Origin: Rhodanobacter glycinis | GTDB lineage: Bacteria > Pseudomonadota > Gammaproteobacteria > Xanthomonadales > Rhodanobacteraceae | Assembly: GCF_900114325.1 (NCBI RefSeq) | Contig: NZ_FOSR01000010.1 | Coordinates: forward strand, 1-64,000 | Direction of reading: 5' to 3' | DNA: 64,000 nucleotides | Shown here: one piece after another, positions 1 to 64,000 of the stretch | How positions within the stretch are numbered: the first letter of the stretch is position 1 | Layout of the letters: each line of letters begins with the position of its first letter | The notes under the pieces: generated by a model | The model's input: the letters and a program-made list of their open reading frames with translations, nothing else | What the model was told of the DNA's origin: nothing | Database searches by the model: none | Made by a program: the position numbers and the translations under genes

Positions 1-171
1 AGACGCTTCGCATGTGCAGATCCCTCTGAGACGAACCCGACCATCCTTGGCCGGGCTTCTCAAAAGAGCAGGATTCGCCTTGATGACGCATGTCGGTACA
101 ACTTGTTCCAAATCGCTTGTCACTCGTTTACACCTTTTGAAGCGGGCGCAGTTGCGCTGCTTCTACCCCTT

Positions 172-287
172 CCCTGGCGGCCATAGCGCTGTGGCACCAC
201 CCGATCCCATCCCGAACTCGGAAGTGAAACGCAGCCGCGCCGATGGTAGTGTGCTTCTTGCATGCGAGAGTAGGTCACCGCCAGGGG
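172..287 (+). rRNA. rrf: 5S ribosomal RNA
   Basis: The sequence carries the conserved bacterial 5S core (CCCGATCCCATCCCGAACTC, then GAAGTGAAACGC, then GATGGTAGTGT), and its ends CCTGGCGG and CCGCCAGG pair as helix I. The length of about 115 nt is normal. No gene is visible in the 171 bases before it; they look like a 23S-5S spacer, so this is the distal end of an rRNA operon whose 16S and 23S genes lie outside the window. A strong terminator follows directly. End positions are accurate to a few bases. Confidence 0.96.
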
Positions 288-297
288 CTTTATCCTT

Positions 298-327
298 AGA
301 AGGCCTCCCCATCCGGGGAGGCCTTCT
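298..327 (+). terminator. rRNA operon terminator
   Basis: A 13-bp perfect stem (AGAAGGCCTCCCC / GGGGAGGCCTTCT) with a 4-nt loop lies 11 bases after the 5S rRNA, followed by a short T-rich stretch. Its position fits the intrinsic terminator of the rRNA operon. Confidence 0.85.
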
Positions 328-550
328 GCTTTGCTGCCGACTGAACTGACGAAAACGCCCCCGCCGTGATCGCGTGGCAGGATGTCGGCGCAGCCTGCGC
401 TGGCCGACTCTGCGCACGTACGATCTACCTTTTGGGCTGCATCAGGCGCTTCCGCAAACTCCGCATGCAGTGCAGGAAACGGCCCCGCTAAGGCTTTGTG
501 ACTGGCGCGGCAGTGCGCGAGAGCAGATACGAGCAAGCCCGTGGAGCCAC

Positions 551-1567
551 TCAGCCCGGGAACGCGTGTTCCAGCCAATCCGGTACCGGGATGGCTTTCT
601 CGTGCAAGAGTGCCGGGTTGAACAGTTTGGCCTGATAACGGGTGCCGGCATCGGCGAGCACGGTGACCACGGTATGCCCGGGGCCGAGCTCCCTTGCGAG
701 GCGAATGGCCCCGGCGATATTCACGCCGCTGGAACCACCCACGCACCAGCCTTCGTCGCGCAGCAGCTGGTGCAGCAGTGGCACGGACTCCTGATCGGGG
801 ATGGACCAGGCAAGGTCGATCGGCGCGTCCTTGAAGTTTTCGGTGATGCGGCTGGAGCCGATCCCCTCGCTGATCGAATTGCCCTCGGCGAGCAATTCGC
901 CATGGGTGATGAAATGAGCCAGGGCCGAACCCGTGGGGTCCGAAAGGGCGATCTTCACGTGAGGATTTCGCGCCTTGAGTGCCCGCCCGATCCCGGCCAG
1001 GGTGCCGCCCGTACCCGCGGAGCAAACGAATCCATCGATCTTGCCATGGGTTTGATCCCAGATCTCGGGCCCCGTGGTGTTCTCGTGCCAATCACGGTTG
1101 GCGGTATTGTCGAACTGGTTGGCGAACCAGGCACTCCCCGGCTTGGCTTCATTCAGCTGCCCGGCGTGGGCGCGCGCAACGTGGACATAGTGCTGCGGGT
1201 TGCTGAATGGCACAGCGGGAATCAGTCGCACGTCGGCGCCGGCGATGCGCAACGCGTCGATTTTCTCGCGGCTTTGCGTGTCCGGCATGAAGATGACCGT
1301 GCGATAGCCGCGACTGGCCCCGATCAGCGCCAGTCCGATGCCGGTGTTGCCGGCCGTGCCCTCAACGATGGTGCCCCCGGGCCGGATCAGTCCCCGTTGC
1401 TCGGCATCGAGCAGCAGGCCGAGCGCGGTCCTGTCCTTGATCGAGCCGCCGGGGTTGAGAAACTCCGCCTTGGCGAGCACCTCGCATCCGGTAAGGCTGG
1501 AGGCGTGATTGAGGCGCAACAGTGGGGTGTTGCCGACGGCGGAGGACAGGTTGGAACGGATGGTCAT
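551..1567 (-). CDS. PLP-dependent cysteine synthase-like enzyme
   Basis: Fold-type II PLP enzyme of the cysteine synthase / cystathionine beta-synthase family, 338 aa. The PLP lysine is Lys44 in NPGGSIKDR, and a substrate loop EGTAGNTG follows. The family norm in CysK/CysM is TSGNTG, so the Ser-to-Ala change is notable and may mark a different sulfur donor or acceptor. A later VCSAGTGGT and GGSSG complete the PLP-phosphate pocket pattern. There is no CBS regulatory domain. I chose the ATG giving MTIRSNLS because conservation begins there; the frame stays open further upstream. The gene is divergent from metX and shares its 5' region with the MetJ-like box array, so a sulfur amino acid role is likely. 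The exact substrate is uncertain. Confidence 0.86.
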   Translation of the reverse strand: MTIRSNLSSAVGNTPLLRLNHASSLTGCEVLAKAEFLNPGGSIKDRTALGLLLDAEQRGLIRPGGTIVEGTAGNTGIGLALIGASRGYRTVIFMPDTQSREKIDALRIAGADVRLIPAVPFSNPQHYVHVARAHAGQLNEAKPGSAWFANQFDNTANRDWHENTTGPEIWDQTHGKIDGFVCSAGTGGTLAGIGRALKARNPHVKIALSDPTGSALAHFITHGELLAEGNSISEGIGSSRITENFKDAPIDLAWSIPDQESVPLLHQLLRDEGWCVGGSSGVNIAGAIRLARELGPGHTVVTVLADAGTRYQAKLFNPALLHEKAIPVPDWLEHAFPG

Positions 1568-1712
1568 GATGCGGAAATCTGTGCTGGAAACGGGGCCGGC
1601 CACGGCACGGGTCGGCATTCCAAGAGAGTGCCACCAGCTGGCCTGGATGGGCGGTTTGGCGGATATGGCCAATCAACATAAGCCCGCAATGCAAGGTTCT
1701 ATGCGGACTTTT

Positions 1713-1738
1713 GGACGTATGGACGTCTATACGTCCAT
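1713..1738. promoter_or_regulatory. MetJ-like met-box array upstream of metX
   Basis: Three contiguous 8-bp units, GGACGTAT, GGACGTCT and ATACGTCC, occupy 1713-1736. The outer units are reverse complements, so the array is palindromic; the arms ATGGACGT and ACGTCCAT (1719-1738) flank CTAT. The units resemble the E. coli MetJ met box AGACGTCT. The array abuts the -35 box of the metX promoter. A 17-bp core is repeated with one mismatch at the metE promoter (40719-40735). The regulator is not encoded in the window; an ArsR-type regulator such as the Xanthomonadales SamR is an alternative to MetJ. Confidence 0.65.
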
Positions 1739-1766
1739 TGACAAGCGAATTTGCAAAAGCTAGAGT
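1738..1766 (+). promoter_or_regulatory. metX operon promoter
   Basis: A consensus -35 TTGACA (1738-1743), a 17-bp spacer and TAGAGT (1761-1766) form a good sigma-70 promoter. The predicted transcript start, around 1773, coincides with the 5' edge of the SAM riboswitch, which supports both calls. The MetJ-like array overlaps the first base of the -35. Confidence 0.75.
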
Positions 1767-1771
1767 CGGGT

Positions 1772-1888
1772 CCACTCATCGAGACCGGCTGAGGGACAGG
1801 CCCTTTGAAGCCGGGGCAACCTGCAGGTGATTCCTGCAACGGTGCCAACTCCTGCGGGGCGCTTCGGCGTCAACCGGTAGATGGGATG
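1772..1888 (+). ncRNA. SAM-I (S-box) riboswitch before metX
   Basis: The S-box core is readable in order: CTCATCGAGA, then GAGGGA, GGCCCTTTGAAGCC, GGCAACC, a variable hairpin, and CGGTGCCAACTCCTGC. P1 closes between CTCATC and GATGGG near 1880. SAM binding would reduce expression of metX-metB-hom. No terminator with a T-run follows; instead a hairpin masks the metX ribosome site, so control is probably at translation. SAM-I elements are mainly Gram-positive but are known in Xanthomonadales before met genes. Confidence 0.9.
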
Positions 1889-1933
1889 TCGTCAGCACGG
1901 CCATGTCGTGGTCTTTGACGGCAACTCGTTGCA

Positions 1934-1966
1934 GGTTCTCCGCAGGGGCGATGCCACAGGAGAACC
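1934..1966 (+). promoter_or_regulatory. Shine-Dalgarno-masking hairpin of metX
   Basis: GGTTCTCC (1934-1941) and GGAGAACC (1959-1966) form a perfect 8-bp stem. The 3' arm contains the AGGAG ribosome site of metX, 5 bases before the ATG. This is the likely expression platform of the upstream riboswitch, switching translation rather than termination. A competing helix, GCAACTCGTTGC, lies just before it. Confidence 0.6.
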
Positions 1967-1970
1967 ACCG

Positions 1971-3014
1971 ATGCCAGCTTCACGCGCCCATGCTTCCGAC
2001 ACCGACGAGCGCCACTCTGCCGTGGTCGTTGCCCTTTTCCCGCGAGCCACTTTGACCGACCAGCGCAGCAGTCGCACGCTGTCGTTGACGCCGCGTTATG
2101 GAAACGGAATGCGCGAAGTGGAAGTGCGCTACCGCTGGAGCGGCGCGCCGGATGCACCCACGGTGATCGTGCAAGGTGGCATCTCTGCCGATCGCGACGT
2201 GACGGTGACACCGGACGGCCGCCCCGGCTGGTGGGCCGAACTGGTGGGCGAGGATCGTGCGATCGACCTGACGGCCTGCCGCGTGCTGAGCATCGACTGG
2301 CTTGCTCCCGCGGACCTTGGTGACGACGTGGCTTCCGTGTCCAGCGAGGACCAGGCGGACGCGTTGGCCGCGCTCGTCCAGGCACTGGGCATCGATCAGG
2401 TAGAAGCCTTCGTCGGTTCGTCGTATGGCGCCATGGCGGGCCTTGCATTCGCTGCGCGTCACGCGGGCAAGATCGGGCGGCTGATCCTGCTGGCCGGCGC
2501 CCATCGTTCGCATCCGTTGTCGACTGCACAGCGTTCGATCCAGCGCCAGATCGTGCGCCTCGGCCTGGCCTCCGGTCAGACCGAAGAGGCCTTGGCTCTG
2601 GCGCGGCAATTGGCCATGACCACCTATCGCGGCGGGGAAGAATTCTCGCGTCGCTTCAACGGTGAGCCGGAGTATCGCGAGGGTCGTTTCCACTTCCCGG
2701 TCGAGGATTACCTGGAAAATGCCGGTCGTCGCTTCGTCGAGCGCTTCGATGTGCAGCGCTTCCTGGCCTTGTCCGAGTCGATCGACCTGCACGACGTGGC
2801 CCCCGAAGACGTGCATGCACAGACGACGTTGATCGGCTTTCCCACCGATCGCCTGATCCCGCTGGCCGATCTCTGTGATCTGCAGCGCCGGCTGCATGGC
2901 CCGGCCACGCTGGAAGTGGTCGACTCACCGTACGGCCACGATGCCTTCCTGAAAGAAACCGGCAAACTGGCGCCGCTGCTGCGCCAGGCCATCCCCTGTT
3001 GTTGTGGAGTGTGA
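1971..3014 (+). CDS. metX: homoserine O-acyltransferase (MetX family, probably O-succinyltransferase)
   Basis: Alpha/beta-hydrolase that acylates L-homoserine, the first committed step to methionine; 347 aa, cytoplasmic. The visible triad is Ser151 in GSSYGAM, Asp293 in FPTDRLIP and His323 in YGHDAF. Xanthomonadales homologues of this short type are homoserine O-succinyltransferases (MetXS), which fits the metB gene behind it, but acyl-CoA choice cannot be read from sequence alone. The start was set at the ATG after AGGAGAACC; the frame is open further upstream through the riboswitch, but that part is leader. First gene of metX-metB-hom, 4 bases before metB. Regulated by the SAM-I riboswitch and probably by the met-box array. 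Confidence 0.92.
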   Translation: MPASRAHASDTDERHSAVVVALFPRATLTDQRSSRTLSLTPRYGNGMREVEVRYRWSGAPDAPTVIVQGGISADRDVTVTPDGRPGWWAELVGEDRAIDLTACRVLSIDWLAPADLGDDVASVSSEDQADALAALVQALGIDQVEAFVGSSYGAMAGLAFAARHAGKIGRLILLAGAHRSHPLSTAQRSIQRQIVRLGLASGQTEEALALARQLAMTTYRGGEEFSRRFNGEPEYREGRFHFPVEDYLENAGRRFVERFDVQRFLALSESIDLHDVAPEDVHAQTTLIGFPTDRLIPLADLCDLQRRLHGPATLEVVDSPYGHDAFLKETGKLAPLLRQAIPCCCGV

Positions 3015-3018
3015 CCCC

Positions 3019-4221
3019 ATGAGCGCCGATATCCCCGCCGACATCGCTTCCGCCACCCGCGCCGTGCGCGCCGGCATCGAATCCGATACCCAGCACGGTG
3101 CCGTGGTGCCGCCGTTGCATCTGTCCACCAACTACAGTTTCGAGGGCTTTGGCCGCAAGCGCGCGTACGACTATTCGCGCAGCGGCAATCCCACCCGTGA
3201 CCTGTTGGCCAATGCCCTGGCCGAGCTGGAACAGGGCGTCGGTGCCGTGATCACGGCCAGCGGCATGGCGGCCGTCGCGCTGGCTCTGGAACTGGTGCCG
3301 GCCGGTGGCCTGGTGTTGGCTGCGCATGATTGCTACGGCGGCACGTGGCGCCTGCTGGATGCGTGGGCGAAGAAGGGCCGCTTCCGCGTGCAGTTCGCCG
3401 ATCTCACCGACAGCGTGGCGCTGGCTGAAGGGCTGGCCAGCAAGCCGGCACTGGTATGGGTGGAGACGCCCTCCAACCCGCTGTTGCGCATCACCGACGT
3501 TCGCCACGTCGCACAGGCGGCCCATGCCGTGGGCGCGCTGGTGGTGGTGGACAACACCTTCCTGTCGCCTGCGCTGCAGCAGCCGTTGACGCTGGGCGCC
3601 GATGTGGTGGTGCACTCCACCACCAAGTACATCAATGGCCACAGCGATGTGGTCGGCGGTGCCGTGGTGGCGCGCGATGCGGCGGTGGCCGAGCAACTGA
3701 AATGGTGGGGTAATTGCAACGGCCTCACCGGCGCGCCCTTCGACAGTTTCCTCACCCTGCGTGGCCTGCGGACGCTGAACGTACGCCTGCGCCAGCATCA
3801 GGAAAATGCCGTGCGTATCGCCAGCCGTCTGGACGGCCATGCGGCCGTTCGAAAGGTCTATTACCCCGGGCTTGAGTATCACCCCGGGCATGCGTTGGCG
3901 GCACGCCAGCAGCAGGGTTTTGGCGCCATGCTGAGTTTCGAGCTGGAGGGCGACGAGACGCAGATCGAGGCGTTCGTCGATGGCCTGCAGTTCTTCTCGC
4001 TGGCCGAGTCGCTTGGCGGAGTGGAAAGCCTGGTGGCCCATCCGGCCACGATGACGCATGCGGCGATGACGCCGGACGCGCGCCGCCAGGCGGGCATCGC
4101 CGATTCGCTGCTGCGTCTGTCGGTAGGCATCGAGGATGGTGCCGATCTGCTGCGTGACCTCGATGCCGCGCTGTTGCGCGCCCAGGCCGCCGGGGAATCC
4201 AAACGCCGGGTGAGTGCATGA
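3019..4221 (+). CDS. metB: cystathionine gamma-synthase / O-succinylhomoserine sulfhydrylase family
   Basis: Fold-type I PLP enzyme of the Cys/Met metabolism family, 400 aa. It joins O-succinylhomoserine to cysteine to give cystathionine, or takes sulfide directly if it acts as a sulfhydrylase. Seen: YDYSRSGNPTR near the N-terminus, the SGMAA phosphate-binding loop, DNTFLSP, and the Schiff-base Lys203 in HSTTKYINGHSD. The C-terminal ESLGGVESL and LLRLSVGIED are typical of the family. The ATG at 3019 is preferred; an in-frame GTG at 3004 would overlap the metX stop. The gene is tightly coupled to metX before it and overlaps hom by 4 bases (ATGA). Confidence 0.92.
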   Translation: MSADIPADIASATRAVRAGIESDTQHGAVVPPLHLSTNYSFEGFGRKRAYDYSRSGNPTRDLLANALAELEQGVGAVITASGMAAVALALELVPAGGLVLAAHDCYGGTWRLLDAWAKKGRFRVQFADLTDSVALAEGLASKPALVWVETPSNPLLRITDVRHVAQAAHAVGALVVVDNTFLSPALQQPLTLGADVVVHSTTKYINGHSDVVGGAVVARDAAVAEQLKWWGNCNGLTGAPFDSFLTLRGLRTLNVRLRQHQENAVRIASRLDGHAAVRKVYYPGLEYHPGHALAARQQQGFGAMLSFELEGDETQIEAFVDGLQFFSLAESLGGVESLVAHPATMTHAAMTPDARRQAGIADSLLRLSVGIEDGADLLRDLDAALLRAQAAGESKRRVSA

Positions 4222-5324
4222 ATGCGGTGCTGACTCCGGAAAAGGTTCGCGATGGGTCGAAGGCGGGCGTGGCCATCGCGGCCCGCGCTCCCGCTGGTAT
4301 CGCCCTGGTCCTGCTGGGTACCGGCGTCGTGGGCGGGGCGTTTCTCAAGCTCTTGAACACGCCCGTGGCTGCCGCCCTGCGACTGGTCGGCGTGGCCAAT
4401 TCGCGGCGTCAGCAGACGGCCGTAGAGGCACTCGCCGACCGTGGCTTGCGCGAGCAGTTGAAGCGGCAGGGTGATGCGCGCGACGACGTGAAATTGCTCA
4501 ATGCACTGGATGCCAGCGACGCAGCCGTAAAAGTCATCGTCGATGCCACTGCCAGCGCCGAACTGGCGGCGCGCCATGCGGAATGGCTGGCACGCGGCTA
4601 TCACGTGGTCACCGCGAACAAGTCGCTGGGCGGTGGCGAGCTTTCCGGCTGGCGTACCCTGCAGGAGGCGTTGGCCAAGGGCGCGCACTATGGCGATGCC
4701 GCCACCGTCGGCGCCGGCCTGCCGGTGTTGTCCACGCTGCGCCGCCTGCGCGCTTGCGGCGACGGGCTGCTGACATTGGAAGGTGTTTTCTCGGGCTCCC
4801 TGTCTTATCTGTTCAACCAGTACGACGGCAGTCGACCGTTTTCGGCACTGCTGGAAGAAGCGCGCCAGCAAGGCTATACCGAGCCCGATCCACGCAGCGA
4901 CCTGTCCGGCGAAGACGTGGCGCGCAAGCTGCTGATCCTCGCCCGCAACGCCGGCTTTGCGCTGGGCACGGATGAGGTGGAAGTGGAAAGCCTGGTGCCG
5001 GAGTCCTTGCGCGGGCTGGATACGCAGGCTTTCCTGGCGCGTGCCGATGAGCTTGATGCACCACTGGCCGCACGGCATGCCGAAGCCGCGACGCGCGGCA
5101 ACGTGCTGCGCTATCTGGCGCGGCTCAACCAGCGCGGGCACGCACGCGTTGGCCTGGTCGAAGTGTCGCCCACCCATCCGGCGGCGCGCTTGTACGGAAC
5201 CGACAACCAGTTCGCGCTCACCACGACCCGGTACCACACCCAGCCGCTGGTGATCCAGGGACCGGGCGCAGGACCGGAAGTGACGGCACAGGCACTACTC
5301 GGCGACGTGCTGGCGTTGGGCTAG
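4218..5324 (+). CDS. hom: homoserine dehydrogenase
   Basis: NAD(P)H-dependent reduction of aspartate semialdehyde to homoserine, the branch point of threonine and methionine synthesis; 368 aa. Seen: the nucleotide-binding LLGTGVVGGAF near residue 33, the catalytic-domain TANKSLGGG, and the homoserine dehydrogenase signature region from GVFSGSLSYLFNQ to SDLSGEDVARKLLILAR. There is neither an N-terminal aspartokinase domain (as in ThrA/MetL) nor a C-terminal ACT domain, so allosteric control by threonine is not evident. It is cotranscribed with metX and metB, with an ATGA overlap to metB, so homoserine supply is tied to methionine demand. A strong terminator follows. Confidence 0.95.
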   Translation: MNAVLTPEKVRDGSKAGVAIAARAPAGIALVLLGTGVVGGAFLKLLNTPVAAALRLVGVANSRRQQTAVEALADRGLREQLKRQGDARDDVKLLNALDASDAAVKVIVDATASAELAARHAEWLARGYHVVTANKSLGGGELSGWRTLQEALAKGAHYGDAATVGAGLPVLSTLRRLRACGDGLLTLEGVFSGSLSYLFNQYDGSRPFSALLEEARQQGYTEPDPRSDLSGEDVARKLLILARNAGFALGTDEVEVESLVPESLRGLDTQAFLARADELDAPLAARHAEAATRGNVLRYLARLNQRGHARVGLVEVSPTHPAARLYGTDNQFALTTTRYHTQPLVIQGPGAGPEVTAQALLGDVLALG

Positions 5325-5349
5325 GAGCCTGGCAGACCGCAACAAAAAC

Positions 5350-5383
5350 GAAGGGCGCGATCATCGGGATGATCGCGCCCTTC
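5350..5383. terminator. bidirectional terminator between hom and the permease
   Basis: A near-perfect 16-bp stem (GAAGGGCGCGATCATC and its complement) with a 2-nt centre lies between the convergent hom and APC permease genes. The same AAGGGCGC/GCGCCCTT ends recur in the terminators at 9743 and 10874. Confidence 0.85.
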
Positions 5384-5405
5384 GTGTGTGGAGCCGCGGC
5401 CTTGT

Positions 5406-7070
5406 TCAGTGCCCGGTGATTTTTTCCGCTTCTTCCTCGTCCGGCGGCACCAGCGGTGCATCGGGTTCGAGAGCGGCTTCCAGTCGCGCGGCATCGATCG
5501 ACGGCGTGCGCCAGCCCGACTTCACGCCCCACAGGTAGAACAGCAGGCCGACCACGGCGACCACGGCCAGATCCCAACCATAGGGCAGGTAGCCCTTGCC
5601 GCCGAACGTGGTGCTGCCGATCCACGAGACGAAGGCCAGTACTGGCAGATAGAAGATCAGCCACCAGGCGCCCTTCATCTGCCGGCCGAAGTCGTGCCAG
5701 CCACTCTTGGCCTGGTAATAAAAATAGATTGGCAGCGCCACGACCATCAGCAGGATGATCTCGCCGGTCAGTGGCCACTTGGCCCAGTACAGCAGCTCGG
5801 TGGACATGATGAAGGCGATGCCGGCCACGATTGGCAGGCCGGCCAGGCGGAACGGGCGGCCGAGTTCCGGGGCGGTGCGGCGCAGCGTCATCACACTGAC
5901 CGGACCGGTCAGGTAGGAGATGATCGTGGCCACCGAGATCACCGCCGCCAGCGAACCCCAGCCGCGGAAGAAGAACAGGAACAGGAACGACACCGCCAGG
6001 TTCACCCACATCGCCGGGCGCGGTACGCCCCACTTCGGGTGCACGCGGCCGAGGATCTTCGGCAGCGTGCCGTTGCGCTCCATGCCGTACAACATGCGCG
6101 CGGTGGTGGCGGTGTAGGTCATGCCGGTGCCGCTGGGGCTGATCACCGCATCGATGAACAGCAGCGTGGCCAGCCATTGCAGCCCGAGGATGATCGCCAG
6201 GTCGGCGAACGGCGAGCTGAAATCCACGCCGTGCCAGCCCACGTTGGCCAGCATTTCACGCGGCACCGCGCCGATATAAGCCACCTGCAGCAACACGTAG
6301 ATGACGGTGGCCAGCGCAATTGAGCAGACAATCGCAAACGGGATGCTCTTGCCCGGATTGCGTGCCTCGCCGGCCAGGTTCACCGGGCTCTGGAAGCCGT
6401 TGAAGCTGAACACGATGCCGGCGATGGCAACGGCGGTGAGGATCGAGGGGAAGTCGGTCTTGTGCAGTTCGCCGTGGATGCCGACGCTGAAATTCTCCGG
6501 ATGGAAGCCGCTCATGATCAACAGCACCGCGGTGATCGCAGGGATGATCAGCTTGAACATCGTGATCGCGGTGTTCGAGCGTGCGAACAGCTTCACGCTC
6601 CAGAAGTTGAACAGGAAATACATCACCACCAGCGCTGCGGCGATCAGCAGGCCGTTGGTGCTCAACTCGCCGTGGCTGCCCGGCACCTGGTGGTACAGAT
6701 CCTTGGCCCACTGCCACTTCCACGACGACATGTACTGCGCCGACGCCTCGGCCTCGACCGAGATCACCGAGACGATCGCGATCCAGTTCGCCCAGGCGGC
6801 GATGAAGCCCACCAGCGAGCCATGCGAGTAGTGGCCGTAGCGCACCATGCCGCCCGACTCGGGGAACATCGCGCCCAGTTCGGCATAGGTCAGGGCGATG
6901 GTCATGATGATCGCCGCGCCGATGACCCACGCCCAGATCGCGCCGGGGCCGGCGATCTGCGCTGCGCGCCATGCACCGAACAGCCAGCCGGAGCCGATGA
7001 TGGAGCCGAGGCCGGTGAGCATCAGGGCGAACGGGCCGACGTCGCGTCGGATCGAACTGGTATGAGACAT
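5406..7070 (-). CDS. APC-superfamily amino acid permease
   Basis: Inner-membrane secondary transporter, 554 aa, with about 12 or more hydrophobic segments. Near residue 20 it has the conserved APC first-helix motif GLGSIIGSGWLFG, then a second helix with YAELGAMFPESGG and later the YGMERNGTLP loop. These fit proton-coupled amino acid uptake; the closest well-known relatives by appearance are aspartate/proton symporter-like members. The cargo is not readable from sequence. The ATG giving MSHTSSIRRD follows a GGGAG ribosome site; the frame is open further upstream but shows no conservation. The C-terminus is acidic (DEEEAEKITGH). It converges on hom across a shared terminator and has no obvious operon partner. 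Confidence 0.88.
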   Translation of the reverse strand: MSHTSSIRRDVGPFALMLTGLGSIIGSGWLFGAWRAAQIAGPGAIWAWVIGAAIIMTIALTYAELGAMFPESGGMVRYGHYSHGSLVGFIAAWANWIAIVSVISVEAEASAQYMSSWKWQWAKDLYHQVPGSHGELSTNGLLIAAALVVMYFLFNFWSVKLFARSNTAITMFKLIIPAITAVLLIMSGFHPENFSVGIHGELHKTDFPSILTAVAIAGIVFSFNGFQSPVNLAGEARNPGKSIPFAIVCSIALATVIYVLLQVAYIGAVPREMLANVGWHGVDFSSPFADLAIILGLQWLATLLFIDAVISPSGTGMTYTATTARMLYGMERNGTLPKILGRVHPKWGVPRPAMWVNLAVSFLFLFFFRGWGSLAAVISVATIISYLTGPVSVMTLRRTAPELGRPFRLAGLPIVAGIAFIMSTELLYWAKWPLTGEIILLMVVALPIYFYYQAKSGWHDFGRQMKGAWWLIFYLPVLAFVSWIGSTTFGGKGYLPYGWDLAVVAVVGLLFYLWGVKSGWRTPSIDAARLEAALEPDAPLVPPDEEEAEKITGH

Positions 7071-7243
7071 GAGGGCTCCCGTGAGGCGCGTGGCCAGATT
7101 CAGGTGACGTACAAACGCCCGATGATGACAGACCCTTTGCGGTGATGTCAGCCCGAGGGTGCCGGAAGTCATGGCCTGGTGGATGGGGGGGCGGCGCGTC
7201 GGGCACTGGCCCGCAAGGCATGGCGAATCGTCATAAGCTTTAA

Positions 7244-7269
7244 TATCGCTTCATCGCGAACAAGAGATA
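7244..7269. promoter_or_regulatory. 26-bp palindromic operator before metF
   Basis: Arms TATCGCTT and AAGAGATA (TATCnCTT / AAGnGATA) flank a 10-bp centre. Aligned over 26 columns with the sites before metK (37869-37894) and metE (40669-40694), 14 columns are identical in all three. The site lies 33 bases before the metF ATG and overlaps a possible -10 (TTTAAT, 7239-7244). It fits a repressor operator of a methionine regulon; an ArsR-family regulator (SahR/SamR type) is the leading candidate, by inference. Confidence 0.6.
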
Positions 7270-7302
7270 TACTTCCCGTGACCCCACCCGGAACGCGCCG
7301 CG

Positions 7303-8127
7303 ATGCCGTCGATCAGCTTCGAATTCTTCCCGCCCAAGACCGATGAACAACGCGCCCAGCTCGATCGCGTGGCCGCCGCACTGCAGCCCGCGGCGCCCGA
7401 ATACGTGTCGGTGACCTTCGGCGCGGGTGGTTCCACGCTCAGCTATACCTCCGACACCGTGCGCGGACTGCACCAGCAGCACGGTTTCCACGTCGCGCCG
7501 CATTTGTCGTGCATGGGTGGCAGTCGCGCGGAGATTGCCGCGCTGCTGGACGAGTACCGTGCCGCCGGTTACCGGCGCATCGTGGCGCTGCGTGGCGACT
7601 TGCCCTCGGGCATGGCCTCGGCCGGCGATTTCCGCTATGCCGCCGAGCTGGTTCGTTTCATCCGCGAGCACTCGGGTGATCATTTTCACGTCGAGGTGGC
7701 GGCCTATCCGGAGACCCACCCGCAGGCGGAAGACGCGCTGGTGGACTTGCGCCACTTCAAGGCCAAGATCGACGCCGGCGCGAATGGCGCGATCACGCAA
7801 TACTTCTTCAACCCCGATGCCTATTTCCACTTCGTCGATGATGCGCAGCGCCTGGGCGTGAAGGTGCCGATCGTGCCGGGCATCATGCCGATCACCAACT
7901 ACAGCCAGCTCAAACGCTTTTCCGACGCCTGTGGCGCGGAGATCCCGCGCTGGATCGCCAAGCGCATGCAGGCGCATGGCGACGATGCGGCCTCGATCCG
8001 CGCGCTGGGTGCGGAGGTGGTGGCGCAGATGTGCCTGCGCCTGCTCGATGGCGGAGCGCCGGGGCTGCACTTCTACACGCTCAATCGCGCCAGGGCGACG
8101 CTCGCGGTGCTGGAACGGCTGCACTGA
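7303..8127 (+). CDS. metF: 5,10-methylenetetrahydrofolate reductase
   Basis: FAD-dependent TIM-barrel enzyme that reduces 5,10-methylene-THF to 5-methyl-THF, the methyl donor for MetE; 274 aa. Seen: the catalytic-region SFEFFPPKT at residues 4-12, VSVTFGAGGST, the FAD-binding YRRIVALRGDLP, and the stretch GANGAITQYFFNPDAYFHF. Length matches bacterial MetF (about 270-300 aa). It is monocistronic or followed by a small DUF4124 gene 31 bases later. The ATG has only a weak ribosome site. The 26-bp operator shared with metK and metE lies just upstream, so it is likely a member of the same regulon. Confidence 0.95.
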   Translation: MPSISFEFFPPKTDEQRAQLDRVAAALQPAAPEYVSVTFGAGGSTLSYTSDTVRGLHQQHGFHVAPHLSCMGGSRAEIAALLDEYRAAGYRRIVALRGDLPSGMASAGDFRYAAELVRFIREHSGDHFHVEVAAYPETHPQAEDALVDLRHFKAKIDAGANGAITQYFFNPDAYFHFVDDAQRLGVKVPIVPGIMPITNYSQLKRFSDACGAEIPRWIAKRMQAHGDDAASIRALGAEVVAQMCLRLLDGGAPGLHFYTLNRARATLAVLERLH

Positions 8128-8158
8128 TCCGCGCCGGCGCACGGGCTATGCTTGCCTG

Positions 8159-8743
8159 ATGCGCACGCTTGCCCTCCTGTTGCTGCTTCTCCTGCCCCTG
8201 CTTCTTTTGCCGACGGGCACGGCACTGGCACAGAACGCCATCCATCGCTGCGTGGATGCCAACGGCAACCCGGTGTTCACCGACCGCACCTGCGCGTCGC
8301 AGCAGGCCACGCCGGTAGCACCGAGCGCTGCTACGGCAACCGGCACGCAAGCGCCGATGCCGCCCGCCACGCTCTGTGCCGCCTCGCTGCCTGCCTTGAA
8401 ACAGGCGGTGATCGATGCCTTTGCCGGCCGCGACCCGAATCGGCTGGCCGGCCTGATGCTGTGGGGCGGCTATGGCCATCATGCGGTGGTAGCGGATATC
8501 CGCTCACTGGGGCAACTGATGCGGCAACCGTTGCTTGGCATCCGTGTGGTCGGGGGTGACGACGGGGACGCCGACGACACGACGGCATCGGCGGACGGGA
8601 TCACCGGCGAGCCGTCGGCTGCCGCGCCGGTGGCGCCGGCCTTGATATTGAGCACTTCCGATGTCGGCGGTGGCCCGCCGCAGCAGTCCACGTTCCCGGT
8701 GGTGGCTCGCGCCGGGTGCCTGTGGCTGCGTCCGCCCGGCTGA
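8159..8743 (+). CDS. DUF4124 domain secreted/periplasmic protein
   Basis: Small protein of 194 aa with a leucine-rich signal peptide (residues 1-23, cleavage after ALA) followed by a DUF4124 motif, HRCVDANGNPVFTDRTC, at about residues 28-44. The rest is Ala/Pro/Thr-rich and low in complexity, with a Cys near the C-terminus. DUF4124 proteins are common in Xanthomonadales envelopes and their function is not established. The ATG at 8159 directly precedes the signal peptide; the longer upstream frame is a shadow of metF. It is probably cotranscribed with metF, but no metabolic link is visible. Confidence 0.75.
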   Translation: MRTLALLLLLLLPLLLLPTGTALAQNAIHRCVDANGNPVFTDRTCASQQATPVAPSAATATGTQAPMPPATLCAASLPALKQAVIDAFAGRDPNRLAGLMLWGGYGHHAVVADIRSLGQLMRQPLLGIRVVGGDDGDADDTTASADGITGEPSAAAPVAPALILSTSDVGGGPPQQSTFPVVARAGCLWLRPPG

Positions 8744-8795
8744 TCGCCAAGCCTGCGGTCGCGGTATCATGGGCGGTCCCCCACGGAGAACCGAC

Positions 8796-9713
8796 ATGGC
8801 GCAGCAATATCCCGACTGGATCTGGCAGAACGGCGTGATCAAGCCGTGGGCCGAAGCGACTACCCACGTGATGGCGCATGCGCTGCACTACGGTTCCTCG
8901 GTGTTCGAGGGCATCCGCAGCTATGCCACGCCCGATGGTGCGGCGATCTTTCGCCTCACCGATCACCTGAAACGGCTGTACCAGTCGGCCAAGATCTACG
9001 ACATGCAGCTGCCCTACAACCAGGACGAGCTGGCCGCGGCCTGCCGCGACGTGGTGAAGAAGAATGGCCTGACCGCCGCCTATCTGCGCCCGGTGGCCTA
9101 TCGCGGCCTGGGCGGTTTCGGCCTGTCCGCCGAAACGCCGATCGACGTGGCCGTGGCCGCGTGGCCGATGGGTCCGTACCTCGGGCCAGAGGCGCTGGAA
9201 CATGGCATCACCGCCTGCGTGTCGAGCTGGCAGCGGTTTGCGCCGAATACCATCCCGGCCGGCGCCAAGGCCGGCGGCAATTACCTTTCCGGCCAGCTGA
9301 TCGCGCGCGAGGCACGTCGCCTCGGCTTCGGCGAAGGCATTGCGTTGGCCTCCACCGGCCTGCTCAGCGAAGGCGCGGGCGAGAACCTGTTTCTGGTCTT
9401 CGACGGCGTGCTGCACACCACCCCGGCCAGCGCCTCCATCCTCACCGGCATCACCCGTCATTCGCTGATCACGCTGGCGCGCGAAAACGGCATCGAGGTG
9501 ATCGAGCGCGACCTGCCGCGCGAATACCTGTATCTCGCCGACGAGGTGCTGATGTGCGGCACCGCCGCCGAGATCACGCCGATCCGCGAGATCGATGGCA
9601 AGCAGATCGGCAACGGCAGCGCCGGCCGCGTTACCCGCCGCCTGCAGGAGCTGTTCTTCGGCCTGTTCAACGGCAAGACCAACGACCAGTGGGGTTGGCT
9701 GGAGTCGGTCTGA
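8796..9713 (+). CDS. ilvE: branched-chain amino acid aminotransferase
   Basis: Fold-type IV PLP transaminase acting last in leucine, isoleucine and valine synthesis; 305 aa. Seen: HALHYGSSVFEGIRSY, the Schiff-base lysine in GAKAGGNYLSGQ, STGLLSEGAGENLFLV, and the C-terminal MCGTAAEITPI, all diagnostic of bacterial IlvE. The ATG at 8796 follows a GGAG ribosome site, and the protein starts as usual with MAQQYPDWIWQNG. It is monocistronic: an upstream DUF4124 gene ends 52 bases before it and an intrinsic terminator follows. Confidence 0.95.
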   Translation: MAQQYPDWIWQNGVIKPWAEATTHVMAHALHYGSSVFEGIRSYATPDGAAIFRLTDHLKRLYQSAKIYDMQLPYNQDELAAACRDVVKKNGLTAAYLRPVAYRGLGGFGLSAETPIDVAVAAWPMGPYLGPEALEHGITACVSSWQRFAPNTIPAGAKAGGNYLSGQLIAREARRLGFGEGIALASTGLLSEGAGENLFLVFDGVLHTTPASASILTGITRHSLITLARENGIEVIERDLPREYLYLADEVLMCGTAAEITPIREIDGKQIGNGSAGRVTRRLQELFFGLFNGKTNDQWGWLESV

Positions 9714-9742
9714 GCGGTTGTGTTCAGCCAATGACAAAGTAA

Positions 9743-9768
9743 AGAAGGGCGCAGCGATGCGCCCTTCT
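9743..9768 (+). terminator. ilvE terminator
   Basis: AGAAGGGCGC and GCGCCCTTCT form a 10-bp perfect stem around a 6-nt loop, with TTC after the stem. It lies 30 bases after the ilvE stop. Confidence 0.8.
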
Positions 9769-9873
9769 TCATGTTGAGCTCTTGTTGGCAAAAAGAAGGC
9801 ATTTCGCATCAGGAGCACTTGAACCCGCTTCGCCGGCCTCCATGGTTGTGTGTCCGCACAAGGAGGATGGGCG

Positions 9874-10839
9874 ATGATCGAGCTGTACAAGCTGCAGTGG
9901 TCGCATTACGTGGAAAAGGTGCGCTGAGCGCTGGATTTCAAGAAACTGGATTGGCGCGGCATCGACGTCGTCGCGTTCACCAAGAAGGAAATCCGGCATT
10001 TCGACTGCGCGCAAACCTTCCCGCTGATCCGCGATACCCGTACGGGCGTGACGATGAGCGATTCCTCGCCGATCATCCGCTATCTCGCCGAAACCTATCC
10101 GCGGCATGCCTTGCTGCCGGCGGATCCGGTCGAACGGGAAGCCGCATGGCAATGGATGCTGCGACTGGATTCGACGCTCGGATTGCATGCGCGGCGTCTC
10201 GGCTACACGCAGATCATCATGGAATGCCCGACGATCCTGGCGCAGTTGTTCATGCCGAACGTATGCGGCGGCCTGTTCGCCCGCCGCGGCTGGCGTGCCT
10301 TGGCCGCGCCGGTACTGGGCACCTTGTTGACGCTGCGCTTCCGCTTCCACCGCAACCGCGAGGATGGCGTGTACGAAGCGCTGGAGGCGCAGTTGTTGCC
10401 GATCGCCGCACAGCTGGAGCGGAATGGCTTTTTGGTGGGCGGACGCTTCAGTGCGGCAGATATCACCCTGGCGTCGCTGCTGCGGCCGCTGCGCATCGTG
10501 CCGCATTTCGTGCAACACCCGCGGCTGCAGTCGTTGTTTGCCTGGCAAGAACGGTTGTTCCGCGAGCATGGTCGGGAAGCGGCTTTTCCGTACGAGGCGA
10601 TGGTCCGCGCAAAGCGTGAACGCAGCCGTCGCTGGCGCGCTCGGGCCAGCTGGATGCATGCGGATCGTGGGGTGGCCAGCGCGGCTGACGGGGCGGCGGA
10701 TCGACAGGTGGCGCAGAACGACATTCATCCGAACAGTCGCTGGATGCTGCTGTTCGGGTTGCCAGCCTATCTGAAGTTGCGCTGGTTCAGTGGCGTGGTA
10801 CGTGAACGTTATATGTCGGTGGCGTCAGTCGTGGGCTGA
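9874..10839 (+). pseudogene. glutathione S-transferase-like gene with in-frame TGA at codon 18
   Basis: From an ATG behind an excellent AAGGAGG ribosome site, the frame reads MIELYKLQWSHYVEKVR, hits TGA at 9925-9927, and continues in the same frame (ALDFKKLDWRG...) to 10839, 322 codons in all. The N-terminal thioredoxin-like part and SDSSPIIRYLAE mark a GST-family protein; an all-helical C-terminal domain follows. In GSTs the position after KVR is commonly Trp (KVRWALD), so a single TGG-to-TGA change explains the stop. The catalytic Cys/Ser position near SHYVEK is unusual. The rest of the frame is intact, so the lesion is recent, a sequencing error, or tolerated by read-through. ATG codons after the stop (first at 10048) would lack the thioredoxin fold. 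Confidence 0.8.
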
Positions 10840-10873
10840 GCGATCGTTCGATGGTGGCTTTGGCCGACATAGG

Positions 10874-10897
10874 AAAGGGCGCATTGCTGCGCCCTTT
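10874..10897 (+). terminator. terminator after the GST pseudogene
   Basis: AAAGGGCGCA and TGCGCCCTTT form a perfect 10-bp stem around a 4-nt loop, the same family of hairpins as at 5350 and 9743. Confidence 0.75.
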
Positions 10898-10930
10898 GGT
10901 GGTGTCGCGAGGTTGACCTCTCACCCCAAC

Positions 10931-10954
10931 CCTCTCTCCCGAAGGGGAGAGAGG
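10931..10954. repeat. pyrimidine/purine intergenic hairpin
   Basis: CCTCTCTCCC and GGGGAGAGAGG face each other across GAA, just beyond the ahcY stop. It is the same kind of CCTCTCCC-type repeat as at 18082-18194, common between genes in Xanthomonadales. It may also end ahcY transcription. Confidence 0.55.
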
Positions 10955-10968
10955 GGGGTAACGGCTAC

Positions 10969-12402
10969 TCAGTAGCGGTAATGATCCGGCTTGTACGGAC
11001 CTTCCACCGGCACGCCGAGGTAGGCGGCCTGGTCGGGCGTGAGCTTGGTGAGCTTCACGCCGATCTGCTCCAGGTGCAGGCGGGCGACTTCCTCGTCGAG
11101 CTGCTTGGGCAGGCGGTAGACGGTTTTCTCGTAGACGTCCTTGTTCTTCCACAGGTCGATCTGCGCCAGCGTCTGGTTGCTGAAGCTGTTGGACATCACG
11201 AAGCTGGGATGGCCGTGGGCGCAGCCCAGGTTCACCAGGCGGCCTTCGGCCAGCATGTAGATGCTGTGCTTCGACTTGGCGAAGGTGTAGCGGTCCACCT
11301 GCGGCTTGATCGTCTCGCGGCTGACGCCGTCGGCGGTGTTGAGCCGGTCGATCTGGATCTCGTTGTCGAAGTGGCCGATGTTGCAGACCAGCGCGTTGTT
11401 CTTCATCGCCGCCATGTGCTCCAGCGTGATGATGTCCTTGTTGCCGGTGGTGGTGACGTAGATGTCGCCGATGCCGAGGGTCTCTTCCACGGTGGTGACC
11501 TGGAAGCCTTCCATCGCCGCCTGCAAGGCGTTGATTGGGTCGATCTCGGTGACGATCACGCGGGCGCCGAAGCCCTTCAGCGAATGGGCGCAACCCTTGC
11601 CCACGTCACCATAACCGCACACCACGGCCACCTTGCCGGCGACCATCAGGTCGGTGGCGCGCTTGATGCCGTCGGCCAGCGATTCGCGGCAGCCGTACAG
11701 GTTGTCGAACTTGCTCTTGGTCACCGAGTCGTTGACGTTGATCGCCGGCACCAGCAGCTTGCCCGCTTCCATCATCTGGTAGAGGCGGTGCACGCCGGTG
11801 GTGGTTTCCTCGGAGACGCCCTTCCAGCTGGCGGCCACGGTCTTCCAGAAACCGGGGCGTTCCTTGCGGGTCAGCTTGAGCAGGTCCTTGATCACCTGTT
11901 CCTCGTGGTTGGCGCCGGGCTGGTCGACCCAGTCCGAACCGTCTTCCATTTCCACGCCCTTGTGGATCAGCAGCGTGGCGTCGCCGCCGTCGTCGACGAT
12001 CAGTTCGGGACCTTGCATGCCGGGATGGGTGAGCATGTCCAGCGTGCATGCCCAGTATTCCTCCAGCGTCTCGCCCTTCCAGGCGAACACCGGGACGCCG
12101 CTGGCGGCGATGGCGGCGGCGCAGTCATCCTGGGTCGAGAAAATGTTGCACGAGGCCCAGCGCACCGAGGCGCCCAGCGCGCTCAGCGTCTCGATCAGTA
12201 CCGCGGTTTCCTTGGTCATGTGCAAGGAACCGGACAGGCGCACGCCCTTCAGCGGCTGCTGCGGCGCGTAGCGGGCACGGATCTGCATCAGGCCGGGCAT
12301 TTCCTCTTCCGCCATGCGGATGCGGCGACGGCCCAGCTCGGCCAGGGCAATGTCGCGAACCTTGTAATCGTTCGCGGCGGTGTCTTGGGTAACAGCGTTC
12401 AT
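10969..12402 (-). CDS. ahcY: S-adenosylhomocysteine hydrolase
   Basis: NAD-dependent reversible hydrolysis of S-adenosylhomocysteine to adenosine and homocysteine, relieving product inhibition of methyltransferases; 477 aa. Seen: [17 protein letters not shown] near the N-terminus, the catalytic/NAD region [21 protein letters not shown], the Rossmann motif [23 protein letters not shown], and the invariant C-terminus PYKPDHYRY. Length is normal for the long bacterial form. The start is the ATG giving [12 protein letters not shown], directly after the SAH riboswitch leader; the frame runs on upstream through the riboswitch without conservation. It stands alone, with the GST pseudogene converging on it. 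Confidence 0.97.
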
Positions 12403-12441
12403 TGAATATCTCCGGGTTTGCCAGCGAGCAAGTGCTGGCCA

Positions 12442-12519
12442 TCCGGGCGCCGTTGGAACGGGAAGCGTCCATCGAGCCTGGCCGTCTCTGTGCACGGTCG
12501 CAGCGCCCCTCGATGGGAA
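12442..12519 (-). ncRNA. SAH riboswitch before ahcY
   Basis: Reading the minus strand, the conserved SAH-aptamer blocks appear in order: CGAGGGGCGCTGCGACCG, CCAGGCTCGATGG, and the pseudoknot partner AACGGCGCCCGG, ending about 40 bases before the ahcY ATG. CGAG pairs with CTCG to form P1, and GGGCGC pairs with GCGCCC. SAH riboswitches turn genes on when SAH accumulates, which fits AhcY as the enzyme that removes it. The ribosome site lies downstream in the stretch CCCGGAGATATTC, so control is probably of translation. Confidence 0.9.
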
Positions 12520-12579
12520 GGGACCATTGTACCGTTATGACAAGATGGAAGGAGCGGCGCCGCAGAAATTCGGTAGGCT

Positions 12580-12743
12580 AGGAGCGTGGGCGGTAGAAAT
12601 CTTCCGGGCTGCAGAAGTAGCTGCGTGGTCCATATTTCCGTCGCTTCTTGGCCCATAGAACCACTATGGGCCGGCGAATCGTCGAAAATCTGTCCTCACG
12701 CAGCCACTTTTTCGCCTCGAAAGTTTCTACCGCCCACGCTCCT
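12580..12743. repeat. MITE-like inverted-repeat element
   Basis: Perfect 20-bp terminal inverted repeats begin AGGAGCGTGGGCGG at 12580-12599 and end CCGCCCACGCTCCT at 12724-12743. The symmetry continues imperfectly inwards (GCTGCGTG is repeated in inverted form on both sides), and the centre holds a perfect 9-bp hairpin, GGCCCATAG aacca CTATGGGCC. The 164-bp unit has no open frame and is less GC-rich than its surroundings. It looks like a miniature inverted-repeat transposable element or a structured intergenic repeat. I see no clear target-site duplication. Confidence 0.6.
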
Positions 12744-12872
12744 GGAGGGTCTGTCGGTTCAGCGCTTGGCCGATCCGCGACATTCGGCGCCGCCGCACGG
12801 CTTCCGCCGAATTCTCGCAACGACCACGCCGGGTTCGACATACTCGTCAAAGCAGTTCGTATTCAAGCCATC

Positions 12873-12957
12873 ATGGCCGCATCCCGGTACAGGCCGGGGT
12901 CCAGGGTTTTCGTGCCACTTCGCTGGCGCTGGATTCCAGCGTTCACTGGAATGATCG
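12873..12957. repeat. intergenic repeat with GGATTCCAGCG hairpin
   Basis: The stretch contains GCCGGGGTCCAGGG followed by GGATTCCAGCG ttca CTGGAATGATCG, whose ATTCCAG and CTGGAAT halves pair. This type of interspersed repeat is widespread in GC-rich Proteobacteria including Xanthomonadales. It sits about 50 bases before ppc. Copy number in this genome cannot be judged from the window. Confidence 0.5.
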
Positions 12958-13003
12958 ACCGATGGCTTGCCCGGTTCATCCCCTTCAGTTACCGGAGCCA
13001 TTG

Positions 13004-15739
13004 ATGGAAGCCAGCAGCACCCCCGATTTCCTGCCGCACGACGGCCCCTTGCGTGAAGACGTCCATCAGCTCGGCGCCCTGGTGGGCCGCATGCTGGCCG
13101 AACAGGGCGGCGAGAAATTCTTCCATCGGGTGGAGCAGGTGCGCACCGCGGCGATCCGCCGACGCCGCGAAGGCGAGGCGGTGGATGGGCTGGCGAGCTC
13201 GCTGGCCGGTCTCGAAGCGGACGCTGCCGAAGCGCTGGCTCGCGCCTTCGCCACTTATTTCCATGCCGTGAATACGGCCGAGCGGGTCCATCGCATCCGC
13301 CGTCGCCGCGACTACCAGCGTGCCGGCGGCGCGGCGCAACCCGAATCGCTGCTTGACGTGCTTGCGCGGCTGAAGGCGCAGGGCGTGCAAGCGGACGAGT
13401 TGCTGGAATGGCTGCCGAAACTGCAGGTCGAGCCGGTGTTCACCGCGCATCCCACCGAGGCGGTGCGCCGCTCGCTGCTGGAAAAGGAACAGGCGGTGGT
13501 GCGCGCGCTGGTCGACGATTTCGATCCCACCCGCACGCCACAGGAACGTGCCGGCGACGAGGACCGCATCTACATGGCGTTGTCCTCCGGCTGGCAGACG
13601 GCCGAGGCCTCGCCGATCCGGCCCACCGTGCAGGACGAACACCACCACGTGGGCTTCTACCTCGCCAACCCGCTGTACCGGGTGGTGCCGGCGCTGTACG
13701 AGGCGCTGGCCGATGCGCTGCAACAGGTTTATGGCGTGGCCGTGCCGCTGCCGCGCCTGCTCAGCTTCGCCACCTGGGTCGGCGGCGACATGGATGGCAA
13801 TCCCAATGTGGGCGCCGACACCATTGCCGCCAGCCTCGCCACCCAGCGCGCGCATGTGCTGGAACGCTACGCGGATGACGTGACTGCGCTGGCGCGGTTG
13901 TTGAGCCAGACCGAAGGTCGCGTGGGCGTCGACCCACGGCTGGCGGAACGGCTGGCCGACTATCGCAAGCGCTTTCCGCAGGCCGCGGCGCAGATTCGCC
14001 CGCGCCATGCCGACATGCCGTACCGCAGCCTGCTCACCCTGATCGCCGCCCGGCTGCAGGCCACGCACGAGGACGATCATGCGGAAGGCTATGCGTCCGT
14101 GGATGAATTGCTCGACGACCTGCAGCTGATCGATGCGAGCCTGGTCGAACATCACGGCCTGCATGCCGGCGCCTACGCGGTGCGGCGATTGATCTGCCGT
14201 GTGCGCAGCTTTGGCTTCCACCTTGCCCGGCTCGACGTGCGGCAGGATTCACGCGTGCATGACGATGCACTGGCGGCATTGTTCGGTGATGCACAGTGGA
14301 ACACGCTCGATGCCGGCCAGCGTGCCGACCGTTTGCGCCCTTATGCCAGCGGCGAGCAGGCGTTCAAGGCCAGCGCCGACGAAACCGTCGCGCGCCTGCA
14401 GGCGGTCTTCCGCACGCTTGCCGACACGCGCCAGCGTTACGGCGTGGACGCCACCGGCCTGTACATCATCAGCATGGCGCGCACCGCCGCGGATGTGCTT
14501 GCGGTGCTGGCGCTGGCGCGGCATGGCGGCTTTGCCATTGCTCCCTCCGCCGAAAAGGCAGGAGAGGGCGGGCGCATCGTGCCGCTGGATATCGCGCCCC
14601 TGTTCGAAACGGTGGACGATCTGAAGAACGCGCCGGCCACCTTACGGGCCTTGCTCGACGATCCGGTGTATCGCAGTCACCTGCGCACCCGCGGCGACAT
14701 GCAGTGGGTGATGCTCGGCTATTCCGACAGCTGCAAGGATGGCGGCACCCTGGCCTCGCGCTGGGGCTTGCAGCGCGCGCAGGTGGAGTTGCTGGACGTG
14801 GCCCGCGCGGCCGACATCCGGCTGTCGTTCTTCCACGGTCGTGGCGGCTCGGCCAGTCGCGGCGGCGCGCGCATGACGCCGGCGCTGATGTCCTCGCCGC
14901 GTGGCGCGGTGGCGGGCGTGTTGCGCGTCACCGAGCAGGGCGAGGTGATCCACCGCAAGTACGGCATCCGCGCGCTGGCGCTGCGCAATCTCGAACAGAC
15001 CGTGGGCGCGGTATTGCGCGCCAGTCTGCGTCCACGCGAGGACGACCCGCGCGAAGAGCAGTGGCGCGAACACATGAACGTGCTCGCCGCGCGCAGCCGC
15101 GAAGCGTACCGGGCCTTCATCGATCGCCCCGGTTTCATCGACTATTTCCGCACCGCCACGCCGATCGACGTGATCGAACAGATGGCGATGGGCTCGCGCC
15201 CCGCGCGCCGACGCAGCATGCGCGGCGTGGAGGATCTGCGCGCCATTCCGTGGGTGTTTTCGTGGACGCAGTGTCGCTCCATCATCACCGGCTGGTATGG
15301 CCTGGGCAGTGCGCTGGAACACGGTGCCGAAGTGATGGGCGAGGCCGCGCTGGTGGAGATGGCGCGTGACTGGCCGTTCCTGGCCAATGCGCTGGACGAC
15401 GTGGAGATGCTGCTGGCCAAGTGCGACCTCGACATCGCCGAGGCCTTCTCGAAACTGTCCGGCCCGTTGCACGAGGGCTTCTTCGGCCTGATCCGTGACG
15501 AATTCGAGCGCACCCGCCACTGGCTGTTGCGGCTCAAGGGCGCCAAGTCGCTGTTGCGCGACGATCCGCGGCTGGCGGTGTCGATCCGCCTGCGCAATCC
15601 CTACGTCGATCCGATGAGCCTGTTGCAGGTGGACCTGCTGCGCCGCTGGCGCGCCAGCGGCGGCGAGGACGAAGGGCTGCTGCGGGCGCTGGTGGCCTGC
15701 GTCAACGGCGTCTCGCAGGGTCTGCAGAACACCGGCTGA
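13004..15739 (+). CDS. ppc: phosphoenolpyruvate carboxylase
   Basis: Anaplerotic enzyme fixing bicarbonate onto PEP to give oxaloacetate; cytoplasmic, 911 aa, normal length. Seen: catalytic His149 in [13 protein letters not shown], the [14 protein letters not shown] block, [18 protein letters not shown] (the family norm is SDSNKDGG), the mobile PEP-binding loop [13 protein letters not shown], and the C-terminal [17 protein letters not shown] ending in QNTG. The ATG at 13004 has a GGAG ribosome site 7 bases upstream; an in-frame ATG at 12962 is less likely. It converges with the aldo/keto reductase only 19 bases after its stop. Single gene; its promoter lies somewhere in the repeat-rich region upstream. 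Confidence 0.96.
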
Positions 15740-15758
15740 GCGCCGGTGTCCGGTCGGC

Positions 15759-16586
15759 TCAGTTGAGCGTGGCGGGATCCGGGCCGATCCGCGTGCCCGC
15801 ATCGAGCGTCTGGATGGCAGCCATGTCCTCGCCGTCCAGGCGGAAGTCGAAGACCGCGATGTTCTCGCGGATTCGCGACGGCGTGACCGACTTGGGAAAC
15901 ACCACCAGGCCCAGTTGAACGTGCCAGCGCAGGATCACCTGCGCCACGCTCTTGTGGTGCTTCTTCGCGATCTTCGCCAACACGGCGTTCTGCAGCAGGT
16001 CGCCGCGCGCCAGCGGACTCCACGATTCGGTGACGATGCCGTGCTCGGCATGCCAGGCGCGCAGCTCGTTCTGTTGCAGCAGTGGATGCAGCTCGATCTG
16101 GTTCACCGCCGGCACCACGCCGGTCTCGCCGACCAGGCGCTTCAAATCCTCGACGCGGAAGTTGGAGACGCCGATGGAGCGGATCCGCCCCTGTTGCCGC
16201 AACTCGATCATCGCCTTCCAGCTTTCCACGAAGCGGTTATTGGCCGGGCACGGCCAGTGGATCAGGTACAGGTCGATGACCTCCAGCCCGAGCAGGCTGC
16301 GGCTCTGGTCGAAGGCGCGCAAGGTGCCGTCGCGGCCCTGGTCCTCGTTCCACAGCTTGGTGGTGATGAACAGCTCTTCGCGATCAAGCCCCGATTCGGC
16401 GATGGCGTGGCCCACGCCCTCCTCGTTTCGGTAGATCGCGGCCGTGTCGATGTGGCGGTAACCGGCGTCGAACGCGGTCAGTACGCTCTCGGCGGTCTGC
16501 TCGACCGGTGTCTGGAACACGCCCAGGCCGAATTGCGGAATGGGGTGGCCGTCGGACATCGGGATGGAAGGCACGTTGGCGGGCAT
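15759..16586 (-). CDS. aldo/keto reductase (2,5-diketo-D-gluconate reductase-like)
   Basis: NADPH-dependent TIM-barrel carbonyl reductase, 275 aa. The family tetrad is visible: Asp47 (GYRHIDTA), Tyr52 (IYRNEE), Lys77 (ITTKLW) and His110 (LYLIHWP). VNQIELHP and the NADPH-binding FPKSVTPSRIREN near the C-terminus are also present. It belongs to the short AKR5-type group with DkgA/DkgB and YvgN, which reduce a broad range of aldehydes, methylglyoxal and keto sugars; the physiological substrate is unknown. The ATG giving MPANVPSIPM follows an AGGAG site. It is divergent from the efflux-pump adaptor gene at 16816, with no sign of shared function. Confidence 0.9.
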   Translation of the reverse strand: MPANVPSIPMSDGHPIPQFGLGVFQTPVEQTAESVLTAFDAGYRHIDTAAIYRNEEGVGHAIAESGLDREELFITTKLWNEDQGRDGTLRAFDQSRSLLGLEVIDLYLIHWPCPANNRFVESWKAMIELRQQGRIRSIGVSNFRVEDLKRLVGETGVVPAVNQIELHPLLQQNELRAWHAEHGIVTESWSPLARGDLLQNAVLAKIAKKHHKSVAQVILRWHVQLGLVVFPKSVTPSRIRENIAVFDFRLDGEDMAAIQTLDAGTRIGPDPATLN

Positions 16587-16815
16587 CAAGAACTCCTGCG
16601 GGTGGGTCGCACGCAGCATCATGGCCGATGCCATGTCATCGCGATGCGCAGACCGGGCATGCGCGATGTGTTTGCGAGGGCGCGGCGAGCCGTCCGCTGG
16701 CGGACAGTAGCATCCGCAAACGGACGAAATGGCCTGCCGATGCCGCGAAATGCCGGGGAGAATCCCTGTGCAGCAAGGCTTTGCCCGCATGGCACGGGTA
16801 TTGCTGAAGCAGGGC

Positions 16816-18069
16816 ATGGATATTGCCAACCCCATGCTGAAAATCCGCAAACGCCGCCGCCTGCAGTGGAGCGTGGCCGGCGGTGCGCTCGCGCTCGCCG
16901 CGCTGGTTGTGCTGGTGTTGCGGCTTGGCCCTGCGTTGCCCACCGCTGATCGCGGCAGCCTGTGGGTCGACACGGTGCAACAGGGCGACATGCTGCGCGA
17001 AGTGCGCGCCACCGGCACCCTGGTGCCGCGCGAAATTCGCTGGCTGGCGGCGGCCACGCCGGCCACGGTGGAGAAGATCCTGGTCTGGCCGGGCACGCCG
17101 GTGCAGCCCGATACCGTGCTGATGCGCCTGTCCGACCCCACCGTGGAAGACGCGTTGAGCAACGCCCAGGCGCAGGTGGCTGCGGCCGAGGCCGACGTGG
17201 CCGCCAAGCGGGCCCAGATGCAGTCGCAATACCTCGACCAGCGCTCGGCGCTGGCGCAGGCGCAATCGGATTACGCCTCGGCCAAGGTCAAGGCCGACGC
17301 CGACGCCAAGGCGGAAAAGATGCAGTTGATCCCGCGCGTGCAGTTCGAGCAGGGCCAGATCGCCTTGAAGCAGTTGCAGCAGCGCGAACAGATCGAACAG
17401 CAGCGCGTGGCCGCGTTCGGCGGCAACATGCGGGCGCAGATGGCAGCGGTGCAGGCCGCATTGCAGCAGCAACGCAGCAACTTGCAACTGCGCCAGCGCC
17501 AGGCCGACGCCTTGCAGGTGAAGGCCGGCATCGCCGGCGTGCTGGAGGAAGTGGCAGTGCAGGAAGGCGCACAGGTCGCGGCCGGCACCAACCTCGCGCG
17601 GGTGGCGCGTCCGGACGTGCTGATCGCGCGCCTGCAGGTGCCCGAGGTGCAGGCCAAGGACGTGGTGATGGGCATGCCGGTAAGCGTGGATACCCACAAC
17701 GGCCTGGTCGACGGCAAGGTCGAGCGCATCGACCCCGCCGTGCGCAACGGCAGCGTGCAGGTGGATGTCACGCTCACCGGCAAACTGCCGCCCGGTGCAC
17801 GCCCGGATCTTTCCGTCGATGGCCGCATCCGCATCGCCCTGCTGCACGACGTGCTGTCGGTGGGGCGCCCGGCGTTGGCCAAGGCCGACAGCGACCTCAG
17901 CCTGTTCCGCCTCGATGCCGGCAGCGATACCGCCACCCGCGTGCCGGTGCGCATCGGCGCCGCCTCGGTCGACCGCGTGCAGATCCTGCATGGATTGAAA
18001 GCCGGCGATCAGGTGATCCTGTCCGACACCAGCCAGTGGGACAAATACGACCGCATACGAGTGAAATGA
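16816..18069 (+). CDS. HlyD/MacA-family efflux periplasmic adaptor
   Basis: Membrane-fusion protein of an ABC efflux pump, 417 aa. A basic N-terminus (RKRRRLQ) precedes one transmembrane anchor (about residues 20-38). A beta-barrel/lipoyl part follows (ATGTLVPREIRWLAAATPATVEKILV), then a long Gln/Ala-rich coiled-coil hairpin (about residues 110-235), the second lipoyl half (KAGIAGVLEEVAVQEGAQV) and a C-terminal barrel. The start at MDIANPMLK is chosen because related adaptors begin at this point; in-frame upstream starts exist. First gene of a six-gene unit with the ATPase and three permeases. A TolC-like channel is not encoded nearby, so a distant one is probably recruited. Confidence 0.88.
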   Translation: MDIANPMLKIRKRRRLQWSVAGGALALAALVVLVLRLGPALPTADRGSLWVDTVQQGDMLREVRATGTLVPREIRWLAAATPATVEKILVWPGTPVQPDTVLMRLSDPTVEDALSNAQAQVAAAEADVAAKRAQMQSQYLDQRSALAQAQSDYASAKVKADADAKAEKMQLIPRVQFEQGQIALKQLQQREQIEQQRVAAFGGNMRAQMAAVQAALQQQRSNLQLRQRQADALQVKAGIAGVLEEVAVQEGAQVAAGTNLARVARPDVLIARLQVPEVQAKDVVMGMPVSVDTHNGLVDGKVERIDPAVRNGSVQVDVTLTGKLPPGARPDLSVDGRIRIALLHDVLSVGRPALAKADSDLSLFRLDAGSDTATRVPVRIGAASVDRVQILHGLKAGDQVILSDTSQWDKYDRIRVK

Positions 18070-18081
18070 CACCTGCCTGAA

Positions 18082-18194
18082 CCCCTCTCTCTTTGGGAGA
18101 GGGGCAGGGGTGAGGGTACGGGCGAAGCGAAACGCGCCGCGGTACCCGAACCCTCATCCGGCCCTCCGGGCCACCTTCTCCCGGAGGGAGAAGG
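18082..18194. repeat. composite intergenic hairpin repeat inside the efflux operon
   Basis: Three nested inverted repeats fill the gap between the adaptor and ATPase genes: CCCCTCTC / GAGAGGGG (18082-18104), TGAGGGT / ACCCTCA (18111-18156), and CCTTCTCCC gga GGGAGAAGG (18174-18194). This matches the CCCTCTCCC-type repeat scattered in Xanthomonadaceae genomes. In the transcript it could form stable hairpins that reduce or stabilise downstream message. Confidence 0.6.
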
Positions 18195-18223
18195 AAACCG
18201 ACGAACAACGAGTGGACCATCTC

Positions 18224-18988
18224 ATGACCGACACCGCTTCCGTCATCGCCCTTCACGACATCCGCAAAGTCTTCCAGACCGACGAAGTGGAAACCCATGC
18301 GCTCAGCGACGTGCATCTGGACGTGCGTCGTGGCGAGTACGTTTCCATCTCCGGTCCGTCCGGTTGCGGCAAGACCACCTTGCTGTCGATCCTCGGCCTG
18401 CTCGACACCGCCAGCAGCGGCAGTTACACGCTGAACGGCCACGATGTCGCCGGGCTCAACGCGGCACAGCGCGCACGCATCCGCAACGCCGAGATCGGTT
18501 TCATCTTCCAGGCGTTCAACCTGATCGGTGACTTGAGCGTGCAGGAAAACGTGGAGCTGCCGCTCACCTATCGTGGCGGCATCGACGCCGGCGAGCGCCG
18601 TGCACGCGTGCAGGAAGCGCTGGAGCGCGTGGGCATGGCGCACCGCATGCGGCATTACCCGGCGCAGCTTTCCGGTGGCCAGCAACAGCGCGTGGCGGTG
18701 GCGCGCGCGCTGGTCGGCAAGCCGGCGATCCTGCTTGCCGACGAGCCCACCGGCAACCTCGACTCACGCAACGGCGAAGCGGTGATGGCCCTGCTCGCCG
18801 AACTGCACCAGGGCGGCGCCACCATTTGCATGGTCACCCACGATGCGCGTTACGCCGAACTGGCCCAGCGCAAGATCCGCCTGTTCGATGGCCGCGTAGT
18901 CGACGAAGACACCTTCGACCGCCTGCGCCGCGAAGACGAGCAGCGGCTCGATGCGCTGATCGGCCAGCACGTGGAAGTCGACGCATGA
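18224..18988 (+). CDS. ABC transporter ATP-binding protein (MacB/LolD type)
   Basis: Cytoplasmic ATPase of the efflux system, 254 aa. Seen: Walker [10 protein letters not shown] (about residues 45-53), the Q-loop in [10 protein letters not shown], the ABC signature [15 protein letters not shown], Walker [15 protein letters not shown], and the switch His in MVTHD. Members of this group power mechanotransmission pumps (MacB, LolCDE-like) through FtsX-type permeases rather than conventional importers. The ATG at 18224 precedes the conserved start. It overlaps the first permease gene by 4 bases (ATGA), implying translational coupling. Confidence 0.93.
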
Positions 18989-21432
18989 ATATCTGGCTCG
19001 CCGAGATCTGGCGGGCCTGGCGCGCCAGCCTGCGCCGGCCCGGCTTTCTGCTGTTGGCGACCGGGGTATTGGCGCTCGGCATCGGTGCCAGCGTGGCGGT
19101 GTTCGCGTTGATCGAAGGAACCTTGCTGAAGCCGTTGCCATATCCGCACGCGCAGCAATTGGTGGCCGTGGGCATGATGACTGACGATGGTGCCGGGACA
19201 TCCCCTGAGCTGCATCAGCACCTGGTCGGCATGCAGGGCGTCGAGTCCATCGGCATCGTGACGTCGCTGGCGCCGTCCAACGTGATGATCGGCGGGCGCC
19301 CGATGCAGGTCCCGACCATGTTGGTCGATCACGACTTGCTGCCTACGCTTGGTGTCCACCTGGCATTCGGGCGCAATTTCAGTGCGGCCGAGGATCAGCC
19401 CAACGGGCCGCCGGTGGTCATGCTTGGCTACGCGTTCTGGAAAAACCATTACGGCGGCAACCCCCAGATACTGGGTCAGAGCCTTGTAATCGAAGGCAAG
19501 CCACACACCATCATTGGCGTGTTGCCGGCGGGCTTCGGCCTGCTGGGCCGGATATTCGATCTGACGGGCCAGATAGACGTAGTGCTGCCTGCCGCACTGC
19601 CAGCGAACAGCCACGACGACGGCACCAACTACATGAGCGTGGCGCGCCTGGCGCCTGGCGTCGGCATCGCCGCGGTATCGGCGCAGGTCAATGCGCGTGC
19701 GCGGGCGTTGTATGCCTCCCAATCCATGCCCACGTCGCAGAAAAATTGGCTGGCGCAGCAGCATTTCACGGCGATCAGCCTGCAAAGCCAGATGCATGTC
19801 GTAGCGCGCGGCATCCTGCTGCTGTTCCAGGCCAGTGCCTTGCTGGTACTGCTGATCGCGTTGGTCAATCTGGGCAACCTGATGCTGCTGCGTTCGCTGG
19901 CTCGCGGGCATGATGGTGCCGTGCGCAGAGCCTTGGGTGCTTCGCTGTGGCGGCAAGTGTTACCGGCGTTGGCGGATGCCCTGCTGATTGGTGTGTGCGC
20001 CTCCCTTGTCGGGGTGCTGCTGGCTTGGGCGTCGCTGGACGTGTTGCGCCATGCCGTTTCCGCCGAATTGGTCGATTTGAACGCAGCGGTGCTGGACGGA
20101 CGCACCATGTTGCTGGCGCTGATGGTTGGCGTGACGGCCGCACTGGTCGCCGCCGGACTGGGTGTATGGCGCAGTCGCAGGATGGGCGACATGGATCATC
20201 TGCGGGAGGGCGGACGTAGCGGCTTCGGGCGTACGGACCAACGACTGGGGCGTGTGCTGGTGGTCACCCAGGTCGCGTTGGCGACCGCGTTGCTGGTCGT
20301 TGCGGGCCTGTTTCTGCATGCACTGTATGACGCCGCGCATGCCCAACTCGGGTTCTCCGACCAGCGCATCCTGACCATGGAACTGGCACCGGTGAAGTCC
20401 AGCTACCCGGATGCCGCCAGCGTGCAGCAACTGGCGCAACAGGTGTTGGATCAACTGCGTGGGCAGTCGGGTGTGGAGGCTGCAGTGGCCAGCACCAACC
20501 TGCCGGTGGGGCAACAATTGAATCTCCCCATGCATGTTCCGGGCGGTGAACCGTTCAACGCGCAATTTCGCGCCATCAGCCCGGGTTTCTTCCCGGCATT
20601 TGGCATTGCACTGCGCGAGGGCCGCCCCTTTGATCAGGGCGACGTGCGCGGCGGTGAGGCGGTGGCCATCATCAACCGTGAGCTTGCCGATCACGTCTAT
20701 GGCGGGCACGCCTTGGGCAAGATCATCGACGTCTATCAAGGCCCCGAGGGTGTCGAGGCGCGCATCGTGGGCGTGGTGGCAAACACCAGTCAGTACGGAC
20801 CACTCGGGCCGCAGCCACCCATCGTGTATCTGCCGCTGGCGCAGACGCCGGACAAGCTGATTCAAGTGGTTCGTTCGTTCGAGCCGATGCGTTTCGCGAT
20901 CCGCGTGCATGGCGATCCGCTGGCGTATCGCGATGTCATGCGCGAGGCCGTGGCGCGCGTGGCGCCAACGCAGCCGATCGCCAACATGCGTACATTGGCC
21001 TCGATTGTCGAAAGCACCACGGCTGACGCGCGGCTGGACCTGCTCTTGATCGGTGTGTTCGCCGTGCTGGCGCTGGTACTGGCCAGTGCCGGCCTGTACG
21101 CGGTGATGGCGGTGTCGGTGGCCGCGCGCGAGCGCGAAATCGGCGTGCGCATGGCGCTCGGTTCCTCGGCATCGAGGTTGCTGGCCTGGGTGCTGCGTGG
21201 TGGCGTGATCCAGATCGGCATCGGGCTGGTCATCGGCGTGGTGCTGACTCTGGTCGCCGCACGTTCACTGCGCAAGCTGATGTTCGACACCCTGGGTACT
21301 GACAGTGCATTCGACCCCTGGACGCTGCTGGCCGTGGCGGTCTTGTTGCTCGTGGCCGGCGTATTGGCCTGCCTGCTGCCAGCACTGCGCGCAGCGCGGG
21401 TGGCGCCGATGCGCGCCTTGCGCGGGGAGTAG
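18985..21432 (+). CDS. MacB/FtsX-family ABC permease 1
   Basis: Large permease of 815 aa with the duplicated layout of the ADOP/MacB group: TM1 (about residues 21-43), a periplasmic MacB_PCD domain, an FtsX triple-helix block (about 280-410), a fifth TM near 430, a second periplasmic domain, and a final FtsX block (about 680-810) with REREIGVRMALGSS, the typical FtsX coupling helix. The first 43 residues differ from those of permease 2 at only three positions, so the two arose by tandem duplication. Probably exports an amphipathic or peptide substrate with the adaptor and ATPase; the cargo is unknown. Confidence 0.9.
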   Translation: MNIWLAEIWRAWRASLRRPGFLLLATGVLALGIGASVAVFALIEGTLLKPLPYPHAQQLVAVGMMTDDGAGTSPELHQHLVGMQGVESIGIVTSLAPSNVMIGGRPMQVPTMLVDHDLLPTLGVHLAFGRNFSAAEDQPNGPPVVMLGYAFWKNHYGGNPQILGQSLVIEGKPHTIIGVLPAGFGLLGRIFDLTGQIDVVLPAALPANSHDDGTNYMSVARLAPGVGIAAVSAQVNARARALYASQSMPTSQKNWLAQQHFTAISLQSQMHVVARGILLLFQASALLVLLIALVNLGNLMLLRSLARGHDGAVRRALGASLWRQVLPALADALLIGVCASLVGVLLAWASLDVLRHAVSAELVDLNAAVLDGRTMLLALMVGVTAALVAAGLGVWRSRRMGDMDHLREGGRSGFGRTDQRLGRVLVVTQVALATALLVVAGLFLHALYDAAHAQLGFSDQRILTMELAPVKSSYPDAASVQQLAQQVLDQLRGQSGVEAAVASTNLPVGQQLNLPMHVPGGEPFNAQFRAISPGFFPAFGIALREGRPFDQGDVRGGEAVAIINRELADHVYGGHALGKIIDVYQGPEGVEARIVGVVANTSQYGPLGPQPPIVYLPLAQTPDKLIQVVRSFEPMRFAIRVHGDPLAYRDVMREAVARVAPTQPIANMRTLASIVESTTADARLDLLLIGVFAVLALVLASAGLYAVMAVSVAAREREIGVRMALGSSASRLLAWVLRGGVIQIGIGLVIGVVLTLVAARSLRKLMFDTLGTDSAFDPWTLLAVAVLLLVAGVLACLLPALRAARVAPMRALRGE

Positions 21433-21435
21433 ACG

Positions 21436-23886
21436 ATGACCATCTGGCTTACCGAAATCTGGCGCGCCTGGCGTGCGAGTCTGCGCCGCCCCGGCTTCCT
21501 GCTGCTGGCCAGCGGCGTATTGGCGCTGGGTATCGGCGCGAGCGTGGCGGTGTTTGCGTTGATCCAGAACACCTTGTGGCGGCCGCTGCCGCTGCCGCAG
21601 GCATCGCGTGTGGCGGTCATCGGTCAGCTGGGCGACAGTGGCAAGCTGAGCGCGGGTGGTATCTCGCTGCACGAGTACCAGTATCTGGGCAAGCTTGATG
21701 GCGTGGCTGCATTGGGGCTGGTGCATTTTGGCCTGAAGGCGAACATTGCCGGGGACGGTGTGCCGACGCAGGCCCCGGCGATCCATATGGATCGCGGCTC
21801 GCTGTCCGCGCTGGGCTTGCGGCCGGTGTTGGGGCGCAATTTTTCTGCAGCGGAAGATGCGCCGAACGGCCCGAAGGTGGCCATCATCGGTTACGGACTG
21901 TGGCAGCGAGCGTACGGCGGTGATGTGCATGTGATCGGCCGCAGTGTGCGCATCGAGGGCGTGCCGCACACCATCGTCGGTGTGCTTCCGAAAGCCTTCA
22001 ACACCGTACTGGGCCCGGGCGACGTGGTGCTGCCGATGGCCCTTCCGGTGCATAGTCGCAACTACGGCCACAGCGGCACCATCGCAATCGCGCGGTTGGC
22101 GCCAGGTGTCAGCATCGCCTCGGTGTCGGCACAGGCCGACGCGCATGAGCGCACCATGTATCGCGACATGGGCATGGGCGGCAACTGGAAGAAACCGCGC
22201 TTCGGCGCGGAATCTCTCGCCGCGGCATTTCAGCAGGATGCGCGGCCGGTGTTGCTGCTGTTTCTGGCTTGTGCCGTGCTGGTGTTGCTGGTTGCACTGG
22301 TCAACCTGGTCAACTTGATGCTGTTGCGCGCGCTGGCGCGCAATCACGATGCGGCGGTACGCAGTGCGCTTGGTGCGCCGTGGCTGCGATTGATGTTGCC
22401 GGCCCTTGGCGAAGGCTTGCTGGTGGGGGTGGGTGGCGCGTTGTTGGGGATGGTGCTGGCAACGGTCGGGCTGGCCTTGTTGCAGGGTTTCATTCCCTCC
22501 GTGTGGTTGTGGGGTGGCCAATTGCACGTTGGCATGATGGCCTGGTTGCTGGCTTTCGTCGTGGGCTTGCTGAGTGCCTTGCTGGCCGCGGTGTCCGCCT
22601 TGTGGCGCAGCCGCAGCATCCACGCGGTGAGTGAGCTGCGCGAAGGCGGTCGCAGCGGCATGGGCGTGCGCAGCGGGCGCTTCAGTCGGGCACTGGTGGT
22701 GGTGCAGGTGGCGATGGCTACGCTGGTGCTGTGCGCCGCAGGTGTGTTTGCGCATGCGCTCTATGCGGCTTCGCAACAGCCATTGGGTTACGCCGACAGC
22801 AACGTACTGACTTTCGAGCTGACGCCAGTGCAGACCGACTATCCGGACCCCGCATCCGTGCTGTCACTGTCACGCCGACTGGTGCGGCGATTGCGTGTCA
22901 TTCCGGGCGTGGCCACGTCGGCGGTCACGACCGCCTTGCCCACCAGCGACGGCATGTATGGGTCCTACAACAACGGCATGTACCTGCCGGATGGCAGCCA
23001 CTTCGTGGCGCAGTTGGATGGCATCGGGCCGGACTTCTTCACCCTGTTCGACATGCCGGTGCATGCGGGGCGAAATTTCACCCGCGACGACGTGCGTGGC
23101 GGTACGCCGGTGGCCATCGTCAGCCAGGGGCTGGCCGACAAGTATTATGGCGGACAGGCGCTGGGGCGGACGGTACGGGTGGGGATGGACAATCATCCGG
23201 ACGTACTGGCACGCATCGTCGGGGTGGTGGGCGACACTTGGCAACGCGGGCCACTGCATCCGAAGCAACCGGTGGTTTACCTGCCGCTGGCGCAGATGCC
23301 GGAGTCGGTGTTGGCCATTCTTCGCGAATTCGAAGCGTTGCGCTTTGTCGTGCGTGGCCATGGCAACCCAAGCGATTGGCGTGCCGACGTGCGCAAGGCC
23401 GTTGCCGAGGTGGCGCCGAATCAGCCGATTGCCGAGCTGCGCACGATGCGCAGCATCGTCGAAAGCACCACCGCTGACGTGCGTTTGAACCTGCGATTGA
23501 TCGGCATTTTCGCGGCACTCGCGCTGATGCTGGCCGCCGCCGGTCTGTACGCGGTGATGGCGGTAGCGGTGGCAGCGCGCGAGCGCGAGTTCGGGGTGCG
23601 ACTGGCGCTGGGTGCGGCGCCGGCGCGCTTGCTGCGACTGGTGCTGCGCGGTGGCTTGCTGCAAGTCGCACTGGGTTTGGCGATCGGCGTGGCGGCGACC
23701 CTGGGCGTGTCACATGCCTTGTCCGCTGTGCTGATGGGATTGCTCGGCCGCGCAAATGCGTTCGATCCGGCCGTGGCGCTTGGCGTGGGTGTCGTGCTTG
23801 TTTTGGCCGGCTTGCTGGCGTGCCTGATACCGGCGACGCGTGCCGGCCGCGTGCAACCGATGGATGCACTTCGAGGGGAAGGATGA
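21436..23886 (+). CDS. MacB/FtsX-family ABC permease 2
   Basis: Second large permease, 816 aa, starting 3 bases after permease 1 ends. It has the same order of TM1, periplasmic domain, FtsX block, TM5, second periplasmic domain and FtsX block as its neighbour, and near-identity in the N-terminal 43 residues, while the periplasmic domains diverge. The C-terminal REREFGVRLALGAAPAR is the conserved cytoplasmic loop of FtsX permeases. Retention of two full copies suggests either a heteromeric pump or substrate partition. It overlaps permease 3 by 4 bases. Confidence 0.9.
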   Translation: MTIWLTEIWRAWRASLRRPGFLLLASGVLALGIGASVAVFALIQNTLWRPLPLPQASRVAVIGQLGDSGKLSAGGISLHEYQYLGKLDGVAALGLVHFGLKANIAGDGVPTQAPAIHMDRGSLSALGLRPVLGRNFSAAEDAPNGPKVAIIGYGLWQRAYGGDVHVIGRSVRIEGVPHTIVGVLPKAFNTVLGPGDVVLPMALPVHSRNYGHSGTIAIARLAPGVSIASVSAQADAHERTMYRDMGMGGNWKKPRFGAESLAAAFQQDARPVLLLFLACAVLVLLVALVNLVNLMLLRALARNHDAAVRSALGAPWLRLMLPALGEGLLVGVGGALLGMVLATVGLALLQGFIPSVWLWGGQLHVGMMAWLLAFVVGLLSALLAAVSALWRSRSIHAVSELREGGRSGMGVRSGRFSRALVVVQVAMATLVLCAAGVFAHALYAASQQPLGYADSNVLTFELTPVQTDYPDPASVLSLSRRLVRRLRVIPGVATSAVTTALPTSDGMYGSYNNGMYLPDGSHFVAQLDGIGPDFFTLFDMPVHAGRNFTRDDVRGGTPVAIVSQGLADKYYGGQALGRTVRVGMDNHPDVLARIVGVVGDTWQRGPLHPKQPVVYLPLAQMPESVLAILREFEALRFVVRGHGNPSDWRADVRKAVAEVAPNQPIAELRTMRSIVESTTADVRLNLRLIGIFAALALMLAAAGLYAVMAVAVAAREREFGVRLALGAAPARLLRLVLRGGLLQVALGLAIGVAATLGVSHALSAVLMGLLGRANAFDPAVALGVGVVLVLAGLLACLIPATRAGRVQPMDALRGEG

Positions 23887-26294
23887 TGATCGTGCGCGAA
23901 TTTCGCCAGGCATGGCGGCGGTTGCTCAGGCGGCCGGGGTATGCGTTGCTGTCGGTGGGCGTGCTGGGAGTGGGACTGGGCGTACTGCTGTTCCTGTTCG
24001 AGATGATCAACGACGTGATCCTGCAGCCGTTGCCGTTTCCGCAGGCCAGCAGAGTGGTGGCGGTGGGCGAGCCCACCCCCAACGGCATCAGTGAGATGGA
24101 CAGTGACCAGTATCTGCAATTGCGCGGCAAGCTGCGCAGCATGGATCTGATGGGTGCGTATGGGAACGCCAGCATCAACCTCGATGGTGGTGCTGGTGCG
24201 ACGCACTACGTGGGTAGCACGCTGACTGCCTCGATGATGAAGCTGCTGGGGGTCAAGCCGCTGTTGGGTCGCGGTTTCACGCCTGCCGACGACGCGCCCG
24301 ATGCACCCCGTGTGCTGCTGCTGGATGAAGCTTTGTGGCGACATGCGTTCGCGGCGGACCCGCACATCATTGGCCGGGCGGTGCGGGTGAATGGCAAGTG
24401 GGCCACGGTGGTCGGCGTATTGCCTTCGGGCTTCATATTTCCGAGTGGTGATACGGAAGCCTGGATGCCGTTGCGCCTTCAGCCAGGCGAGCACGAATAC
24501 ATCGCCGTGGTCGCCCGCCTGGCCCCTTCGGTACAACTGGATCAGGCGCGGGCGGAGCTGAATGCGTGGGCTGGCCGACTACAACGCACGTTACCACCGG
24601 GGCAGCACGCGGAACGGTTGACGGTCTACCCCTTGTCGGTGAGTTTTGCGCCGCTGGATTTGCGCCGGTGGCTATGGCTGATGTTCGGTGCCGGCGCGGT
24701 GGTGATGCTGTTGGCGTGCATCAATGTGGCCAATCTGCAATTGGTTCAGACGCTGCAGCGGCGACACGAATTGGCCCTGCGCAGCGCGCTGGGCGGCAGT
24801 CGTGCGCGGCTGGTGTTCGGTGCCCTGGCCGAGAGCGTTTTGCTGGGTGCGGGGGCGTTGGCGGTGGCCCTGCCGATTACGCATGGATGTAGTTTCTGGA
24901 TGCGTGTGACCTGGATGGCCAGTCACCCGGACTCGGTGCCTTTCGCGCACGGCATCGATGGCTGGGTGCTGGTGTTCGGTGCCGCGGTGGCCATGCTCAG
25001 TACTTCGTTGGCAGGGGGTATTCTCGCCTGGCGCGCGTCGCGGCCGGATCTGCAGGATGCCTTGCGCGATGGCAGCAAGGGTTCCGTCGGCGGCTTCGCA
25101 CGCGTGGCGAAGATCATGGTGGTGGCCGAAGTCGCGCTTACCGTCGTGCTGTTGGTGGGGGCGGGTACCTTCGTGCGTGCGCTGGATACCTTGCTGGCGC
25201 AGCCGGCGGTGGGTACGTCGCATGCCGCGCAAGTACTGACGGCCAAGGTGGCGCTGCCGCCGCAACTGTATCGGGACGACGCGCAGCGCATCCGCTTTTT
25301 CGACAGCGTGGTCGAGCGCTTGCGGCAGAATCCGGACGTGGTCGACGCCACTGCTTCGGACACCGTGCCCAGCGCCATCCTCGGCAGCCACGAAGACGTT
25401 TCGCTGCCAGGCCAGCCGCAGCCTGCGGACGGTTGGCTGCGACCGCAGATGGGTATCGTTGATCCGCATTTTCTCGACACCTACGGCGTGCGCTTGCTCG
25501 AAGGCCGCTTTATCGATGCGCGCGATACGGCCGGCAGTGCGCCGGTGATTGTCATCGACGCGAAGATGGCCGCCACCCTGTGGCCGCACGAGGATGCACT
25601 CAATCGCAGGCTGGTGCTGTATCCCGGCAATCCATGGGCGAAGACGGTGACCGTGGTGGGCGTGATCGAGGCCTTGCAGCTCGACAGCATGGTGGAGAGA
25701 TCGCGACCCGGCTTGCTGATGCCGCTCGATCAGGCGGCCACCATGTCACCCTTGCATGCCGTCGGGCTGGCCGTGCGTACTCGCGCCGATGCGGCGATTT
25801 TTGCATCACAGCTGACCGAGGCGGTGCATGGTGTCGATCCGCAAGCGGCCACCTATGCGGTATACAGCCAGGCCAAGGACATGGCGCTGGCGCGCGTGGG
25901 GTTGGTCGTGCTGACCGGCGTATTCAGCGGGCTTGGCCTGGTGGCGTTGCTGCTGGCGGCGGCCGGGCTATATGGCGTACTGGCGTTTTCGGTGGCACAA
26001 CGCACGCGCGAGATCGGCATTCGTCGTGCGATCGGTGCAGGTCATGCGGCCATCGTGCGTTCGGTAGCGCGACAACTGGCGTGGCAACTTGGTCTCGGGC
26101 TGACCATCGGTTTTGCGCTGGCGGTGCCGTGGTCGAACCTGCTGTCCGACCCGAACCTGCGCACACAGGCACACGACCCCATGGTGTTCGTGCCGGTGTT
26201 GTTGCTGGTGATCGGAGTCTCCGCGACTGCGGCGCTGGTGCCGCTGCTGCGCGCGTTGCGGGTCGATCCTGCGGTGGCGCTGCGTTACGAATAA
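23883..26294 (+). CDS. MacB/FtsX-family ABC permease 3
   Basis: Third consecutive permease, 803 aa, with the same eight-helix, two-periplasmic-domain layout but only distantly similar to the first two. It starts MMIVREFRQAWRRLLRRPG instead of the IWLxEIWRAWRASLRRPG shared by those copies, and its C-terminal loop reads TREIGIRRAIGAGHA. It is translationally coupled to permease 2 through an ATGA overlap. Three permeases for one ATPase is unusual for a homodimeric MacB-type pump. The next gene begins 56 bases later. Confidence 0.9.
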   Translation: MMIVREFRQAWRRLLRRPGYALLSVGVLGVGLGVLLFLFEMINDVILQPLPFPQASRVVAVGEPTPNGISEMDSDQYLQLRGKLRSMDLMGAYGNASINLDGGAGATHYVGSTLTASMMKLLGVKPLLGRGFTPADDAPDAPRVLLLDEALWRHAFAADPHIIGRAVRVNGKWATVVGVLPSGFIFPSGDTEAWMPLRLQPGEHEYIAVVARLAPSVQLDQARAELNAWAGRLQRTLPPGQHAERLTVYPLSVSFAPLDLRRWLWLMFGAGAVVMLLACINVANLQLVQTLQRRHELALRSALGGSRARLVFGALAESVLLGAGALAVALPITHGCSFWMRVTWMASHPDSVPFAHGIDGWVLVFGAAVAMLSTSLAGGILAWRASRPDLQDALRDGSKGSVGGFARVAKIMVVAEVALTVVLLVGAGTFVRALDTLLAQPAVGTSHAAQVLTAKVALPPQLYRDDAQRIRFFDSVVERLRQNPDVVDATASDTVPSAILGSHEDVSLPGQPQPADGWLRPQMGIVDPHFLDTYGVRLLEGRFIDARDTAGSAPVIVIDAKMAATLWPHEDALNRRLVLYPGNPWAKTVTVVGVIEALQLDSMVERSRPGLLMPLDQAATMSPLHAVGLAVRTRADAAIFASQLTEAVHGVDPQAATYAVYSQAKDMALARVGLVVLTGVFSGLGLVALLLAAAGLYGVLAFSVAQRTREIGIRRAIGAGHAAIVRSVARQLAWQLGLGLTIGFALAVPWSNLLSDPNLRTQAHDPMVFVPVLLLVIGVSATAALVPLLRALRVDPAVALRYE

Positions 26295-26350
26295 GCCGCA
26301 CGAACAAGCCGTCGATTCCATTTCTGTCTTCCCACCGCAAGGAGTTCGCT

Positions 26351-27085
26351 GTGCCAAAGTTGCCGAAAACCTATCTGGGCGTTTACGCCACCGTGCTTAC
26401 CGCTGCCTTCGCGGTATTGATCCTCACCGGTGCGCGTTCGCCGATGAACGCGAAGTTCGACAGCATCGAAGTGCAGCGCATCAACGTACGCGAGCCGGAC
26501 GGCACGCTGCGCATGGTGATCTCCGACCAGACCCGCTTTCCCGGCTTGATCCTGCATGGCAAGGAGTACCCGCATCCGCGGTCCCGTGCCGGCATGCTGT
26601 TCTACAACAACGAAGGCACCGAACAGGGTGGCTTGATCTTCGCCGGCAAGAAGGGGGCGGATGGCAACGTGTCCAGCGGCCTCAGTCTCAGCTTCGACCG
26701 TTACGAGCAGGACCAGCAGTTGCAGTTGATCGGCCTGGACCAGGACGGCCGCACTTACGCCGGCATGCAGGTGAATGATGTGCCAAGTCGGCCGATGGTG
26801 CAGGACATCCAGGAAAAGCCGAAGCTCGACGCGATGCCCGCCAAGGCGCGTGACGCACTGCTGGCCGAGCGCGAGAGCAAGAGCTACTACGGCGCTCCAC
26901 GTTACTATGCCGGCAAGACCATGAGTGACAGCTCGGTGGTGATGCTCAACGATGCCCATGGCAAGCCTCGCTTGATGTTGTTGGTTACGCCAGACGGCAA
27001 GGCCTCGATCCAGTTCCTCGACGCGCAGGGCAAGGTGCAGCGCACGTTGGCAGCGGACGGTGTGGAGAAGGCGGCAAAGGGCTAG
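26351..27085 (+). CDS. membrane-anchored protein of unknown function in the efflux operon
   Basis: Not recognised as a named family. 244 aa, starting at GTG behind a clear AAGGAG site. One N-terminal TM helix (about residues 8-28, YLGVYATVLTAAFAVLILTG) leaves a soluble domain that is probably periplasmic. That domain has two similar stretches: RINVREPDGTLRMVISD (about 49-65) and MLNDAHGKPRLMLLVTPDG (about 198-216), suggesting repeated beta-rich units. The start is supported by the ribosome site and the position after permease 3. Location between a pump and a two-component pair suggests an accessory or sensing role, which is inference. Confidence 0.75.
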   Translation: MPKLPKTYLGVYATVLTAAFAVLILTGARSPMNAKFDSIEVQRINVREPDGTLRMVISDQTRFPGLILHGKEYPHPRSRAGMLFYNNEGTEQGGLIFAGKKGADGNVSSGLSLSFDRYEQDQQLQLIGLDQDGRTYAGMQVNDVPSRPMVQDIQEKPKLDAMPAKARDALLAERESKSYYGAPRYYAGKTMSDSSVVMLNDAHGKPRLMLLVTPDGKASIQFLDAQGKVQRTLAADGVEKAAKG

Positions 27086-27334
27086 GAGGGCTAGGGAGGG
27101 GCCTGGGTCATCGAAACCGGACAGGCATGGCAGCGGCCATCTTGCGGCAGGCTTGGCGCGGCGTTGAAAGACCGCGCCACTCCCCTGCATTGTGGGTGGA
27201 GCGCGAGCCTTCCGGGTGGCGGTAGCGCGTCCCTTGCGTTTCACCCGTCCGGGCTCCTCGGGCACTGCTTTTGCGTCGCCGGCCCGGTACGCTGTGTGCG
27301 GTTGCGGGCTTGATCCCACGGAGTTGTGTACGTG

Positions 27335-28726
27335 ATGTCCGATTCGAAACCCACCGTTCTGCTGGCTGATGATCAGGCCGATGTGCGCGAGGCGTTGCGC
27401 CTGCTGCTGAAGTCCGAGGGCATCGCCAGCGTGGGCGTGGCCGATCCGGCGGCGGCGCTGGAGGCGGTGCGCAAGCGGGAGTTCGCCTGCGCGCTGATCG
27501 ATTGCAATTACAGCCGCGACACCACGTCCGGCGAAGAGGGGCTCGACTTGCTCGAACGCCTGCGCCAGCTTGCGCCCGAGCTGCCGGTGGTGGCGATGAC
27601 GGCGTGGGGCAATGTGCCACTGACGGTGGAGGCGATGCGGCGCGGCGCCGCCGACTTTATCGAGAAGCCGTGGAACAACGCGCGCCTGCTCAGCGTGCTG
27701 CGCGCGCAGATCGCGTTGGGCGAGGGCGTGCGCAAGCAACGCCGGCTGGAAGCGGAGAACGCGCTGCTGCGCGGCGGCTCGGGCGACGCCTTCATCGCCG
27801 AATCCCCGGTGATGCGGCGCGTGCTGGCGATGGTGGATCGCATTGCCTCCAGTGATGCCAACGTGTTGGTGTTGGGCGAGAACGGCACCGGCAAGGGCGT
27901 GATCGCCGAGCGCATCCACGCGCTGTCGCCACGTGCCGCGCGTTCGCTGGTCAAGGTCAACATGGGCGGCATTGCCGAAAGTGTGTTCGAGTCGGAAATG
28001 TTCGGTCATGTGCGCGGTGCCTACACCGACGCCAAGGGCGAGCGCATCGGCCGCTTCGAACTGGCCGATGGCGGCACGCTGTTTCTTGACGAGATCGGCA
28101 ACGTGCCCGCCGCGCAGCAGCCGAAACTGCTGCGCGTGCTGGAGGACGGCGAGTTCGAGCGGTTGGGTTCCTCGCGCACGCAACGGGTGGATGTGCGACT
28201 GGTTTCGGCGACCAATGCCGATCTGGCGGCCGAGGTGGCGGAAGGGCGTTTTCGCCGCGACCTGATGTATCGCCTGAATACGCTGGAAGTGCGCCTGCCG
28301 CCGCTGCGCGAACGCGTCGAGGACATCCTGCCGCTGGCGCGCGCGTTCCTTGCGCGCAGTGCGGCGCGCTATGGCCGCGACGGTTTGCAGTTGGCCGCAT
28401 CGGCCGAGCGCGCGCTGATGGCATGGCGCTGGCCCGGCAATGTGCGCGAGCTGCAACATCTGATGGAGCGCGCCGCGCTGCTGGCCGAACACGATCAGGT
28501 CAGCGCCGGCGCGCTGTCTTTCGGTGCGCCGCCGGAACCGGCGCAGGATATCGACGGCATGACGCTGGAGCAGGCCGAAGCGTGGCTGGTGAAGCACGCG
28601 CTGGAGCGCCACGATGGCAACCTGCAGCACGCCGCCGACGCGTTGGGCATCACTCGCCAGTCGCTGTATCGTCGGCTGGAAAAGCATGACCTGCGCGACG
28701 CCGACAACGATGACGCCACCGACTGA
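27335..28726 (+). CDS. NtrC-type response regulator with degenerate GAFTGA loop
   Basis: 463 aa: receiver domain (residues 4-120, phospho-acceptor Asp56 in [10 protein letters not shown]), AAA+ domain (about 145-370) and a C-terminal Fis-like helix-turn-helix ([19 protein letters not shown]). Walker A is GENGTGKG and Walker B is [10 protein letters not shown]; the arginine-finger region [10 protein letters not shown] is present. The sigma-54 contact loop reads GAYTDA instead of GAFTGA, so activation of sigma-54 promoters is doubtful, or the protein belongs to the GAFTDA subgroup linked to ABC efflux loci. The ATG at 27335 is used; in-frame GTG codons at 27326 and 27332 are alternatives. It overlaps the kinase gene by 17 bases. 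The 249 bases before it probably hold its promoter. Confidence 0.9.
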
Positions 28727-30059
28727 ATCCCACGCGCAACGCGCCGGACGCATGCCGCGCTTCGAACGGCGCGTGTTGCTGGGCGGCCTGTTGGTCGCCG
28801 CGCCAGCGTGGTTGCTGGTGGGCGCGTTGCTGCTGTCCGGGCCGTGGAACGTCACATTGCGCTGGGCACTGCTGATTGTCGCTGCGGTGGTCACGCTGTG
28901 GCTGGCACGCTGGCATCACCGTCGCGTCAGCTATCCGCTGTACACCTTGTCCAGCCTGCTGGAAGCGTTGCGCCAGGGCGACTACAGCTTGCGCGGCGCC
29001 TCGAATAGCGTGCTAGGCGACGTGATCTACGACATCAATGCCCTGGCGGAACGACTGCAGCACGAGCGACTGGAGTTCGAGGAATCCTCGTATCTGCTGG
29101 GCAAGACGCTGGCCGCGCTGGACAGCGCGGTATTCGTGTTCGACAGCGAGCGACGCCTGCGCCTGGCCAACCCAGCAGCGCAGCAGTTGCTGGATGCGTC
29201 GCGTGATCGCGTATTCGGTCGGACTGCCGCCGAGTTGGGCCTGGAATCATTGCTTGATGGACCGGACACGCAATTGCTCGCGCGAACGTTCCCGGGGCGC
29301 AACGGTCGTTTCGAAGTGCGCCAGGCGGCGTTGCGCAGTGGCGGTCGTGGCGGCCGACTGCTGGTGATCAACGACGTCGGCCGTGTACTGCGCGAGGAGG
29401 AGCGCCAGGCCTGGCAGCGTCTGTTGCGCGTGCTCGGCCACGAGGTGAACAACTCGCTGGCGCCGATCCAGTCGATGGCCGGCACGCTGGCCACGCTGGT
29501 GGCACGCGAGCCGCTGCCCGACGATTGGCGCGAGGATTTTCAGGGCGGCCTGGAATTGATCGGTCATCGCGCCGAGGCGCTGGGACGCTTCCTGTCCAGT
29601 TACAGCCGACTGGCGCGACTGCCGCCCCCGCAACCACGCCCACTGGATCTGGCGGCACTGGTCGGCAAGCTGGCGAAGCTGGAGCAGCGCCTGCCGGTGC
29701 GGGTTGAACCCGGCGAATCGCTGGCCGTGCAGGCCGATGCGGACCAGCTCGAACAGGCGCTGATCAACCTGCTGCACAACGCGGTGGAAGCGGCCTTGAC
29801 CACCGGCGGTGAGGTACGCGTGCGTTGGCATCGCGAAGCCGGACGCGCGATTGTGGCAGTCGAGGACGATGGTCCCGGTCCACCGTCCAGCGAGAACCTG
29901 TTCGTGCCGTTCTTCACCACCAAGCCCGGCGGCTCCGGCATCGGCCTGGCGCTGGCGCAACAGATTGCCGAGGCGCACGAAGGCGGCGTCAGCCTGCTTG
30001 CACGCGACGATGCCCCCGGCGCCGTCGCCAGTCTGTGGTTACCCCTGCCGCCGGTGTAG
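28710..30059 (+). CDS. NtrY-like sensor histidine kinase
   Basis: 449 aa. Two adjacent TM helices (about residues 20-45 and 50-70) leave almost no periplasmic loop, then a HAMP-like linker, a PAS-like domain (about 120-230), the dimerisation/phosphorylation helix with His244 in LGHEVNNSLAPIQSM, and an HATPase domain with the N box (QALINLLHNAVEA), G1 (VEDDGPG) and G2 (GGSGIGLALAQQ). The HEVNNSLAPI H-box is NtrY-like. With so little periplasmic sequence it probably senses a membrane or cytoplasmic signal, or the state of the pump. It pairs with the regulator whose 3' end it overlaps, and its own 3' end overlaps the convergent GIY-YIG gene by 21 bases. Confidence 0.9.
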   Translation: MTPPTESHAQRAGRMPRFERRVLLGGLLVAAPAWLLVGALLLSGPWNVTLRWALLIVAAVVTLWLARWHHRRVSYPLYTLSSLLEALRQGDYSLRGASNSVLGDVIYDINALAERLQHERLEFEESSYLLGKTLAALDSAVFVFDSERRLRLANPAAQQLLDASRDRVFGRTAAELGLESLLDGPDTQLLARTFPGRNGRFEVRQAALRSGGRGGRLLVINDVGRVLREEERQAWQRLLRVLGHEVNNSLAPIQSMAGTLATLVAREPLPDDWREDFQGGLELIGHRAEALGRFLSSYSRLARLPPPQPRPLDLAALVGKLAKLEQRLPVRVEPGESLAVQADADQLEQALINLLHNAVEAALTTGGEVRVRWHREAGRAIVAVEDDGPGPPSSENLFVPFFTTKPGGSGIGLALAQQIAEAHEGGVSLLARDDAPGAVASLWLPLPPV

Positions 30060-30326
30060 GGCGTGGGCGTGGAGTGCGGCAATGCGCTCCTCGCGAGGGA
30101 GTCGCTTCCAGACGATTTCCAGGCGCAGTGCATCGCCGTGGCTGGCGACCCACACCCAGCCCAGCAACTGCCGTGGCGGGTTGGAGCGGGTGAAGCGTGC
30201 GCCCTTGCCGGCCAGGTGTTTGGCGTAGCGTTGTTCGGGATCGCGGGCGATGCCGGTGTAGACGCGACCATCGATGCATTCGAGGAGGTAGACGGCCCAT
30301 GCATCGGGGTTTGGGGCGGCGCTCAC
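30039..30326 (-). CDS. GIY-YIG nuclease superfamily protein (YhbQ/UPF0213 type)
   Basis: 95 aa, a single GIY-YIG fold: WAVYLLECIDGRVYTGIA (GIY is represented by VYL and YIG by YTG), then DPEQRYAKHLAGKGARFTRSN and the conserved glutamate in ALRLEIVWKR. YhbQ-type proteins are small stand-alone members with proposed DNA-repair roles; nuclease activity here is inferred. Its 3' end runs 21 bases into the convergent kinase gene. It is preceded by a GST gene on the same strand, 10 bases away, so the two are probably cotranscribed. Confidence 0.88.
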   Translation of the reverse strand: MSAAPNPDAWAVYLLECIDGRVYTGIARDPEQRYAKHLAGKGARFTRSNPPRQLLGWVWVASHGDALRLEIVWKRLPREERIAALHAHALHRRQG

Positions 30327-30336
30327 GCAACGAGTC

Positions 30337-30966
30337 TCAAGCCCACTCGGTCAGGCCCTCGGCAACGCAGACCTGCTTCCACGATGGGCGCGCCTTGAGT
30401 TGGGTGGCGAACGCAGCCAGGTGCGGCCATTCCGTCGCCGGTTTCGGCATGTTGCGCGACCAGCGCATCAGCATCAGCACGTACAAGTCGACCACGCTGA
30501 ACGTCTCGCCCAGCACGTACGGGCTGTGCGCCGCGAGGTGGGCGTCGATGTACGACCAGCATTTCTCGATGCCGATGCGCGATGCCTGCTTGAGCGAGTC
30601 GGCCGCTTCGGGCAGGTGGTCGTTGGGGAAGAACATCTGGCGGAACAGCGGTTGCAGGTTGTTGGCCAGATAGAACATCCACTGCAGGTAATCGGCGCGT
30701 TGCGCACTGCCCGGAGCGGGCGCCAGTGCGGCTTCGGGGTGCCGCTCGACCACCAGCATGGCCAGCGCCGGTGCCTCGCCATGGGGCACGCCGTCGATCA
30801 CCAGGGTGGGCACCACGCCATGCGGGTTGATCGCCAGATAGGCCGCGCTGTGTTGCTGGTCGGTAGCGAAATCGATTCGCTCCAGGGTATGCGGCGCGCC
30901 GATTTCGAGCAGGGCCAGATGCACGACCAGATTGGCCGAGCCGGGAGCGTAGTAGAGCGTGTACAT
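30337..30966 (-). CDS. glutathione S-transferase family protein
   Basis: 209 aa, normal GST size. The N-terminal thioredoxin-like domain begins MYTLYYAPGSANLVVHLALLE, with the Ser of APGSAN at the usual glutathione-activating position, and contains the cis-Pro of NPHGVVPTLVIDG; the C-terminal all-helical domain has YVLGETFSVVDLYV, the N-capping/hydrophobic-staple region. Substrate is unknown; members detoxify electrophiles or have lost activity. The start at 30966 is the family-typical one; the frame stays open upstream but is not GST-like. Cotranscribed with the GIY-YIG gene. Confidence 0.88.
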   Translation of the reverse strand: MYTLYYAPGSANLVVHLALLEIGAPHTLERIDFATDQQHSAAYLAINPHGVVPTLVIDGVPHGEAPALAMLVVERHPEAALAPAPGSAQRADYLQWMFYLANNLQPLFRQMFFPNDHLPEAADSLKQASRIGIEKCWSYIDAHLAAHSPYVLGETFSVVDLYVLMLMRWSRNMPKPATEWPHLAAFATQLKARPSWKQVCVAEGLTEWA

Positions 30967-31274
30967 GGCGATCGTCCACAGGGATAACCCTTCGATGATA
31001 CGCCTGCGGATCGACGTGACGAACCGGCCCGAGCGAGGCCTGCGGCGAGCCGTTCCTGCCCTCGTTTCGTGCTGCTGCGCCAGCGCACGGTTTTGCGAAT
31101 TGATGTGCAAGAAATTGCGATGCAGTTCGCCTTCGCGAGCATTCGCCTGCGCAGGGGCGATGTATTCCTCGGCGTGCATGTTTAGGTTTACCGGCCGCGG
31201 TCGCGGGGGAGGAGGCGCGGTATCTGCCATGCGCAGGGGGCGCATGGCGTCTGTCATTTCTTTAGGGATGGAAT
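30967..31274. other. intergenic region between divergent GST and aminopeptidase genes
   Basis: About 300 bases without a convincing gene; an open frame runs through on the minus strand as an extension of the GST but its Pro/Arg-rich product has no recognisable domain. The region must hold the two divergent promoters. The aminopeptidase has an AGGGATGGA-type ribosome site just before its ATG. I see no strong palindrome. Confidence 0.4.
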
Positions 31275-33212
31275 ATGAAACTCAGACATGGGATTGCATG
31301 GGGATTGTTGCCGTTGGCGTTGTGTGGGGGCATCGCCAGCGCAGCCACGCCGAAGACCGTCTGGTTGACGGTCGACCAGAACACCTACAACGTGCTGCAG
31401 CAGGTGGACCCGGCCGCGCGCAGCCTGGAAAGCCGTTACGTGGCCAACGGCACCACCAACAAAGGCCTGGTCAATGTGGACAGGATCCACATCGTGCCGG
31501 TGGATGAACGCGTGCTGGGCGGCCTCTCGGCACAGGTGCATCGCCAACTGCACCATTGCGCGGGATACATCACCTACGACTCGCTCGACGCGGCCCGCGC
31601 CGCCTTGCAACCGCGCCAGCCACTGGCCGGCCTGACCCGCCCCGACTACACGATCACGCAGCAGACGCTGGTGAAGCCGTGGATCGCGCAACAGACGGCG
31701 GCCAACATCACCGACACGATCCAGTCGCTGGCCGACTTCAACAACCGCTACTACAACGGCAGCACCGGTGCGCAGGCATCGAGCTGGCTGAAGGACAAAT
31801 GGCAGAGCATGGCGGCCGGCCGATCCGACATCTCGGTGAAGCAGGTCTTCCGTGGCAGCGACAGGCAGGCCTCGGTGGTGCTGACCATCACCGGCACGCA
31901 AAAGCCCGACCAGATCGTGGTGCTGGGTGCACACCTGGACACGGTCAACTGGAACGATGCCGGTGGACAGCCGCATGAAACCTCGCGCGCCCCCGGTGCC
32001 GATGACGATGCGTCCGGCGTGGCCGGTCTTACCGAGACCCTGCGCGTGCTGCTGGCCAATGGCTACAAGCCGGCGCGGACGATCCAGCTGATGGCCTATG
32101 CGGGCGAAGAGTTCGGCCTGTACGGCTCCAACTACATCGCCAGTGACTACGCCAATCGCAACATCGACGTGGTCGGCATGCTGCAGCTGGACATGACCAA
32201 CTACAAGGGCTCGGCCGGCGACATCTATCTGGAGGACGACTACACCGACGCGCAGCAGAACCAGTTCGTCGAGTCGCTGGCCAACACCTATCTGCCGCAA
32301 CTCAGCGTGATGCACGACAAGTGCGGCTACGGCTGTTCCGACCACGCCTCCTGGCACAACCAGGGCTACGCCACCTCGATGCCGTTCGAGTCGCGTCTGG
32401 GCGATGACAACCCGTACATCCATTCCAGCAAGGACACCTATGCCAACTCCGGCAACCAGGCGCAGCACGCGCTGAAGTTCACGCGGCTGGCATTGGCCTT
32501 TGCGGTGGAACTCGGTGGCAACGGCAGCGGTGACGACACGCCGCCCCCGCCCTCCGGCGATGATGTGCTTGCCAATGGCGTGCCGAAAACCGGCCTGTCC
32601 GGTGGCAGCGGCAGCACCGTGCTGTACAAGGTCGAGGTGCCGGCCGGCGCACGCAACCTGGTGATTTCGACCAGTGGCGGCAGTGGCGACGTGGATCTGT
32701 ACACGCGCTACGGCGCTGCGCCCACCAGCAGCAACTATGACTGCAGACCGTATCGCTCGGGCAACAGCGAAAGTTGCACGGTCGCCAATCCGCAGGCCGG
32801 CACGTACTACGTGCAGTTGCGCGCGTATCAGGCGTACAGCGGCGTCACGCTGAAGGCCAGTTGGACCACCGGCAGCGAACCGCCGCCGCCGGCCGACGAC
32901 GAACTGGCCAATGGCGTGGCCAAAACCGGGTTGAGTGGCGCCAGTGGCAGTGCCGCCGTGTACAAGGTGATCGTGCCGCCCGGCGCGAGCAACCTGGCCA
33001 TCGCCAGCAATGGCGGCAGCGGCGACGTGGACCTTTATGTACGCTTCGGTGCCACGCCCACCAGCAGCAGTTACGACTGTCGCCCGTATCGCAATGGCAA
33101 CAACGAGAGCTGCACGTTCGGGCAAGTCCGGGCGGGGACGTATTACGTCATGCTGAAAGGCTATCAGGCGTACAGCGGCGTCTCGCTGAAGGCCAGTTGG
33201 AACGGCGGCTAA
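31275..33212 (+). CDS. secreted M28 leucyl aminopeptidase with two C-terminal PPC domains
   Basis: Zinc aminopeptidase resembling Vibrio proteolyticus LAP, 645 aa. A signal peptide (residues 1-23, cleavage after ASA) and a propeptide-like segment precede the M28 domain (about 120-410). Metal and catalytic residues are visible: His220 (GAHLDT), Asp243 (GADDDASG), Glu278/Glu279 (AGEEFGL), an Asp in QLDMTN and a His in IHSSKDT. Two tandem PPC domains follow (about 430-530 and 540-640), each with GxSGDVDLY, SYDCRPYR/NYDCRPYR and KASW, separated by Pro-rich linkers. PPC domains usually ride through secretion and are clipped off. Likely exported by Sec and a type II system to scavenge peptides. Confidence 0.93.
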   Translation: MKLRHGIAWGLLPLALCGGIASAATPKTVWLTVDQNTYNVLQQVDPAARSLESRYVANGTTNKGLVNVDRIHIVPVDERVLGGLSAQVHRQLHHCAGYITYDSLDAARAALQPRQPLAGLTRPDYTITQQTLVKPWIAQQTAANITDTIQSLADFNNRYYNGSTGAQASSWLKDKWQSMAAGRSDISVKQVFRGSDRQASVVLTITGTQKPDQIVVLGAHLDTVNWNDAGGQPHETSRAPGADDDASGVAGLTETLRVLLANGYKPARTIQLMAYAGEEFGLYGSNYIASDYANRNIDVVGMLQLDMTNYKGSAGDIYLEDDYTDAQQNQFVESLANTYLPQLSVMHDKCGYGCSDHASWHNQGYATSMPFESRLGDDNPYIHSSKDTYANSGNQAQHALKFTRLALAFAVELGGNGSGDDTPPPPSGDDVLANGVPKTGLSGGSGSTVLYKVEVPAGARNLVISTSGGSGDVDLYTRYGAAPTSSNYDCRPYRSGNSESCTVANPQAGTYYVQLRAYQAYSGVTLKASWTTGSEPPPPADDELANGVAKTGLSGASGSAAVYKVIVPPGASNLAIASNGGSGDVDLYVRFGATPTSSSYDCRPYRNGNNESCTFGQVRAGTYYVMLKGYQAYSGVSLKASWNGG

Positions 33213-33279
33213 CGCCAAGCCAGACAACGGGCAAGCGATGAAGTGCTGAGCGCTTCCTTGTTTCCCCGGCAAGAAACGA

Positions 33280-33310
33280 CAAAGGCCCGATCAGGATGAT
33301 CGGGCCTTTG
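33280..33310. terminator. bidirectional terminator after the aminopeptidase
   Basis: CAAAGGCCCGATCA and TGATCGGGCCTTTG form a 14-bp perfect stem with a minimal loop between the convergent aminopeptidase and uup genes, with TTTG at its 3' side. Confidence 0.85.
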
Positions 33311-33360
33311 TGCGTTAAGTCACCACATGGAAACCAGAGTGGTCAGGCCATCCGCGAGGT

Positions 33361-35229
33361 TCAGCCGTCCAGTTCGCTCCAGCGCGCATAGGCGGCATCC
33401 AGCTCCGCCTGCAATGCCGCGACCGCCTCGTTGGCGCGGGTGATGGTGGCGCTGTCCTGCTTGAAGAAGGCGGGATCATTCATCGCCTCGCCGTGCGCGG
33501 CGATCGCGTTTTCCAGTTCTTCGATCCGCTTCGGCAACTGTTCCAGTTCGCGCTGATCCTTGAAGCTGAGCTTGCGCTTCGGTGCCGCGACCACGGCAGG
33601 CTGTTCGCGCGCGAGGCCCGGTTTCGCGGTGGCCGCCGCGACGGCGGCCGCGGCGGCGGGACGCTGGCGCAGCCAGTCGGTGTAACCGCCGACGTATTCG
33701 CCGACGCGACCTTCGCCTTCCAGCACCAGGGTGCTGGACACCACGTTGTCGAGGAAGGCGCGATCGTGCGAGACCAGCAGCAGGGTGCCCTGGTAGTCGG
33801 TGAGTAGTTCTTCCAGCAGTTCCAGCGTCTCGATGTCGAGGTCGTTGGTCGGTTCGTCCATGATCAGCAGGTTCGACGGCTGTGCGAACAGCTTGGCCAG
33901 CAGCAGGCGGTTGCGCTCGCCGCCGGACAGGCGGGTGATCGGCGCGCGTGCACGCTCGGGCGAGAACAGGAAATCCTGCAGGTAGCCGATGATGTGTTTG
34001 CGCTGGCCGTTGAGCTCGATGAACTCGCGGCCTTCGGCCACGTTGTCCAGCGCGTTCAAGCGATCGTCGAGCTGGGCGCGGTGCTGGTCGAAGTAGGCGA
34101 TCTCCAGGCTGGTGCCCAGGGTGACTTCGCCACGTTGCGGTTTGAGTTCGCCCAGCATGATCTTGAGCAGGGTGCTCTTGCCGGCGCCGTTGGGGCCGAC
34201 GATGCCGATGCGGTCGCCGCGCATGATGGTGGTGGACAGGTCATCGATGAGCACGCGGCCGTCGTAGGCCTGGGTGATATGTTCGAGATCGATCACCTTC
34301 TTGCCCGAGGCCTGGGCATTGGCCGCATTCATCTTGACGTTGCCGCCCAGGTTGCGTCGCTCGGCGCGCTCCACGCGCAGCGCTTTCAGTGCGCGCACGC
34401 GACCTTCGTTGCGGGTGCGGCGGGCCTTGATGCCCTGGCGGATCCACACTTCTTCCTGCGCCAGCTTCTTGTCGAACAACGCGTTGGCCTGGGATTCGGC
34501 GTGCAGGCGTTCTTCGCGGCGGCGCAGGTAATTGGCGTAGTCGCCGGGCCAGTCGGTGAGCTGGCCGCGATCGATCTCCACGATGCGCGTGGCGAGCGCC
34601 TGCAGGAAGCTGCGGTCATGGGTGACGAAGAGGATCGATCCGCCGAACTGCTTGAGGAAGTTTTCCAGCCAGCCGATCGCCTCGATGTCGAGGTGGTTGG
34701 TCGGTTCGTCCAGCAGCAGCACGTCCGGTTTGCGCACCAGCGCCTGGGCCAGCAGCACGCGGCGCTTCATGCCGCCGGACAGTGCGGCGAAATCGGTTTC
34801 GGCCGGCAATTCCAGCTTGGTGATGACCTCGCCGACCCGGCGGTCCAGATCCCAGCCGTGCTGCGCCTCGATCTGCTGTTGCACGTCGCCGAGCGCATCG
34901 AAGTCGCCTTCGGTGATCAGGTGGTGATAGCGCGCCAGCAGACGGCCAAGATCGCCGAGGCCTTCGGAGACCACGTCGAATACGGTACCGGACGTATCCT
35001 GCGGCACCTCCTGCGCCATGCGGGCGATCACCACACCGTTCTGGACCCGGATCTCGCCGTCGTCGGCATGCAGCTCGCCGGCGATCAGCTTCATCAGGGT
35101 GGACTTGCCTTCGCCGTTGCGACCGACGATGCATACGCGCTCGTTCGCCTCGATCGAGAGATCGACGTTTTCGAGCAGGAGGGGGCCGCCGATGCTGAAA
35201 TCGACGTGTTGAAGTTGGATCAGGGACAT
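33361..35229 (-). CDS. uup: ABC-F ATPase Uup
   Basis: Soluble tandem ABC protein of the ABC-F family that acts on ribosomes or branched DNA rather than in transport; 622 aa. Two ABC domains: Walker A GRNGEGKST near residue 37 and GPNGAGKST near 343; signatures LSGGMKRR and LSGGERNR; Walker B LLLDEPTNHLD and LIMDEPTNDLD. The linker between them is the basic P-site tRNA-interaction motif (KARRTRNEGRVRALKALR). The C-terminal coiled-coil (about 550-620, ELEQLPKRIEELE) is the DNA-binding tail characteristic of Uup, which separates it from EttA and YheS. Monocistronic; converges with the aminopeptidase gene. Confidence 0.93.
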   Translation of the reverse strand: MSLIQLQHVDFSIGGPLLLENVDLSIEANERVCIVGRNGEGKSTLMKLIAGELHADDGEIRVQNGVVIARMAQEVPQDTSGTVFDVVSEGLGDLGRLLARYHHLITEGDFDALGDVQQQIEAQHGWDLDRRVGEVITKLELPAETDFAALSGGMKRRVLLAQALVRKPDVLLLDEPTNHLDIEAIGWLENFLKQFGGSILFVTHDRSFLQALATRIVEIDRGQLTDWPGDYANYLRRREERLHAESQANALFDKKLAQEEVWIRQGIKARRTRNEGRVRALKALRVERAERRNLGGNVKMNAANAQASGKKVIDLEHITQAYDGRVLIDDLSTTIMRGDRIGIVGPNGAGKSTLLKIMLGELKPQRGEVTLGTSLEIAYFDQHRAQLDDRLNALDNVAEGREFIELNGQRKHIIGYLQDFLFSPERARAPITRLSGGERNRLLLAKLFAQPSNLLIMDEPTNDLDIETLELLEELLTDYQGTLLLVSHDRAFLDNVVSSTLVLEGEGRVGEYVGGYTDWLRQRPAAAAAVAAATAKPGLAREQPAVVAAPKRKLSFKDQRELEQLPKRIEELENAIAAHGEAMNDPAFFKQDSATITRANEAVAALQAELDAAYARWSELDG

Positions 35230-35424
35230 CCGCCCATTCTAGCGGGTCTGCACGGGATAACTGCGTGCCACGATCGGCGGAAGTTGAGGTGGCGGCTTGA
35301 GTAATACTTGAAAGAACATCAACTTAACGAAACTAATTGATGTCCGATCTCTGGCTATCGTCGCCGCCGCGCGCTATCTTGCGCTCACGCGGAGGTTGCC
35401 GCGGTTCGGCTGCGAGGGCGTCGG

Positions 35425-36576
35425 GTGAGCATCGGATCCAGAGTGTGGCTGCGGGCCACCGGCGGCATGCGCGGTGCGTTGCTGTCGCTGTTGTGCATGC
35501 TGGGCCTGGGCGCGTTCGCCGGCCAGGCGCATGCCGGCTATGCGGCGATCGTGGTCGACGCATCGACAGGCAAGGTGCTGGAACAGGTCAACGCCGACCA
35601 GCGCAACTATCCCGCCTCGCTGACCAAGATGATGACTCTCTACTTCGCCTTCCAGGGCTTGAAGAGCGGGCGCCTGAAGCTCGACCAGCAACTGCCGGTG
35701 TCCGCGTGGGCGGCCAGTCGTGCGCCCACCAAGCTGGGCCTGCGTCGTGGCGAGACCATCAGCTTGCGCGACTGCATCCTGGGTATCGTCACCAAGTCGG
35801 CGAACGATGCAGCCACGGTAGTGGCCGAAGCCATCGGTGGCAGCGAGCCGCATTTCGCCGAAATGATGAATGCGCAGGCGGCCTTGCTGGGCATGGACGG
35901 CACCCACTTCGACAACGCTTCGGGCCTGCCGGACCCGCGTAACGTGTCCACCGCGCACGATCTGGTCCGGTTGTCGATGGCGCTGTATCGCGACTTTCCG
36001 CAGTACGCGCATTTCTTCGCCACGCGCGAGTTCACTTTCCGCGGGCACATCGTGCGCGGCCACAACCGCCTGATGTACCGCTACCCGGGCATGGACGGCC
36101 TGAAGACCGGTTTCACCGACGCCTCGGGTTTCAACCTGGCGTCCACGGCGGTGCGCAATGGCCATCGCCTGTTCGGCGTGGTGCTGGGCAGCCGCACGGC
36201 GGCGATCCGTGACGACCTGATGGCCAAGCTGCTGGATGACGGCTTCGAGGGGCGCTCGACCTCGCCCGAGCTGGTCGCTGCGGCGGCAGGCGAACGCGGC
36301 ACCAGCCGTGCATTGCACATCCTGGAAGAACTGTCGCCGATTCCGGCGGCCGAGGCGCATCCGGTGCCGGGAATGCCGATGCATCGCCGGCGTCGCGCAC
36401 ATGCGCATCATGTGCAGGTGGCGGCCGTCAGTCGCGCGTGCAAGAGGCACCATTCGGTTGCCGAGTGTCGCCGCATCGCTGCGCGGCATGCGAAGAAGCA
36501 TTCCGTTCGCCTTGCCTCGCGGCATCGCTCGCACCGGCCGGTTGAAGTGGCCTCGCGTCGCGATACGGACGGCTGA
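35425..36576 (+). CDS. D-alanyl-D-alanine carboxypeptidase/endopeptidase (PBP5/PBP7-like)
   Basis: Periplasmic S11 serine peptidase trimming peptidoglycan stem peptides; 383 aa. A signal peptide (ending QAHA, about residue 37) precedes the catalytic motifs SLTKMM (Ser65, Lys68), SAND and KTGFTDASG. A His/Arg-rich C-terminal tail (about residues 315-383) replaces the amphipathic membrane anchor of PBP5, so it may be soluble or bind wall polymers. The GTG at 35425 is used; the ATG at 35467 also leaves a complete signal peptide (MRGALLSLL) and could be the true start. It shares a terminator with the convergent metK. Confidence 0.87.
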   Translation: MSIGSRVWLRATGGMRGALLSLLCMLGLGAFAGQAHAGYAAIVVDASTGKVLEQVNADQRNYPASLTKMMTLYFAFQGLKSGRLKLDQQLPVSAWAASRAPTKLGLRRGETISLRDCILGIVTKSANDAATVVAEAIGGSEPHFAEMMNAQAALLGMDGTHFDNASGLPDPRNVSTAHDLVRLSMALYRDFPQYAHFFATREFTFRGHIVRGHNRLMYRYPGMDGLKTGFTDASGFNLASTAVRNGHRLFGVVLGSRTAAIRDDLMAKLLDDGFEGRSTSPELVAAAAGERGTSRALHILEELSPIPAAEAHPVPGMPMHRRRRAHAHHVQVAAVSRACKRHHSVAECRRIAARHAKKHSVRLASRHRSHRPVEVASRRDTDG

Positions 36577-36607
36577 GCCGCCGCGCCGGTTCTGCCTTCG
36601 ATACAAA

Positions 36608-36638
36608 GAAAAAGCCCGCGGCAAGCCGCGGGCTTTTT
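36608..36638. terminator. bidirectional terminator between the carboxypeptidase and metK
   Basis: AAAAAGCCCGCGGC and GCCGCGGGCTTTTT form a 14-bp stem around 3 bases, with an A-run on one side and a T-run on the other, so it can act in both directions. Confidence 0.92.
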
Positions 36639-36659
36639 CGTGCAGCAGCGGCGAGCTGC

Positions 36660-37859
36660 TTACTTCAGCTTGGCATCGGCGCGCAGCGCCTCGGCCTTGT
36701 CGGTCTTCTCCCACGAGAACGCCGTGTAGCTTTCGCCGTTGGCGCCCTTGATCTCCACCGGCTTGCGGCCGAAATGGCCGTTGCTGGCGGTTTGCTGGTA
36801 GATCGGGTGGATCAGGTCGAGCATCTTGATGATGCCGTACGGGCGCAGGTCGAAGTGCTTGCGGATCAGCTTTTCGATCTTCTCGTCCGGAATCTTGCCG
36901 GTGCCGAAGGTGGTGACCGAGATCGAGGTCGGCTCGGCCACGCCGATGGCGTAGCTCACCTGCACCTCGCAGCGGTCGGCAATGCCGGCGGCCACGATGT
37001 TCTTGGCCACGTAGCGTGCGGCGTAGGCGGCCGAACGGTCCACCTTCGACGGGTCCTTGCCGGAGAACGCGCCACCACCGTGACGGGCCCAGCCGCCGTA
37101 GGTGTCGACGATGATCTTGCGGCCGGTCAGGCCGCAGTCGCCCACCGGTCCACCGATCACGAACTTGCCGGTCGGATTGATGTGGAACTTGGTGCCCTTG
37201 TGCAGCAGCTTGGCCGGCAGCACCGGCTTCAGGATGTACTCGCGCACAGCCTCGATCAGGTCCTTCTGCTTCACGCTGGGATCGTGCTGGGTGGATAGCA
37301 CCACGGCGTCGATGGCGACCGCCTTGTCATCCTCGTAGCGCAAGGTGACCTGGCTCTTGGTGTCCGGGCGCAGCCACGGCAGCGGCGAGTTCTTCTTCTT
37401 GCGGATCTTGGTCTGCTGCTCCACCAGGCGATGCGCGTAGTGGATCGCCGCGGGCATGTACTCGCTGGTTTCGTTGGTGGCGTAGCCGAACATCAGGCCC
37501 TGGTCGCCGGCACCCTGTTCCTCGGGCTTCTTGCGATCCACGCCCTGGTTGATGTCGGGCGACTGCTTGCCGATCAGGTTGAGCACGCCGCAGGTGGCGC
37601 CGTCGAAGCCGACTTCGCTGGAGTTGTAGCCGATGTCCAGGATGACCTTGCGGGTCAGGCTTTCCAGGTCGATCCAGGCGCTGGTGGTGATCTCGCCGGC
37701 GACGATCGCGACGCCGGTCTTCACCATGGTTTCGCAGGCCACGCGGGCGCGCGGGTCCTGCGCGATGATCGCGTCGAGGACGGCGTCGGAAATCTGGTCG
37801 GCGACCTTGTCCGGATGGCCTTCGGAGACCGATTCGGAGGTGAAGAGGAAGTTGCTCAT
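36660..37859 (-). CDS. metK: S-adenosylmethionine synthetase
   Basis: Makes SAM from methionine and ATP; 399 aa, cytoplasmic homotetramer in the family. Seen: [24 protein letters not shown] at the N-terminus with the catalytic His in [16 protein letters not shown], the hallmark [18 protein letters not shown], and the C-terminal YGHFGR-like NGHFGRKP. The ATG sits 10 bases from a 26-bp palindrome shared with metF and metE, and a plausible promoter lies just before it. No riboswitch is evident in its short leader, so control is probably at the DNA level. Monocistronic. Confidence 0.97.
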
Positions 37860-37868
37860 CGCGGCATT

Positions 37869-37894
37869 TATCCTTCTTTACGGATAAAGAGATG
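37869..37894. promoter_or_regulatory. 26-bp palindromic operator before metK
   Basis: On the coding strand the site runs from CATCTCTTTATCC to AAGGATA, with TTTATCC and GGATAAA as a perfect 7-bp inverted repeat at its core. It matches the metE site at about 20 of 26 columns, including CTTTATCCG, and the metF site at 14 or more. It lies at about +8 to +33 from the predicted transcript start and partly covers the ribosome site, a position suited to a repressor. Confidence 0.65.
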
Positions 37895-37908
37895 GAAAGG
37901 GGTTGGAC

Positions 37909-37937
37909 ATGATACAGCCTGTGGCCGGGAATTTCAT
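37909..37937 (-). promoter_or_regulatory. possible metK promoter
   Basis: On the minus strand ATGAAA (-35, 4 of 6 matches) and TATCAT (-10, 5 of 6) are spaced by 17 bases, placing the transcript start near 37902, a few bases before the shared operator. The -35 is weak. Confidence 0.45.
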
Positions 37938-38038
37938 CGGGAAGCATCGGCCGGGTTGATTTCGTTCATGTTACTCCCGCGAGTCTCCGAGGGCAGCCAT
38001 CCCTGGCCGCCCCAAGGTGCATCAGTGGAGAGGGTGAT

Positions 38039-40315
38039 TCAGGCGGCGACCTCCAGTTCGCTGCGAACCTCGCGCGCGGCAGCGACCATCGCATTGAGCG
38101 CCGGGGTCACCTCGGCCCAGCCGCGGGTTTTCAGTCCGCAATCGGGATTCACCCACAATTGCGCCGGATCGAGCACGCGTAGCGCCAGCCGCAGCAAGTC
38201 GGCCATTTCCTCGCGGCCGGGCACGCGCGGCGAGTGGATGTCGTACACGCCGGGCCCGATGCCGCCGGGGTAGCGGTAGCGCTCGAAGGCGTCGAGCAGT
38301 TCCATACGCGAGCGGCTGCTTTCGATCGAGATGACGTCGGCATCCAGCGCGGCTACCGCATCGATGATCGCGTTGAATTCGCTGTAGCACATGTGGGTGT
38401 GGATCTGGGTGGCGTCGGCCACGCCGCCGGCGGTGATGCGGAAGCAGGTGACGGCCCAGTCCAGGTAATGCGCCTGCTCGGCATGGCGCAGCGGCAGGCC
38501 TTCGCGCAGGGCCGGTTCGTCGATCTGGATGATGCCGATGCCGGCAGCTTCCAGATCGTGCACCTCGTCGCGCAGGGCCAGGGCCAGCTGGCGGCAGACG
38601 GTTTCGCGCGGCAGGTCGTCGCGCACGAACGACCATTGCAGCACCGTCACCGGACCGGTAAGCATGCCCTTGACCGGCTTCTCGGTCAGCGACTGCGCGT
38701 AGCTCGACCAGCGGACGGTCATCGGTGCGGGACGCGCCACGTCGCCCCAGATGATCGGCGGTTTCACGCAGCGCGAGCCGTAGCTCTGCACCCAGCCGTG
38801 GCGGGTGAAGGCGAAGCCGTCGAGCTGCTCGCCGAAGTACTCCACCATGTCGTTGCGCTCGGGCTCGCCGTGTACCAGCACGTCGAGGCCAGCCGCTTCC
38901 TGCTGCTGCAACACTTGGCGGATCTCGTCGGCCAGCACCTGTTCGTAGGCCTTGTCGTCGAGGCGGCCGGCGCGATGATCGGCGCGGGCGCGACGCAGCG
39001 TTTCGGTTTGCGGAAACGAGCCGATGGTGGTGGTGGGCAGCAGCGGCAGCGGGCGCACTTCGGCCTGCACGGCACGCCGGTGCAGGTAGGCGGAACGGCG
39101 TTGCGCCGCCTGCGCGCTGAGGCCATGCAGGCGGGCGCGGACGTCGTTGCGCTGCACGCCGGCGGTGCTGGCGCGGTCGGCGAGGCGAGCGGCCTGTGCC
39201 TGCAGCGCTTGCGCGGCCTCGTCCTGACCGTCCAGCGCGCGGGCGTAGAGCTGTTGTTCCTCCAGCTTCTGCACGCCGAAGGCGAGCCAGCCGCGCAGCT
39301 CGTCGGGCAGGCCGGTTTCCTGTCCGGCATCCAGCGGCACATGCAGTAGCGAGCACGATGGCGCCAGCCACAGGCGATCGCGACCAAGCTTGTCCAGCGC
39401 CTTGTGCAGCAACGGCAGCACCTTGCGCGGCGAGCTGCGCCAGATGTTGCGGCCATCGACGACACCGACGCTGAGCACGCGCTCGGCAGGCAGTGCGGCG
39501 AGCACCGCGTCGAGCTGCTCCGGTGCGCGGGCCAGATCGATGTGCAGACCGTCCACTGGCAATTCGGTGGCCAGCGCGAGGTTGTCGTCCAGCGCGCCGA
39601 AGTAGGTGGCAAGCAGGCGCTTCGGCGACGCACCGAGTGCCAGCGCCGCGTAGGCGGTGGCGTAGGCGTGGCGCGTGGGCGCGTCCAGGTCCAGCGTGAG
39701 GCAGGGCTCGTCCAGTTGCACCCAGGCCACGCCGGCTTCGTGCAGTTTTTCCAGCAGCGCGATGTAGGCGGGCAGCAATGCATCGAGCAGGGCCAGCGGA
39801 TCGCTGCCGTCGGTGGTCTTGGCCAGTTTCAGGAACGATACCGGTCCGAGCAGCACCGGCCGCGCGTCCAGGCCCAGCGCCTGCGCCTCGCGGCATTCGG
39901 CCAGCGGCTTGTCGCCGGCGAGGCGGAAGCGCTGGCCGGCGTGCAGTTCGGGCACGAGGTAGTGGTAGTTGGTGTCGAACCACTTGGTCATTTCCAGCGC
40001 GTGCAAACCATCGCCGCCGCGCGCCATGGCGAAGTAGCCGGCCAGCGGATCGGCGGCGAGGAGGGCGCGGTAGCGTTCGGGCACGGCATCGAACAGCACG
40101 GCGGTGTCGAGCACGTGGTCGTACAGCGAGAAGTCGTTCACCGGCACGCTGTCGGCGCCGGCGTCGCGGGCCAGATTCCAGTGGCGTGCGCGCAGGTCGC
40201 GGGCGGTGTCGAGCAGGGCGGTGGCGTTGCCATCGCGCCAGTAGGTTTCGAGGGCGCGCTTGAGTTCGCGTCGGCGACCCATGCGCGGAAAGCCGAGGCA
40301 GGTGGTGCGTGTCAT
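38039..40315 (-). CDS. metE: cobalamin-independent methionine synthase
   Basis: Transfers methyl from 5-methyl-THF-triglutamate to homocysteine using zinc; 758 aa with two TIM-barrel halves. Seen: N-terminal GFPRMGRRRELKRALE, the C-terminal barrel start TTTIGSFPQTETLRRAR, ERNDMVEYFGEQLDGF, the zinc-ligand region QIHTHMCYSEFN (His and Cys), and CGLKTRGWAE with the third ligand Cys. The ATG giving MTRTTCLGF follows a GAGGAA site; the frame is open upstream into the leader without conservation. Its 570-base upstream region holds a cobalamin riboswitch, a 26-bp operator, a promoter and MetJ-like boxes, so repression by B12 and by methionine status is expected. Confidence 0.97.
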   Translation of the reverse strand: MTRTTCLGFPRMGRRRELKRALETYWRDGNATALLDTARDLRARHWNLARDAGADSVPVNDFSLYDHVLDTAVLFDAVPERYRALLAADPLAGYFAMARGGDGLHALEMTKWFDTNYHYLVPELHAGQRFRLAGDKPLAECREAQALGLDARPVLLGPVSFLKLAKTTDGSDPLALLDALLPAYIALLEKLHEAGVAWVQLDEPCLTLDLDAPTRHAYATAYAALALGASPKRLLATYFGALDDNLALATELPVDGLHIDLARAPEQLDAVLAALPAERVLSVGVVDGRNIWRSSPRKVLPLLHKALDKLGRDRLWLAPSCSLLHVPLDAGQETGLPDELRGWLAFGVQKLEEQQLYARALDGQDEAAQALQAQAARLADRASTAGVQRNDVRARLHGLSAQAAQRRSAYLHRRAVQAEVRPLPLLPTTTIGSFPQTETLRRARADHRAGRLDDKAYEQVLADEIRQVLQQQEAAGLDVLVHGEPERNDMVEYFGEQLDGFAFTRHGWVQSYGSRCVKPPIIWGDVARPAPMTVRWSSYAQSLTEKPVKGMLTGPVTVLQWSFVRDDLPRETVCRQLALALRDEVHDLEAAGIGIIQIDEPALREGLPLRHAEQAHYLDWAVTCFRITAGGVADATQIHTHMCYSEFNAIIDAVAALDADVISIESSRSRMELLDAFERYRYPGGIGPGVYDIHSPRVPGREEMADLLRLALRVLDPAQLWVNPDCGLKTRGWAEVTPALNAMVAAAREVRSELEVAA

Positions 40316-40504
40316 GTGGAATTCCTCTTGCGTAATGGTGCAAAGAGGAACGAAGGGCGATTGCGTGCCGTGAGGCGGGCGCAAGCGTCGACCTTCGCCC
40401 CCGCGGGCGAACCGGGCCACATGGCAGGACTGCGTCGCCAGGCGACCGCCTTCCCGCCACGAAACCCAGGCCGGACGAGGCGCGGCCTTGCGGGGCGCGC
40501 TTCG

Positions 40505-40705
40505 GCCAAGGCAGGTCTTCGGGCTCGTGGATATGGCTCAGGACACCTGAGCCGCCTAATGCCCGCCGCTTCCCGAACCAGATTTCCTGGCCCAGTGCGA
40601 TGGCGGGGGTCGTTTCCACATACCGCTGCGGGGCAGCGCCGGATTCGCACCGGCTTCCCTTTTCATTTCATCTCTCTATTCGGATAAAGGGATGAAAACC
40701 TTGGC
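40505..40705 (-). ncRNA. adenosylcobalamin riboswitch before metE
   Basis: On the minus strand the diagnostic blocks are clear: AAGGGAAGCCGGTGCGAATC, then CCGGCGCTGCCCCGCAGCGG, and the 3' B12 box AGCCCGAAGACCTGCC. P1 closes between GCCAAGG (5', plus 40699-40705) and CCTTGGC (3', plus 40505-40511). High B12 would shut off metE in favour of MetH, the usual logic. The predicted promoter starts transcription about 3 bases before P1. About 190 bases separate the aptamer from the ATG; no obvious U-tract terminator was found there. The P2 arm coincides with a 26-bp putative operator. Confidence 0.95.
40669..40694. promoter_or_regulatory. 26-bp palindromic operator inside the cobalamin riboswitch P2 arm
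   Basis: The sequence runs from CATCTCTCTATT to AAAGGGATG on the plus strand; read on the metE strand it begins CATCCCTTTATCCG and ends AGAGATG. It aligns without gaps to the metK (37869) and metF (7244) sites. It lies about 14-39 bases after the predicted start of transcription. Because the P2 arm is the variable part of cobalamin riboswitches, the same bases can serve as RNA hairpin and DNA operator. Confidence 0.6.
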
Positions 40706-40714
40706 GTGACGAAG

Positions 40715-40742
40715 ATTAGACGTATGGACGTCCATCTGTCAA
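40715..40742 (-). promoter_or_regulatory. metE promoter
   Basis: On the minus strand, consensus TTGACA (40737-40742), a 16-base spacer and TCTAAT (40715-40720, 5 of 6 matches to TATAAT). The transcript would start near 40708, at the 5' edge of the riboswitch. Confidence 0.72.
40718..40741. promoter_or_regulatory. MetJ-like met-box array at the metE promoter
   Basis: Three contiguous 8-bp units, AGACGTAT, GGACGTCC and ATCTGTCA (plus strand), contain the perfect palindrome ATGGACGTCCAT (40724-40735) lying between the -35 and -10 boxes. GACGTATGGACGTC is identical to the array before metX. Binding here would directly block RNA polymerase. Confidence 0.65.
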
Positions 40743-40885
40743 ACGCCGTGATGGCTGCGCTGCAAGCCCTCCCTTGATCGCTGGCCTGGAGCATGAGGCG
40801 CTGTCACGCCGCTGACGCATGGGCGCAACGCCAGCGTCCGGGAAATCGCGCAATCTTGCGACGGGCCAAGCCGACGGGTACCGAC

Positions 40886-42592
40886 ATGCAAGCCATCGAA
40901 CAGCGTCTGCAGCAACGTTATCCAGACTGGTTTCGCGGACGTCGCGGCCACCTTGCCGCGCCACTGTTGCGTACCGTGGCGCGCTGGTCGCGATTCGACC
41001 ATGTCGACGCCTTCATGGCCGAGCATGGCCATCTGCGCGGCTTCGACTTTGTCCATGCCGCGGTGCGGCGACTGGTCACGGACCACGCCGTCACCGCGGC
41101 GAGCCTGGCGCGCATTCCGTCACGCGGAGGATTGCTGGTGGTCGCCAACCATCCCTGCGGCGGCCTCGACGCGATGGCCTTGCTGGACATGCTGGGCCAG
41201 GTCCGCCAGGACGTGCGGATCGTCGCCAACGACGTGCTGACCCTGATCGACCCCCTGTCGGAACTGCTGCTGCCGGTGCGCGTGTTCGGCGGCGGCGCCG
41301 GCGTGGCCGATCTGCGCCGGGTGCGGCGCGCGCTGCGCGACGGACAATGCGTGGTGGTGTTTCCCGCCGGCGAAGTGTCGCGACTGGGGCCGCGTGGCGT
41401 GCGCGACACGCGCTGGCAACCCGGCTTCCTGCGATTTGCGCGAAGCGCCGGGGTGCCGGTGTTGCCGGTGCGCATCGAGGCGCGCAACTCCGCCTTGTTC
41501 TACGGCGTCTCGGCACTCTGTCGTCCGGCATCGACCGCCCTGCTGCCACGGGAAATATTCGCGCGGCGGCGTCAGCCGGTGCGCCTGCACGTCGGCATGC
41601 CGCTGTCGATCGCGGCGGACATGGACGAACGGGCGGCAATCGGCAGCATTCGCCAGGCGCTGTATGCGACCGGTCGCGGCGAGGCTGTCACCGTGGCCGG
41701 CCCCGCGCCACTGGCGGCGCCCATCGATGCCCGCGTGCTGGCGGCGGCCGTGGCGGCCACCGAACTGCTCGGCAGCACCAGTGACGGCAAGCAGATTCGC
41801 ATGGCGCGTGATGCCGGCGGTTCGCCGTTGCTGCAGGAAATCGGCCGGCTGCGCGAGTTGACCTTCCGCGAAGTCGGCGAAGGCACCGGGCGCAGCTGCG
41901 ATCTCGATGCCTACGACGCGTATTACGACCACATCCTGGTCTGGGACGCGAGCGCCGCGCGCATCGCCGGCGCCTATCGCGTGATGCGCGGTGCCGCAGC
42001 GATGGCAAGCGCCGGTCTGGCCGGCTTGTACACGGCCTCGCTGTTCCGTTATGCGGACGCGGCGGTGCCGCGGCTTGCCGCTGGCCTGGAACTGGGGCGC
42101 AGCTTCGTGGTGCCGGACTACTGGGGTAGCCGCAGCCTCGATTATCTGTGGCAGGGCATCGGTGCCTACCTGCGTCGCTATCCGGGCGTGCGCTATCTCT
42201 ATGGTGCGGTGTCGATCAGCGCCGCGTTGCCACGTCGCGCCAGCGAACAGGTGGTGGCCTATTACCGATGCTTCTACGGCAGCGGGGAGGCGCTGGCCAG
42301 CGCGCGTCGTCCGTTCGCCTTCAAGCATGCAGCACCGGCGTTTGACGGACTCGACAGCGCTACGGCCTTCGGTGCGCTGAAGGTCGCGCTGGACCGGCTT
42401 GGTACCTCGGTGCCGACGCTGTACAAGCAATACACCGAGCTGTGCGAACCCGGCGGTGCGCGCTTCCTCGCCTTCGGCGTGGATCCGGATTTCAGCGGTT
42501 CCATCGATGGCCTGATCGAGGTGGATCTGGAGCGGCTGCGACCACGCAAACGCCAGCGTTATCTCGAAAATCGGCAAGGCGCGGCGGCATGA
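40886..42592 (+). CDS. bifunctional acyltransferase (ornithine-lipid synthase OlsF-like)
   Basis: 568 aa with two recognisable halves. The N-terminal half (about residues 60-270) is a lysophospholipid-acyltransferase domain with VVANHPCGGLDAM (the NHPxGxxD variant) and VVVFPAGEVSR. The C-terminal half (about 320-560) is a GNAT-like OlsB/hemolysin-type domain with LRELTFREVGEGTG, DHILVWD, RVMRG and ELGRSFVVPDYWG. This pairing matches OlsF, which makes ornithine lipids by N-acylating ornithine and then O-acylating the product. Head-group specificity cannot be read from sequence. The start is MQAIEQRLQQRYPDW at 40886 with a weak ribosome site. It overlaps the LpxH-like gene by 4 bases, suggesting a membrane-lipid operon. 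Confidence 0.75.
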   Translation: MQAIEQRLQQRYPDWFRGRRGHLAAPLLRTVARWSRFDHVDAFMAEHGHLRGFDFVHAAVRRLVTDHAVTAASLARIPSRGGLLVVANHPCGGLDAMALLDMLGQVRQDVRIVANDVLTLIDPLSELLLPVRVFGGGAGVADLRRVRRALRDGQCVVVFPAGEVSRLGPRGVRDTRWQPGFLRFARSAGVPVLPVRIEARNSALFYGVSALCRPASTALLPREIFARRRQPVRLHVGMPLSIAADMDERAAIGSIRQALYATGRGEAVTVAGPAPLAAPIDARVLAAAVAATELLGSTSDGKQIRMARDAGGSPLLQEIGRLRELTFREVGEGTGRSCDLDAYDAYYDHILVWDASAARIAGAYRVMRGAAAMASAGLAGLYTASLFRYADAAVPRLAAGLELGRSFVVPDYWGSRSLDYLWQGIGAYLRRYPGVRYLYGAVSISAALPRRASEQVVAYYRCFYGSGEALASARRPFAFKHAAPAFDGLDSATAFGALKVALDRLGTSVPTLYKQYTELCEPGGARFLAFGVDPDFSGSIDGLIEVDLERLRPRKRQRYLENRQGAAA

Positions 42593-43411
42593 AGCGCGTG
42601 ACAACCCCAGGCGAGCGGCGCTTGCGGGCTGTCTTCATCTTCGATGTGCATCTGGGCACCAAACACTGCCATGCGGCCGAGCTGGCGGATTTTCTCGACG
42701 GCTTGCGCTGCGAACGGCTCTATCTGGTGGGCGACATTGTCGATCTCTGGTGGATTGCCCGGCGACGTACACGCTGGAACGGCGCCCATGCGCGCGTGAT
42801 CGAAGCCCTGCATGCCTTGCATCAGCGCGGCACGGTGCTGATCTACGTGCCCGGCAATCACGACCGGCCGGTGCGTCGCCTCTGTGGACTGATGGTGCCG
42901 GGCATGCGCGTGCGGCGGCGCGCGATCCATGAGACCGCCGACGGACGGCGCCTGCTGGTGACCCACGGCGACGACTACGACAACGTCACCCAGTTCGGCG
43001 GCTTGCAGGAACGCCTGGGCGACTGGATCTATTACCGCATCCTCAGTTGCGACCGCTTGCTGAACCTGGCACGGCGACGGCTCGGCCAGCGGCACTGGTC
43101 GCTGTTGTCATTCGTGAAGCGACAGAGCGGTGCCGCCGAACGGTATCGCGCGCTTTGTGCAGGCCGGGCTGGAGGATGCCGCGCGGCGCCAGCTCGACGG
43201 CATCGTTTGCGGGCACATTCATCGCGCCGGGCTGATGCAGCGCGACGAACTGGTATATGCCAACGATGGCGACTGGGTGGAGAGCCTGACCGCATTGACC
43301 GAAGACGCGGATGGCGTGCTGCGCCTGCTCAGCCATCACGGCGAGCTGCTGGCCGAAGTTCTCCCGCGCCTGCGCCTGACCTCGGCTACCTGCGAGGAAC
43401 TGGCGGCCTGA
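42589..43411 (+). pseudogene. UDP-2,3-diacylglucosamine diphosphatase-like metallophosphoesterase, frameshifted
   Basis: From the ATG at 42589 the frame encodes the first part of an LpxH/LpxI-like calcineurin phosphoesterase: FDVHLGT (first metal Asp), LVGDIVDLW, VPGNHDR and LVTHGDDYD. At about 43143 the frame is lost; the next frame continues with IARFVQAGLEDAARRQLDGI, then the expected CGHIHRAG and ANDGDWVESLT, ending at 43411. The two parts join to about 273 aa, the normal length. Loss of one AT from a TATATCGCG-like sequence, leaving TATCGCG, or a one-base insertion, would explain it. Without the shift the product ends in an unrelated tail at 43473 and lacks the last metal histidines. Either a recent pseudogene or a sequencing error; the gene starts inside the stop codon of the acyltransferase gene. 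Confidence 0.82.
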
Positions 43412-43479
43412 TCACGGCGCGGGCAATTTGCGCGGCGGTGCATAATCAGGCCGTGTATCCGGCTGCACGGTGATCTTCG

Positions 43480-44193
43480 ATGAATCTTCTGCGCACTCGC
43501 GGCATCGTCCCGCGGCTGGTTGCCGCTTTTGCATTGCTCGCCATGTCAGCCTGGGCGGTGGCGCAGGTGCCGCCGCCTGCGCACTGGACGACCGACATCG
43601 CCGCCTTCGTCGCGCATGATCGCGTCGACCCGCCGCCCCAGCACGGCGTGCTGTTCATCGGCAGTTCGTCGATCCGCTTCTGGGCGCCCACGCTGGCTCA
43701 TGACTTTCCCGGCGTGCCGGTGATCGACCGTGGCTTCGGCGGCTCGGCCATCGCCGATGCCACCTATTACGCCGATCGCATCGTGACGCCTTATCACCCG
43801 CGCCTGATCGTGATGTACGCGGGCGACAACGACATCGCCGGCGGCGATTCACCGCAGCAGGTGATCGGCGAATTCAAGGCCTTCGTGGCACGCGTGCGCC
43901 GTGACCTGCCGGGCGTGCCGGTGGCTTTCATCTCGATCAAGCCCAGCGTGGCGCGATGGACGATGTGGCCGGCCATGCGCGAGGCCAACCAGGGCATCCG
44001 GCGCTGGGCCGCCACGCAGAAGAACGTGCGCTATGTCGACACCGCATCGAAGATGCTGGATGCGCACGGCCAACCGCGACCGGAGCTGTTGCGCGATGAT
44101 GGCTTGCACATGAAGCCGGCCGGCTACGCGATCTGGATCGCGGCACTCAAGCCGGTGCTGGCCGACTACGGATTTCACGCCACGGAACACTGA
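43480..44193 (+). CDS. secreted SGNH/GDSL hydrolase
   Basis: 237 aa. A signal peptide (residues 1-29, ending AVAQ) precedes an SGNH fold: block I LFIGSSSIRFW (catalytic Ser), block II GFGGSAIAD (Gly), block III MYAGDNDIAGGD (Asn), and block V DDGLHMKPAGY (Asp and His). All four signature residues are present, so an esterase or acyl-hydrolase in the periplasm or outside the cell is expected; the substrate is unknown. It starts 68 bases after the frameshifted phosphoesterase and converges with dusB 16 bases from its stop. Confidence 0.88.
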   Translation: MNLLRTRGIVPRLVAAFALLAMSAWAVAQVPPPAHWTTDIAAFVAHDRVDPPPQHGVLFIGSSSIRFWAPTLAHDFPGVPVIDRGFGGSAIADATYYADRIVTPYHPRLIVMYAGDNDIAGGDSPQQVIGEFKAFVARVRRDLPGVPVAFISIKPSVARWTMWPAMREANQGIRRWAATQKNVRYVDTASKMLDAHGQPRPELLRDDGLHMKPAGYAIWIAALKPVLADYGFHATEH

Positions 44194-44209
44194 GAGCGGC
44201 TTGCGCCGC

Positions 44210-45196
44210 TCAGGCCGCCATCGCCACGCCGGCCGCCAGCGCAGCGAAGTAATCGCGGGTGAGGCGAAGCTGCTCCTGCGCTGATTCGGCGCGATTGGCC
44301 ACTTCGCGGAAGGCGGTGTTCTCGGGGCGGTCCTTGGCATACCAACCCAGGTGCTTGCGCGCGATGCGCACACCGGCGTGTTCGCCGTAGAACGCGTAGA
44401 GGTGTTCCAGATGGCCGAGCAGGATCGTCGCCACTTCGTCCGGCGCGGGTTCGGGCAGCTTTTCGCCGGTGGCCAGGAAGTGGGCGATCTCGCGGAAGAT
44501 CCAGGGCCGGCCCTGCGCGCCGCGACCGATCATCAGTGCATCGGCGCCGGTGGCGGCGAGCACGTGGCGGGCGCGCTCCGGCGTGGTCACGTCACCGTTG
44601 GCGAATACCGGGATGCCGATGGCGGCCTTCACTGCGGCGATGGTGTCGTACTCGGCTTCGCCTTCGTACTTGTCGGCGCGGGTGCGGCCATGCACGGCCA
44701 GCGCGGCGATGCCGCAGTCCTCGGCGATGCGGGCGATGCGCAGCGCATTCCTGTTGTCGCGGTTCCAGCCGGTGCGGATCTTCAGCGTCACCGGCACCTC
44801 GACGGCATCGACCACCGCCTTGCAGATTCGCGCCACCAGCGGTTCGTCCTGCAGCAGGGCCGAGCCGGACCACACGTTGCATACCTTCTTGGCCGGGCAT
44901 CCCATGTTGATGTCGATGATCTGCGCGCCGTTGGCCACGTTGAAGCGCGCGGCTTCGGCCAGCACCACCGGATCGGCGCCGGCGATCTGCACGCTCACCG
45001 GTTCCGGTTCGCCCGAGTGGTCCATTCGGTGCAGCGACTTGCGCGTATGCCACAGCTTGGGATCGGCCGTGGTCATTTCCGACACGGCCAGGCCCGCGCC
45101 CAGCCGCTTGCACAGCAGGCGAAACGGCTTGTCGGTGACGCCGGCCATCGGGGCCAGCACCACGGGCGGGTCGATCAGATAGGGGCCGATCTGCAT
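44210..45196 (-). CDS. dusB: tRNA-dihydrouridine synthase B
   Basis: FMN enzyme that reduces uridine to dihydrouridine in tRNA D-loops; 328 aa. Seen: VLAPMAGVTDKPFR at the barrel start, GAQIIDINMGCPAKKV with the catalytic Cys, the LKIRTGW strand, AVHGRTR, and the FMN-phosphate region ANGDVTTPE with ALMIGRGAQGRPWIF. NMGCPAKKV and the overall pattern match DusB rather than DusA or DusC. The ATG giving MQIGPYLIDP is used; the frame extends upstream without conservation. It does not have fis behind it as in enterics. Divergent from the GGDEF gene. Confidence 0.95.
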   Translation of the reverse strand: MQIGPYLIDPPVVLAPMAGVTDKPFRLLCKRLGAGLAVSEMTTADPKLWHTRKSLHRMDHSGEPEPVSVQIAGADPVVLAEAARFNVANGAQIIDINMGCPAKKVCNVWSGSALLQDEPLVARICKAVVDAVEVPVTLKIRTGWNRDNRNALRIARIAEDCGIAALAVHGRTRADKYEGEAEYDTIAAVKAAIGIPVFANGDVTTPERARHVLAATGADALMIGRGAQGRPWIFREIAHFLATGEKLPEPAPDEVATILLGHLEHLYAFYGEHAGVRIARKHLGWYAKDRPENTAFREVANRAESAQEQLRLTRDYFAALAAGVAMAA

Positions 45197-45279
45197 GCGG
45201 CCATTGTAGCCGGCCCGTGGTCCAGCACTTGCACCTAGCGTGGTGCGGGCCACAATATCCGGACGGGGGAAGCCATGGG

Positions 45280-47079
45280 ATGGGCGTTTCGATGCAGGGG
45301 AGCATGATCGCAGGATGGATGCTGGCAGTCGCGCTGGTGCATGGCGGCGGCATGTCCGTGCGCGACGCGCAGCGCTACCGCACCGAAACCGATCCGCATG
45401 GCCTGATCACCGAGCTGCAGTCGCAGCTCGACCAGAGCGGCCAGGGCCTGGCCGGCGCCGTCCTGCGCGAAAAGCTGTGGCTGCTCGGTACCGCCGCGGT
45501 GAACGTCAATGACGTCGCGGCGTTGCACGAGGCCACCACGAGACTGGACGAGCTGGCCGGTCGCACGCATGACCCGGCCGCCGCCGCGGATGCCGGCTTC
45601 CTGCGCTCGCGCCAGTTGATCGCCGCCAGCCAGGGCGACGGCATCAGCGAGGAATTGCAGGCCGCCGCGCTGGTGCAGGGCACCACCGATCCGGTGATGC
45701 TGGGGCGGCTGCACTACACCTTGTGCGACGCCTACGCGATGAGCGAGGAGTTCACCAAGGCGATCCCGCTCTGTCGCCGGGCCATCGCCACCTATCGCAC
45801 GCAAGCCGATGCATGGGGCATGGGCAATGCCGGAAACGACCTCGGCATCGTCTACACCCACTTGCACCGTTACGACGAGGCGATTCCTGCCTACCTGGAA
45901 GCGCGCAGGCAATTCGCCAGCATCGGCGCAGGGCAGATGGTGGTGCTGGTGGGCGACAACCTTTCGCAGGCGTACCGGAAAACCGGGCGGGTACGCGAGG
46001 CATTGGCGTTGTCGCATGCCTCGCTGGCACAGGAGCAGGCGGCCGGCCGGGTCAGCGATGCGCTCAGCTCGCGCGCCGACATTGCGCTGGATTACGCCGC
46101 GCTGGGCCAGCCTGGCAAGGCGCTGGCACTGATGGACGCCGTGGTGGCTGATGCGCGCGATGCCCATCTGCAAGGCCTGTTGCCGGACTTCGTGCGCACG
46201 CGCAGCGAAATAGAGCAGCAGCAGGGGAAGTTGCGTCCGGCACTGGCCGACGCGCGCGAGGTGATCACCGCACTCAACCAGCGCAATGCCGCCGTGTTGC
46301 GCTCGGAGGAAGCCCGGCTGGCAGCGCGCTATGCCACGCGCGAGAAGGAGTTGCAGATTCTCGCGCTGCAGCGGCAGAACCAGGTGAAGGACCTGCAACT
46401 GAAGGCGGCCCAGGCGGAGGCGGCGCGTCGAGGCGAGGAGCAGCAGCGCCAATCGCTGCGCATCATGTTCGGGCGCGGGGTGGTGGTGGCCTTGTCGTTG
46501 ATGGCCTTGCTGCTTTACCTGCTGCTGCGTTCGCAGCACCGGCACGCCGTCGAATTGCGTGCGCAGGCGCTGCGTGATCCGCTCACCGGTGTCGAAAACC
46601 GACGTGCTTTCCAGCAGCGCGCGATGGACCTGCTGGCCGAATCGCGCGGATTTCCGGCGTCGACGTCGGCCCACGTGCTGATGCTGATCGACGTCGACCA
46701 CTTCAAGCGCATCAACGATGGCGCCGGCCACCCGCAGGGCGACGAAGTGCTGCGGATCATCACCGACGGCCTGCGCCGGGCGGCGGGCGATGTCGGCCAC
46801 GTTGCCCGCATCGGCGGTGAGGAATTCGCGGTGCTGTGCCCGGGTTGCGGCGCCATGGCCGGCATGCGCCTGGCCGAGACCTTGCGTGCGGAAGTGGCCA
46901 CATTGGCACTGCCGCCGGAAGCCAAGGTGTCGACGGTGACCATCAGCATCGGCGTGGCCGTGTTCGACGGCGCCCGTTGCCATGATCTGTCGAGCTGGAT
47001 GCGCGCCGCCGACATGGCCATGTACGAGGCCAAGTCGCACGGTCGCAACCGCGTGGTGGCCAGCGCGCTGGCCACCTGA
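45280..47079 (+). CDS. TPR-containing diguanylate cyclase (GGDEF)
   Basis: 599 aa. A signal-peptide-like N-terminus leads into a periplasmic TPR superhelix (about residues 80-350, with repeats such as LHYTLCDAYAMSEEFTKAI and GNAGNDLGIVYTHLHRYDEAI), a coiled-coil, one TM helix (about 405-428) and a GGDEF domain (about 445-595) with DPLTGVENRRAF, IDVDHFKRINDGAGHPQGD and the active motif GGEEF. An intact A-site suggests real c-di-GMP synthesis; no RxxD inhibitory site is obvious. The periplasmic TPRs probably bind a protein or peptide signal. The ATG at 45280 has a GGGGAAG site; ATG 45292 is an alternative. Confidence 0.88.
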   Translation: MGVSMQGSMIAGWMLAVALVHGGGMSVRDAQRYRTETDPHGLITELQSQLDQSGQGLAGAVLREKLWLLGTAAVNVNDVAALHEATTRLDELAGRTHDPAAAADAGFLRSRQLIAASQGDGISEELQAAALVQGTTDPVMLGRLHYTLCDAYAMSEEFTKAIPLCRRAIATYRTQADAWGMGNAGNDLGIVYTHLHRYDEAIPAYLEARRQFASIGAGQMVVLVGDNLSQAYRKTGRVREALALSHASLAQEQAAGRVSDALSSRADIALDYAALGQPGKALALMDAVVADARDAHLQGLLPDFVRTRSEIEQQQGKLRPALADAREVITALNQRNAAVLRSEEARLAARYATREKELQILALQRQNQVKDLQLKAAQAEAARRGEEQQRQSLRIMFGRGVVVALSLMALLLYLLLRSQHRHAVELRAQALRDPLTGVENRRAFQQRAMDLLAESRGFPASTSAHVLMLIDVDHFKRINDGAGHPQGDEVLRIITDGLRRAAGDVGHVARIGGEEFAVLCPGCGAMAGMRLAETLRAEVATLALPPEAKVSTVTISIGVAVFDGARCHDLSSWMRAADMAMYEAKSHGRNRVVASALAT

Positions 47080-47093
47080 TCAGTGCGCCGAAG

Positions 47094-48374
47094 TCAGTGC
47101 GTCGGCACGACCTTGCGCGCCGCGGCCGGATCGTGCCGGTGCCTGAACATCGGCACGAACAGCAGCGCCATCACCAGCGCATAACCGGCGAATGACAGCC
47201 AGATGCCGCGCCAGTCCTTGCAGATGGCCAGCATGTCGTTGCAGCTGTGGTTGGTGAAGAAGTGATCGATCACGAAGCCGGCGATCAGGCTGCCCAGCAC
47301 CGCGCCCACGCCGTTGGTCATCAGCATGAACAGGCCCTGCGCGCTGGCGCGGATCTTCGGGTCGGCCTGGCTTTCCACGAACAGCGAGCCGGAGATGTTG
47401 AAGAAGTCGAACGCCATGCCGTAGATGATGCACGACAGCACGATCATCCACAGGCCTCCGGCCGGGTTGCCGAAGCCGAACAGGCCGAAGCGCAGCACCC
47501 ACGCCAGCATGCTCATCGTCATCACCGCCTTGATGCCGAAGCGCTTCAGGAAGAACGGGATGGTGAGGATGAATGCGGTTTCGGAGAACTGCGAGATCGA
47601 GATGATGATGGTCGAGTACTTCACTGCCAGCAGGTTGGCGTAGGCCGGCACCTTGACGAAATCGCTGAGGAAGGCGTCGCCGTAGGCGTTGGTGAGCTGC
47701 AGTGCCGCGCCAAGCAACATGGCGAAGATGAAGAACACGGCCATGTTGCGGTTCTTGAACAGCACGAACGAGGTCAGGCCCAGCCGGTCGACCAGGCTGT
47801 GGCCCGAGGCGGCATTCAGCTTGGGCGGGCACTTGGGCAAGGTGAAGGCATACAGGCCAAGCAGCAGCGAGGCGGCCGCAGCCACGTGGAATTGCGCGGG
47901 CGAGGCCTTGAAGCCGAGCAGGCTGGTCGTCCAGGTGGCGGCGATGAATCCGACCGTGCCCCACACACGGATTGGAGGATAGGTGCTGACCACGTCCTCG
48001 CCGTTCTGCTTGAGCGCGTTGTAGGCCACCGTGATCGCCAGCGAAATGGTCGGCATGTAGAAGCACATGTTCAGCAACATCACCCAGAACATCTGCTCCG
48101 GGTCGGTCACATGCGGTATCGCAAACAGCACCACCGCGCCGGCGATCTGCAGCAAGCCGTAAAGACGCTCGGCGTTGATCCACTTGTCGGCCACGATGCC
48201 GACCAGCGAAGGCATGAACAGCGAGGCGATGCCCATGGTGGAGAAGATCGCGCCGAAGCTGGTGCCCGACCAATGCTGGGTCTGGAACCACCACGTGCCG
48301 ATGGTCAAGAGCCACGCGCCCCAGATGTAGTACTGGAAGAAATTCAGGACGATCAGGCGGAGCTTAAGGCTCAT
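47094..48374 (-). CDS. NupG-like nucleoside/H+ symporter (MFS)
   Basis: Inner-membrane transporter of 426 aa with 12 predicted helices, matching the nucleoside:H+ symporter family (NupG/XapB). The N-terminal LRLIVLNFFQYYIWGAWLLTIG and the tryptophan-rich first helix, GIVADKWINAER, YPPIRVWGTVGFI and a late GLFMLMTNGVGAVLG are typical. Substrate is probably nucleosides, by family. The ATG giving MSLKLRLIV is chosen; the 15-codon upstream extension lacks similarity. It converges with the GGDEF gene, with only 14 bases between the stops. No nucleoside catabolic genes are adjacent. Confidence 0.88.
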   Translation of the reverse strand: MSLKLRLIVLNFFQYYIWGAWLLTIGTWWFQTQHWSGTSFGAIFSTMGIASLFMPSLVGIVADKWINAERLYGLLQIAGAVVLFAIPHVTDPEQMFWVMLLNMCFYMPTISLAITVAYNALKQNGEDVVSTYPPIRVWGTVGFIAATWTTSLLGFKASPAQFHVAAAASLLLGLYAFTLPKCPPKLNAASGHSLVDRLGLTSFVLFKNRNMAVFFIFAMLLGAALQLTNAYGDAFLSDFVKVPAYANLLAVKYSTIIISISQFSETAFILTIPFFLKRFGIKAVMTMSMLAWVLRFGLFGFGNPAGGLWMIVLSCIIYGMAFDFFNISGSLFVESQADPKIRASAQGLFMLMTNGVGAVLGSLIAGFVIDHFFTNHSCNDMLAICKDWRGIWLSFAGYALVMALLFVPMFRHRHDPAAARKVVPTH

Positions 48375-48486
48375 GAGATGCGGATTCCCCTGTAAGGCCG
48401 GGGTCGATCCCGTGGCCATGATGTTCTATCAGATGAGGTTAGACGACGCTGGCGTCAGGCGGCAAGGTGCAATGCGGCAGGTTCGA

Positions 48487-49092
48487 TCAGCCGGCTCGAT
48501 CGGAGTCGGCCAGCGCGTTTGCCACGCGCTCGCGCAGGATCGGCAGCAGCTCCGTTTCGAACCATGGGTTGCGGGTCAGCCACAAGCGGTTGCGTGGGCT
48601 GGGGTGCGGCAGCGGCAGCACGCCGCGCGCCAGGTGTTCGCGCCAGGCCAGCACCGTGTCGGTCAGCGTGCGTCCGCGATGCTCGCCGAGCAGGCCGGCT
48701 TGCGCGTATTGGCCAATCGCAAGCGTCAGCCGCACTCCCGTCAACAACGGGAACAGGCGAGGATGCCAGGCCGGTGCGCATTCCGGGCGCGGCGGCAGGT
48801 CGCCGCCCTTGCCGGTGCCGGGAAAACAGAAGCCCATCGGTGCGATGGCGATTTTGCCGGCGTCGTAGAACGTATCCCGGTCGATGCCGAGCCAGTCGCG
48901 CAGGCGGTCGCCGCTGGGGTCATTGAACGGAATCCCGGTCTCGTGCACCTTGCGTCCCGGCGCCTGGCTCACGATCAACAATCGCGATGTTGCCGACGCC
49001 TGCACTACCGGACGCGGTCCCAGCGGCAGGTGTGCCGCGCAGATCCGGCAGGCGCGGATCTCGGCGAGCAGGCGATCGAGCGATGCAGTCAT
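48487..49092 (-). CDS. uracil-DNA glycosylase superfamily protein
   Basis: 201 aa. The UDG superfamily motif I region reads LLIVSQAPGRKVHETGIPFNDP, with Cys residues at CRIC near the N-terminus, and a late LPHPSPRN corresponds to motif II. The CxxC near the start could ligate an Fe-S cluster as in UDG family 4/5, but the full four-Cys set is not obvious (other cysteines at CFPG and ECAP). Such short proteins are widespread in Proteobacteria and poorly characterised; they may lack classical UDG activity. Last gene of an lpoA-yraN-udg run on the minus strand, 136 bases after yraN. Confidence 0.8.
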   Translation of the reverse strand: MTASLDRLLAEIRACRICAAHLPLGPRPVVQASATSRLLIVSQAPGRKVHETGIPFNDPSGDRLRDWLGIDRDTFYDAGKIAIAPMGFCFPGTGKGGDLPPRPECAPAWHPRLFPLLTGVRLTLAIGQYAQAGLLGEHRGRTLTDTVLAWREHLARGVLPLPHPSPRNRLWLTRNPWFETELLPILRERVANALADSDRAG

Positions 49093-49228
49093 GCGATGCC
49101 ATCATCCTGCGCGTGGAGTGCGGGAGGGCGGGCGATGGCGAACAGTTCGGCGCCGAGGCAGGCGGTATGCAAAGTGGCAAGCACGGCAACAGGACCATTC
49201 ATGCGTCCATTATTCCACCGATGCCGTT

Positions 49229-49585
49229 TCATTCCACTTCGAACGCGCCACGCAGCCAGTGCATGCGCGCGTCGGCGGCCGGGCCGTCATAGCTGACCAC
49301 GTCGAAGCGGCAGGGGCGTTGTGCATCGCGTGGGTGTGCGGCCAGCCACAGTTGCGCGGTGCGGATCAGCTTGTCGCGCTTGCCGCGGGTGACCGAGGCG
49401 GCGGCATCGCCGTGGCCGGCGCTCACCCGGTAACGCACTTCGACGAACACTACGGTGTCGCCGTCGCGCATCACCAGGTCGAGCTCGCCGTGGCGCGTGG
49501 TGTAGTTGCGCGCCAGCAGCTTCAGGCCGGCGCGCTCGAGTTCCGCGCCGGCGCGCTGTTCGAAGGCGGCGCCGGCAGCGCGCAT
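49229..49585 (-). CDS. yraN: YraN/UPF0102 family nuclease-like protein
   Basis: 118 aa, the standard length. Restriction-endonuclease-like fold with FEQRAGAELERAGLKLLARNYTTRHGELDLVMRDG and VVFVEVRYR (the E...GELDLV...VEVR pattern equals the PD-(D/E)xK core). Function is uncertain; homologues occur widely next to lpoA and rsmI. Its ATG shares bases with the lpoA stop (TGATG), so the two are translationally coupled. The call rests on the conserved core and the neighbourhood. Confidence 0.93.
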   Translation of the reverse strand: MRAAGAAFEQRAGAELERAGLKLLARNYTTRHGELDLVMRDGDTVVFVEVRYRVSAGHGDAAASVTRGKRDKLIRTAQLWLAAHPRDAQRPCRFDVVSYDGPAADARMHWLRGAFEVE

Positions 49586-51537
49586 CAGCCGCCAGTCGCG
49601 GGCGCGGCAACCGGTGTGGCGGCAGCGCTGCTGGCCGGGGCCGGCATGTTCGCCGGCGGAATCGGCATCCCGGCGGCTGGCATCGGTGCGCTGCCCGCCG
49701 GGGCGGGAACGGCATCCATCTGCAGGTCGCCGCCGATCGGACGGGCCACGCCATCCTGGAATTTCGCCCAGATCAGCACGCGCCGCACGCGCCCGAATGC
49801 ATCGGCTGCGAGCTGGCCGCTGGCGCCCGGCAGGTAGCTGCCCGGGTGCTCGCGCATCCAGCCGATGTACGGCACCAGGTTCCATGCATCCATGCCGAAG
49901 GCGAACAGTCGTGCGGAACCGCCGCGGGCGGCGGGCAGCAGGGCGGCGATGTCGCCGTGGCGGGGCAGGCCGGTCTGCGCGTCGAACAGCCACGGCGCAT
50001 CGCAGAACTCCACGCCATTGAGGTCGTTGTCGTCGCCCGGATCGTCGCTGCCTCCGTAGATATGCGAGGTGGCGAACACCGGCAGGGTGACGCGCGCCAC
50101 GCGCAATTGCGGCAGCAACAGGCGGGCCTGTTCCGGGCGCATGCTGATGAAGATGCCGCTACCGCCGAGGCTTGCGGCGGCAGGTGCACTGGCCGTGCCG
50201 GCGACAGCCGGCGCAGGCGCGGGCGTGGTGCTGCTGTCGGTCATGCTCAGGCCGGCAATCGCACTGTGATAGTTCACGCTGCCGCTGGTGATCTGCGCCT
50301 GGCCGACGACCTGGCCGCCACGGGCGACCAGTTCGGCCTTGAAGGCGCCGGCGGCGCGTTTGGCGAAGTCGTCGTCGGAAATGATCACGTAGGCGCGGGT
50401 GATGCCGCGCTCGATCATGTGATCCGCCACCTGGGCGCCCTCGGTTTCCGGGCGCAGTGCGAACTCGGTGGCGCCGGAAGCGGGCAGGGTGTCGTTGTCG
50501 GGATGGTTCAGCGCCAGCACCGGCACCGGCAGCGAGGACTGTGCCAGCACGGCGCCGACCGCGCCGCGGGTGAGCGGGCCGACGATCAGCTGGGCGCCGT
50601 CGGCAACGGCCAGTTGGTAGGCCTTGACCGCGCCATCCGGGGTGCCGACGCTGTCGTATACGCGCACGCTCGGCCGCGGGGCGTGATTGCTGGCGGCGTT
50701 GAAGTAGGCGGCGAAGAAGCCTTCGCGAATGGCCTGGCTGACGCCAGCGAAGTCGTTCCCTTCCGGCAGCAACAGGGCCAGCTTCGCCGGCACCTTGTAA
50801 CCCTGGCGCACATTGGCGCCGGCGCCCGGCAACAGGGTGCCGACAGGCTGGCCCAGGTTGGGCTGGGCTTGGGCTACCACCACGCCGAGCCGGGTCAGCG
50901 CCTCGTTGATCCACGGCAGCATGCGATCGCCGGGATGCATCGCGGCGGCGCGCTGCTTGAGTTCGTCGACGCCCACCTTGGTCAGCAGGTCGATCGCCTG
51001 CGTACGGTTCTGCGTGCGGTCGAGACCGTGCAGCAGGCCATCCATCTGCACGCGGGTGCGGCCGGCGCCCCAGTAATCATGGCTGGCGGCCATCGCCTGT
51101 GCGCGCAGTTCCAGCTGTCGGGGCTGCAGCGCGGGCGGTACGCTGACGCCGGGCTGGCTGGTCAGTCGCAGCGCGGTGGCCGGATCGTGCTGGCGCAGCG
51201 CGATTTCGGCGCGCAGCAGGTCCAATCGCACCGGTTCGTCGCCCTGCAACTGCGTGCGGTCGATACCGGCGATGATCGGTGCGGCGCGATCCAGCGCGTC
51301 TTCCTGGCGATAGTCCTCGGCCGCAAGCAGGCGATAGTGGCTGGCGCGGCCCGGATTCTGCGCGGCCAGTGCCAGATAGGCCTGTGCAGCCTGGTCAAAC
51401 TGACCCTGGCTGGCCAGTGCGGCGGCCTGTTGCGCGGCGGCGGTTTCGGCGGGCGAGGGCGGCTTGATGCCCGGTACGCAGGCGCTCAGCGCCAGCGAGA
51501 ACAGCACGGTAATGGCCGCGGCGCGGTACGAACGCAT
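49585..51537 (-). CDS. lpoA: penicillin-binding protein activator LpoA
   Basis: Outer-membrane lipoprotein that activates PBP1A, 650 aa. A lipoprotein signal peptide ends LALSAC (Cys at about residue 19). A TPR-rich N-domain (about 30-240) and a C-domain with the periplasmic-binding-protein fold of LppC (KLALLLPEGNDFAGVSQAIREGFFAAYF, IVGPLTRGAVGAVL, FATSHIYGG) follow, then a low-complexity Pro/Ala tail. The ATG at 51537 has a GAGGA site at proper spacing; the ATG two codons earlier is too close to it. Divergent from rsmI and followed by yraN, the standard arrangement. Works with PBP1A in peptidoglycan synthesis. Confidence 0.94.
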   Translation of the reverse strand: MRSYRAAAITVLFSLALSACVPGIKPPSPAETAAAQQAAALASQGQFDQAAQAYLALAAQNPGRASHYRLLAAEDYRQEDALDRAAPIIAGIDRTQLQGDEPVRLDLLRAEIALRQHDPATALRLTSQPGVSVPPALQPRQLELRAQAMAASHDYWGAGRTRVQMDGLLHGLDRTQNRTQAIDLLTKVGVDELKQRAAAMHPGDRMLPWINEALTRLGVVVAQAQPNLGQPVGTLLPGAGANVRQGYKVPAKLALLLPEGNDFAGVSQAIREGFFAAYFNAASNHAPRPSVRVYDSVGTPDGAVKAYQLAVADGAQLIVGPLTRGAVGAVLAQSSLPVPVLALNHPDNDTLPASGATEFALRPETEGAQVADHMIERGITRAYVIISDDDFAKRAAGAFKAELVARGGQVVGQAQITSGSVNYHSAIAGLSMTDSSTTPAPAPAVAGTASAPAAASLGGSGIFISMRPEQARLLLPQLRVARVTLPVFATSHIYGGSDDPGDDNDLNGVEFCDAPWLFDAQTGLPRHGDIAALLPAARGGSARLFAFGMDAWNLVPYIGWMREHPGSYLPGASGQLAADAFGRVRRVLIWAKFQDGVARPIGGDLQMDAVPAPAGSAPMPAAGMPIPPANMPAPASSAAATPVAAPATGG

Positions 51538-51625
51538 GTACATTCCTCGGTCGGTATCGACAGGATCGGCGATTGCGCGATCATAGCCGATCACATTGCC
51601 GCTTCGCGGCGAACTGGAGCGCACG

Positions 51626-52456
51626 ATGTCATCCACCACGCCCGGCTGCCTGTGGGTGGTCGCCACGCCGATCGGGCATCGCGACGATTTTTCGGTGCGT
51701 GCCATCGAGACGCTGCGCAGTGTTTCGGTGATCGCGGCGGAAGACACCCGCCACAGTCGGCCGTTGCTGCAGCACCACAACATCGCCACGCCGCTGATTG
51801 CGCTGCACGAGCACAATGAACGCGATGCCGTGGATGCCGTAGTGCGTCGCTTGCTGAATGGCGACTCGGTGGCGTTGATCTCCGATGCGGGTACGCCGTT
51901 GATCTCCGACCCGGGTTTTCGGCTGGTGCGCGCCGCACGCGCGGCCGGCATCCGCTGCGTGCCGGTGCCCGGTGCGTGCGCGGCGATTGCGGCGTTGTCG
52001 GTGGCCGGCTTGCCCAGCGACCGTTTCGTATTCGAGGGTTTTCTGCCGCCCAAATCCGCCGCCCGGCGCAGTCGTCTGCAGGAATTGGCCGGTGAGCCGC
52101 GCACGCTGATTTTCTACGAATCATCACATCGCGTGGCCGAAAGCCTGGCCGACATGCGCGACGTGTTCGGCGGCGAGCGCGAGGCGGTGCTCGCGCGCGA
52201 GCTGACCAAGCTGTTCGAGACCGTGCTCGGCGAGCCGCTGATCGAGCTGGCCGCGCGCGTGGTGGCCGATCCCGACCAGCAGCGCGGCGAGCATGTGATC
52301 GTGGTGGCCGGGCGGGGCGAGGAGGCGGACGCGAAACTGGTCGAGGGCCGGCGCGTGTTCGCCATCCTGCGCGAAGAGCTGCCGCCGGCGAAGGCTGCCA
52401 AGCTGGCCGCCGCGATCAGCGGCGCGCCGCGCAAGGAGCTTTATGGAAGTGAGTGA
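51626..52456 (+). CDS. rsmI: 16S rRNA (cytidine1402-2'-O)-methyltransferase
   Basis: SAM-dependent tetrapyrrole-methylase-fold enzyme modifying C1402 of 16S rRNA with RsmH; 276 aa. Seen: LWVVATPIGHRDDFSVRAIETL at the start, AAEDTRHSRPLLQHH, SDAGTPLISDPGFRLV and FYESSHRV, all diagnostic of RsmI. The ATG at 51626 precedes the conserved MSSTTPGCLWVVATP; the frame is open slightly upstream. Divergent from lpoA. Its stop codon lies inside the left arm of a 29-bp hairpin. RsmH, its partner on the same nucleotide, is encoded 1.3 kb downstream in the dcw cluster. Confidence 0.95.
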   Translation: MSSTTPGCLWVVATPIGHRDDFSVRAIETLRSVSVIAAEDTRHSRPLLQHHNIATPLIALHEHNERDAVDAVVRRLLNGDSVALISDAGTPLISDPGFRLVRAARAAGIRCVPVPGACAAIAALSVAGLPSDRFVFEGFLPPKSAARRSRLQELAGEPRTLIFYESSHRVAESLADMRDVFGGEREAVLARELTKLFETVLGEPLIELAARVVADPDQQRGEHVIVVAGRGEEADAKLVEGRRVFAILREELPPAKAAKLAAAISGAPRKELYGSE

Positions 52457-52535
52457 AGAGGAGTGAGGAGTGAGAGAAAGCCCGCAAGGATCGGCGCTTT
52501 TGCTCCCTCTCACTCCTCACTTCTCTTCACTCACT
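52448..52535. repeat. 29-bp perfect hairpin between rsmI and rnpB
   Basis: The left arm (52448-52476, starting AGTGAGTGAAGAG) and right arm (52507-52535, ending CTTCACTCACT) are complementary over 29 bases with a single G-U pair; the loop is 30 bases. It begins inside the last codons of rsmI and ends 15 bases before the RNase P RNA. No T-run follows, so it is not a standard terminator. It resembles GAGTGAGGAGTGAGAG-type intergenic repeats. Confidence 0.6.
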
Positions 52536-52550
52536 CCTCTATACTCCCCG

Positions 52551-52916
<366 letters not shown>

Positions 52917-52925
52917 TTTTCCAGC

Positions 52926-52960
52926 CGCATCCCCGGCCGTCATCGACGGCCGGGGATGCG
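52926..52960 (+). terminator. likely rnpB terminator hairpin
   Basis: CGCATCCCCGGCCGT and ACGGCCGGGGATGCG form a perfect 15-bp stem around 5 bases, just after the RNase P RNA. There is no T-run after it; a TTTT lies before it at the RNA's own 3' end. Confidence 0.6.
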
Positions 52961-53144
52961 CGTGAGCGAGCGCATGAACGCGGGTTCAGCCAAATGGCCT
53001 GGACCGATGACGCGAAAGCCTGCGACAAGCCGTGTCGTTCCGTAAAAAATCCCCACCATTCAAGCACCTTTGGCAGCTTCCTCGAAATGGCTGGAATTTC
53101 GGCCACAACTTCGCCTTTCTCCTTGATTCACAAAAGAAAATCCC

Positions 53145-53173
53145 TTGACAGTCTCATGGGGCGAGACTATCGT
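53145..53173 (+). promoter_or_regulatory. mraZ/dcw promoter
   Basis: Consensus TTGACA (53145-53150), 17 bases, then TATCGT (53168-53173). The predicted transcript starts near 53180, inside the MraZ box array, so MraZ binding would block it. This is the only strong promoter seen before the ten dcw genes. The 180 bases between the rnpB terminator and this promoter show nothing else. Confidence 0.7.
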
Positions 53174-53206
53174 GGGTTCCAGTGTGAAATCGTGGGAATA
53201 AGTGGA
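53172..53206. promoter_or_regulatory. MraZ box array (four 10-bp repeats)
   Basis: Four direct repeats with exact 10-base period: GTGGGttcca, GTGTGaaatc, GTGGGaataa and GTGGA. This matches the known MraZ operator pattern of TGGGN repeats at one helical turn. It overlaps the -10 and the start of transcription, consistent with autorepression of the dcw operon. Confidence 0.85.
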
Positions 53207-53217
53207 GTCATAGGATC

Positions 53218-53664
53218 GTGTTCCAGGGCGAAACCGCCATTACCGTCGACGACAAGGGCCGTCTGGCCATTCCGACCGCGTATCGCGAGTTGGTCGCCGG
53301 CGCGTGCGCGAATCGTCTGGTGCTCACCTACAACCCGTTCGAGACGGGTTGCCTGTGGCTGTTTCCCCACGACGAGTGGGAAAAGGTGCGTGACCAAGTG
53401 AATGCATTGCCCAGCGTCAAGGCCGTGCATCGCGCCTTGCAGATGAAGTTGGTGGGTGCGGCGGCCATGGTCGAGCCGGACGGGGCGGCTCGCATCCTGC
53501 TGCCGGCCAGCCAGCGTGCCACGACAGGCATCGAGAAGAAGGCGGTACTGCTGGGCATGGGCAGCAAGTTCGAGTTGTGGAGCGAACAGGCCCACCTGGC
53601 CAAGATCCGCCAGACCATCGGCGAAGACGAAATCAGTGACGACATGGCCGACCTGCGCCTGTAA
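53218..53664 (+). CDS. mraZ: transcriptional regulator MraZ
   Basis: 148 aa, normal length, with two SpoVT/AbrB-like half domains: [23 protein letters not shown] with FPHDEWEKV, and the second [20 protein letters not shown]. MraZ forms a ring that binds the repeated boxes upstream and represses the dcw operon in E. coli; it can also inhibit RsmH. It starts at GTG (53218), twelve bases after the last box. First gene of the cluster; rsmH follows 47 bases later. Confidence 0.95.
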
Positions 53665-53711
53665 CGGACGCGGTTGACGAAGAACACACGAGACGGGACG
53701 GGAGGTGCGGC

Positions 53712-54647
53712 ATGGCCGAGTTGCGGCACATCCCGGTGATGCTGGATGAAGCGGTGGAGGGCCTCGCCGTGAAGGCAGGCGGGCGTTATCTCGATGGCAC
53801 GTTTGGTCGCGGCGGTCACGCTCGCGCGGTGTTGTCGCGTCTGGGCCCCGACGGCCGCCTGTTGTTGATGGACCGCGACCCGCAGGCGATTGCCTGGGCG
53901 CGCGAAACCTTTGCGGACGATCCGCGCGTGTCGATCCGCCATGCCAATTTCTCCAGCCTGGCCGAGTGGGACGAAACCGCCGCCGGGCTCGATGGCGTGC
54001 TGCTGGACCTGGGCGTGTCCTCGCCGCAGTTGGACGAGGCCGCGCGCGGCTTCAGCTTCATGGCCGATGCGCCGCTGGACATGCGCATGGACACCACCCA
54101 GGGCGAAAGCGCGGCGGATTTCCTGGCCCACGCCGACGAGCGCGAGATCGCCGACGTGTTGTGGGCCTTCGGCGACGAGCGCTTCAGCCGCAAGATCGCC
54201 CACGCCATCGTCGAACAGCGTGCCGAGGCGCCGATTACCCGCACCGGCGAGCTGGCCGCGCTGATCGAGCGCGTGGTCGGGCGGCGCGAGCCGGGCAAGC
54301 ACCCGGCCACGCGCAGCTTCCAGGCTTTGCGTATCCGCGTGAATGGCGAGCTGGATGCGTTGCGCATCGGCCTCGACGCCGCCCTGGAGCGGCTCAAGCC
54401 TGGTGGCCGTCTGTCGGTCATCAGTTTCCACTCGCTGGAAGATCGCGCGGTGAAGCTGTTCATCCGCGACCATTCCGGCCGCGTGCAGGGCAGCCGGCGC
54501 GCGCCGCCGGTGGCGGCGAAGCCGGCCGAGCTGGCGGCAGTGGGCAAGGCGCAGTTTCCTTCCGATGCCGAGCTGGCGGTGAACCCGCGCGCCCGGTCGG
54601 CGGTGTTGCGGGTGGCGGAGCGGTTGTCCGCAGGCGGTGTCGCATGA
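53712..54647 (+). CDS. rsmH: 16S rRNA (cytosine1402-N4)-methyltransferase
   Basis: SAM-dependent methyltransferase, 311 aa, formerly MraW. Seen: [13 protein letters not shown] at the start, the SAM site [13 protein letters not shown] and [12 protein letters not shown], the [23 protein letters not shown] block, and [13 protein letters not shown]. The C-terminal [12 protein letters not shown] with [14 protein letters not shown] is family-typical. GGAGGTGCGGC before the ATG is a good ribosome site. Ends with a 4-base overlap to ftsL. Methylates N4 of the same cytidine that RsmI methylates on O2'. Confidence 0.97.
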
Positions 54648-54916
54648 GGCTGGTCGGCACGGCTTTGCTGCTGCTCCTGCTCGGCGCCGTGCTGTTCAGC
54701 GCGATTGGCGTGGTGTGGACGCGGCACCAGAGCCGCGCGCAGTTCGTGCAGCTGACCCAACTGCAAAACCAGCGCGACGCATTGAATATCGAATATGGCC
54801 GGCTCGAACTGGAGCAGGCCACCTGGGCCGAACCGCGCCGCATCGACAGCGAGGCGCGCAGTCGGCTGGGCATGCTGGCGCCACGCCCGCAGGACATCCG
54901 ACTGGTGAGCCAATGA
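54644..54916 (+). CDS. ftsL: cell division protein FtsL
   Basis: 90 aa bitopic membrane protein of the FtsQLB complex. One TM segment (about residues 4-25, [21 protein letters not shown]), then a periplasmic coiled-coil ([22 protein letters not shown]) and [10 protein letters not shown]. Low sequence conservation is usual for FtsL; the call rests on size, topology and the rsmH-ftsL-ftsI order. Overlaps rsmH and ftsI by ATGA. Confidence 0.9.
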
Positions 54917-56733
54917 AGCGGCGCGAGCGCACTCCCGCCAAGTCCGCTGGTGGCCGTCGCCACAGCACGGGCCCCAGCGCGCGTCGTCGCATGCCGCTGG
55001 TCGTGGGTTTGCTGGTGCTGGCCTCGACGGGGCTGGTGGCGCGCGCGTTCGACCTGCAGGTGGTGCAGAAGCAGTTCTATCAGAACCAGGCCGATGCACG
55101 CTTCCTGCGTGAAGTGAAGATCCCGGTCTCGCGCGGCACCATTTTCGATCGCAATGGCGAGCCGCTGGCGGTGTCCACGCCAATGGTGTCGATCACCGCC
55201 GTGCCCGGCGAGGTGCTGGACAACGCCGACCGCATCCCGGCGCTGGCGCAAACCCTGGGCATCGACCCGGACCAGCTCAAGCAGTATCTCGAACGCCGCT
55301 CCACCCGCGAGTTCGCCTACCTGCGCCGGCAGATGAGCCCGGAGGCGGCCAAGGCCGTGCTGGCGCTGGATATCCCGGGCATCAACGGCCAGCGCGAATA
55401 CAAGCGCTACTACCCGTCGGGCGACGTTACTGCGCACGTGCTCGGTTTCACCAATATCGACGACCACGGCCAGGAAGGGCTGGAGCTGGCGTTCGACGGC
55501 TGGCTAGCCGGCAAGCCGGGCGCCAAGCGGGTGATCCGCGACCGCATGGGTCACACCGTGGAAGACGTGGAACAGGTGCGCGCACCGCAGCCGGGCAAGA
55601 GCCTCACGCTCAGCATCGACCGCCGCATCCAGTTCCTCGCCTACAGCGAGCTGAAGAGCCAAATCGAGAAAAGCCAGGCCGATTCCGGCTCGATGGTGAT
55701 CCTCGACGTGGCCACCGGCGAGATCCTGGCCATGGTCAGCCTGCCCACCTTCAATCCGAACGCGGTGAACGACAGCACGCCCGCCGAGCGCCGCAACCGC
55801 GCCGTCACCGACGTGGTCGAGCCGGGTTCGACGATGAAGCCGTTCACCATGGCGGCGGGCCTGTCCAGCGGCAAGTACACCCCGACCACGCCCTTGATCG
55901 ACACCGGCAAGGGCGTCTGGTACTTCCAGGGCCACAAGATTCGCGACGACACTGCCAACGGCATGCTCACGCCGACCGGCGTGCTGACCAAGTCCAGCAA
56001 CATCGGCGCGGCCAAGATCTCGCTGTCGCTGGATACCAAGTTCGTCTACGAGACTTATCGGGCCTTCGGTTTCGGCAACAGCACCGAGAGCGGCTTTCCC
56101 GGTGAATCGTCCGGCTACCTGAAGATCGGGCGCGACTGGCGCCCGTTCGAGCAGGCGACGATGGCCTTCGGTTACGGCCTCAACCTGACCCCGCTGCAAC
56201 TGGCCAATGGCTATGCCACGCTGGCCGATCACGGCGTGATGCACTCGCCCACCTTCATCAAGGGCGACGACAACCCGGCCCGGCAGATCGTGGCGCCGCA
56301 GGTGGCCGACGAAATCGTGAAGATGCTGGAGACCGTCACCGAGCCCGGCGGCACGGCCACGCGCGCGCAGATCGCCAACTACAGCGTGGCCGGCAAGACA
56401 GGTACCGCGCACCAGGCGACCGCCGGCGGCTATGCGAAGAACGCCTACAACGCGTTGTTCGCCGGCATCGTGCCGGCCACCCATCCGCGCCTGGTCGGCG
56501 TGGTGGTGATCAAGAATCCGCGCGTTGGCGGTTACTTCGGTGGCCTGGTCTCCGCGCCGGTGTTCCAGAAGGTGATGAGCGGCGCGCTGCGCCTGCTCGA
56601 CGTGCCGCCGGACAACATCGGCCGCTGGTATGTCGGCGGCCCGAAGATGAGCAACGGCAGCCTGGTCGGCAATGCGCCGCCGCGTGATCCGGCCGGCGAT
56701 GCCGCGGCCATGCGCGAAGGGGTTGCGCTGTGA
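54913..56733 (+). CDS. ftsI: septal peptidoglycan transpeptidase FtsI (PBP3)
   Basis: Bitopic class B penicillin-binding protein, 606 aa. Basic cytoplasmic N-terminus, one TM helix (about residues 33-52), a pedestal domain with SRGTIFDRNGEPLAVST, and the transpeptidase domain with SxxK at Ser306 (EPGSTMKPF), SSN in TKSSNIGAAK, and KTGT in AGKTGTAHQ. DRRIQFLAYSELK precedes it as usual. Works with FtsW at the septum; FtsW is encoded in the same operon. Overlaps ftsL and murE by 4 bases each. Confidence 0.97.
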   Translation: MKRRERTPAKSAGGRRHSTGPSARRRMPLVVGLLVLASTGLVARAFDLQVVQKQFYQNQADARFLREVKIPVSRGTIFDRNGEPLAVSTPMVSITAVPGEVLDNADRIPALAQTLGIDPDQLKQYLERRSTREFAYLRRQMSPEAAKAVLALDIPGINGQREYKRYYPSGDVTAHVLGFTNIDDHGQEGLELAFDGWLAGKPGAKRVIRDRMGHTVEDVEQVRAPQPGKSLTLSIDRRIQFLAYSELKSQIEKSQADSGSMVILDVATGEILAMVSLPTFNPNAVNDSTPAERRNRAVTDVVEPGSTMKPFTMAAGLSSGKYTPTTPLIDTGKGVWYFQGHKIRDDTANGMLTPTGVLTKSSNIGAAKISLSLDTKFVYETYRAFGFGNSTESGFPGESSGYLKIGRDWRPFEQATMAFGYGLNLTPLQLANGYATLADHGVMHSPTFIKGDDNPARQIVAPQVADEIVKMLETVTEPGGTATRAQIANYSVAGKTGTAHQATAGGYAKNAYNALFAGIVPATHPRLVGVVVIKNPRVGGYFGGLVSAPVFQKVMSGALRLLDVPPDNIGRWYVGGPKMSNGSLVGNAPPRDPAGDAAAMREGVAL

Positions 56734-58220
56734 ACGCGCAGCGCATCGACCAGTTGCTGCACGGCATCGCCGATGTGGGCAAGCATGGCGATCTCGCCGT
56801 GACCGGCCTGAACCTGGATTCACGCCGCGTGCGCGAAGGTGATGCGTTCTTCGCCTTGCATGGCACGCGCGAACACGGCATCGCATTTGCCGCCGGCGCG
56901 GTGGCGCGCGGCGCGCGCGTCGTGCTGGCCGAAGCGCCGGCACGCGATCACGCGGTCGCGGGCGTGCCGGTGTTGTGGATCGAAAACCTGCATGTGTGGG
57001 TTGGCGAGATCGCCGCGCGTTTCTACGATCATCCCTCGTCGAAGCTGCGCGTGATCGGCGTCACCGGCACCAACGGCAAGACGTCCACCGTGCAATTGCT
57101 GGCGCAGGCACTGGCTTTCCTGGGTCATCGCGCAGCCACCATCGGCACGCTTGGCGCCGGCCTGCACGGCCAGTTGCGCGAGGGCGAGCGCACCACGCCG
57201 GACGCGATCAGCGTGCAGGGCCTGCTGGCCGACTTCCGCGATGCCGGCGCCAGCCACGTGGCGATGGAGGTGTCCTCGCACGCGCTGGACCAGGGCCGCG
57301 TGGCGGGCGTGGGTTTCGAGGTGGCAGCCTTCACCAACCTCACCCGCGACCATCTCGATTACCACGGCAGCATGGAAGCCTACGGCGCGGCCAAGGCGAA
57401 GCTGTTCGCGTGGCCGGGGCTGCAGGCGGCGGCGATCAATATCGACGACGCGTTCGGTCGCCAACTGGCGGCGCACTTGCCTGAAGGCGTGCGTGCACTG
57501 CGCCTGAGCGCGGCTGGTGATGCGACGGCCGACGTGGTCGCCGAGCAGGTGGTCACCTCGGCCGAAGGCATCGCCTTCGCGCTGCGCACGCCATGGGGTG
57601 CGCAGGCGGTTCGCAGCTCGCTGCTCGGTCGCTTCAACGTGGACAACCTGCTCGCCGTGGCGGCCTGCCTCGGTGCGCTGGGCGAACCGTTTGCACGGGT
57701 CGTGGCAGCGCTGGAATCGCTGCAGCCGATCAACGGCCGGATGAATCGCCTCGGCGGGCATGATGGGCTGCCGTTGGCGGTGGTCGATTACGCACACACC
57801 CCGGATGCGCTGGAGCAGGCGCTGACCGCCTTGCGCGCGCATTGCGACGGACGATTGATCTGCGTGTTCGGTTGCGGTGGCGAGCGCGACGCGGGCAAGC
57901 GGCCGCAGATGGGGGCGATCGCCGAACGCCTGGCCGACGTGGCGATCGTCACCGACGACAACCCGCGCGGCGAAGATGGCGACGTCATCGTGGCGCAGAT
58001 CGTGGCCGGGCTGGCGCACCCGCAGCAGGTGCGCGTCGAGCGCGATCGCGCTGTGGCGATCCATGCGGCGCTGGGCATGGCGCGCCGCGGCGACGTGGTG
58101 CTGATCGCCGGCAAGGGCCACGAGACCTACCAGGAAGGCGCGGCCGGCAAGCGGCCGTTCGACGATCTCGCAGTGGCCCGCGAGGCGCTGGAACATTTCA
58201 ACATGGAGCGGCACGCATGA
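56730..58220 (+). CDS. murE: UDP-MurNAc-L-Ala-D-Glu:meso-DAP ligase
   Basis: Mur ligase adding the third residue of the stem peptide, 496 aa. P-loop GVTGTNGKTST near residue 112; the Mur ligase lysine in YGAAKAKLFAW; the meso-DAP specificity motif DNPRGEDG (DNPR) near residue 411, so the wall contains meso-diaminopimelate. Cytoplasmic. Coupled to ftsI and murF through ATGA overlaps, typical of the dcw operon. Confidence 0.97.
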   Translation: MNAQRIDQLLHGIADVGKHGDLAVTGLNLDSRRVREGDAFFALHGTREHGIAFAAGAVARGARVVLAEAPARDHAVAGVPVLWIENLHVWVGEIAARFYDHPSSKLRVIGVTGTNGKTSTVQLLAQALAFLGHRAATIGTLGAGLHGQLREGERTTPDAISVQGLLADFRDAGASHVAMEVSSHALDQGRVAGVGFEVAAFTNLTRDHLDYHGSMEAYGAAKAKLFAWPGLQAAAINIDDAFGRQLAAHLPEGVRALRLSAAGDATADVVAEQVVTSAEGIAFALRTPWGAQAVRSSLLGRFNVDNLLAVAACLGALGEPFARVVAALESLQPINGRMNRLGGHDGLPLAVVDYAHTPDALEQALTALRAHCDGRLICVFGCGGERDAGKRPQMGAIAERLADVAIVTDDNPRGEDGDVIVAQIVAGLAHPQQVRVERDRAVAIHAALGMARRGDVVLIAGKGHETYQEGAAGKRPFDDLAVAREALEHFNMERHA

Positions 58221-59587
58221 TGCGCCTGAGCGCCATCGCCCTGTGGACGCACGGCCAGCTGCTTGGCGCCGATGCCGACGTCGACGGCGTGGTTGCCATC
58301 GACACGCGCAAGCTCCAACCCGGCGACCTGTTCGCCGCGTTCAAGGGCGAGCACGTGGATGGCCACGATTACCTGGACGAAGCGGCACGCCGCGGCGCAT
58401 CGGCGGCGCTGGTCACGCGCAAGGTCGACAACTCGTTGCCGCAGGTATTGGTGGGCGACATGGAGGCGGCATTGGGCGATCTGGCCAGTGCAGTGCGCGC
58501 GCAGCGCAGTGCGCGGGTGATCGGCATTACCGGTTCCAACGGCAAGACCACGGTAAAGACGCTGACGGCGGCGATCCTGTCGCGGCATGGTCGCACCCAC
58601 GTCAACAGCGGCAGCTTCAACAACGAGATCGGCCTGCCGCTGACCCTGTTGTCGATGCCGGTGGACGCCGAGTACGCGGTGCTGGAGATGGGCGCGGGCA
58701 AGCCGGGCGACATCGCTTATCTCGCTGCCATCGCACGGCCCGATATCGGCCTCGTGAATCTCATCGCGCCGGCGCATCTTGAGCGCATGGGCAGCGTGGA
58801 AGGCGTGGCCGAAACCAAGGGCGCGCTGTACCAGGCGTTGCCTGCGGACGGCGTGGCGATCATCAATGCAGACGACGCGTTTGCCGGCTTCTTTGCCGGG
58901 CTGGCCGGTTCGCGCCGGACGCTGCGCTTCGGCCTGGAGCACAAGGCCGACGTGGGCGCCGACATCGTCGAGCAGCGCGCGGATGGTTCGCTGTTCGTGT
59001 TGAGTACGCCGCACGGCGACGCTGAAGTGAACCTGTCGCTGCCGGGTCGGCACAACGTGGCCAATGCGCTGGCGGCGGCTTCGATCGCGCTGGCGCTGGA
59101 TGTGCCACTGGACACCATCGTGGCGGGGCTGGAGCAGGCCGCGCCGGTGGTGGGGCGGTTGCGCCGGATCGACATGCCCGGTGGCTGGGTCCTGATCGAC
59201 GACAGCTACAACGCCAACCCCAGCTCGATGGCCGCGGCGATCGACACGCTGGCCCTGGCCGCGGGCGAACGCTGGCTGGTGCTGGGCGACATGGCCGAAC
59301 TGGGTGCCGACGCGCGTGCCTTGCATGCCGGCGTGGGTACGCAGGCGCGCGAACACGGCATCCAGCACCTGTTCGCAGTGGGCGCCTTGAGCGCGGCGGC
59401 GGTCGAGGCATTCGGGGCGAACGGCGAACACTTCGCCGACAAGCCGTCGCTGATCGCTGCATTGCGGTCACGCCTGCATGCAGGCGTGACCTGTCTGGTC
59501 AAGGGCTCGCACTCGGCGGGCATGGAACAGGTGGTGGCCGAACTGGGCCAGCGCACAAACGGGGAGGGCGCCACCGATGCTGCTTGA
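58217..59587 (+). CDS. murF: UDP-MurNAc-tripeptide:D-Ala-D-Ala ligase
   Basis: Adds D-Ala-D-Ala to complete the pentapeptide; 456 aa. N-terminal UDP-binding domain, then the P-loop [14 protein letters not shown] near residue 105, [30 protein letters not shown] and the C-terminal [11 protein letters not shown], all MurF hallmarks. It ends 11 bases inside mraY, and its ATG overlaps the murE stop. Confidence 0.97.
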
Positions 59588-60659
59588 ACTGGCGGACTGG
59601 ATGGCACGGCACTTCACCGCGCTGCACCTGTTCCAGTACATCACCTTCCGCACGATCATGGCCGCGCTGACCGCGCTGGCGATGTCGCTGCTGCTGGGCC
59701 CCACGCTGATCCGCAAACTGGCCGCGCTGAAGGCGGGCCAGGTGGTGCGCAGCGATGGTCCGCAGACGCACCTGGTCAAGGCGGGCACGCCGACCATGGG
59801 TGGCGTGATGATCCTGCTGGCGGTGGTGGTCTCCACGCTGTTGTGGGGCGATTTGCACAATCGCTATGTATGGACGGTGCTGGCGGTGCTGCTGGCGTTC
59901 GGCGCGATCGGTTTCTACGACGACTACAAGAAGCTGGTGTTGAAGGACAGCCGCGGGCTGGCCTCGCGCTGGAAATATTTCTGGCAGTCCGTGTTCGGCG
60001 TGGTGGCGGCGGTGTTCCTTTACCACGCCGCGATACTGCCGGCGGAAACCGCGCTGTACGTGCCGCTGTTCAAGCATGTGGCGATCCCGCTCGGGCTGTT
60101 CTTCGTGGTGATCGCCTACTTCATGATTGTGGGCTTCTCCAACGCGGTGAACCTCACCGACGGCCTCGACGGCCTGGCGATCATGCCGACGGTGCTGGTG
60201 TCCGGTGCGCTGGGGGTGTTCGCCTACCTGGCCGGCAACAAGGTGTTTTCCGAATACCTCGGCATCCCGTCGATTCCCGGCGCGGGCGAGTTGTCGATCG
60301 TGTGTGGCGCGTTGAGCGGCGCGGGGCTGGGTTTCCTGTGGTTCAACACGTATCCGGCGCAGGTGTTCATGGGCGACGTGGGCGCGCTGGCGATCGGTGC
60401 GGCGCTGGCCGCCATCGCGGTGATCGTGCGGCAGGAAATCGTGCTGATCGTGATGGGCGGCGTGTTCGTGCTGGAAACCGTCTCGGTGATGCTGCAGGTA
60501 GGCAGCTTCAAGCTCACCGGCAAGCGCGTGTTCCGCATGGCACCGATCCACCATCACTTCGAATTGAAGGGCTGGCCCGAACCCCGGGTGATCGTGCGCT
60601 TCTGGATCATCAGCGTGGTGCTAGTGCTTATCGGCCTTGCGACGCTGAAGGTGCGCTGA
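59577..60659 (+). CDS. mraY: phospho-MurNAc-pentapeptide transferase
   Basis: Polytopic inner-membrane enzyme (about ten helices) transferring phospho-MurNAc-pentapeptide to undecaprenyl phosphate to make lipid I; 360 aa. Seen: catalytic [31 protein letters not shown] and the C-terminal [12 protein letters not shown]. Overlaps murF by 11 bases and its stop shares a base with the ftsW start. No murD lies between mraY and ftsW, unlike E. coli. Confidence 0.97.
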
Positions 60660-61903
60660 TGGCGATCTTCGACACCACCCAGGCAAAACGCCGGCAAGGT
60701 CCGCGCGGGCAGTACGACTTGCTGTTGCTGGTCGCGCTGATCGGGCTGGCGTGTGTCGGCGTGGTGATGGTGGCGTCCAGTTCGATCGCGGTGGCCGACA
60801 GCCAGCACATCGGCGAGTTCTACTTCCTGAAGAAGCACCTGCTGTTCCTCACGCTGGGGCTGGTGGCCGCCGGCGTGGCGATGAAGACCGAGCTCAAGCT
60901 GCTGGAGAAGTTTGCCTTCCCGCTGCTGGCGCTGGCCTTCGCGCTGCTGTTGCTGGTGTTCATTCCGCACCTGGGCATGCGCATCAATGGCGCCAGTCGC
61001 TGGTTGAACATGGGCATCACCAGCTTCCAGCCGGTGGAGGCGGTGAAGCTGGTGCTGGTGATCTACATGGGCAGCTACCTGGTGCGCCATCGCGAGAGCG
61101 TGGAGACCCGCTTCCTGGGCCTGATCAAGCCGCTGATCGTGGCCGGTGGCATCGTCGGCCTGCTGCTGCTGCAGCCGGACTTCGGCTCGGCCATGCTGGT
61201 GATCGCGGTGACCATTGCCATGGTGTGGCTGGGCGGCGCGCGACCGATCTTCCTGTTCCTGATGGGGCTGCCGCTGATGCCGGCGCTGGTGATCGCGGCG
61301 ACCAGCGAAAGCTATCGCATGAAGCGGCTCACCTCGTTCCTCGATCCGTGGAAAGACCCGTTCAACGACGGCTTCCAGCTGACCCAGTCGCTGATGGCGA
61401 TCGGTCGCGGCGAGTGGACCGGCGTGGGCCTGGGTTCCAGCGTGTTGAAGTTGTCCTACCTGCCCGAGGCGCACACCGATTTCATCTTCGCGGTGATCGG
61501 CGAAGAGTTGGGCCTGGCCGGAGTTCTTGCCGTGATGGCCCTGTTTGCGCTGGTGGTCGGGCGTGGTCTGTATCTCGGACTGAAAGGCGTGGACGTGGGC
61601 CAGCGCTTTGCGGGCTACGTGGCCTTCGGTATCTCGTTGATGATTGGCCTGCAGGCGATCGTGTCGATTGGTGTGAACCTGGGCGCACTGCCGACCAAGG
61701 GCCTGACCTTGCCGCTGATCAGCTACGGCGGTTCCTCGATGGTGCTGACGTGTGCGATGGCCGGCGTGCTGTTGCGCGCCACCTACGAGATCAATCGCGC
61801 GCTGGACGCGCGGCAGGGTTCGCATCGCGTGGCCGTGGCCACCACGGCCACGGATGATGTGGCTGCCGCCGCGCTGCCCGAACACGAAGCGGAGGCCGCG
61901 TGA
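60659..61903 (+). CDS. ftsW: septal peptidoglycan glycosyltransferase FtsW
   Basis: SEDS-family lipid II polymerase, 414 aa, ten helices. Seen: VMVASSSIAVADSQ at the first helix, the SEDS signature NGASRWLNMG, LLLQPDFGSAMLV with the catalytic-loop Asp region, the DPWKDPFNDGFQLTQSLMAI stretch and GLPTKGLTLPLISYGGSS-type C-terminal block (here ALPTKGLTLPLISYGGSSM). Works with FtsI. The start overlaps the mraY stop (TGATG). A variable C-terminal tail (RVAVATTATDD...) is cytoplasmic. Confidence 0.96.
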   Translation: MAIFDTTQAKRRQGPRGQYDLLLLVALIGLACVGVVMVASSSIAVADSQHIGEFYFLKKHLLFLTLGLVAAGVAMKTELKLLEKFAFPLLALAFALLLLVFIPHLGMRINGASRWLNMGITSFQPVEAVKLVLVIYMGSYLVRHRESVETRFLGLIKPLIVAGGIVGLLLLQPDFGSAMLVIAVTIAMVWLGGARPIFLFLMGLPLMPALVIAATSESYRMKRLTSFLDPWKDPFNDGFQLTQSLMAIGRGEWTGVGLGSSVLKLSYLPEAHTDFIFAVIGEELGLAGVLAVMALFALVVGRGLYLGLKGVDVGQRFAGYVAFGISLMIGLQAIVSIGVNLGALPTKGLTLPLISYGGSSMVLTCAMAGVLLRATYEINRALDARQGSHRVAVATTATDDVAAAALPEHEAEAA

Positions 61904-63015
61904 TGACGGCCGAACGCATGGCTGATACGACCACGCCCCGCATGGCGGACGGTCGCCCCGTGCTGATCATGGCCGGCGGCACCGGTGGCCACATCTTCCC
62001 CGGCCTGGCCGTGGCCGACACCTTGCGCGCGCGTGGCGTGCCGGTGGCGTGGCTGGGTGCAGCCGGTGGCATGGAAACGAACGTGGTGCCGGCGCACGGC
62101 ATCGCCTTGCACACCGTCGTGGTAGGCGGCTTGCGGGGCAAAGGCTGGAAAACCCGTTTGCTGGCGCCGCTGATGCTGGCGCGTGCGCTGCTGGCCTCGC
62201 TGGCCGTGCTGCGCAAGGTGAAGCCGCGCAGCGTGCTGTCGATGGGCGGCTATGTGGCCGGTCCCGGTGGCGTGGCGGCGCGCCTGCTCGGTCGCCCGTT
62301 GCTGGTGCACGAACAGAATTGCGTGGCCGGCTATACCAATCGCAAGCTGGCCGCGCATGCGAAGCGCGTGTTGGCCGGTTTTGCCGAGGCGTTGCCGCAG
62401 GCCGAGTGGGTGGGCAATCCGGTGCGCGAGACCATCGCCGCATTGCCGCCGCCGGACGAGCGCATGGCCGATCGGCACGGAGCCCCGCGCCTGCTGGTGC
62501 TCGGCGGCAGTCTCGGCGCGCGCGCGCTGAATCTCGCCGTGCCGGCGGCGCTGGCAAAACTTCCACTGGCAGCTCGCCCGGAAGTCCTGCACCAGTGCGG
62601 CAACCGCGGCCTCGACGAGGCGCGCGAGGCCTATGCGAAGGCCGGCGTCGTGGCGCAGGTGGTGCCGTTTGTCGAGGACATGGCGGCCACCTACGGCTGG
62701 GCGGACCTGGCCGTGTGCCGCGCCGGCGCATTGACCATCGCGGAGCTGGCTGCGGCCGGCCTCGGCGCCGTGCTGGTGCCGTTTCCGCATGCGGTGGACG
62801 ACCACCAGACCCGCAATGCCGAGGCACTGGTGGCTGCCGGTGCGGCCGAATTGATCCAGGAACGTGATTTGAACATCGAACAACTGGCGCAGCGCCTTGC
62901 TGCGTTGCTGCACGATCGCGCGCAGCTGCGCGCCATGGCGAAAGCGGCGCGCACGCTGGCCAAGCCCCACGCGGCGGCGACCATCGCCGACGCCTGCCTG
63001 GAGGCCGCCGCATGA
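61903..63015 (+). CDS. murG: lipid II synthase MurG
   Basis: GT28 glycosyltransferase adding GlcNAc to lipid I on the inner face of the membrane; 370 aa. Seen: [18 protein letters not shown] with the GxGGH loop, the [13 protein letters not shown] and [11 protein letters not shown] stretches, [11 protein letters not shown], and the UDP-GlcNAc site [33 protein letters not shown]. The ATG at 61903 shares a base with the ftsW stop; a GTG one codon earlier is possible. Overlaps murC by 4 bases. Confidence 0.96.
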
Positions 63016-64000
63016 AGAGGTTGCTGGCGCACGAAGACCTGATGACCACCTTCAGTCGGGTGCATTTCATCGGCATCGGTGGCGTGGGCATGAGCGGCAT
63101 CGCCGAAGTGCTGCACAACCTGGGTTATGCCGTGTCCGGTTCGGACAAGGCGAATTCGCCGACCGCGCAGCGACTGGCGGGCCTGGGCATCGACGTTCGC
63201 ATCGGCCATGAAGCGGCGCACGTGGCAGGCGCCGAGGTGGTCGTCACGTCCAGCGCGATCAAGGCCGACAACCCCGAGTTGATGGCGGCGCGCGACGCGC
63301 GCATCCCGGTGATTCCGCGCGCGGAAATGCTCGGCGAGCTGATGCGCTTCCGTCGCGGCATCGCCATCGCCGGCACCCACGGCAAGACCACCACGACCAG
63401 CCTGGTCGCCAGCGTGCTGGCCGAGGCGAATTACGATCCCACGTTTGTCATCGGCGGCCAGCTCAACGCGGCCGGCGCCAATGCACGGCTGGGCACCGGG
63501 CAGTACCTGGTGGCCGAGGCGGACGAGTCCGATGGCTCGTTCCTGCTGCTGTCGCCGGTGATCGCCGCGATCACCAACATCGACGCGGATCACCTGGAGA
63601 ACTACCACGGCGACTTCGCCGAGGTGAAGAAAGCCTTCGCCGATTTCCTGCACCGGCTGCCGTTCTACGGCCTGGCCGTGCTGTGCATCGACGACGCGGA
63701 AGTGGCCCGGCTGGCGCGGGACACCACGCGCCGGGTGATGACCTACGGCATCGAATCGACCGATGCCGACGTGCGCGCGCTGAACCTGCGCCAGTCCGGC
63801 TTCGAGATGCATTTCGACCTGCAATTGCCCGGTCGCGAGGAAACCTTGCCGGTGACGCTGAACCTGCCCGGCCGCCATAACGTGCTGAACGCGCTGGCCG
63901 CCGCCAGCATCGGCTGGCAGCTCGGCGTGCAGCCCGAGGCGATCGCGCATGCGCTGGCAAGTTTCGAGGGCGTGGGCCGCCGTTTCCATCGTCGCGGCGA
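63012..64000 (+). CDS. murC: UDP-MurNAc:L-alanine ligase, 3' end beyond the window
   Basis: First 329 or so codons of MurC, cut by the window end (the family is about 460-490 aa). Seen: [17 protein letters not shown] at the N-terminal Rossmann domain, [10 protein letters not shown], the P-loop [28 protein letters not shown] and the [10 protein letters not shown] motif that marks MurC. Adds L-Ala to UDP-MurNAc in the cytoplasm. Starts inside the murG stop codon. Confidence 0.96.

Follow-up and report, generated by a model that had tools for sequence, protein, structure and literature searches.

A putative SamR operator nested in the P2 arm of the metE cobalamin riboswitch of Rhodanobacter glycinis and related bacteria

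Introduction

The leader of metE in Rhodanobacter glycinis raises the question of whether the same letters can serve as a protein-binding site in DNA and as a helix of a riboswitch in RNA. A first-pass annotation of the window, which is the complete 64,000-nucleotide stretch of DNA analysed here, had proposed such a dual use for a palindrome in the P2 arm of a cobalamin riboswitch. The P2 arms of cobalamin riboswitches vary. One sequence would be subject to two independent constraints, recognition by a protein as DNA and formation of a helix as RNA, and related genomes offer natural controls: the operator without the riboswitch, the riboswitch without the operator, and apparently both side by side.

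Results

The metE gene is preceded by a complete cobalamin riboswitch

The riboswitch that had been claimed before metE is confirmed by the covariance model RF00174, which matches with 111 bits, relative to a gathering score of 31.5, over model positions 1–189 that make up the full aptamer. It is the single cobalamin match at the gathering score in the whole window. As a correction to the earlier description, metE and the riboswitch are both encoded on the minus strand. The first base of the P1 segment GCCAAGG is at position 40705, and in the predicted fold of the free leader RNA the P2 arm is stacked directly on P1. The gene is flanked by metK and an acyltransferase gene.

40493–40718, minus strand: cobalamin riboswitch aptamer before metE (RF00174, 111 bits, E = 5.8e-27, full length)
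38039–40315, minus strand: metE, cobalamin-independent methionine synthase (PF01717 and PF08267; TIGR01371 over its cut-off)

The metE of the window resembles the gene of another genus (86%) more than those of members of its own genus (72–75%), which could reflect either a transfer between lineages or a split genus. The window that contains the control sites of metE, metK, and metF also harbors a SAM (S box) riboswitch at 1773–1887 on the plus strand and a SAH riboswitch at 12517–12438 on the minus strand.

The P2 arm contains a palindrome shared with metK, metF, and samR

The 26-bp palindrome reported from the P2 arm is present at 40669–40694, with 20 of its 26 positions symmetric, and its 24-bp core at 40670–40693 is symmetric at 18 of 24 positions. 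The outer pairs TTTTC/GAAAT of P2 are paired, yet they lie beyond the 24-bp operator. A search with a 28-base pattern allowing at most three mismatches retrieved the copy in the metE leader alone from the window, with none expected from shuffled sequences.

40670–40693, minus strand: 24-bp SamR-type operator ATCCCTTTATCCGAATAGAGAGAT nested in the P2 arm (matrix score 39.3, site in the training set; hairpin in the predicted fold)
40665–40698, minus strand: P2 arm, consisting of the operator and the outer pairs TTTTC/GAAAT (symmetric at 26 of 34 positions; covariation of the outer pairs within the family)
37870–37893, minus strand: SamR-type operator before metK, without a cobalamin riboswitch (score 32.8, site in the training set)
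7245–7268, plus strand: SamR-type operator before metF, without a cobalamin riboswitch (score 20.2, outside the training set)

The gap-free likeness to palindromes that precede metK and metF without a riboswitch, which had also been put forward, holds: 19 of 24 positions of the metK operator and 16 of 24 positions of the metF operator are identical to those of the metE operator. The metF gene corresponds to the open reading frame 7303–8127, whose name is derived from the first-pass annotation and from a reading of its first residues by eye. A further copy located before samR, elsewhere in the genome, is identical at 18 of 24 positions and has a score of 28.4. The score matrix was trained on 13 sites of metE leaders and a single metK site, 14 in all, and therefore the scores of metE sites are partly circular. 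The samR and metF sites are independent of the training set, and their scores of 28.4 and 20.2 exceed those from 20 shuffles of the window, none of which was above 11.3. Palindromes of 24 bp with the ends ATC...GAT are thus found before samR, metK, metF, and metE.

SamR has been described as an ArsR-type, SahR-like regulator of methionine genes in Xanthomonadales, encoded near metH, with a 24-bp palindrome and the targets metK, metF, and metE (Leyn et al. 2014, PMC4239095). According to the accessible text of that study, metE is under the control of SamR in Xylella and mostly of MetR otherwise, and the effector of SamR is still to be determined. The genome of R. glycinis encodes a 308-residue protein composed of an ArsR-type helix-turn-helix and a methyltransferase domain. 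Its gene adjoins an open reading frame that was identified by eye as MetH-like, and the palindrome is positioned just before its start. Since the fold, the neighbors, and the motif agree, the protein is probably SamR. An ArsR-type regulator had been the candidate of the first-pass annotation, and it is supported by the published operator class and by the presence of SamR relatives in all 60 genomes of the family that have metE.

The nested operator is found in metE leaders and recurs in a second family

The family of the window was sampled in 157 genomes, of which 60 contain metE at E ≤ 1e-100. A cobalamin riboswitch was detected in 54 of the 60 metE leaders, and the P2 arm of 46 of these contains the operator, with scores of at least 24.4. 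Six of the other eight riboswitches have no operator, and two have degenerate ones (scores 0.2 and 6.4); some aptamers have a quite different P2. The remaining six metE leaders, in which no riboswitch was detected, comprise three with the operator and three without it, one of which ends at a contig end. Predicted control of metE by SamR is thus extended to 49 of the 60 leaders, 46 with a nested operator and three without a riboswitch. The leaders L114, L119, and L125 are those of metE genes with a SamR-type operator and no cobalamin riboswitch at the gathering score. The operator was found before metK in 50 of 50 leaders examined (50 of the 60 genomes; scores 18.9–35.3) and before samR in 30 of 30 (30 of the 60 genomes). 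By contrast, none of the 23 non-metE cobalamin riboswitches of the same family that were scored, out of 46 such non-metE matches from 20 genomes, contains the operator.

The absence of a regulator was considered as the cause of the operator-less leaders and rejected, both for SamR and for MetJ, because SamR relatives and MetJ are present in 60 of the 60 genomes with metE.

Among 398 genomes of the order, 92 matched a pattern that combines the operator with the aptamer core, a lower bound because an exact match was demanded; the sample includes genomes without metE. The reversed pattern used as a control matched none. By row count, the 92 genomes are divided into 49 from the family of the window and 43 from a second family. 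Twenty of the 43 matches were fetched, and all 20 precede metE. As judged from these sequences, nesting recurs in the second family of the order. Within a sample of 369 genomes of the class, in which genomes lacking metE or the riboswitch are kept in the denominator, two match the nested pattern, namely the window and a further genome from its order; the 364 genomes from outside the order gave no match. Carriers of the nested operator include Luteibacter jiangsuensis, Dyella sp. ASV24, Xanthomonas massiliensis, Luteimonas wenzhouensis, and Pseudoxanthomonas sp. z9, and Dokdonella fugitiva is without it. Luteibacter belongs to the Rhodanobacteraceae and Xanthomonas to the Lysobacteraceae, both from the order Lysobacterales.

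The metE leader of Lysobacter sp. Root916 (L021, around position 3575) contains the palindrome ATCGCTTCATAAAGATGAAGCGAT, which resembles the operator, at the 5' edge of the aptamer match. Inspected by eye and without a matrix score, the palindrome lies outside P2 and 48 bp from TTGAC. It is apparently an un-nested variant with the operator beside the aptamer.

The P2 copies conserve both the letters and the pairing

The palindrome is conserved across the metE, metK, and samR leaders compared, and in the P2 copies the conservation of letters is combined with covariation, the pattern that had been suggested as a check of dual use. P2 operators with matrix scores above 20 were counted. Pairs 1–3 (ATC/GAT) and 9–10 show no variation among the 46 P2 operators or among the 30 samR operators. 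In the metK operators, pairs 1–3 and 10 are kept in 50 of 50 sites, and pair 9 forms in eight of 50.

Core pairs 4–8 are paired in 209 of 230 cells of the P2 copies, compared to 99 of 150 in samR and 177 of 250 in metK operators. When the letters of the 3' half were redealt, the observed core value was reached in 0 of 1000 shuffles for P2, 923 of 1000 for samR, and 997 of 1000 for metK, counts that are not probabilities because the genomes are related. The four outer pairs are formed in 168 of 184 cells in P2, 61 of 120 in samR, and 101 of 200 in metK operators, and the corresponding shuffles reached the observed value in 0, 65, and 13 of 1000, which are likewise counts. The free-standing operators therefore show a slight excess of outer pairs.

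The difference is maintained at the level of genera, which were compared by sign tests in the 17 genomes with P2 and samR sites and the 40 with P2 and metK sites. Core pairing is higher in P2 than in samR operators in 10 of 13 genera (three ties) and than in metK operators in 12 of 16 (four ties). Outer pairing is higher in P2 in 12 of 13 genera relative to samR (one tie) and in 16 of 16 relative to metK; among single genomes, the opposite direction was observed in one of 17 and one of 40, respectively.

In the second family, 88 of 100 core cells and 76 of 80 outer cells of the P2 copies are paired, and no shuffle out of 1000 reached either value. The operator is present in 19 of 20 samR leaders of this family, the twentieth scoring 8.8. 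These samR operators have 61 of 95 core cells (834 of 1000 shuffles) and 58 of 76 outer cells (18 of 1000 shuffles) paired. Pairs 1–3 and 9–10 of the second-family P2 copies were fixed by the search pattern, and their invariance there is therefore by construction. At pair 4, T-A and C-G predominate in the first family, and G-C predominates in the second.

Compensatory pairing in the core is found only in the P2 copies, the half-site letters of which are as in the samR operators. The symmetry of the core may in part be a property of metE operators, because core symmetry is also fairly high where a metE operator occurs without a riboswitch (three operators, 13 of 15 cells paired); the outer pairs of these operators lack such symmetry (six of 12 cells). 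An excess of G-U over A-C mismatches is a strand-specific sign of selection on RNA. The ratio is 25:14 in P2, and it was rejected as proof of such selection since the skew is weak and the controls are similar (89:62 in metK and 36:29 in samR).

The proposed dual use as an operator and an RNA hairpin is thus backed by comparative evidence from 46 of 54 leaders and from the second family; however, it is not universal, because eight of the 54 metE riboswitches are without the operator letters. Riboswitches in which P2 pairs without these letters had been named as the case that would speak against dual use. They do occur, in the same eight leaders, and do not overturn the 46 others.

The operator has a fixed distance from a promoter with MetJ-like boxes

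The first-pass annotation had placed a promoter and MetJ-like boxes immediately upstream of the riboswitch. A consensus promoter scan at the metE leader scored no promoter, and therefore the promoter call rests on the sequence TTGAC, which occupies a steady place in 54 of 54 metE leaders of the family. The boxes were recovered with 13 of 16 positions matching.

40737–40742, minus strand: -35 element TTGACA of the metE promoter (TTGAC at a steady place in the leaders)
40713–40718, minus strand: putative -10 element TAATCT (placed from the sequence)
40718–40733, minus strand: MetJ-like double box GGACGTCCATACGTCT in the spacer between the -35 and -10 elements (13 of 16 positions matching two copies of AGACGTCT)

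The two promoter elements are separated by 18 bp, and transcription would start at approximately position 40706, at the first base of P1. The distance from TTGAC to the start of the operator is 47–50 bp in all 46 operator-bearing leaders of the family and 46–49 bp in 19 of 20 leaders of the second family; the twentieth was measured from a chance TTGAC inside the leader.

In 1080 shuffles of the spacer, matches to the double box reached at most 11 of 16. The genome encodes a MetJ homolog (PF01340, E = 1.5e-33), and a MetJ domain is present in 60 of 60 genomes with metE; adjacent MET boxes near AGACGTCT thus occur together with a gene for the MetJ repressor. All eight operator-less leaders have MetJ-like double boxes with 13 or 14 of 16 matches at or near the spacer. 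Together with the MetJ homolog, these strong boxes make the MetJ-like boxes before metE credible as predicted MetJ sites. Only two of the 46 operator-bearing leaders, those of the window and of one other genome, have a box with at least 13 of 16 matches. The strength of the boxes differs according to the presence of the operator (Mann-Whitney p = 1.8e-5, calculated for genomes that are not independent); however, the rank correlation between box and operator scores over the 54 leaders is not significant (rho = -0.16, p = 0.24). From this distribution, MetJ boxes seem to substitute for the SamR site in leaders that lack it. In the simplest reading of these sequences, one methionine regulator would have been exchanged for another around a constant riboswitch, and the window would represent the state with both. 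The three control layers anticipated for this leader are accordingly present as candidates: MetJ-like boxes, the operator, and the riboswitch.

The MetJ homolog (L095:1444–2055, plus strand, contig C26; L334–L341) has a lysine- and alanine-rich, histone-H1-like tail after the MetJ domain. The tail is present in nine of nine family members read, and that encoded by the genome of the window matches HC2 at a score under the curated cut-off.

The output of the riboswitch is likely translational

40322–40350, minus strand: predicted hairpin TTCCTC...GAGGAA over the Shine-Dalgarno sequence of metE (predicted folds)

Folding was carried out for 51 of the 54 leaders, the other three being without a start found; a few start codons are apparently too far downstream. 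A loose pattern of CCTC...GAGGA followed by a start is present in 54 of 54 leaders, a count made without a shuffle control. A rho-independent terminator was rejected as the expression platform, because none was scored on the minus strand in a scan of 40280–40860. The predicted Shine-Dalgarno hairpin together with this result makes translational control of metE likely.

Discussion

Very probably, a SamR operator is embedded in the P2 arm of the cobalamin riboswitch in the metE leader, which would place the gene under dual control. The basis of this reading in the sequence is the operator, its nesting, the fixed spacing from the promoter, the conservation of both letters and pairing, and the presence of the regulator genes. 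Binding and repression by SamR, its effector, the transcription start, the response to B12, and the translational output are deduced from it. SamR would be an ArsR-methyltransferase regulator, presumably a repressor, of methionine and SAM genes. In the DNA, the operator would occupy approximately +13 to +37, and SamR bound at this position would block either initiation or the first steps of elongation. In the transcript, the same letters would form P2 of the aptamer, which in the cobalamin-bound state would keep the Shine-Dalgarno hairpin closed. With SamR, and in this species MetJ bound to the double box in the promoter spacer as a third layer, acting on transcription and the riboswitch acting on translation, expression of metE would require low levels of both the SAM/SAH signal and B12. 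Since the aptamer begins at the predicted transcription start, the sequence-tolerant P2 is where a downstream operator would fall. Among the observations that count against dual control, eight of 54 metE riboswitches have no operator even though SamR is present, and pair 9, which is kept in P2 and samR operators, forms in only eight of 50 metK operators.

SamR and the aptamer could also be mechanically coupled through the shared letters of P2, to form one integrated sensor instead of two stacked ones. SamR at approximately +13 to +37 would then pause or block the polymerase as P1 and P2 emerge. If so, the state of the SAM pathway would set the amount of leader RNA as well as its folding and capture of B12. 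Such coupling is unlikely.

It is improbable that the site is a DNA operator alone and that the pairing in P2 is a by-product of the palindrome without a function in RNA. Any palindrome can pair, the skew of G-U over A-C mismatches is weak, and some aptamers have a quite different P2. However, the pairs beyond the operator covary in P2 to an extent not reached in samR or metK operators (168/184 versus 61/120 and 101/200), core covariation is limited to the P2 copies, and pair 4 differs between the two families (mostly T-A or C-G versus mostly G-C).

There is little chance that the operator serves a regulator other than SamR. The genome has 11 matches to ArsR-type domains, and the assignment of SamR among them is a prediction; however, the motif is located before samR itself in 30 of 30 leaders examined and in 19 of 20 of the second family, and the published SamR palindrome has these targets, as far as the accessible text of the study goes (PMC4239095).

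That the palindrome is a feature of RNA alone, the P2 hairpin of a riboswitch subfamily resembling SamR sites by chance, would account for the strong pairing and covariation and agree with the variability of P2 arms, but is highly improbable given that sites of the same type are found before samR, metK, and metF, where there is no cobalamin riboswitch, that it is absent from the 23 other cobalamin riboswitches, that L114, L119, and L125 combine it with metE and no riboswitch at the gathering score, and that the operator-like palindrome of Lysobacter sp. Root916 lies, by eye and without a matrix score, outside P2.

Nesting of the SamR operator in the riboswitch, the preferred reading, would show where a downstream operator can be accommodated if the predicted transcription start is also the first base of an aptamer. 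It also offers a system for measuring how much foreign constraint is tolerated by a riboswitch arm.

Comparison with known systems

All components of the metE leader are known; their combination, the nesting of an operator in the P2 arm of a riboswitch, has not been described in the literature found. No nested operator was reported among the matches listed, a search whose scope leaves aside supplements, preprints, and most subscription journals. The MetJ-like boxes resemble the MET-box repression of the E. coli type in that the genome encodes a MetJ domain and the spacer contains a double box similar to AGACGTCT; unlike in E. coli, the MetJ found here has the lysine- and alanine-rich, histone-H1-like tail. 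Table 1 of Leyn et al. 2014 lists no MetJ for Xanthomonadales (PMC4239095). In the hom-metXC operon of Oceanicaulis, a SAM_alpha riboswitch and the ArsR-type SahR act on one operon; however, the accessible text does not state that their sites overlap (PMC4239095). The nupR leader of Bacillus thuringiensis combines a purine riboswitch with operators of several transcription factors, but no nested and doubly constrained site is described in the accessible text (PMC9430930). The SamR regulon agrees with the system presented here in the ArsR-type regulator near metH, the 24-bp palindrome, and the targets metK, metF, and metE. It differs in that sites located inside the metE riboswitch across two families are not part of its accessible description, and neither "B12 riboswitch" nor "cobalamin riboswitch" is present in the main text (PMC4239095). 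Like other members of RF00174, the metE riboswitch has a full-length aptamer, matched with 111 bits; however, its P2 is a predicted transcription-factor operator, which is the case for none of the 23 non-metE copies from the family.
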